This document shows positions 1 to 29,259 of a DNA stretch of 29,259 bases, piece after piece. The translations under genes were made by a program, and so were the position numbers. The DNA comes from a virus, in the IMG/VR virus record IMGVR_UViG_3300025598_000125, positions 1 through 29,259 of that record. One strand, 5' to 3'. A model generated the notes under the pieces. The model was not told the DNA's origin. It was given only the letters and a program-made list of their open reading frames with translations, and ran no database searches. Numbering within the stretch: the stretch's first letter is position 1; the number at the start of each line of letters is the position of its first letter.

Positions 1-1800
1 TGATCCGTCTGCAGAGGTAGCATACACTGCAGCATCATTGTAATCATATCCAACAGCCACAAAGAGACCAGCACTGTTTACAGCGACCGAAAGCATAAAC
101 GCATATGAGGTACTACCATTCATCACTGCAGGCACAGTCCAAGTCGATCCGTCAGTAGATGTCGCATATAAGGGATAAGTCGTGCCGTTTCCGTCAGAAC
201 CTACTGCAACAAAGAGACCTGATGGATTGGCTGTCGTGGGCGGTGACCAAGTTACAGCTTGCATATAACAATATGAACTGGTGCCTCCCATCGCAGCAGG
301 TGCTGTCCATGTCATACCATCAGAAGAAGTTGCATATAATGGTACGGTGCCGCCGTCATATCCGATCGCAACAAATAATCCTGATGAATTTACAGTTACA
401 GATTGCATGTATCCCGGTGAAGAAGTACCTCCCATAGTAGATTGTGGTGTCCATGTCATACCATCAGATGATGTAGAATATGTAGGTAAAATACCGAATT
501 GATTACTATAATCAGTACCTACTGCCACAAAGAGACCTGATGAATTTACAGTGACTGAATTCATCTGAGCCGCAGTATTACCATAAGGATTACCCAACAA
601 CACGGGACCAGTCCAATTTGATCCGTCCGGCGATGTCGCATACAACGGTTGGTAACTGGATTCATTGTATCCAACTGCTACAAATGTATCTGATGAATTT
701 ACAACTATTGATTTCAAAATAGGGAATCCCATTGGTTGAGGGGCACTCCAAGAACTACTACCAGCATAAGAAATCGCATATAGAGGTACATATCCTTCAT
801 TCTGTGAGTTAATCAGGGATCCTACCGCAACAATATCGCCTGAAACATTGATCGCAACTGATGTTATCTGTGTTTTACCAGTATAACCCCCGATGAGTGC
901 AACATTGGTCCATGTTGAGCCATCTGTAGATGTAGAATATATAGGTTCTCTGGTACCAGCTAGGTCCGTGCCAACTGCTACAAATGTACCCGATGGACTC
1001 AATGTGATTGCATCCATAACATAAGTGATTTCACTGCCAGGCATCTGTGCAGGAGTTGACCATGTTGATCCATCGGTAGAAGTAGCGTATAATGCACCGG
1101 TCGAACGAACAGGTTTGTCAGGTGTGCTAAGCGTTCCACCTACTGCAACAAATAGATCAGAACTATTTACAGTGATTGCAGACAACAAGGCAGGATTCAA
1201 GTTTCCAGCTATATACGCAGGAGTTGTCCATGTTGTACCATCTGTGGATGTAGAATAAACTGGACCATAATCTGTTGGTGAAGCAAACTTAAACCCTATC
1301 GCAACAAATAGACCTGCTGAGTTTACCGCAACTGAAGTCAAGGGGCTTGAAACAGTGCTTCCATTCATTAGTGCAGGAGTTGTCCATGTTGTACCATCTA
1401 CGGATGTAGCATATAAGGGTTGAGAACTGTTATTAGTACCTACTGCAACAAAGAGACCTGATGGATTTGCTGTAGAGGAAGGCAACCAAGTAATTGCCTT
1501 CATGCCTGCATCAGTGGTGCTACCATTCATAAATGCAGGAGTTGTCCATGTTACGCCATCAGTGGAAGTAGCATATACTGCACCTGAATTTGGATGACCA
1601 CCAACCGCAACAAAGAGACCAGAAGAGTTTACTGTGACTGCAAACATATCAGCAGGAGTAGTGCTGCCATTCATGTGTGCTGGAGTAGACCATGAATAAC
1701 CATCATTAGATATCGCATATAGAGGATAATCATTAGCATCATAACCAACTGCGACAAAGAGTCCAGAAGAGTTTACGGCGACTGAATACATGTATGCTGC
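1..1800 (-). repeat. Tandem coding repeats (Asp-box units, about 12 copies)
   Basis: The DNA shows recurring blocks about 120-165 nt apart. On the plus strand each looks like 'gttgtccatgttgtaccat' followed shortly by 'gtagcatata' and 'ccaactgcaacaaagagacc'. The blocks are in the same reading frame of the minus-strand gene, so they are protein repeats, not CRISPR or intergenic repeats. Similar codons across copies suggest expansion by duplication, and the array could recombine to change copy number. Confidence 0.8.
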
Positions 1801-1929
1801 AGGAGGATTTGGCATTGCTGCAGGAGTATTAAAGAAAGGAAGAGGTGGGGGAGGGGCTGATACTCCTATAAAATATCCAGGTGTTAGAAGCATTCCTCCT
1901 TGAATTGTAATTCCAGGCCCTGTTGTCAT
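1..1929 (-). CDS. Asp-box repeat protein, probable tail-associated adhesin (partial, C-terminus outside window)
   Basis: This reading frame is open for 643 codons from an ATG at 1929 to the left edge, so the C-terminus is missing. The start has a GGAGA ribosome site about 6 nt upstream and a late promoter motif at 1951-1958. After a short head (about 45 residues, with a proline run) the protein is built of about 12 repeats of 40-55 residues. Each has a strand like SVAVNSSGLFVAVGYD followed by an Asp-box such as YATSTDGSTWTTPA (pattern S-x-D-G-x-T-W). Eleven repeats have a recognisable box; the seventh is degenerate (SYAGSSSW). Asp-box (BNR) repeats typically form beta-propellers in sialidases and other secreted proteins. 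No catalytic residues can be assigned, so a binding role, such as a fibre or capsid decoration contacting the host surface, is an inference from its place among late structural genes. Confidence 0.75.
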   Translation of the reverse strand, partial: MTTGPGITIQGGMLLTPGYFIGVSAPPPPLPFFNTPAAMPNPPAAYMYSVAVNSSGLFVAVGYDANDYPLYAISNDGYSWSTPAHMNGSTTPADMFAVTVNSSGLFVAVGGHPNSGAVYATSTDGVTWTTPAFMNGSTTDAGMKAITWLPSSTANPSGLFVAVGTNNSSQPLYATSVDGTTWTTPALMNGSTVSSPLTSVAVNSAGLFVAIGFKFASPTDYGPVYSTSTDGTTWTTPAYIAGNLNPALLSAITVNSSDLFVAVGGTLSTPDKPVRSTGALYATSTDGSTWSTPAQMPGSEITYVMDAITLSPSGTFVAVGTDLAGTREPIYSTSTDGSTWTNVALIGGYTGKTQITSVAINVSGDIVAVGSLINSQNEGYVPLYAISYAGSSSWSAPQPMGFPILKSIVVNSSDTFVAVGYNESSYQPLYATSPDGSNWTGPVLLGNPYGNTAAQMNSVTVNSSGLFVAVGTDYSNQFGILPTYSTSSDGMTWTPQSTMGGTSSPGYMQSVTVNSSGLFVAIGYDGGTVPLYATSSDGMTWTAPAAMGGTSSYCYMQAVTWSPPTTANPSGLFVAVGSDGNGTTYPLYATSTDGSTWTVPAVMNGSTSYAFMLSVAVNSAGLFVAVGYDYNDAAVYATSADGS

Positions 1930-1950
1930 ACTAGTTCTCCGCTATACGAC

Positions 1951-1958
1951 TATTTATT
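1951..1958 (-). promoter_or_regulatory. Late promoter motif AATAAATA
   Basis: Read on the minus strand the site is AATAAATA, one base from T4's late consensus TATAAATA and from the GATAAATA form common in this window. It lies 21 nt upstream of the adhesin ATG at 1929, leaving room for a short leader with the GGAGA ribosome site. Confidence 0.6.
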
Positions 1959-1978
1959 CAATACCTTTCTTATCGTAG

Positions 1979-2455
1979 TTATTCTGTATTAGTCGGGAAT
2001 TCACCGCTTAGCGGCGGGCGGCGTCTGGGCCAGCGCGAAGGATGTTTCATTTTCCGTATTGCTCTGGCTTCTAACTGTCTTATTGTTTCTCCTGCTACAC
2101 CAAACTTTCTTCCGATTTCAGCAAGTGACATTTCGGGAACGCCAATTCCAAATCGCATTCTAATAATACGTTCTTCTTTTGGGTCTAATTGAAGTAGAAC
2201 ATTTTTTATCATTTTACGAATATCAGCATTTTGAACATTCTGATCAGGATCGCTACCATCTGGGGTATTATAAGCTCGGCGGATCAGACCAGCAATCTCT
2301 TCAGGGTCATCTATGATCTCCATGGGTTCTGAAGGCAACGGACCTTCGCCAGAATAATATGCTCTTTGAAAAGCATTAGGACCTTTTCCATCAGATTTTT
2401 CATTGCTATTTTCATTGATGATATCAATGTATTTTCTGAAAAGGTCTACACTCAT
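1979..2455 (-). CDS. Stand-alone sigma-70 region 4 protein, candidate late-transcription coactivator
   Basis: This 158-residue protein has a clear sigma-70 region 4 in its C-terminal half. Residues about 84-105 match region 4.1 (VLLQLDPKEERIIRMRFGIG), and residues 109-141 match the region 4.2 helix-turn-helix, ending in IRQLEARAIRKMKHPSR, very close to housekeeping sigma (IRQIEAKALRKLRHPSR). There is no region 2 or 3; the first 80 residues are acidic and unrecognised. Region 4 normally binds the RNA polymerase beta-flap and the -35 element. Aligned to E. coli sigma-70, the residue equivalent to R584 is Gly122, while E585 (Glu123) and R588 (Arg126) are kept. It has its own late promoter and a CGGAG ribosome site. 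T4 uses gp33 on the flap together with gp55; this protein may play that part here (inference). It could instead be an anti-sigma or host-sigma competitor. Confidence 0.85.
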   Translation of the reverse strand: MSVDLFRKYIDIINENSNEKSDGKGPNAFQRAYYSGEGPLPSEPMEIIDDPEEIAGLIRRAYNTPDGSDPDQNVQNADIRKMIKNVLLQLDPKEERIIRMRFGIGVPEMSLAEIGRKFGVAGETIRQLEARAIRKMKHPSRWPRRRPPLSGEFPTNTE

Positions 2456-2473
2456 AGTATAACTCCGATAATA

Positions 2474-2481
2474 TATTTATC
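2474..2481 (-). promoter_or_regulatory. Late promoter motif GATAAATA for the sigma-region-4 gene
   Basis: The minus strand reads GATAAATA 18 nt upstream of the ATG at 2455, with the CGGAG ribosome site between. The motif overlaps the last sense codon and TAA stop (CGA-TAA-ATA) of the read-through frame of the neighbouring GIY-YIG gene. Confidence 0.7.
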
Positions 2482-2593
2482 GTCTTTTACAGTTACTACC
2501 GTGCCAGCGCTTATACATACCAACACTTGCGGTCTTTCCGCAGTGTTCGCATGTCTTCTTTTTCTGTGATGGATGTGTACCTGCTGCTAATCA
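2477..2593 (-). pseudogene. Detached C-terminal zinc finger of the GIY-YIG endonuclease, after an in-frame UGA
   Basis: Directly after the UGA that ends the GIY-YIG ORF (2591-2593), the same frame stays open for 37 codons to a TAA at 2477-2479. It encodes LAAGTHPSQKKK and then a zinc-finger-like tail TCEHCGKTASVGMYKRWH with a last Cys four residues on (GSNCKRR). The HNH endonuclease at 18434-19078 ends with the same pattern (TCPHCG...MKRWHNDRCK). The UGA falls where an earlier repeat has Arg (NKKRVEAGTH against NLA-stop-LAAGTH), as expected of a CGA-to-TGA change. UGA is a normal stop here (gp23 uses it), so this is most simply a nonsense mutation rather than a recoded codon. Confidence 0.75.
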
Positions 2594-3265
2594 TGCTAGG
2601 TTGGCTTCTGATCCTACAAAGTTATGAGTACCCGCTTCAACTCGTTTCTTGTTTGTGTCAGGTCCCAAAAAGTTATGACGACCTTCAGCAATCAACTTCT
2701 TATTGAGCTTGCCATCAGCATTAGGACTTTTGCCATTTTGCCAGTGATGCGTACCCTTCTCAGCATTTACGGTTGATGGGTTATTGGTGATAGAGTTGTG
2801 TGTTCCTCTTTCATATGCGAGTTTAGCGTTTCTACCATCTAGATTGGGATGATTAGTTACCCACAGGTGAGATCCGGAAGTGAATGCTTCTATTTGTCTA
2901 TCACTTGCGTCTTTTCTTGCGCCTGCATCTTTTCTCATATAATGATTATCCCCTCTTATCTTTGCTGCAACTGCAGGATTAAGCATAGGGTTATTTTTTC
3001 CAGCGCCAAACCCAATAGGATCAATGTTTTGATTCATGCAGTTAGGTTTTCCATAATGTTCAGTTAGGTATTCCCCTTCTCGTTGTTTCAATGTTTCAAA
3101 ATCATCTACAAACTCTAATATCTTTCGGGTTAGTGTAGACTTATCTTTTATAGATAGAGGCCATCTACCTGAACCGATATATCCGTCATCTAGGTTTTCA
3201 GTGCTATGCCTGCCTATGTAGTACTTGCCATTGGTGTGAGTGGTTTTGTAAATAAAGTGTTTCAT
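2591..3265 (-). CDS. GIY-YIG homing endonuclease, Seg-like, lacking its zinc finger
   Basis: The product is 224 residues. The N-terminal GIY-YIG nuclease domain (residues 1 to about 75) shows FIY at 4-6, YYIG at 15-18, the conserved Arg19 and a Glu at 63 or 65 as the likely metal ligand. From about residue 85 come short NUMOD-like DNA-binding repeats with recurring 'GTHN' and 'NKK' segments. Such enzymes cut phage DNA at intron-less or gene-free alleles and spread by repair. The ORF ends at a UGA just before a C-terminal zinc finger that is still encoded in frame, so the enzyme is truncated and may have altered specificity or be dead. The ATG at 3265 gives a complete domain, but the late promoter motif lies only 5 nt upstream and no ribosome site is visible. 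Confidence 0.85.
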   Translation of the reverse strand: MKHFIYKTTHTNGKYYIGRHSTENLDDGYIGSGRWPLSIKDKSTLTRKILEFVDDFETLKQREGEYLTEHYGKPNCMNQNIDPIGFGAGKNNPMLNPAVAAKIRGDNHYMRKDAGARKDASDRQIEAFTSGSHLWVTNHPNLDGRNAKLAYERGTHNSITNNPSTVNAEKGTHHWQNGKSPNADGKLNKKLIAEGRHNFLGPDTNKKRVEAGTHNFVGSEANLA

Positions 3266-3270
3266 AACTT

Positions 3271-3278
3271 TATTTATA
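3271..3278 (-). promoter_or_regulatory. Late promoter motif TATAAATA for the GIY-YIG gene
   Basis: This is an exact match to the T4 late consensus TATAAATA on the minus strand. It ends only 5 nt before the ATG at 3265, so transcription would begin at or about the start codon and give a leaderless message. Confidence 0.65.
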
Positions 3279-3314
3279 TCATAGTCTGCTGCGTTTGTAA
3301 ATATTTAACCAAAA

Positions 3315-3340
3315 GAAAAGGGTGCCGAAGCACCCTTTTC
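3315..3340 (-). terminator. Intrinsic terminator after the major capsid gene
   Basis: On the minus strand this is an 11-bp perfect stem, GAAAAGGGTGC pairing with GCACCCTTTTC, closed by a C(UUCG)G tetraloop and followed by a T-rich tail (TTTTCTTTT within the stem end and beyond). It lies about 50 nt downstream of the gp23 stop and before the next gene's promoter, so it insulates the capsid transcript from the endonuclease and sigma genes. Confidence 0.85.
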
Positions 3341-3392
3341 CGTAGTTGAGTTCAGTGTATGGCTTAAGATTATCTCGTAAGCCATTGTATTT

Positions 3393-4589
3393 TCACTGAA
3401 AAGTAAGATTTTGTACGGCAATTTCTCCGACGTAATCGGCGGCATTGCCAAAACTGCTTGCGGTGTTCGTCAATTCGATGTAGCCATAACGTGTCATGAA
3501 TGAAACGACTGGCTCGAAAGTAGTCGGATCAAGGACGACGCCTGATGACATCAACGGAATGTATGGGCAGTAGAATGCTGCTGCGTCAGTTTCCGATGAA
3601 CCCTTGTAGCCTACGAGTACTGGCTGGGTGTCTGGTGAATAAGAGTTTACGAACACTCTCATTGCGCCGTTCAAAGTACCAACGAACTTAGTGTTAGTTG
3701 GAGCTTCGAAAGTACCTTCAGTAGTACGTGCGAATGCTGAAGTAGTTGCTGACTGAAGAACAGTCAATGAAGCTGGTGAAACAACAGCCCAGTTACCTGC
3801 ACCGCGACGTGTGCGCTGTGCGATCAAGTTTGCAACGCGGTTGATGAGAACTGCTAGAGCAGCATGTTCGTCACCTACGTATGTAGCAGTACCTGAAACA
3901 GTTGCCTGGTTGTAAGTATACTCAGTTGAAGCTAGTGTTGAAAGTGATAGGAGGATTTCCTGATCGATTTCAGCAGTGATTTCTTGAGCAAGAGCTGCCA
4001 TGATTTCTGCTTCAACGTCAATACCATGTTGTGATTGAGCGTCTTGAGCAGCTTCGAAAGTCCAACGTGCTTGTAGCTTACGTGACTTAGCTTCTACAGC
4101 TTGACGTAGGATCTGAACAGAAATTTGCTTTCCGCCGTTACCTTCGAGTGAAGCAGTGTCAGCACCAGTGTAGTAGTTAGTGCTTGTTGCACCTTCAGGA
4201 ACGCGAGAATATGCCTGCGCGATCTTGAATGGTGAAAGTGCTTCTTCACCAGCGATGACTGAAGTCTGCGCTGCTGAGTTGTCCTGCAAGCTATTTGCAT
4301 AGCGTACACGTAGTGTATGGATCTGACCAACTGGGCCGGTCATTGGCTGAACGCCAACGAGTTCGTTAGCAATAACAGTCGGCATAACACGACGGATTAC
4401 TGGGAGAATAACGCGATTTAGTGTTGCGATATTGCCAGCTGTAGTAGTACCTGCTGAGCTTTCAGCGAGTAGTTGCTTCTTGGTGTTCTCTAGAATAACA
4501 CCCATCGTTGAGCGGCGAGTTCCCTTCAAGCCTTCGAGCAGGGCTTCTTTGGTCTCGTTCCAACGGCTTTCTAAAAGTAATTTTGACAT
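3393..4589 (-). CDS. gp23: Major capsid protein gp23
   Basis: This 398-residue protein builds the phage head shell. The N-terminus has the T4-type signature: MSKLLLESRWNETKEALLEG, then IATLNRVILPVIRRVMPTVI at about residues 54-73 and the conserved stretch ELVGVQPMTGPVGQIHTLRV. Prohead protease cuts after (L/I)-x-E; candidates are I-L-E34 and L-A-E43, which would remove a short propeptide. It is shorter than T4 gp23 (521 aa). A ribosome site AGGAG lies about 9 nt before the ATG. It is the last gene of the head module and is followed by a strong terminator. No late promoter motif sits directly upstream, so it may be read from upstream promoters or from one inside gp22. Confidence 0.93.
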   Translation of the reverse strand: MSKLLLESRWNETKEALLEGLKGTRRSTMGVILENTKKQLLAESSAGTTTAGNIATLNRVILPVIRRVMPTVIANELVGVQPMTGPVGQIHTLRVRYANSLQDNSAAQTSVIAGEEALSPFKIAQAYSRVPEGATSTNYYTGADTASLEGNGGKQISVQILRQAVEAKSRKLQARWTFEAAQDAQSQHGIDVEAEIMAALAQEITAEIDQEILLSLSTLASTEYTYNQATVSGTATYVGDEHAALAVLINRVANLIAQRTRRGAGNWAVVSPASLTVLQSATTSAFARTTEGTFEAPTNTKFVGTLNGAMRVFVNSYSPDTQPVLVGYKGSSETDAAAFYCPYIPLMSSGVVLDPTTFEPVVSFMTRYGYIELTNTASSFGNAADYVGEIAVQNLTFQ

Positions 4590-4616
4590 TATTATAATCT
4601 CCTAAACTATGTCTAA

Positions 4617-5723
4617 TTAAAGCCCTGCCAGACGCTTGATGTCAATCACGTTGTCTTTTTCTTCGAGATCGACTTCTTGCTGAATCTGTGCAGTTTTATT
4701 TCCAGTAGCCTCTACGATAACTGATCCAGTTGTTCTGGCCTTTGCAGGCTTAGATTCTGAACCAGTAGTGAGTACTGCTGGTAGATACTTGTCGAATGCG
4801 GCCTGTAGCTTTGGTGTCTGGACGCTTTCTAGTAGACTACGCATCACTTCAGACTTCTCTTCATTGAGAGTTGACAATAATTGACTTAGTGTCTGTTCTC
4901 TTTGAGTAGATTCCTTGATGATACGGACTTCTTTCTCTTTACTTTCTACTAGCTTTGCTGCATGTTGCAACTTAGCAGTAGCTTCGGCCAATTGTTGATC
5001 CTTTTGAGCGAGTGCCTTCATTACCTTGCGGGTTTCTGCCTTATCATTTAGATAAGTTACAGAGAATTCACTTGCGAAAGATTCAAAAATCTTGCGACCG
5101 AAATTGTTTTGTCTTGCGACTTTGATGTCTTCTTTGAGTTGTGATAGTTCACCCTTTAGATGAGATGAAACGACGCTGCTTACTCTCTGAGCACTTTCTG
5201 AGACGAATCTCTTTCTGAGTGTTTCGAGTTGCTTGCGGCCTTCAGCTACGAGTCTTACCTTTGCTTCAACAACTGCTTGCCTGTCAATCGCGAATTCTTT
5301 GATTTCGCGAGATAGGGCATGAACAATGAATTGTTCCAGCTTCTTCTGGTTTTCCATCTGAATCTGACGGTCATTGCGTAGTTCTCTGATTTCTTCGGCT
5401 AGTTTCGTAACCATGAAGTCGTTGAACTTCGTTGCGCTTTCACGGAGTTTAGTCTGTGACTTTACGCGGTCTTCGTGCATTGCTGCTCTCTCAGAAGCAA
5501 ATTCTGCGATTTCTGCTGAGAGATTGTCGGTCATCATTTTATCTAGGGCTTCTACCATAACGCTGCGATCATGTTCGTAACGCTGAGCGAACTCTTCATG
5601 GAGTTCGGCACGTACTTGAAGACGAGCTTCATTCAACTTGGATTCCCAGGCTTCGTTTAGTTCTCTGCCTACTTCTTCGTTGATGAGTCCGCTTTCTAGT
5701 AATGGTTTGATAGCTTCTAGCAT
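4617..5723 (-). CDS. gp22: Prohead core scaffold protein gp22
   Basis: The product is 368 residues, strongly charged and almost wholly predicted coiled coil (long Glu/Lys/Gln/Arg/Leu-rich segments through about residue 290), with a short tail ending in a lysine/aspartate-rich IDIKRLAGL. It sits between protease gp21 and capsid gp23, the place of the T4 scaffold gp22, which forms the prohead core and is later chopped up by gp21. The family is weakly conserved in sequence, so the call rests on position and composition. It is somewhat longer than T4 gp22 (269 aa). An AAGGA ribosome site precedes the ATG. Confidence 0.8.
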   Translation of the reverse strand: MLEAIKPLLESGLINEEVGRELNEAWESKLNEARLQVRAELHEEFAQRYEHDRSVMVEALDKMMTDNLSAEIAEFASERAAMHEDRVKSQTKLRESATKFNDFMVTKLAEEIRELRNDRQIQMENQKKLEQFIVHALSREIKEFAIDRQAVVEAKVRLVAEGRKQLETLRKRFVSESAQRVSSVVSSHLKGELSQLKEDIKVARQNNFGRKIFESFASEFSVTYLNDKAETRKVMKALAQKDQQLAEATAKLQHAAKLVESKEKEVRIIKESTQREQTLSQLLSTLNEEKSEVMRSLLESVQTPKLQAAFDKYLPAVLTTGSESKPAKARTTGSVIVEATGNKTAQIQQEVDLEEKDNVIDIKRLAGL

Positions 5724-5737
5724 ATCTTTAATCCTTT

Positions 5738-6376
5738 TTAAAGTTTTAGTTCATTGATGAGGCGTTTTACTTCCTCGCTCAAATATTTCTGGACTTGCTT
5801 GTTACCTCTAGCGTCTTTAGCAATCTCTAACACTTTATGTCCATACTTCATGTTCTGAAGGCTTTCATAAATTGCTTTGGGATATGCATTTGGAGCACTA
5901 GGTTGAGCAACGATATCAACAGTGATTATTTCAAAATCACTTACTCTGCCATCCATGTCATTTACATTACCTGATCCACGACTGGATACGCCGAGTTTAA
6001 CACCTGACTCCAACATTGTTCTTACGAGTTGACCCATTGGAGTAGGAAGAATTTTCAGCTTTCCAAAACCATTAGGACCATCCATCCACATATGAGTGAT
6101 CATATGCGATACACGGTCTAGATTGATCTTGAGGTCATCTGGGTGATCTACCTCACCCAGCACTGAGTACCCTTCATTGATCTGCGTGTTAAGGGTCTTA
6201 ACCGCATTTTCGATCTCAGAGACGGGGTAAATACGCTCATTCGCGTTCTTTACCCCGCCCTGTATAAAGATACCTTTCATATATAAGGTCTTGAGACTAT
6301 CGTCGCCTTCCTTGACGGCTTCGACGATCATCCCCGCCTTGTCGAAGGTTAGATTTTCTCTAAGATACAAAGCCAT
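5738..6376 (-). CDS. gp21: Prohead core protease gp21
   Basis: This 212-residue serine protease matures the prohead by cutting core and capsid proteins after (L/I)-x-E. The expected motifs are present: the segment GEVDHPDD with the likely catalytic His78, and the segment GVSSRGSG with the likely nucleophile Ser131 or Ser132. An early RIYP motif (residues 49-52, NERIYP) is typical of the family. The length matches T4 gp21 (212 aa). An AAAGGA ribosome site precedes the ATG, and the gene lies 14 nt before gp22. Confidence 0.92.
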   Translation of the reverse strand: MALYLRENLTFDKAGMIVEAVKEGDDSLKTLYMKGIFIQGGVKNANERIYPVSEIENAVKTLNTQINEGYSVLGEVDHPDDLKINLDRVSHMITHMWMDGPNGFGKLKILPTPMGQLVRTMLESGVKLGVSSRGSGNVNDMDGRVSDFEIITVDIVAQPSAPNAYPKAIYESLQNMKYGHKVLEIAKDARGNKQVQKYLSEEVKRLINELKL

Positions 6377-6395
6377 TTGTTCTCAGATCCTTTTC

Positions 6396-7232
6396 TTATC
6401 GAACTGGTCTACGTGGGGTACGGCGTGATTCAGCAACTGGGCTCTTGTGATTGGATGATTCATCCTTCTTCACTGGCTTCGGTGTCTTCTCACCCATATC
6501 TGCGAAATTGTTCTTGCCTGGGACATTCTTGAATGCGCCTGCGCCTGGAAGATTGCCTTCGCCCTTAGTGTAGGCGTCGTGTGGCTTCTTTGGGCTTGTT
6601 GGAACTGTTTCAGAATAACCTGCGAACTTTACTGGCTTGCTTGCCATTCCAGCTTGACCTGAGTTTGAAGCTACTGTGCTCTTGCGCTGCGCGCCGTCGT
6701 CACCGTGATGAACTGGAACCTTCTGAAGAGTGATGTTTTCCATCATCATGTCTTCGTCCATTTCTTCTTCGTCACCTTCTTCTTCTTCCTCATCGCCTTC
6801 TTCTTCGTCGTCATCATGAGCTTCGCCGCCCATGATTTCTTCGAACTCTGCCATGAGTTGGTCGAGCTTGTCTTCGATGCGGATTACAGCATCTTCAATT
6901 TCTTCGTGTTCTTCGTGCTCATCTTCATGATCCATTGTGTCATGATCCATTTCTAGATCGTGAGTCATTTCATGACCGGCATCTTCAGCCTCGTCATCGA
7001 ATTCGATGTCGGCTTCGTCATCTTCCATGACGCCTGATTCTTCAGCATCGATCTCGTCTAGTAGGTCGCCTACTTGACCGCCCATGCCTTCTTCCATGTC
7101 TTCTTCAGCCATGATTGACTCAAAGATTTCGCGTGATTTTTCTACAACGATCTCATGGAAAAGTTCGTGCGCTTTATCCAGATCCTCATTGATAACGAGG
7201 TTGATGAGTTTTTCGTACTTCTTGATATCCAT
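6396..7232 (-). CDS. Acidic prohead core-like protein (gp67/gp68 position)
   Basis: This protein of 278 residues has three visible zones. A 45-residue helical N-terminus (MDIKKYEKLINLVINEDLDK) is followed by an extremely acidic middle (residues about 45-165, runs of Asp and Glu, with several His and Met). A Pro/Gly/Lys-rich C-terminus ends in the basic RRTPRRPVR. It lies between portal and protease, where T4 has the small core proteins gp67 and gp68, so a role in the internal prohead core or as an internal head protein is likely from position. The family cannot be named from motifs. An AGGAG ribosome site precedes the ATG at 7232. Confidence 0.65.
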   Translation of the reverse strand: MDIKKYEKLINLVINEDLDKAHELFHEIVVEKSREIFESIMAEEDMEEGMGGQVGDLLDEIDAEESGVMEDDEADIEFDDEAEDAGHEMTHDLEMDHDTMDHEDEHEEHEEIEDAVIRIEDKLDQLMAEFEEIMGGEAHDDDEEEGDEEEEEGDEEEMDEDMMMENITLQKVPVHHGDDGAQRKSTVASNSGQAGMASKPVKFAGYSETVPTSPKKPHDAYTKGEGNLPGAGAFKNVPGKNNFADMGEKTPKPVKKDESSNHKSPVAESRRTPRRPVR

Positions 7233-7342
7233 TAATTTTCTCCTGATAGAAATGGCTTTGTATAAAATACTTATGCCGTAGTCAGGAAAAACTGCTATTA
7301 TCTACACATTTTTTGCGTTTTGGCGTGAGATAAATCAAAAAT

Positions 7343-7558
7343 TTACACGGGAGCTGGTTTAGCACCGTATTGTTTGCGGACTTTATCTAGATATAACTTT
7401 CTCTCATAGTTCCGAACATCAAGCATCCTTCTCAATTTGCGTATCTGCTTGAGAGTGAGTTTGGTCTTGCGTGATGTCCGATATACAGGTTTGCTATTGT
7501 CGCTATTGACATCTTGCATACCTTGAACCGGCGGATCGAACATTTCAGTTAAAAGCAT
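7343..7558 (-). CDS. Small basic conserved-type protein between portal and core genes
   Basis: The 71-residue product has a polar N-terminus (MLLTEMFDPPVQG) and a basic helical C-terminus rich in Lys, Arg and Leu (LTLKQIRKLRRMLDVRNYER). No family is recognised. An AGGAG ribosome site and a GATAAATA late promoter lie upstream, which makes a real gene likely. Position between gp20 and the acidic core protein suggests a head-assembly role, comparable with gp67 in order only; T4 gp67 is acidic and this protein is basic. Confidence 0.7.
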   Translation of the reverse strand: MLLTEMFDPPVQGMQDVNSDNSKPVYRTSRKTKLTLKQIRKLRRMLDVRNYERKLYLDKVRKQYGAKPAPV

Positions 7559-7575
7559 CTATATACTCCTAGATG

Positions 7576-7583
7576 TATTTATC
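7576..7583 (-). promoter_or_regulatory. Late promoter motif GATAAATA before the small head gene
   Basis: The minus strand reads GATAAATA 17 nt before the ATG at 7558, with the AGGAG ribosome site between. It could drive the small protein, the acidic core protein, gp21, gp22 and gp23. Confidence 0.7.
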
Positions 7584-7590
7584 TTTGAAG

Positions 7591-9390
7591 TTATACAGGA
7601 GCGGCGGGCGGTACTGCTCCGCCTGATGCTGCCATAGCATTAGGAGATGATGCGGCGCTTGCTACGGGTCCAGCTACTTCACCGGGAGCTTCAGTCTGTT
7701 CTGCTCCTTGCTGGTCTATGGTATCTGCTGTCTCTGTGTCAGCACTGAAATCACCGGTGGATACCCCGACACTTCTAAGATCAGCACCCTTAGGATCATA
7801 ACTGACTTCTTCTTGATTCTCTTCTTCCCAGAGCTTCTCGTTGCGCTTGATCTCTTCTTCAGTCAAGCCCAAGAAGCGTTCGAGAGCAAATCTCTTAGAG
7901 ATATAAGGCACCGCTTCCATAGTCTGGAATGTACTTACACGACTGTTATCTAATTCGCTCTGTCGATATGCAGCAAAGTTCTGAGGCGGGTTGAATACTA
8001 GTTGGAATAATCCAGTATCGATATTGAATCCTCTCCAACGCAAGAAGAGTTTGAACTCATCATCCAGTTTCAAACAGATATAGTTCTGCAATCTTTCACA
8101 ATATTGATTGAAGCGGAACTCTTGGATCATGGCAGTACCTACGCGCCCGTCACTCAACGGAGTAGAGTTATCATCAGGGCCAGTAGGAAGATATGAGCTA
8201 GGAACACGTAGACCACGAGCTAGGCGATTGTTGAAGTATTTCAAGTCATCGATCTCACCCAGATTCTGTCCACCCGGTAGAACTTCGACCGATGATCCTC
8301 GACCTTCTGCAGTTACAGGAAAGAAATAATCTTCATTCATGCTTAGTGGATTATATGTAGCATCGACAACTGATTGACCACCGTACAAGGATGGGATACG
8401 ACGCTGGTGAATTTCATTCTTCACGCGATCAACAAATGCCATAGCCATGTGACTGGGCATGTTACCAACATCGATCTTGAACATTCTGCGTTCAGGAGCG
8501 CGTTGTACGCGGTAGATGAGCACCGCATCTTCTAGTAGTTCTTTCTGCTTATAGACTTTGAAGATATTCTCTAGAATGCTCTGTCCGAAAGGCCAGAAAC
8601 GATCCAGACCTTCTGTGAGTGATAGATGCACGATATGCTTTGCGTCTACTGCGGATTCGGATTGTCCAAGAGTAAATCTTGAACCAGATGTATTGTATGG
8701 CATTGCTGGAACAGTATAAGGTGTATTCGTTCCGCCACCGGTGCCACCGAGACCTGTTGCTGGATTTGCTGCAAAGTCGGTGTTAGTTTTCTGCGCTACT
8801 GATAGATTTTGTAGATTGATATTGATATCTTTGATAACATACTGTTCTGGCTTCTTGCCTTCACTTTCATTCACGATGACCTTGATGACTTTAACCATGT
8901 CAACCCAGTATAGTTTGAAGTTTTCTGGGTCGCGAACAAATACCTGATCGCCATACTTTATGACGTTTCTGAAGATTTTGAACATTCTCACGTCGAACTC
9001 ATTCAGCTTGCACCATTGATGTAGCTGCTTGCCCAATAGTTCTACTTCATGAGGAGTAGGATCTTCTTTGAACTCGAATGAGAATGGTGTCTTGTTGTGT
9101 TCATTGCGTTGAGTAGAGAATTCCGAGATGATGTCTAAGCAAGCATTGATTTCTGCATCGACATCCATCATCTCATATTGATTGTATCTTTCAATTCTGT
9201 TTGGATGGCCTGTATAGACTTCAGGCAGTCTGCTCATGTAGTTCTTGTAACCGAACTCTGTGCTATTCCAGCCACCAGTAGACGACCCGTTTTGTCCGGG
9301 CGATCCATTCCAAGCACCAGGATTGCTGTTCATCCCTGATATAGGACTCGAAACACCGCTCTTGTTTAGAAATTTCTTCTTGTAACTCAT
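7591..9390 (-). CDS. gp20: Portal vertex protein gp20
   Basis: The 599-residue product forms the dodecameric ring through which DNA enters and leaves the head. The T4-family signature is visible: RLPEVYTGHPNRIERYNQYE at about residues 54-73, then DAEINACLDIISEFS, and the core stretch with VYRVQRAPERRMFKIDVGNM-like and NEDYFFPV segments in the middle. Also typical are LPGGQNLGEIDDLKYF and an RVPSSYL motif. N- and C-termini are low complexity (Gly/Ser/Asn-rich start; Ala/Pro/Gly-rich last 45 residues). It is longer than T4 gp20 (524 aa). A late promoter motif ends 7 nt before the ATG and no clear ribosome site is visible. Confidence 0.93.
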   Translation of the reverse strand: MSYKKKFLNKSGVSSPISGMNSNPGAWNGSPGQNGSSTGGWNSTEFGYKNYMSRLPEVYTGHPNRIERYNQYEMMDVDAEINACLDIISEFSTQRNEHNKTPFSFEFKEDPTPHEVELLGKQLHQWCKLNEFDVRMFKIFRNVIKYGDQVFVRDPENFKLYWVDMVKVIKVIVNESEGKKPEQYVIKDININLQNLSVAQKTNTDFAANPATGLGGTGGGTNTPYTVPAMPYNTSGSRFTLGQSESAVDAKHIVHLSLTEGLDRFWPFGQSILENIFKVYKQKELLEDAVLIYRVQRAPERRMFKIDVGNMPSHMAMAFVDRVKNEIHQRRIPSLYGGQSVVDATYNPLSMNEDYFFPVTAEGRGSSVEVLPGGQNLGEIDDLKYFNNRLARGLRVPSSYLPTGPDDNSTPLSDGRVGTAMIQEFRFNQYCERLQNYICLKLDDEFKLFLRWRGFNIDTGLFQLVFNPPQNFAAYRQSELDNSRVSTFQTMEAVPYISKRFALERFLGLTEEEIKRNEKLWEEENQEEVSYDPKGADLRSVGVSTGDFSADTETADTIDQQGAEQTEAPGEVAGPVASAASSPNAMAASGGAVPPAAPV

Positions 9391-9397
9391 GACTTAA

Positions 9398-9405
9398 TAT
9401 TTATC
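9398..9405 (-). promoter_or_regulatory. Late promoter motif GATAAATA for gp20
   Basis: The minus strand reads GATAAATA with only 7 nt to the ATG at 9390. This predicts a message starting at or next to the start codon. Confidence 0.65.
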
Positions 9406-9423
9406 TGCTCTATACGTTTTATA

Positions 9424-12400
9424 TTATATCTTAGAGTATTGCAGGATTTTCTTACCAACTCTATCATTTTTTTCAATAGTGTTAATAACCTGATCAAACT
9501 CACTAGCAAGGGATGCTATCATTTTACGTGTAATTTTTCCACCAGAATTGGAAGAGTTATTACTTGTAGTATATGGTTTGCTAGCTTCTCGATTTTTTTC
9601 TAGTTCAGCTATCACGGAGTCTGGCATAGTAGAGAGTTTCATAAGTGTGGAATCTGCTTCCACCGGAATCACCATTTCAGTACCATGTAGTTCTACGAGA
9701 TAACCGCTATCCGGACCAGAAAAGGCGCCGCCTTTCGCAGCTTTATGAATCGCATCATTGATTGACTGCACTGCAGTAGCCCAAGGTATCGTTGCTTTAG
9801 CGCCGCCTATAGCATTATTATTAGGACTCAATGGCCAAGATTGCCATGTTGTAGCTATCATATGAGTAAGTTGCTCTGCAGAGAGTTTACCGGATGCTAA
9901 ATCATTGATTTTGTCCCCTATACCTGAACCTGCTAGAACCATTTTATCTTGATTTTCAGGAGAAAACTTATCTTTCTGCGGGTCTAGTCCTGCTTTGTTT
10001 GCCCAGGCCAACAGAGTTCCTCCTACCATCTGATATTTACCGATAGCAGAAGAGTTATATTTGATACCGATAGGATTGGTTTTTCTAAAGTTTTGTCCCC
10101 ATTGATATGCCTGTCCGATGGTCATGTTCAAAAGCTCAGGATTTCTTCCTCCACCTAATACAGTATCATATGTTTTAGCTTCTTTGCTCGCGATCAATCC
10201 TAAAATTTTGCCGGCTGTTCCGCCTATCATAGTTTGTACAGATTGTAATGCACCGCCGATTCCAGCACCAATATTTCCTAGTGTACCGCTGATTGCTGAT
10301 CCAACTGAATTAGCTAAACCTCCCACTAATTTAGCAGTTTCTTGTATAGTACCCTTGACCGCGCCCTTAGTAAGTTCTCCTAGCAATCCGTTGTTTATAC
10401 CTGATAAGATTCCCATACCACTCGCAAAATTGAAAAATGCTTGTGCGTTATCTGCTGCCTTAGGATTGATATCCATTGCGGCAAATTTTTTGAAAGCATC
10501 AATAGGCCCATCTACACCAAACAAAGAATTCAAGTTGGCTCCTGCTATCGCACTAACAACATTTACTAGTTCAGACCCGCCTTTATACTGGCTTAGAGCT
10601 TTACTAAATTCGACAAAGGCATCAGCATTTGTTTTTACTTTTTTAGGATCTGCTACAGGTAATCTAGAAAAAGCAGCAAACTCTTCATACGGTGGTTTTG
10701 AACTCAGCGTTTTTGATATGCCACCGTACATTTTTTTTATGATATCAGCATAATTTCCCACTGCACCTAATGCTGAAATCGCAGTCATCGCTAATGCATA
10801 TGACACTATAGCTTTGCCGTTGTTCTCTATTTTCTTACTATCAAAATTTCTCTTCTGCAGATTTATCAACATATCTGCAGTGGATTCAAGAGGATCTTGT
10901 CCTGCTAGTTTCATAAGGGCATTGAATGCATGTATAGGTGCAGCAGCCCCCATAGCTATTACACCTGTAGTTAGCCCTGACATGCCTATGCCCACTAATG
11001 CTAGATTTTTCCCATCTATTTTGGAGAATGATTGCATTCCTTCTCCAAAGACCTTCAAAGAACCTCCCATAAGGAAAACAGAGAGTGCTGTTCCTGCTGC
11101 TAATTCTGTTATTGCAACTGCCAGCGCGCCTGCACCTAACATAACCACGGGTGCTTCTGCACCTGCTTTTGACAGTGATCCTGCTATAGTCCTTAATGAG
11201 TCTCCGAATCCTTTAGGTTTAGGTGCGGCCTTTATCAAACCACCCTCTGCTTCATTGATTATTCCAGTCTCAGCAGAACCTACTGCGGCTTCTTCTAAAT
11301 TTTTAGCAGTTCGAGCACCTTTAGCTACATTATTACCACCTCCACCAAATAGAGATGATTTCATTTTCAAAGATAATGCAGTTAACGCAACAGTCGCTAC
11401 ACCTGCTCCAGTAGCAAGCAATGCAAATTTTCCTGAATTACCTAATAAAGGGTTCACTGCTTTTATAGCATCATCAACAACTTGCCCAGCATCAATTTGC
11501 AGTTGAGTCATCTTGTTTCGTGCTTGTTGAGCAGGATCCTCGGCTACAGCACCTGTACCATTTTCATTATCTTTTAGTTGTTGTCTTATCTCTTGATTTT
11601 GTTGTTCAAAGTCGGTAGTCATGTTTTTAGTCATGTTTTGAACCAACTCAGGACCTAATCCTATACTACGTGCATATTTTTCATTGAATTCAGCAGCCTG
11701 TGCCTGATCGCGCAATCCGGTTTTAACACCGGTTCTCAGTTGGTTTAGAAACTGTACTCGCGCTTGACCGTAGCCCCTTTCATCCTTAATCTCTGTTAAC
11801 GTTCTTTTTTGTTGATCAGCTACTATCTTTTTAGGATCAATTCCCATTTTAGCAAGTATCGCACTTTCTTGTGTAACACTGCCAGTAGCCAAAGCACTCT
11901 GCATTGCTGCTAAAACTTCCGGACTATTGGTTTGTTGTGCTGCATTTAGTAACTGATCTTCAATCGCTAATTGTTTTTCTATCCTATCTTTTTCGTCTTG
12001 TGCAGTATTTGGATCATTAAATCTTGCAGTAAGCCTAGCAGTATGGAGTTCAATATTAGATTTGGCTTTAGCCTCCATCATGCTCTTTCTAGCCTGATCT
12101 GCATTTTTACCTGTAATCTTAGATACTACTGTTATATTAGCAGCATATTCCAACATTGCCTGTGTGGCTTTGCCGGTTTTAATATCATTATCACTTATTA
12201 CATTGCCGGTTTGTACCTGAAGGTCTACATAATCCGTCATCCTATCCATCAGTTCTTCTTGGCTTACACCTAATCGTTGAAATGCCATACGCTGATTAGG
12301 TGTAACCTTTAGCATTGATGCTAGGTTTTTTATACTGTCTCCTGAATTTTTACCTAAGGCAATAATACTAGTACTATTTTTATCTACTGCTTTAGTAAAG

Positions 12401-12981
12401 ATATCTAGATTTTTTGTGGTTAGTCCCAAACTATGAGCCATACTGTATAGTTTGTTTGTTGTGACTTCACCGCCGGCCCCTAATTGTGATAGTGTGTCTA
12501 CTCCTTTTAATAGATTATCTGCCTGTTCTAATCCTGCTTTAGTTGCCTTTGCAAAAGCAAACGTAAGTCCACCTAATACTGTTCCTAAAACACCAAAGTT
12601 TGAACCCAATTCAAATGCAGATTTACCTACTAAATCTACAGTATTTCCATATTTCTTAAAACCCTGTTCATTAGTGAGCGCAGCCTTGCCGAAAGACTCC
12701 AATGAATCTACTAGATTCAAGAAAGTTTTCTTCATACTTTGATTGAATCTATCCTTTGCTTCAGCGGCAGCTGAAGTCGCTTCTGATAGCTTATCTGAGG
12801 CTGTTGTGTTTTCTTGTAAGTTTTTTACATTTTTATCTGTTTCCGATGTATTCTTATTGATCTGATTTTTGGCATTGGTAGTTGGTTGAGATAAACTGTT
12901 CAAAGAACCGTTAAGCCCTGAGATAGCTGAATTCAGGTCTCTAAGTCGTTCTTCTAACTCGCGTTGTACATCAGAATCCAT
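9424..12981 (-). CDS. Tape-measure-like tail protein with lambda-R-like muramidase domain
   Basis: This 1185-residue protein starts with a coiled, Asn/Ser/Thr-rich region (1-110). A domain shared with the upstream gene follows (about 110-300: LLKGVDTLSQLGAGGEVTTN, FQRLGVSQEELMDRM). Next come alpha-helical stretches and several hydrophobic segments (about 520-700) of the kind found in tape measures. Residues about 925-1080 resemble the lambda endolysin R fold (GH104 lytic transglycosylase): YDTVLGG matches lambda YDVIVGG, SSAIGKYQMV matches STGAGRYQLL and FSPENQD matches FSPKSQD, with a Glu in SKEA near the catalytic position. Then comes a tape-measure C-terminal motif, SGPDSGYLVELHGTEMVIPV. 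The protein probably sets tail length and opens cell wall during injection (inference). The gene begins 11 nt after its paralogue ends. Confidence 0.75.
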   Translation of the reverse strand: MDSDVQRELEERLRDLNSAISGLNGSLNSLSQPTTNAKNQINKNTSETDKNVKNLQENTTASDKLSEATSAAAEAKDRFNQSMKKTFLNLVDSLESFGKAALTNEQGFKKYGNTVDLVGKSAFELGSNFGVLGTVLGGLTFAFAKATKAGLEQADNLLKGVDTLSQLGAGGEVTTNKLYSMAHSLGLTTKNLDIFTKAVDKNSTSIIALGKNSGDSIKNLASMLKVTPNQRMAFQRLGVSQEELMDRMTDYVDLQVQTGNVISDNDIKTGKATQAMLEYAANITVVSKITGKNADQARKSMMEAKAKSNIELHTARLTARFNDPNTAQDEKDRIEKQLAIEDQLLNAAQQTNSPEVLAAMQSALATGSVTQESAILAKMGIDPKKIVADQQKRTLTEIKDERGYGQARVQFLNQLRTGVKTGLRDQAQAAEFNEKYARSIGLGPELVQNMTKNMTTDFEQQNQEIRQQLKDNENGTGAVAEDPAQQARNKMTQLQIDAGQVVDDAIKAVNPLLGNSGKFALLATGAGVATVALTALSLKMKSSLFGGGGNNVAKGARTAKNLEEAAVGSAETGIINEAEGGLIKAAPKPKGFGDSLRTIAGSLSKAGAEAPVVMLGAGALAVAITELAAGTALSVFLMGGSLKVFGEGMQSFSKIDGKNLALVGIGMSGLTTGVIAMGAAAPIHAFNALMKLAGQDPLESTADMLINLQKRNFDSKKIENNGKAIVSYALAMTAISALGAVGNYADIIKKMYGGISKTLSSKPPYEEFAAFSRLPVADPKKVKTNADAFVEFSKALSQYKGGSELVNVVSAIAGANLNSLFGVDGPIDAFKKFAAMDINPKAADNAQAFFNFASGMGILSGINNGLLGELTKGAVKGTIQETAKLVGGLANSVGSAISGTLGNIGAGIGGALQSVQTMIGGTAGKILGLIASKEAKTYDTVLGGGRNPELLNMTIGQAYQWGQNFRKTNPIGIKYNSSAIGKYQMVGGTLLAWANKAGLDPQKDKFSPENQDKMVLAGSGIGDKINDLASGKLSAEQLTHMIATTWQSWPLSPNNNAIGGAKATIPWATAVQSINDAIHKAAKGGAFSGPDSGYLVELHGTEMVIPVEADSTLMKLSTMPDSVIAELEKNREASKPYTTSNNSSNSGGKITRKMIASLASEFDQVINTIEKNDRVGKKILQYSKI

Positions 12982-12992
12982 AACTTATCTCA

Positions 12993-15900
12993 CTATACCA
13001 TAGTATGTTGTAAAATTTTATTTTGTGTAGAATGACTATGCTCTAATGCAGCTAACACTCTACCTAACTTAGATTGTATCATGTGATATAACTCTAATGT
13101 ATTATCTTGATTGGAGTTATCTGCTGTCTCTGACATAATATTATTTGGAGCCGATTTTGCAGCACTACTCGTTTCAGATATATTTGTTTTTGCTAGCCTT
13201 GAAATTATAGAACTACTATTCAAAGGTGCTAGTTTTTTTCCTGGATTACTAGAAGGGAAACTAGCATTTCCTGAATCAAAAATTCCACCCGTTGCAGCTT
13301 TCATCATTTTTGAACTTGAGCTAGAAGATGGTCCTACTAAATCCCCAACAATAACTTTGCCTTCTGTTGAGTCAGCAGGTGCGGCTGAAGATCCTCCTCC
13401 ACCTGACGCTCCGGTTGAGGGTTCTGCTGGAGGTGCAGGAGCCGTTTGATTTTGTGCGGCAGCCGCTGCCGGTTCTGAACCTCCAGCAGAACCTTTAGCA
13501 TTATTAGCAACTAATCCCATAGCCTGTGCATATTTTAAGAAAGCATCTGCATTTGAACCTGCTTTAGGTCCGAAATCCATTTTTGCAAATCTAATAAATG
13601 CTTCGATAGGTCCAGTTTTGCCGAAAATTGTATTAAGACCTGCACCCGCCAGCGAGCTTACTGCATCAAGCAATCCAGGACCTCCCCGATAGGTGCTCAT
13701 TGCATTGGCAAAGTTCACAAACGCTTTAGTGTTTGTTTCTGTCTTTTTTTCATCGATGTTTAGATTGGAAAATTCTACAAACTTTGCGAAAGGAGGAGGA
13801 GATTTAAGTAATCCAGAGGCTGCATCTGCGAGTGCTCCACCTATCTTACCTAAACTGCTAATTCCTGACAGTACATTTGCTGCAGCAATTGCCGTAGAAA
13901 ATGCTACAAGAGCATCTGCATTGTTCTTTATTTTAACAGTATTAAAATTATATCTACCCAATCTATCTACTTGATCAGAAACATTTTTTATAGGGTCATC
14001 ATTGCCGCTGCCTGTGAAGAACTTTGCTATGTCGCCGATGGCGCCTAACACTTTTCCAGCGCCTAATACAGCTACCCCTGCACCTAATCCAGCCATACCC
14101 AATCCAACTGCAGCAAGATTGGGTCCATTGACTTTATCAAATTTCTGTAAACCTGTTGCTAAAGTGGGCAACGCTACTCCTATTATAGCTGTAGCTGCTG
14201 CTAATCCCGCACCGATTGCGGCTATGGCTGCTCCAATAGCTGCACCACCCAAAGCAATTTCAGGGGCACCGCCACCAGCAGCGATCAGTCCTTCTACGAT
14301 TGAATTTAAGAATCCGCCGACCATTCCGCCGCCTTGACCTGCCACTTTATTTAGATTATTCAATGCAGTTGATTCTGCTGCACCACCTGCCTCTTCAGCA
14401 GCACCAATTATACCACCACCTGCAACTTTACTGAGGTTAGTCGCAGCAGATGCACCTGCAGATTTGGATTTGCCGCCAAACAGACTCATAATACCTTTAA
14501 CAGCACCACTTCCACCTTTTTTGAGCATTGAAAATGTCATTACGGCTGCTACTCCGGCCGCTGCTATTCCTAATGCTTCAAGTGCACCGGTGTGGCCTAA
14601 CAAAGGATTCATCCAAGCAATCAGTTCATCATATTTTATATTTAGGAAGCGTTCTGTGTTGGTTAGGTCGTTGCGTGATTTTTGCGCAGGATCTTCTGCT
14701 GCCGCACCTTTACCTTGCTTCTCAGCCTCTATGCGTTTTCTTTCATCATCAATTAATTTTTGAATATCTTTACCAGAAAGTCTGCTAGCCCCCACTATTG
14801 CCTGTGCAGAATCTCCTAGAAAAGTATTAGCTACTTTGTCGTTAAATGTCATAGCTGTTCCGAGATTTTTTGTAACTCGTTGAACATTACCTGCATATGA
14901 AGTCAATAGTCCTGCAGTAGCTGTCCCTACTTCTCCTTCTTTCGTAAGATCCGTTAAATTTTTCTTGTAAGCATCATTTCGTATCTTATTCAACGAATCT
15001 TGACTATATCCCATATTCAATAGTAACTTAGCAGGACCACTAAAAGTACCAGTAGCGATATATGCCTGCATTGCAGTCAAATATTCTTTATTGCCGGTCA
15101 GAGCAGCCGCTTTTACCAGTTGTTGATCAACTAGTTGTTGTTTTTTTAAGTTGATGTACTCTTCAGAATTTTTGTCTTTTATTGAATCTAGTTTTTGCTG
15201 TTGTTCAGCATTATGGATCGCCATGTTACTGGAAGCATTAGCAGCATCTAATGCTTCTTTAGCACTTTTAGCATTCATGCCGGTAAGTTTCTCAATTACC
15301 AATAGATCCTCAGAATACTTCTCCATTTCTTCTTGGACTTTACCATTGGCAAGATTGGATTTATCTATACCTATGCCGGCTTTGACCTGCATATTGAGAT
15401 AGTCTGCCGACTGTTGTATTAACTCTTCTTGGCTAACTCCCAATCTTTGAAAAGTGTTGAGTTGTTTGGTAGTATAGGAAGTCAAGCTACCAAATTCTTT
15501 GATACCATCTCCGGACGTGTTCCCTAGAGCTACCATACTTTCACTAGCACTAGCTGCTGCTTTAGTAAATACTTCAAGATTTCTTGCATTTAGACCCATC
15601 TTATGAGCCATATCCAACATCTCGTTGGTAGTTATGTCACCAGCGGCGCCTATTCCAGAAAGGGTATCTACACCTTTTAATAGTGCATCCGTCTGCTTAA
15701 AGCTTGCTTCTAGTACTGCACCGAATGCTACCGTTAGTCCACCTAACACGAAACCCGAGGATCCAAAAGATTTAACAACTGAAAATACTGCTTTACCTAA
15801 ACCACTAGTAGCAACACCATATTTACTAAACCCTTCTTCGTTACTGAGAACAGCTTTAGTAAAACTATCCAGTGATGTTTTAGCCTGAGATAGTCCGGTC

Positions 15901-16151
15901 GATAGATTACTTCCAAGTTCTGCAACTGCTTTGGCAGCTTCATCTTCTGCTTCTTTTAGTTTGTTTGTTGCCCCCGTATTTTTATTTAATGCTCCTGTGT
16001 TTTTTGTCTGAGCAGAAGAATTCTGTTGAGTAGAGTTAGCAGAGTCATTCATAGACTTTGATAGCCCACCCAATAATGTACTTTGGTTGGCAATCAAATT
16101 ATTAAGTTGATTGATAGAATCTGTTAACTCTTTTACGACTTCAGGATCCAT
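12993..16151 (-). CDS. Tape-measure-like tail protein, paralogue without muramidase
   Basis: The 1052-residue product is a paralogue of the next gene downstream. Both share the order of a coiled N-terminus, then NEEGFSKYG, LGGLTVAFGAV, LLKGVDTLSGIGAAGDITTN, NTFQRLGVSQEELIQQ, a charged central region, an NPLLGHTGALEAL-like segment, and Ala/Gly-rich hydrophobic stretches (about 520-720). The C-terminus differs: a Ser/Pro/Ala/Gly-rich linker (about 890-950), a remnant-like ATGGIFDSG where the paralogue has the tape-measure end motif, and a final helix. No lysozyme-like domain is seen. A structural role in the tail is likely, either as a second tape measure or as a partner in a mixed oligomer. 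A late-promoter-like ACTAAATA lies upstream at 16204-16211. Confidence 0.7.
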   Translation of the reverse strand: MDPEVVKELTDSINQLNNLIANQSTLLGGLSKSMNDSANSTQQNSSAQTKNTGALNKNTGATNKLKEAEDEAAKAVAELGSNLSTGLSQAKTSLDSFTKAVLSNEEGFSKYGVATSGLGKAVFSVVKSFGSSGFVLGGLTVAFGAVLEASFKQTDALLKGVDTLSGIGAAGDITTNEMLDMAHKMGLNARNLEVFTKAAASASESMVALGNTSGDGIKEFGSLTSYTTKQLNTFQRLGVSQEELIQQSADYLNMQVKAGIGIDKSNLANGKVQEEMEKYSEDLLVIEKLTGMNAKSAKEALDAANASSNMAIHNAEQQQKLDSIKDKNSEEYINLKKQQLVDQQLVKAAALTGNKEYLTAMQAYIATGTFSGPAKLLLNMGYSQDSLNKIRNDAYKKNLTDLTKEGEVGTATAGLLTSYAGNVQRVTKNLGTAMTFNDKVANTFLGDSAQAIVGASRLSGKDIQKLIDDERKRIEAEKQGKGAAAEDPAQKSRNDLTNTERFLNIKYDELIAWMNPLLGHTGALEALGIAAAGVAAVMTFSMLKKGGSGAVKGIMSLFGGKSKSAGASAATNLSKVAGGGIIGAAEEAGGAAESTALNNLNKVAGQGGGMVGGFLNSIVEGLIAAGGGAPEIALGGAAIGAAIAAIGAGLAAATAIIGVALPTLATGLQKFDKVNGPNLAAVGLGMAGLGAGVAVLGAGKVLGAIGDIAKFFTGSGNDDPIKNVSDQVDRLGRYNFNTVKIKNNADALVAFSTAIAAANVLSGISSLGKIGGALADAASGLLKSPPPFAKFVEFSNLNIDEKKTETNTKAFVNFANAMSTYRGGPGLLDAVSSLAGAGLNTIFGKTGPIEAFIRFAKMDFGPKAGSNADAFLKYAQAMGLVANNAKGSAGGSEPAAAAAQNQTAPAPPAEPSTGASGGGGSSAAPADSTEGKVIVGDLVGPSSSSSSKMMKAATGGIFDSGNASFPSSNPGKKLAPLNSSSIISRLAKTNISETSSAAKSAPNNIMSETADNSNQDNTLELYHMIQSKLGRVLAALEHSHSTQNKILQHTMV

Positions 16152-16188
16152 AGTATTTCCATAAAATAAAAATAGGGTTTTTTTGACT

Positions 16189-16196
16189 AATAAATA
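16189..16196 (+). promoter_or_regulatory. Late promoter motif AATAAATA for the gp26-like operon
   Basis: AATAAATA lies 49 nt before the ATG at 16246 and follows the sequence GGG, seven T, GACT (16175-16188). The same arrangement, with the same 4-nt gap after the T run, is found before the plus-strand late operon at 23236. Confidence 0.7.
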
Positions 16197-16203
16197 TCTT
16201 ATG

Positions 16204-16211
16204 TATTTAGT
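16204..16211 (-). promoter_or_regulatory. Late-promoter-like ACTAAATA facing the gp26 promoter
   Basis: The minus strand reads ACTAAATA, two bases from GATAAATA, 52 nt before the tape-measure ATG at 16151. It points against the plus-strand motif 7 nt away. It is the only candidate late promoter for the 6.7-kb tape-measure pair in this gap. Confidence 0.45.
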
Positions 16212-16245
16212 AAACCGCTAAAACCTACTTTAATAAGGAAACCAC

Positions 16246-17073
16246 ATGGACAACAATCCGCTAAAACAGTACTTCAGAAGACCTGCTGTATATATCAAAC
16301 TGCCTTCAGGTGGCGAGGGATATCCACCTGGTTCGCTGATCATGACTGAAAACGGAGAGCTTCCGGTATATCCTACCACTGCTATTGATGAAATCACTGC
16401 TAGGACACCTGACGCATTGTTCAATGGAATGGCTGTAGTTGAGTTGATAAAGAGTTGTATTCCTAATATTAAAGACCCGTGGGAAATTCCTAATGTTGAT
16501 TTAGATGCTATTCTAGTAGCTATAAAGACTGCATCATCACCTTCAGGTGAGATGGATATTGATTCCACATGCCCTGCATGTGCTGATACTTCTACATTTA
16601 AGGTAAATCTATCAGCAATGTTAGGTGCTATCGGAAAGCCTGATTATTCTCAACTGATCGAAGTAGGTGAATTAAAGATCAAGTTGAAGTCTATCAGTTT
16701 CAAGGATGTAAACACTGCTTCTATGGAACAATTCGAGTTTCAGCGCGTCGTGTCACAGATAGATAACATTGAAAATATCGATGAACGAAATGCAGTAATG
16801 AAGGAATCACTGCAGAAGATCACTGATCTAACAATGAAGCTACTCAGTCATTCCATAGAGTACATCGAAACTCCTACAATGAGAGTAGAAGAAAAAGAAT
16901 TCATCCTAGATTTCTTGATGCACTGTGACCGCAACCTATATATCTCTATTCGAGATCGTAGTGCTGAACTCAGACAAATGAGTGAAGTGAAGCCCATGAA
17001 GATGGTGTGTGCATCATGCGAACATCAGTATGAACAAACAATAACATTGAATCCTACTGATTTTTTCGAGTAA
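16246..17073 (+). CDS. gp26: Baseplate hub assembly protein, gp26-like (zero-frame product)
   Basis: This 275-residue protein resembles gp26 of marine T4-like phages. The N-terminus carries the pattern YIKLPSGGEGYPPGSL, then LPVYPTTAIDEI, RTPDALFNGMAVVELIKSCI and IKDPWEIPNVDLDAILVAIK. Two Cys pairs (CPAC at 109-112 and CASC at 255-258) probably bind one zinc ion. The family works in hub or tail-tube assembly and is not thought to be catalytic. An AAGGAAACCAC stretch just before the ATG supplies the ribosome site. The 3' end holds a slippery heptamer followed by a hairpin, so a share of ribosomes should shift to -1 and make a longer protein (see 17067-17297). Neighbours on both sides run on the opposite strand. 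Confidence 0.8.
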   Translation: MDNNPLKQYFRRPAVYIKLPSGGEGYPPGSLIMTENGELPVYPTTAIDEITARTPDALFNGMAVVELIKSCIPNIKDPWEIPNVDLDAILVAIKTASSPSGEMDIDSTCPACADTSTFKVNLSAMLGAIGKPDYSQLIEVGELKIKLKSISFKDVNTASMEQFEFQRVVSQIDNIENIDERNAVMKESLQKITDLTMKLLSHSIEYIETPTMRVEEKEFILDFLMHCDRNLYISIRDRSAELRQMSEVKPMKMVCASCEHQYEQTITLNPTDFFE

Positions 17074-17109
17074 CGCTTCTTAGGTCTGCCCCAGAGCAGA
17101 TCAAGAAGC
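17061..17109 (+). promoter_or_regulatory. Programmed -1 ribosomal frameshift signal
   Basis: The heptamer T-TTT-TTC (17061-17067) lies in the correct zero-frame register (GAT TTT TTC GAG TAA). It is followed by a 7-nt spacer that contains the zero-frame stop, then a stem-loop at 17075-17109. The stem pairs GCTTCTT (17075-17081) with AAGAAGC (17103-17109) and GGTCTGC (17083-17089) with GCAGATC (17096-17102). That makes 14 pairs (one G-U) with one bulged A and a 6-nt loop CCCAGA. Slip site, spacing and structure all fit known bacterial and phage -1 signals. The -1 frame then stays open for 76 codons with no good start codon of its own. Confidence 0.85.
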
Positions 17110-17297
17110 TCTTAGATTCATATGAAGAGGAATCTATCTCCATAAAAAGGACGGCACTGCACATGGCATGGAACATGCGCGGCGGAGCCACCTATGAGGA
17201 TATATTGAATATGTCCTATCAAGAAAGACTAGAGATCAACAATCTCATAGAAGAACACATGGAAGTGACTAAAAAGTCTCAACTTCCGTATTTCTAA
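17067..17297 (+). CDS. Frameshift-expressed C-terminal extension (tail assembly chaperone-like, gp26 fusion)
   Basis: Seventy-six codons in the -1 frame relative to gp26, ending with TAA at 17295-17297. There is no in-frame ATG until residue 33, so it is most likely made only as a fusion of 274 gp26 residues plus these 76 (350 in all). The sequence is helical and has a distinctive core, HMAWNMRGGATYEDILNMSY, ending KKSQLPYF. This 'MRGG' pattern resembles the short protein found after gp26-type genes in T4-like phages, and the layout resembles lambda G/G-T and P2 E/E+E', where a rare fusion recruits tail components. Function here is inferred from that parallel. An independent start at the internal ATG (17163) is possible but would lose the first third. 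Confidence 0.75.
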   Translation, partial: RVTLLRSAPEQIKKLLDSYEEESISIKRTALHMAWNMRGGATYEDILNMSYQERLEINNLIEEHMEVTKKSQLPYF

Positions 17298-17321
17298 TCT
17301 CATTCATCTCTTACTCTTGAG

Positions 17322-17388
17322 AGTTGTCCTTCGGACAACTATAATGTACCTCACTTCGTTCGGTACATTATTCTCTTTACTCTTTTTT
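17322..17388 (+). terminator. Tandem hairpins, probable terminator of the gp26 operon
   Basis: First hairpin: AGTTGTCC / GGACAACT with loop TTC (17322-17340). Second: ATAATGTACC / GGTACATTAT, 10 bp, 11-nt loop (17341-17371). A pyrimidine-rich tail follows with six T in a row at 17383-17388. They lie 25 nt after the frameshift-product stop. The T run is about 12 nt from the stem, so termination may be inefficient. Confidence 0.6.
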
Positions 17389-17847
17389 AGGCTGCTCTTA
17401 TATGTCTCTTATTGATTATTGATCTGCTGCTCGGGAGCCATGGTAGTGCTGCAACAGCACTACCTAGGATATTGGACTGCTAGCCCTGTATGCCTTTCTG
17501 TCGTCTGTTCCCCGTCATACTAGCTATTTCATGCTGTAATAACGCCACCGGTTGCTCTGTAAGGTTTAATGGGACTGTAGTGAATCTTACTATCTATTGA
17601 TAGCTTTCAGCAACGCATGTCCTGCACCATCAAGACAAAATAGATGCAGGCTCATTCAGGGTTCGCTTAACCTAACGAGAGCCCTGTCGGTATTCCATGG
17701 ACACGAATGTCCAAGCTTACTCCAGATCCGTTGATGGTGTTTCACATCTTCTCAAGGAGAGTCGAGGTACCTCGACCAAACAAATTGTAGGGTTCTGTTG
17801 GAAGCCGTGATCTTCGTGTCAGTTAGTGTAATATGTAGGTCGTATAT
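17389..17847. ncRNA. Structured non-coding region, candidate phage RNA (strand unknown)
   Basis: No frame on either strand stays open for a credible gene in these 459 nt. The region is rich in inverted repeats: GGTAGTGCTG-CAA-CAGCACTACC (17442-17464, 10-bp stem), CTATC-TATT-GATAG (17590-17603), CCTGCA/TGCAGG (17621-17650), CAGGG/CCCTG (17657-17686), TGGACA-CGAA-TGTCCA (17698-17713) and the perfect 16-nt palindrome GTCGAGGTACCTCGAC (17761-17776). No tRNA, tmRNA or self-splicing intron core could be recognised. It sits between converging genes. A structured RNA is the best explanation, but a packaging, origin or decayed-DNA explanation cannot be excluded. Confidence 0.4.
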
Positions 17848-17867
17848 TTAGACTGACTGGGTGTCAA
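17845..17867 (-). promoter_or_regulatory. Possible promoter reading into the non-coding region
   Basis: The minus strand has a perfect TTGACA (17862-17867) and, 15 nt downstream, TATACG (17841-17846). The late-like CTAAATA (17845-17851) overlaps the stop codon of the nuclease gene. Either could start an RNA into the structured region. The 15-nt spacing is short, so this is weak. Confidence 0.25.
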
Positions 17868-18417
17868 TAGTGAGTATATTGCCGGACTTGATGTCTGTTG
17901 TGTTTGATGCTGATGAAGCGTGTGATCTAAGAAGGTCTTTGTTGTGCCTGAAGAAGTTATCAAATTCTATGATTAGCCAATCACCCAATTTAGGTGAACT
18001 ATAGTACGTAAAGTTGTCTGTTACCCATGTATGCTTAGTCTGCACTACGACATATTTGCCTTTGCGATTAAACTTCATGAATAGAATATTACAATCTTCT
18101 GGTTCTGCGACTACCATGAGTTGCCCTAACCATGTATCAAGTTGTTTGCAATCACCAGTCAATACCAGATGAAAGGGGAAGTCCTTGTATGACTTGCACT
18201 CTGCATTAAATCTGGTAAATGACTGTCCAGGAATGATATCTCCTTTGAAAGTTCTAATCTGTCCCTCATCTAGAAATTGCTTGCGAGCTTGGTTCTTGCC
18301 ACCGATATAGGCGCCAGATCCGGGTACCCGTAGAAACTTCTCATCATATGTTTTAGATAAAAAGGCAGCAACGTCTCTCTCGAACGATGAACCTTTTGCT
18401 TTGCTAGGAGATGTCAT
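17848..18417 (-). CDS. PD-(D/E)XK family nuclease, Holliday-junction-resolvase-like
   Basis: The 189-residue protein has the motif order of archaeal Hjc-type and related PD-(D/E)XK nucleases. KGSSFERDVAAFL carries Glu13, a VPGSGAYIGGKN loop follows, then FKGD with Asp60, and finally AECKSYK with Glu73 and Lys75. These residues would hold the metal ion. The remaining part is basic and aromatic, with a Ser/Thr-rich tail. It is located next to the gp46/gp47 recombination genes, where T4 has endonuclease VII (gp49) between genes 55 and 47. It may therefore supply the junction-cutting or DNA-processing activity (inference). It could also be a DNA-degrading enzyme with another target. No homing-endonuclease DNA-binding repeats are seen. 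Confidence 0.7.
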   Translation of the reverse strand: MTSPSKAKGSSFERDVAAFLSKTYDEKFLRVPGSGAYIGGKNQARKQFLDEGQIRTFKGDIIPGQSFTRFNAECKSYKDFPFHLVLTGDCKQLDTWLGQLMVVAEPEDCNILFMKFNRKGKYVVVQTKHTWVTDNFTYYSSPKLGDWLIIEFDNFFRHNKDLLRSHASSASNTTDIKSGNILTIDTQSV

Positions 18418-18433
18418 ATACTAACTTATCTTT

Positions 18434-19078
18434 CTATTTGGGGGTGATAATATTTTTACAGCGGTCATTGTGCCAGCGTTTCATAATGCTAACTCCACCT
18501 ACTGTACCGCAATGCGGACACGTTGAAGTAGTCTGTTTTCCTTTTAGTTTACCTAAACTTTCAGCAGATCGCCTAGCTCTCATTTCTGCTGCTTTTTCAG
18601 CTCCAAATATTTCTTCATACGATTTGCCTTTTTTCTTAACTGACATTAACGCTTTAGTTTTATCGCTATGGGTTTTGTCGTAGAACGGATTCAACGAACC
18701 CTTCATTCTGGAACTATGATTCTTTGCATTTTGTTCTCTTGCTTCAGCATATTCTTCAGGAGATATGGTATAGTTTCGGTCTTGATTTTGACTTTGTTTA
18801 TTCATCATTCTCCACAGTGCAGACCACATTTTACCGTTTTCAGCGTCAGTGGTCATTTCTGTTAATAATCTATGACAAGTGAAATGTTCGGCTGCAGTTA
18901 ACCATACCTTATTATTAATCTGATCACTGCCACCTAAAGATTTCGGGATTATATGATGATCCTCTATATATCCTCGTATTAACATTGCATCTTTTTTCTT
19001 CATAGTTCTAGGGCAAATAGCCTCAGCATTATTAATAATACTATAATACTGATTGTATGCGTCATTTTTGATAAACAT
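18434..19078 (-). CDS. HNH homing endonuclease
   Basis: With the ATG at 19078 the protein is 214 residues. This start has a strong GGAG site 7 nt upstream; an in-frame GTG at 19099 lies upstream of that site and is unlikely. The HNH motif is HHIIPKSLGG (residues 41-50), an Asn near 55-56, and AEHFTCHRLL with His65. The middle has a NUMOD3-like segment (NPFYDKTHSDKTKALMSVKK). The C-terminus is a zinc finger, TCPHCGTVGGVSIMKRWH followed by NDRC, the same type as the one cut off in the GIY-YIG gene at 2477-2593. It is a free-standing mobile gene inserted between gp46 and the PD-(D/E)XK nuclease gene, with its own late promoter. Confidence 0.88.
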   Translation of the reverse strand: MFIKNDAYNQYYSIINNAEAICPRTMKKKDAMLIRGYIEDHHIIPKSLGGSDQINNKVWLTAAEHFTCHRLLTEMTTDAENGKMWSALWRMMNKQSQNQDRNYTISPEEYAEAREQNAKNHSSRMKGSLNPFYDKTHSDKTKALMSVKKKGKSYEEIFGAEKAAEMRARRSAESLGKLKGKQTTSTCPHCGTVGGVSIMKRWHNDRCKNIITPK

Positions 19079-19103
19079 AAGTTCTCCAATAGGATTCACT
19101 TCT

Positions 19104-19111
19104 TATTTATC
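19104..19111 (-). promoter_or_regulatory. Late promoter motif GATAAATA for the HNH gene
   Basis: The minus strand reads GATAAATA (within TGATAAATAAG) 25 nt before the ATG at 19078, between the gp46 stop at 19125 and the GGAG ribosome site. Confidence 0.65.
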
Positions 19112-19124
19112 AGTTGTTTTACAT

Positions 19125-21197
19125 TTAACCGATTTCGGTAGCAGTGCTGTATGTAGTAAATCCTGCTTCTTTAATAACTTTTAGTACACTGGGAACGCGA
19201 CCGGCAAGTTCTTCACGATGACTGACCAACCAGATACTCTTGCTTCTCCTGCGAGACATATCTTTCAGAATAGCCATAGAGTTCTCTACGCCAATGCTAT
19301 CTAATCCAGAATCGATGAGTTCATCAATGAATAGAGTATTGATAGGGAAGTATAGATTTTCCCAGACATCTCTGAATGCGAAAGAAAGACCTAAGATCAA
19401 TCGGTTCCGCTCACCGCGTGAAAGATTATCAAAATCAAGTTCGCGCCCGAGTTCAGTAATTTCAACCGACAAGTCATTCTTGAATATAACGTTATGCGGA
19501 AGACCGATCTTATCTAGATAAGATGTAAGTCTAGCATTGAGGTATGATAGGTTCTGATCAATGATCTTCTTGCGTACAAATGAATCCTTGCTGGTCAATA
19601 GATCAAGCAAGAACTTTAGATGCTCGCCTGTCCTAGTCAAGTCATTGATACGATTGAAGTCGATCTCTTGTAATGCTTTGTTCTCCATCTCGCTGACTTG
19701 TTCTGCATATGGATCTGCCTCTGCATCTTTCGTAGCGATCTGCTGTAACAAACTGGCTACAGTAGTGCGATGTTCGATTGCTTCTGCTTCAGTATCATAA
19801 TGCGTGGCTGGCATCGCTCCCGGCACGATATCAGTGTGTTCTGCGAGTTGATCAGCGTATGGGTCAGTCTCGTTCTGCTTTGCGGTGATCTGATTTTGAA
19901 TGTTTGCCAGCTCAGAACTGTGCTTGACTGCTTGTGCTTCAGTCTTATAATGTGTGACAGGCATCTCGCCCAAAATGAACACAGAATTTTTATTTTTTTC
20001 TAGATCATTCTGGAATTGGGCAAGGTCAGCATTCGCAGCAACAAGCAGATTGTGTTTATTTTCTAGAACCTGTGTATGGTTATCAGTGTGAAAATCTTGT
20101 CCACATGTATAACACTTGTTGCCCTCAAGAGTTTTGATTTCGTTTTCTAACTTGTCAATAGTTTTTCGCTCTTTAGCGATGCTGATCCCCAATGCTGCGA
20201 TGTTCGCAGTAATCTTTGCCAGTTCAGCGGATCGAAGATTGTATGCAGCCAAATCAGCGTGAGCCTGTAGTTCAGCATCAATGTCGATATGGCTCAGCTT
20301 GTCATATGACCGCTGCAATACGGTGATGTCTGCATCTCTCTTCTGCCGCCAGGCAACCTGACGAGCGAGAAGAGCATTGTGCATATCTTTCTTCCGCTTG
20401 TTCTCATTATAAGTAGCAAGGGCACGATGCGCCTGTAGTTCAGCATCGATATCGATCTTGCTCAACTCATCATAGTCACGGATGAAGCGATTTAGGTCTT
20501 CTTCGTGCTTCTTTAGCCACAGCGTCTGCCTGCGCTTCAGGCTTTCGATCTGTTCTTGAACACGCTTGTTGGCTTCTTCGATGGCCTTTACTTTGAACTC
20601 TTCTAGTTGAATGTTATCTTTATTGTCTCGAATTTTCTCTTTGATGCGCTCTGCTTTCTCAGATAGCAGAGTGATGCCCAGCAACTGTTCGATGATCTTG
20701 CGCTGCTCACCGGAAGGAAGGGCGAGGAATGGTTCCGAATAGGTATTCAGAGCAACAATGTGCTTGAACATATCAGGCGTCATACCGATAGCACGTTCAA
20801 TCTGAACCTGCGTCTCTTTGTTCTCGCCTTGAGCATCATCCTTGCCCTCTTGAAGATTGCTATTCACATAGAACTTCAGAATATGAGGCTTGCGTCCGCG
20901 TTCGATCTTGTAATCCGTTCCATTAGCAGAGAACTCTAACGTACACATCATACCCTTACCATTGGTACGATTGATCAGATTATCTTTGCGAATGTTGTTG
21001 ATAGGGGAACCAAACAACACATAGGATAAGCCCTGAATGAGGGTGGTCTTGCCAGTACCGTTACGAGCACCGTCACCGCCCAAATCCAGGTTCTCACCCA
21101 AAATGAGCGTGAGTTCTTTGCTATCAAAATTTACTGCTTGCGTTACCGCGCCGATGGAAAGGAAGTTGCGTAGCGTGATATTCTTTAGGATGATCAT
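19125..21197 (-). CDS. gp46: Recombination nuclease ATPase subunit gp46 (SbcC/Rad50 family)
   Basis: This 690-residue SMC-like ATPase partners gp47 to resect DNA ends for recombination-dependent replication. Visible parts: Walker A GARNGTGKTT (43-52), a long coiled coil, zinc hook CYTCGQ (362-367), signature LSRGERNRL (592-600), Walker B TLFIDEL (621-627) and the LVSHRE switch His (657-662). It is longer than T4 gp46 (560 aa). The difference can be traced in part to duplicated segments on both coiled-coil arms: one of about 56 residues before the hook (KIDIDAELQAH at 247 and HIDIDAELQAH at 303), and one of about 50 residues after it (GEMPVTHYKTEA at 410 and GAMPATHYDTEA at 460). Its ATG overlaps the gp47 stop (ATGA). 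Confidence 0.95.
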   Translation of the reverse strand: MIILKNITLRNFLSIGAVTQAVNFDSKELTLILGENLDLGGDGARNGTGKTTLIQGLSYVLFGSPINNIRKDNLINRTNGKGMMCTLEFSANGTDYKIERGRKPHILKFYVNSNLQEGKDDAQGENKETQVQIERAIGMTPDMFKHIVALNTYSEPFLALPSGEQRKIIEQLLGITLLSEKAERIKEKIRDNKDNIQLEEFKVKAIEEANKRVQEQIESLKRRQTLWLKKHEEDLNRFIRDYDELSKIDIDAELQAHRALATYNENKRKKDMHNALLARQVAWRQKRDADITVLQRSYDKLSHIDIDAELQAHADLAAYNLRSAELAKITANIAALGISIAKERKTIDKLENEIKTLEGNKCYTCGQDFHTDNHTQVLENKHNLLVAANADLAQFQNDLEKNKNSVFILGEMPVTHYKTEAQAVKHSSELANIQNQITAKQNETDPYADQLAEHTDIVPGAMPATHYDTEAEAIEHRTTVASLLQQIATKDAEADPYAEQVSEMENKALQEIDFNRINDLTRTGEHLKFLLDLLTSKDSFVRKKIIDQNLSYLNARLTSYLDKIGLPHNVIFKNDLSVEITELGRELDFDNLSRGERNRLILGLSFAFRDVWENLYFPINTLFIDELIDSGLDSIGVENSMAILKDMSRRRSKSIWLVSHREELAGRVPSVLKVIKEAGFTTYSTATEIG

Positions 21198-22210
21198 AGG
21201 GTATTATAAATCTCTAACAGAAGTTTGGAATCATAGAAGTCGCTCTCAATATTAGTTATGCTCTCTAGCACGATCTGATCAACACTTTCGAACTTTATGT
21301 CGCCCGAAACTCCCTCTTGGGTGAGTTGTTCATTCTTGATAGGAATCAGTGATACTTCTCGCAATCCATATTCTGGAATCAAGGTCTCACGGATATAGTT
21401 AGCTTCTTCATATGAGATATCGATATCAAGATGAACGCGAACGCTAGATTTGGGCAAGAGCAATCCTTTTGGGTTATCTAGAACACTACTGAGTTTATGT
21501 ACGCGGAATACGGGTTGTTTAGGCCAAGAATGAAACACCGGATCCTGTCCCCACTCTAGTATCATCATGCCCCGAGCATCATCACCGGCATCTGCATAGT
21601 TGTGAGGGAAAGCATTGCCCATGTACCAGATGTTCTTCTTGCTCTGGCGCTTATGAAAGTGTCCAGAGAATACGGTCTCGAATCCAGTGACATGAGTAGC
21701 ATTCAGCCCACCGTGATCAGGCATCTCCACCATAGCATTCATGAAGAAATGCGGAAGCTCCAGATGCGAGAACAGATACTTGCCGCTAAGTTTGGACAAC
21801 ATCTTGTAATCTTCGCCAACTAACCAGGGAGCGATGATGACATCACCTTCGCTGAACCATTCATTGACGATTACCACATTTGGTAGATGCTTCGCCCATT
21901 CCACTGAGTGAATATCACGACGATCACGATAGTATAGATCATGATTGCCTGGAATGAAATATACGACATCGAACGCTGCACTGAGACGCTCTAGTGCTCT
22001 GAGACCAAACTGAAGGGTATGAATATTGATGCTGGCTCTATGGTGATTCCAATCACCTAAGAACATGCACGTTTCACACCCTTCAGACTTAGCCTTTGTT
22101 ATAAACCAATCAACAAAATCAAGACAATCTGTATTATGTTGTAGGCTATTACTCTTGAGTCCAAAGTGAATATCTGTGAAGACTGCCGCCTTCTTGAATA
22201 GATTTGTCAT
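21194..22210 (-). CDS. gp47: Recombination nuclease subunit gp47 (SbcD/Mre11 family)
   Basis: The 338-residue protein is a two-metal phosphoesterase, the nuclease partner of gp46. The metal-binding motifs are in order: TDIHFG (Asp13, His15), LGDWNHHR, GNHDLYYRD (Asn-His of the third motif) and FSGHFHKR. The length equals that of T4 gp47 (339 aa). It overlaps gp46 by 4 nt, so the two are translationally coupled, as expected for a fixed-ratio complex. No clear Shine-Dalgarno site is seen before the ATG at 22210. Confidence 0.94.
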   Translation of the reverse strand: MTNLFKKAAVFTDIHFGLKSNSLQHNTDCLDFVDWFITKAKSEGCETCMFLGDWNHHRASINIHTLQFGLRALERLSAAFDVVYFIPGNHDLYYRDRRDIHSVEWAKHLPNVVIVNEWFSEGDVIIAPWLVGEDYKMLSKLSGKYLFSHLELPHFFMNAMVEMPDHGGLNATHVTGFETVFSGHFHKRQSKKNIWYMGNAFPHNYADAGDDARGMMILEWGQDPVFHSWPKQPVFRVHKLSSVLDNPKGLLLPKSSVRVHLDIDISYEEANYIRETLIPEYGLREVSLIPIKNEQLTQEGVSGDIKFESVDQIVLESITNIESDFYDSKLLLEIYNTL

Positions 22211-22259
22211 GTCTCTACTATATTACTCTTGATCGCAAAAAACAACGATTATGGATACC

Positions 22260-23150
22260 TTAGTTGTCAAGTTGAAACTTCATATCTCTGTTCTGTCTAG
22301 AGAATGATGGGTTCATATTATTCATCTCTAGGATGTCATCACGGATGTTCTGATTGCGCTTTTCAGTATTCAACACACGGCAGAAAGAGTTCGTGATCGC
22401 AGCAGTATAGTAAGCGAACGGATTAGCACTCTTGGCTTCGTTGAAACGCAGACCTACATAGGTCAACTGAAGTACAGCAGAGTTACGCATCTCATCATTG
22501 TATGTGTATCCACGCCAGTTGAACTTCATCGCATACTTCTCGCACAGCATCATGTACATGCGAGCCAGCTTGTTGGTGATCTGACCATGATCCTTAGAGA
22601 AATGACCATTGTCGATACCATTCATCCAATGTGACTTACCCACACAGTTGAATGTGCCAGTCTCATCGATCTTGAAATGTTGAAATGGGGGAAAGTTCAC
22701 CTTTACATGGACCATGTCATCCACATCGCCCTTAGTAGTCTTGTCTTCTAGATCAGAGAAGTCTTCAGCATCATCTTCATCAAACAGAAGGATGTCTTTG
22801 GCAGTCTTCTTCTTGGTAGTCTTTCTTGGTTGCTTCTGTGCGACTGGAATATGATCCCATGTCATCACACGGAACACTAAGTCTTCAGCGAGTATTTCAT
22901 CAGGAGATACAGGCTTACCGGTCTCTTGGGTTAGTCTATTAGCGCGTACTTCTTTCGCAGTTTGGATCTGTTCGGGTTTAGCAGCATGATCTAGACTGTC
23001 TCTGATATCACGATCTGGCATGTCGATTATGAGATCATACCTATGATATTCAGGTTGTGTATAGTAACAATATGTATTTTTGCTCGCGTGGATCTCTTTG
23101 AGAATGTCACGATTGTTCAGATAGTTGATGGTTTTCTTTCTAGTAGTCAC
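22260..23150 (-). CDS. gp55: gp55-like late-transcription sigma factor (region 2 type) with long N-terminal extension
   Basis: The C-terminal part resembles T4-family gp55: ITNKLARMYMMLCEKYAMKF, then FNWRGYTYNDEMRNSAVLQL and NPFAYYTAAITNSFCRVLNTEKRNQ, the sigma region 2 that binds RNA polymerase and melts late promoters. Nearly 190 residues precede it, with an acidic patch (DEDDAEDFSDLEDK) and a basic KTTKKKTAK; T4 gp55 is only 185 aa in total. No region 4 is present. I place the start at GTG 23150, with AAGGA six bases upstream, giving 296 residues. An ATG at 23171 would lie upstream of the start predicted for the TATAAT promoter here. Order gp55-gp47-gp46 is as in T4. The ending MKFQLDN could be a clamp-binding tail, but this is not established. 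Confidence 0.82.
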   Translation of the reverse strand: MTTRKKTINYLNNRDILKEIHASKNTYCYYTQPEYHRYDLIIDMPDRDIRDSLDHAAKPEQIQTAKEVRANRLTQETGKPVSPDEILAEDLVFRVMTWDHIPVAQKQPRKTTKKKTAKDILLFDEDDAEDFSDLEDKTTKGDVDDMVHVKVNFPPFQHFKIDETGTFNCVGKSHWMNGIDNGHFSKDHGQITNKLARMYMMLCEKYAMKFNWRGYTYNDEMRNSAVLQLTYVGLRFNEAKSANPFAYYTAAITNSFCRVLNTEKRNQNIRDDILEMNNMNPSFSRQNRDMKFQLDN

Positions 23151-23173
23151 TGAGATTCCTTCATATATCATGA

Positions 23174-23182
23174 ATTATATCA
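23174..23182 (-). promoter_or_regulatory. Host-type extended -10 promoter for gp55
   Basis: The minus strand reads TGATATAAT, that is, a perfect TATAAT (23174-23179) with the extended-10 TG one base upstream (23181-23182). No good -35 is needed in this class. Transcription would start near 23167, placing the AAGGA ribosome site and GTG 23150 in the leader. Confidence 0.6.
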
Positions 23183-23220
23183 TCACTGTGATCAAAATAC
23201 AACAGCAACGGGTAAAATTT

Positions 23221-23243
23221 GGGCTTTTTTTGAGTGATAAATA
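23221..23243 (+). promoter_or_regulatory. Late promoter GATAAATA with conserved upstream T tract
   Basis: GATAAATA at 23236-23243 is preceded by GGGC, seven T and GAGT. The promoter of the other plus-strand late operon (16175-16196) has GGG, seven T and GACT in the same spacing. It lies 35 nt upstream of the ATG at 23279. Confidence 0.75.
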
Positions 23244-23257
23244 CAATCAGAGAAATA

Positions 23258-23265
23258 TATTTATC
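23258..23265 (-). promoter_or_regulatory. Late promoter motif GATAAATA on the minus strand, facing the plus-strand one
   Basis: The minus strand reads GATAAATA 107 nt upstream of gp55's GTG. Together with the plus-strand motif it forms a perfect inverted repeat, TGATAAATA (23235-23243) and TATTTATCA (23258-23266), with 14 nt between. Confidence 0.55.
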
Positions 23266-23278
23266 ATGGGATTATGAT

Positions 23279-24208
23279 ATGGCAACTGAAGGTTCGACAG
23301 TAACAGTAGTAGGGGAGGCGGCGCTAAAAGCAGCAAGTGCTGAAACAACAGATGTAGCTGCAGTAACGGTTAGTGCCACCCGTAGCGCACAAAAGAAAGC
23401 TATCAATCAAGACCAGCTCAACTTCGGTGCTTATAGTGATTGGCGAGTTAGATTATCATTGTCTCCTAGTGTATTGACAAACTATCTGTATAAAGCACCA
23501 AATCCAGGTATATTACAACCATTGAAAGATACTGACGGTGTTATCTTTCCTTATACTCCTACTATATCAGTAACCTATGCTGCAAACTATGAATCCACAG
23601 CATTGGTTCATAACAACTATAAAGTCAATCAATACGGAAGCAGTTCAGTGGATAGCGTTTCTATTGGATGTGATTTTACTGCACAAGATGTAAATGAAGC
23701 AAATTACCTTTTAGCAGTTATTCATTTCTTTAGGACGATGACAAAAATGTTCTATGGTCAAGACACAAATCCACAAAAGGGAACACCTCCTCCGCTCTGT
23801 TATATATATGGATTGGGTGCATATCAGTTTTCTGCTCAGCCACTGGCGATCTCAGGGTTTACATATACTTTACCTAATGATGTAGATTATATCTATACTA
23901 CAGGGACTTCTGCTGCAGGATTACCTCAGAGCAGCACTAATCCCACTGGCGGCGCTGTACACCAGAGTGCTAGGTTGGGCCCTGGACTCAGTTTTGGGGG
24001 AGTAGGAGCACCAGTCAAATATCCTAGCACTGCAGTTTCTGCAGGAGAAAATGCTACATACGTTCCTACAAAAATACAGATGACGATAACCTGTTTACCG
24101 ATGATGAGCAGAAATGCAGTTTCCAACAAGTTCAGCTTGAAGGATTATGCTACTGGTGCATTGATAAATGGAACTCGTCGCGAAGCAACAGGTGGAGGAT
24201 TCTGGTAA
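23279..24208 (+). CDS. Baseplate tail-tube-cap/initiator protein, gp48/gp54-like
   Basis: With the ATG at 23279 the product is 309 residues. An in-frame GTG at 23234 overlaps the promoter motif and cannot be the start. The core matches the gp48/gp54 family of T4-like phages: DWRVRLSLSP, then LKDTDGVIFPYTPTISVTYA, ALVHNNYKVNQYGSSSVDSV, EANYLLAVIHFFRTMTKMFY, PPPLCYIYGLGAY and FTYTLPNDVDYI. These proteins sit on the baseplate hub and nucleate or cap the tail tube. Whether it corresponds to gp48 or gp54 cannot be settled by eye. Its TAA overlaps the next ATG (TAATG), indicating coupled translation with gp53. Confidence 0.75.
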   Translation: MATEGSTVTVVGEAALKAASAETTDVAAVTVSATRSAQKKAINQDQLNFGAYSDWRVRLSLSPSVLTNYLYKAPNPGILQPLKDTDGVIFPYTPTISVTYAANYESTALVHNNYKVNQYGSSSVDSVSIGCDFTAQDVNEANYLLAVIHFFRTMTKMFYGQDTNPQKGTPPPLCYIYGLGAYQFSAQPLAISGFTYTLPNDVDYIYTTGTSAAGLPQSSTNPTGGAVHQSARLGPGLSFGGVGAPVKYPSTAVSAGENATYVPTKIQMTITCLPMMSRNAVSNKFSLKDYATGALINGTRREATGGGFW

Positions 24209-24531
24209 TGGCAAACGCATCCAATCAAGGTATCTATCCTGCATCTAGTCCATATACTAATACTAATATCATAAACAACAAGTATTTGGATGTAATGAAC
24301 TACACTCCGATACCTCTATATCCGAGCGATGTTTATTATCAGTTACCTTTGACTTATCAATATCGTCCCGATCTATTGGCATATGACTTATATAATAATC
24401 CCGGATTATGGTGGGTATTTGCAGCAAGAAATCCTAATTTATTGGGCCCCGATCCTTACTTTAATTTCGTTGCTGGTATAGGAATATATATACCTACACT
24501 AGACACGCTAAGGACAGTATTAGGAGTATAA
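24208..24531 (+). CDS. gp53: Baseplate wedge protein gp53
   Basis: The 107-residue product keeps the gp53 core: YYQLPLTYQYRPDLLAYDLY, then NNPGLWWVFAARNPNLLGPD and a LysM-like end FVAGIGIYIPTLDTL. The family joins wedges in the baseplate ring. T4 gp53 is longer (196 aa); this short form is like those of other distant T4-like phages. It starts on the ATG that overlaps the preceding stop. Confidence 0.82.
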   Translation: MANASNQGIYPASSPYTNTNIINNKYLDVMNYTPIPLYPSDVYYQLPLTYQYRPDLLAYDLYNNPGLWWVFAARNPNLLGPDPYFNFVAGIGIYIPTLDTLRTVLGV

Positions 24532-24534
24532 TAA

Positions 24535-27000
24535 GTGCCAGTTTCATTTGATTCTTCCCTTCCTGGGCAATCCGACGATGACAGCGGATCTAATATTGGT
24601 ACAGCAGGCCCTATCCCGAGTTCACCTACCGGAGCCGAAGCATCAGCCGGATCTGCAGGATCTCCGGGATCACCCGGTATTAATCAAAACGGAGCATCAC
24701 CTACTACTATTAATAGCGTTGATGAAAAAAATGCTAGCACTCCTCCGTCAGATCCGGCTAGTAACCCGACAAGTATTACGTCGAGAGCAATCGATCCGTC
24801 AACTCCAGGAAAAAGACTAAAAAATCCATTAGGTGAATTTGCTAGTTACACATATCAGATAAGTTTGTATATGATCACGCCAGACGCATACGATTTGTTT
24901 GTTCAATCTGGAAGAAAAAATATCAATATTTTTAATACTAACGCAGCATCTGGACCACCATCAGGAGGAGGTGGACAATCTTCTCCCCAGCAATCTAATG
25001 CGCCTTCAGGCGGAGGAGCATTTTTGGTTGCCCAAAGCGGCGGAATAAACAATACCAATGAGAAGCGAGCAGCAGGCTTCAATTATGATTATTACATAGA
25101 CAATTTAGTCATACAGAGTCAAACTTCAGGCAAAGCAAGCCAATCCTCTACCAATATAAGTGAGATCACTTTTACTATTACCGAACCATATGGATTTTCA
25201 TTTATCTCTAATCTCAAGCGAGCATCCCTTGCTATAAATCAATACAGCGAAAATCTTGCTAATCCACCGGAGAATCCAACAAAACAATTTTTTATTTTAG
25301 GAATACGTTTTTATGGATACGATCAATCAGGTGCATTAGTTAAACCATCCTATTCATTTAATGGATCACCGCTAGATCCAAACTCTACTGATGGATCACT
25401 GTTCAATCACTACTATGATATTAGTATAAACAACGTTGCCTTTAAGATTGACGGTAAAACAACTACATATCATATAACCGCAGCACAGATTGCACCTAAA
25501 ACATCATTTGGTGTTAAATATGGATTACTTAAAACTGGCAAAACTTTTGTCGGAAGCACAGTGGATGATATACTGCAAGGATTTGTTACCGCGCTAAATG
25601 ATGAACAGAAAGCCATACACGCAAATGATCCAACGTATAAACCGTCGAAGTATAGTATAACCTATTCTACACCGGAAGCAAAATCATATATAGGTGATTC
25701 TCTTATTGTTTCTAAGGCTGATTTGGATAAGGCTAGATTTCCAGGAAGTACTGCAACTAATACTCAATCATCTACTCCTGCTAAAGAATTAAATTCTCAA
25801 CCAAATAACACTCAAAGAAATGTTATATTTGGTAATAGCTTACCTATCCTTCAATGTATTGATTCAACTATTATACAGAGTAAATATCTCGAAGATGCAC
25901 TTTCCGTGATTTATGATTCAACATTGGAAGCCGACCCTGATAAAAAATCATTGAAAAAAATAACTTCGGCCGATAATAGACCTGTTAGTTGGTATACTGT
26001 ATCAGCCGGAGTCAGTAATCCGAGATGGGACGATAAACAAAAAGAATGGGCATTTGATATTACATATACTATTAACAAATATGATACTCCTGTTGTAACC
26101 TCTACGTATGTAAACGCAGCATCAAAATACTACGGACCTCATAAAAAATATGATTATTGGTATACAGGATTGAATAATGAAATCATAAGTTACGAACAAA
26201 ATCTAGATAACACCTTTTTCAATGTGGTCTTAGCAGATAGCAATGATAGCGTTAGTACCTCAGGGGACACCTATCGGTATAATACACCTTCAGGCAATCA
26301 ATCATATGCATCAGGACCGGCAGATGCTGTTGGCAAAAAAGGATCCGGACCTAGTGCCCAGAACTCATTCGTGACTAGTCTTTATGATCCGGGTTCATTT
26401 GCGTCAGCAACTATGACTATATTAGGAGATCCTGATTATCTTATTGAAACGTCTAGTTCTAGTATAGACAATGCATATAGTCAATTTTATGGACCTGATG
26501 GATATACCATAAATGCCAATGGCGGACAAGTTTTCATTGAGATAGATTTCAAAGAAGGGGTAGATTATGTCTCTGGTGGCGGCACAGGCGGAATTGACAG
26601 TGACGGCACTACTCAAGGGGGACTGCTCAATATAAATGATTCAATACTTTTTTGGCAATATCCAGAATCTATATCAAAGATTGTTAAAAATGCCATTAGT
26701 TATCAGGTTCAACAAGTGACCTCTACTTTTAGAGATGGTGCATTCAAACAAACATTAGAATTGGTTATTAATGATTTTGGTAATCCAGCAGTCAACGAGG
26801 ATGCTAATGCAGCGCCTGCAAAATCTACTACTAGCTCTACCTCTGGACCAACAACTACTAGTTCTGCAGTTACAACTTCCAATACTAGCCCTACTAAAGA
26901 TCCTGTATTACAGACTAAAGGAGGAACTATTACACAATCTTCACCTACTGGCGGCGCTCCTCCCAAACAAACTCCGCCGGTAGGCAACAATGAAACCTAA
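24535..27000 (+). CDS. Baseplate hub-like structural protein, possibly gp27-type
   Basis: The 821-residue protein starts at GTG 24535 with AGGAG 8 nt upstream, 3 nt after gp53. The first 90 residues are Ser/Pro/Gly/Thr-rich and likely disordered; a similar linker occurs at about 140-170 and in the last 60 residues. Between them is a beta-rich body with FASYTYQISLYMITPDAYDL and ITFTITEPYGFSFISNLKRA, and at about 540-570 KKYDYWYTGLNNEIISYEQN. That last stretch resembles the Tyr-Thr-Gly-Leu-Asn segment seen in baseplate hub (gp27/gpD-like) proteins. Position just before the gp5-like spike gene supports a hub role, since gp27 binds gp5 in T4. The family assignment is tentative. Confidence 0.55.
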   Translation: MPVSFDSSLPGQSDDDSGSNIGTAGPIPSSPTGAEASAGSAGSPGSPGINQNGASPTTINSVDEKNASTPPSDPASNPTSITSRAIDPSTPGKRLKNPLGEFASYTYQISLYMITPDAYDLFVQSGRKNINIFNTNAASGPPSGGGGQSSPQQSNAPSGGGAFLVAQSGGINNTNEKRAAGFNYDYYIDNLVIQSQTSGKASQSSTNISEITFTITEPYGFSFISNLKRASLAINQYSENLANPPENPTKQFFILGIRFYGYDQSGALVKPSYSFNGSPLDPNSTDGSLFNHYYDISINNVAFKIDGKTTTYHITAAQIAPKTSFGVKYGLLKTGKTFVGSTVDDILQGFVTALNDEQKAIHANDPTYKPSKYSITYSTPEAKSYIGDSLIVSKADLDKARFPGSTATNTQSSTPAKELNSQPNNTQRNVIFGNSLPILQCIDSTIIQSKYLEDALSVIYDSTLEADPDKKSLKKITSADNRPVSWYTVSAGVSNPRWDDKQKEWAFDITYTINKYDTPVVTSTYVNAASKYYGPHKKYDYWYTGLNNEIISYEQNLDNTFFNVVLADSNDSVSTSGDTYRYNTPSGNQSYASGPADAVGKKGSGPSAQNSFVTSLYDPGSFASATMTILGDPDYLIETSSSSIDNAYSQFYGPDGYTINANGGQVFIEIDFKEGVDYVSGGGTGGIDSDGTTQGGLLNINDSILFWQYPESISKIVKNAISYQVQQVTSTFRDGAFKQTLELVINDFGNPAVNEDANAAPAKSTTSSTSGPTTTSSAVTTSNTSPTKDPVLQTKGGTITQSSPTGGAPPKQTPPVGNNET

Positions 27001-27027
27001 TAGCAGAAAAGATTAAGGAATCTATGC

Positions 27028-29259
27028 ATGGCTAATGATGTTATAAAGACAAGGGGAGTTCCTAAATCGGCTAAACCCGGGGCGGCAGGAACACCTAATA
27101 TGTCTGTTCCGCTTTTTGGTATTGTCAAAGATAATATCGATCCGCTGAGGTCAGGCAGAATAAAAGTATTATTAGGTGATAAACCTCCATTGGATTCAGA
27201 CATCTCTACTAACTGGGTAACAGTTAGCTATCTCAGTGGATTTTTCGGTAGAGTAAATGCATCCGGCGGCTTGAATGGTACAGGTTCATATAAAGCAAAT
27301 CCCAGTTCCTATGGTGAATGGCATGCGCCTCCCGATATCGGCACGACTGTTATCTGCATCTTCATCAACGGTGATCCCAATCAAGGTTATTATATAGGCT
27401 GCGTTCCAGAAGCGGAATCATTGCATATGGTTCCTGCTATCGGTTCTAGTGATTACATCGTACCAAATGCCGGTGAAGCAGCAGGATTCGGAGGAGCCAC
27501 TAGATTACCTGCAACAAATATCAACACAAATAATTCCGGAACTGTCAACAGCAATGAGTTCAACCAAGCTCCCAGACCAGTTCATAGCTATTCTGCAGCA
27601 ATCATGAATCAACAAGGTGTTATTCGTGATCCTATTCGAGGGCCCATATCATCAAGTGCTTCGCGTGAATCATCATCCCGTGTAGGTTGGGGAGTATCTA
27701 CTCCAGGAAGACCTATATATGAAGGTGGATATGATGATTCCACTGTGGTCAATAACATAAAAGAAAGCAATAGCACAAAACTACAAGTAGTAGCTCGTCG
27801 AGGCGGACATAGCATTGTCATGGATGACGGTGATATTATCGGGAGAGATCAACTAGTTCGTATACGTACTGCTTTGGGGCATCAAATTACGATGAGTGAT
27901 GATGGTCAGACACTCATGATCCTGCATTCTAATGGACAAAGTTATATAGAGTTGGGCAAAGAAGGTACAGTGGATATCTATAGTACCAACTCATTCAATG
28001 TCAGAACACAAGGTGATCTAAATCTACATGCTGACCAGAACATAAACATTCATGCTGCTGGTAGTTTTAATGTCCAAGCCAAGAGCATTCAGACAAATTC
28101 AGAGACCACTACGCAGATAAGATCGACAAAAGATATCAATATTGCGACATTAGGAGCCTTGACTGGTTTATCCGGTAAAGCAATCGCTTGGAATGCTGCA
28201 GGCGATGTCTCTATGGCAGGTGGCGGACAAGCCTATATCAATGGCGCTAAAGTAAATCTAAACAGCGGACTCTCTAGCACCAAAGCACCCAGTGTTCCCA
28301 CTATTCCTCTGCTTGCACAGACCGATACGTTAGGGGACAAGAATAAAGGATTTATGGCAGCACCTGCGAAACTATTGACTATATGTTCTCGCGCTCCTGC
28401 TCATGCACCTTGGGCCAATGCAGGCCAAGGCGTCAATGTCAAGACTAATCTAGATGCAGATGCAAATCTTCCGCCGGCACCTACTGCAGCAGTAACTGCT
28501 GCAACAGCCGCAGGAACAGCAGTTTCTCCTTCACCGCCCGCAGCAGCAACTATCGCATCGTCACCCAATATTTCAGGAGTGTCACCTTCTATGGGAGTGA
28601 ATACTACCGCGGCTGCGATGGCAGCAGCCGCGACCGGTGCTGCAAAGGGAGCACTAAGCAGTGCAGTCACGCAAGGCGCTGCGGTGGTACAAACAGCACA
28701 AGGAGCAGTGGCTGCGGTCGGCGCATTTGCACTCACTCCTTCACAGTTGGTCAACGGCGGTATATTGAAGCCGGGTGCTGATACGCTTGTTACTGGTCTT
28801 GTTAATCGCGGGAATGATATACAACTATCCATGCCACCGTCTCTCTTTGTAGGAGCACCGGGCGCATCTAACCTGACTACGTTAGTTCAAAACACTGATG
28901 CACAGGCACAAAGTGTGAATACCAATATGCAAAAATCACAGACAGCATTGACGCAGGTCGGAGCAATCACAGGTAAAGAGACATCAGCGGTTGTTACCGG
29001 ACTTGTTCATGCTGCTGCATCTGTAGGAATAAATGCTACAGTGGGTGCTATACAGCGTTCCGCTGGTGTTGGAAGTGCAGCATCTGTAGCACTCAGCAAT
29101 ATCGCAGCAAACACAATAGCCAGTGCGGCTAAAGGATTGCTTACAGGGGGATCAGTTTCTGCTTCGCTCAATAATGCCGCCGGATCATTGGCAGGTGCAG
29201 CTTCTGGAGCACTAAACAGTGCTGTGGGTGCTGCAGTGACTGGTGCGGAAAACCAGATA
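27028..29259 (+). CDS. gp5: gp5-like baseplate spike/hub protein (partial, C-terminus outside window)
   Basis: This frame is open for 744 codons from the ATG at 27028 (AAGGA nearby) to the right edge. The N-terminal OB-fold shows VPLFGIVKDNIDPLRSGRIK, then WHAPPDIGTTVICIFINGD and GYYIGCVPE, as in gp5 and VgrG proteins. The middle (about 260-400) is beta-helix-like, with GHSIVMDDGD, GHQITMSDDG, DLNLHADQNINIHAAGSFNV. No lysozyme domain, present in T4 gp5, is seen in the visible part. From about residue 470 the protein becomes extremely rich in Ala, Ser, Gly, Thr and Val, unusual for a spike. It should form the membrane-piercing needle under the baseplate. Confidence 0.75.
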   Translation, partial: MANDVIKTRGVPKSAKPGAAGTPNMSVPLFGIVKDNIDPLRSGRIKVLLGDKPPLDSDISTNWVTVSYLSGFFGRVNASGGLNGTGSYKANPSSYGEWHAPPDIGTTVICIFINGDPNQGYYIGCVPEAESLHMVPAIGSSDYIVPNAGEAAGFGGATRLPATNINTNNSGTVNSNEFNQAPRPVHSYSAAIMNQQGVIRDPIRGPISSSASRESSSRVGWGVSTPGRPIYEGGYDDSTVVNNIKESNSTKLQVVARRGGHSIVMDDGDIIGRDQLVRIRTALGHQITMSDDGQTLMILHSNGQSYIELGKEGTVDIYSTNSFNVRTQGDLNLHADQNINIHAAGSFNVQAKSIQTNSETTTQIRSTKDINIATLGALTGLSGKAIAWNAAGDVSMAGGGQAYINGAKVNLNSGLSSTKAPSVPTIPLLAQTDTLGDKNKGFMAAPAKLLTICSRAPAHAPWANAGQGVNVKTNLDADANLPPAPTAAVTAATAAGTAVSPSPPAAATIASSPNISGVSPSMGVNTTAAAMAAAATGAAKGALSSAVTQGAAVVQTAQGAVAAVGAFALTPSQLVNGGILKPGADTLVTGLVNRGNDIQLSMPPSLFVGAPGASNLTTLVQNTDAQAQSVNTNMQKSQTALTQVGAITGKETSAVVTGLVHAAASVGINATVGAIQRSAGVGSAASVALSNIAANTIASAAKGLLTGGSVSASLNNAAGSLAGAASGALNSAVGAAVTGAENQI

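Follow-up and report, generated by a model that had tools for sequence, protein, structure and literature searches.

Does a T4-type phage make two forms of its gp26-like protein from a single gene? A short protein accompanied by a frameshifted tail-chaperone extension is a known kind of arrangement, as with G/GT of phage lambda and E/E+E' of P2. The question is raised here by the 29,259-base virus record IMGVR_UViG_3300025598_000125, a stretch of DNA that carries head, tail and replication genes of T4 type and is called, from end to end, the window below. Our results make it very probable that the locus encodes the tail chaperone of a T4-superfamily myovirus in two forms by way of a −1 slip, for which T4 appears to have substituted a gene duplication.

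A putative −1 slip site at the end of a gp26-like gene

The elements of the locus are the following:

16246-17073, + strand: gp26-like gene, 275 aa, PF12322 (T4_baseplate); putative tail assembly chaperone, short form
17061-17067, + strand: slippery heptamer T_TTT_TTC, zero frame, in X_XXY_YYZ register, allowing tandem −1 slip
17068-17074, + strand: spacer GAGTAAC, 7 nt, holding the zero-frame TAA (17071-17073)
17075-17109, + strand: stem-loop, putative stimulator, 14 pairs and one bulge, core GCTTCT/AGAAGC
17067-17297, + strand: −1 extension RVTLLR..MRGG..PYF, 76 codons plus stop, C-terminal part of the putative long form

The gp26-like ORF ends with GAT TTT TTC GAG TAA, giving a protein with the C-terminus ..DFFE, and the −1 frame is open from the CGA at 17067 to 17294, with its stop at 17295-17297. 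The first-pass annotation had described the heptamer in the right register, the 7-nt spacer with the zero-frame TAA, the 14-pair hairpin and the 76-codon −1 frame; all of these were recovered, and every coordinate given for them was correct. The −1 frame was open in only 2 of 500 shuffles in a test for chance. Among the listed ORFs of the window the T6Y heptamer occurs a single time, A-type heptamers being common there.

The short protein matches PF12322 with E 7e-13 (49.1 bits, gathering cut-off 24.5) and phrog_150 with E 1e-14. Its two CxxC pairs, C109/C112 and C255/C258, do not vary in an alignment of 79 gp26 relatives and suggest, at the level of sequence, a zinc site in the gp26 chaperone family. 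Its AlphaFold model (pLDDT 88) gave nothing at E 0.001 in a Foldseek search of the PDB, and in a viral library it found T4-type baseplate hub proteins and relatives only. Compared with the tail chaperone of HK97 (gp13, 2ob9_A) the model gave Z 5.9 at rank 20, with 98 of 107 residues aligned at an rmsd of 4.8, which is the level of background; a sequence search of the PDB returned nothing real.

Conservation of the slip site among gp26 relatives

The heptamer was looked for at the 3' end of gp26 in related phages, as the first-pass annotation had proposed. Relatives were drawn from IMG/VR and from named phages of many genera. Where the end of the gene could be read, they gave 176 distinct loci, which span the window's clade, RaK2-like and other jumbo phages, cyanophages, KVP40-like phages and Citrobacter phages; a search of named phages at the DNA level had no match. 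In 175 of the 176 loci we found T_TTT_TTY in register together with an open −1 extension (173 with TTTTTTC and two with TTTTTTT), two of the extensions being cut by a contig end and all others open. The zero-frame stop follows 9 nt after the second base of the heptamer in 161 of these 175 loci. Across the set the identity of the gp26 protein drops below 30%. Elsewhere in these genes Phe-Phe pairs are written as T TTT TTY in 2 of 87 cases, and the codon usage of the genes predicts TTTTTTC at roughly 13-16% of x-Phe-Phe sites. The two loci with TTTTTTT in place of TTTTTTC belong to XacN1 and RAS14, and in both the codon register is kept. Judged from sequence, −1 programmed frameshifting at the end of gp26 is strongly supported.

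The lone exception is Vibrio phage SD25 (L043:2267-3195), which is without a T6 site and has a different arrangement. Its gp26-like gene ends with CGTTTTTCGCTAA, the next ORF overlaps it in the −1 frame, and this phage may use another site or re-initiation. Apart from SD25, no relative was found in which an independent start and ribosome site for the downstream ORF goes together with absence of the slip site.

A stem kept beyond the needs of the protein

Downstream of the heptamer the local fold of the window stem reaches −20.4 kcal/mol, as compared to −11.2 ± 2.8 in shuffles (z −3.3). RNAalifold gave no consensus structure in the window clade or in the cyanophage clade, and therefore explicit stem tests were used together with a codon-preserving null, in which the −1 protein is held fixed while each gene's own synonymous codons are resampled. 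Against this null the window stem has a z of −3.8, and the mean z is −3.0 in the window clade (n=76), −2.5 in cyanophage-type loci (n=78) and −1.1 in other named phages (n=19). Within the stem of the window clade the Lys codon is AAG in 68 of 69 loci versus 37% elsewhere, and the Leu codon is CTT in 71 of 76 versus 16% elsewhere. In the core stem 84% of cells are paired in the window clade, as against 36-56% when the stem is slid by 1-3 bases, and 68% in the cyanophages, as against 26-47% in the slid controls.

The first-pass annotation had proposed to look for the hairpin, too, in relatives. It was recovered in the window clade and in the cyanophages, and in Atu_ph07, Phosso and XacN1 long perfect stems of a different kind occupy the same position. 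In the jumbo phages BF, CBB, RaK2 and RAS14 no stem was above the codon-preserving null, and the stem is therefore not universal. A downstream structure at the distance typical of X_XXY_YYZ frameshifting (about 5-9 nt) is present, weaker in some of the jumbo phages. Codon choice and pairing together argue that the hairpin is kept beyond what the protein requires.

These results also bear on the possibility that the polymerase, and not the ribosome, slips on the T6 run. The conserved element is indeed a run of six T, and transcriptional slippage would result in the same fusion; however, six T make a short run for a polymerase to slip on efficiently, the codon phase is fixed, XacN1 and RAS14 hold the register even with seven T, and a stem at the right distance for a ribosome is kept when measured against a null that preserves the codons, as ribosomal frameshifting would lead one to expect. 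We regard slippage during transcription as highly improbable, and return to the ribosomal −1 slip.

The −1 extension as a protein

Within the window's clade the extension is always 76 aa long; its median dN/dS is 0.20. Differences per codon position of the −1 frame are 0.36, 0.23 and 0.57, an excess at the third position, and W37, R40, G41, Y45 and E55 (numbering of the FF-extension) are invariant. The predicted structure is helical with a pLDDT of 88. The extension matched nothing in Pfam or NCBIfam, the window's own copy had no direct family match in PHROGs, and comparison with PDB structures gave no convincing fold. The substitution pattern indicates that the extension is under protein-level selection. 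A −1 frame that had decayed after an indel removed the long form, leaving only the short form to be made, is scarcely credible in the light of these data, as the frame is open wherever a contig end spares it, dN/dS is about 0.2 and the same in-register slip site is found across very divergent phages.

Could the extension instead be a small gene of its own, re-initiated or translationally coupled after the gp26 stop? It is annotated as a separate ORF in cyanophages (as 'gp51') and in several jumbo phages, and in Atu_ph07 and Phosso an ATG overlaps the gp26 stop. In many cyanophages (49 loci) an ATG lies 5 nt past the stop. In the window, on the other hand, no ATG occurs before 17163, which is 32 codons in and without a ribosome site, and among 78 loci of its clade the first ATG or GTG costs at least 17 codons in 62, the usual loss being 17-36 of the 76, with an SD-like motif at the candidate start in 1 of 78. 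Because such a start would lose many codons and the SD-like motif is nearly absent in the clade, separate translation is implausible in the window. The residues FFR..LL lie upstream of the first internal start and are conserved in the extension alignment regardless, a separate gene gives no reason for a universal slip site, and in T4 gp51 the extension is fused to a gp26-type domain. We therefore consider a separate gene very unlikely. The claim in the first-pass annotation that the extension lacks a usable start is borne out in the window's clade and fails in many cyanophages, where the ATG stands just past the stop.

The ATG of the 49 cyanophage-type loci is conserved, is in the −1 frame and falls inside the stem. 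In such loci a second, re-initiated extension product is possible.

Relation to gp26 and gp51 of T4

T4 carries two PF12322 genes, gp26 (208 aa) and gp51 (249 aa), and gp51 consists of the PF12322 domain (residues 1-201) with a C-terminal extension. Residues 147-246 of gp51 match phrog_634 with E 1e-23, and the same family is matched by the −1 extensions of S-SSM7, S-RIM8, PC-Liy1 and Ci1 with E 2e-30 to 2e-9. By these profile matches the extensions of S-SSM7, S-RIM8, the KVP40-like phage and Ci1 belong to the same family as the gp51 C-terminus. When short protein and extension of a cyanophage are fused, the product aligns with the whole of gp51 from end to end (99.4% in profile alignment), and its FFR junction falls at 'VFKLL' of gp51. 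For the window the link runs by way of Atu_ph07-type extensions, to which its own extension can be aligned from one end to the other (hhalign, 99.7%); its direct profile match to gp51 is weak (92% over 31 columns). T4 gp26 and gp51 have the PF12322 domain in common with the frameshift-type loci, and the −1 extensions of the four phages named above are relatives of the gp51 extension, that of the window probably so. T4 and its close relatives nevertheless use two separate genes without frameshifting, unlike the window.

A single PF12322 gene was found in nine of ten complete frameshift-type genomes (Atu_ph07, Phosso, RaK2, S-SSM7, PC-Liy1, Ci1, Vibrio 2.275.O, 121Q and Paride), that of SCTP-2 being below the model cut-off. 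T4 and 44RR have two PF12322 genes each, and no slip site was found in the gp26 of either. Since the frameshift genomes have one copy where T4 and 44RR have two, frameshifting would supply gp51 on demand. The proposal that the gp26 pair is a tail chaperone system controlled by frameshifting is thus supported in the divergent relatives and does not hold for T4 and its close relatives, which use two genes.

A tree built from the domain that they share puts the T4-type gp26 and gp51 proteins into one group with support 90/89, and gp51 alone has 100/99. The simplest history, an ancestral frameshift gene that was duplicated once in the T4 lineage, has moderate support from these sequence comparisons. 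An alternative that puts gp26 with the marine frameshift genes and leaves gp51 apart from them had a log-likelihood lower by 10.7 and was weakly rejected (p-AU 0.04).

Gene order varies among phages with both genes. In RB43-like PF-CE2 (L215:1501-2794) and RCIP0002 (L217) the two are tandem, 51 preceding 26, and gene 25 comes next; the order in T4 is divergent.

The relation to gp51 gives another reading of an earlier report. Sullivan et al. (2010) described gp51 of cyanophages and vibriophages as being without the first ~200 aa and yet matching the gp51 C-terminus (PMC3037559). These reduced gp51 ORFs are the same −1 extension, treated there as shortened separate genes with no mention of a frameshift (PMC3037559), and they would seem short by ~200 aa because the ORF is the −1 extension of gp26. 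On balance we think it probable that frameshifting is ancestral for the T4 superfamily, with cyanophages, KVP40-like phages, RaK2-like jumbo phages and the window's clade all included, that gp26 and gp51 are a derived duplication, and that the 'truncated gp51' of cyanophages and vibriophages is the −1 tail of gp26 and not a gene.

Neighbouring genes

Around the locus the following features were found:

9424-12981, − strand: large tail-type ORF, 1185 aa, tape-measure candidate; weak match to phrog_10613 tape measure (E 2e-5)
12993-16151, − strand: second large tail-type ORF, 1052 aa, tape-measure candidate; paralogue of the ORF at 9424-12981
17320-17373, + strand: two adjacent strong hairpins just past the extension stop, fold z −4.9

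The two large ORFs share 37% identity over 891 aa and lie in tandem, divergent from the gp26 gene; two tandem tape-measure-like proteins in one phage would be unusual. One of the two hairpins has a C-UUCG-G loop. No canonical terminator was called at 17320-17373, because no U-run follows directly, and this pair is likely to mark the transcript end. The ~550 bases that separate the extension from the resolvase gene (17298-17847) contained no convincing ORF, tRNA or Rfam match; there was no tRNA in the window, and nothing in Rfam near the slip site. Two homing-endonuclease-like genes (2591-3265 and 18434-19099, both on the − strand) stand among the structural and replication genes.

A probable tail chaperone in two forms

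According to our model most ribosomes would stop at 17071 and give the 275-aa short form, equivalent to T4 gp26. A minority would slip −1 on U_UUU_UUC, aided by the hairpin 7 nt downstream, and the slipped product would be a long form of ~350 aa, ..DFFRVTLLR..MRGG..PYF, equivalent to T4 gp51. In T4 and its close relatives two genes would have taken the place of the slip, gene 26 for the short form and gene 51 for the permanently fused long one. The sequences themselves show the elements of the site, how well these are conserved, the selection acting on the extension, the homology to gp26 and gp51 and the number of gene copies; frameshifting as such, its rate and the chaperone function are what we infer. 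If lambda gpG/gpGT is a guide, the part common to both forms may coat the tape measure protein in many copies, the rarer long form may use its extension to bring in tail-tube or hub subunits at a set ratio, and both forms may depart before the tail is complete. In lambda the ratio is 30:1, with the G part binding the tape measure and the T part the tail tube (PMC5009743).

At sequence level the arrangement after the gp26-type gene is of the kind known from lambda G/G-T and P2 E/E+E', as the first-pass annotation had recognized. In both of these systems there is likewise a short protein with a −1 extension and a slip near the 3' end. Short and long forms with a common N-terminal part are present in the sequence here, and in T4 both exist as genes. 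In S-SSM7 and PC-Liy1 (cyanophage and KVP40-like, respectively) the order is tail tube, gp26, extension, long ORF, which mirrors V-G-T-H of lambda. The gp26 system differs from that of lambda in its slip sequence and in its larger PF12322 protein with two CxxC pairs, and most members of the gp26 family have a strong downstream stem, unlike lambda.

In T4, gp51 is required and yet absent from the particle; it has been described as essential to the assembly of the hub but of unknown function, and gp26 and gp51 are both listed as hub assembly chaperones (PMC3004832). With gp51 being the fused version of the short protein and its extension, the tail-assembly-chaperone reading of the gp26 locus is well supported, in agreement with what had been suggested from the window alone.

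Vladimirov, Gautam and Davidson 2022 (Virology 566:9, PMID 34826709) dealt with the tail assembly chaperones (TACs) of T4-like phages. As cited in the PRFect paper, that study found that some T4-like phages carry short and fused long chaperone genes and do not use frameshifting (PMC10885494), and the Adele paper credits it with poly-T slip sites in T4-like TAC genes (PMC12846349). As far as these citations tell, its TACs are very probably the same proteins as those of the window. The case of the window's clade and the conservation of the stem were worked out in the present analysis. Our search of the literature on RaK2-like relatives gave no mention of a frameshift at gp26.

On this reading T4 gp51 gains a concrete identity, as the constitutive form of a frameshift product, and jumbo phages and phages of marine and fresh waters, hundreds in all, would have the annotation of the gene pair corrected. 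The T4 superfamily thereby offers a natural experiment, in which a ratio set by translation has been replaced by two genes.
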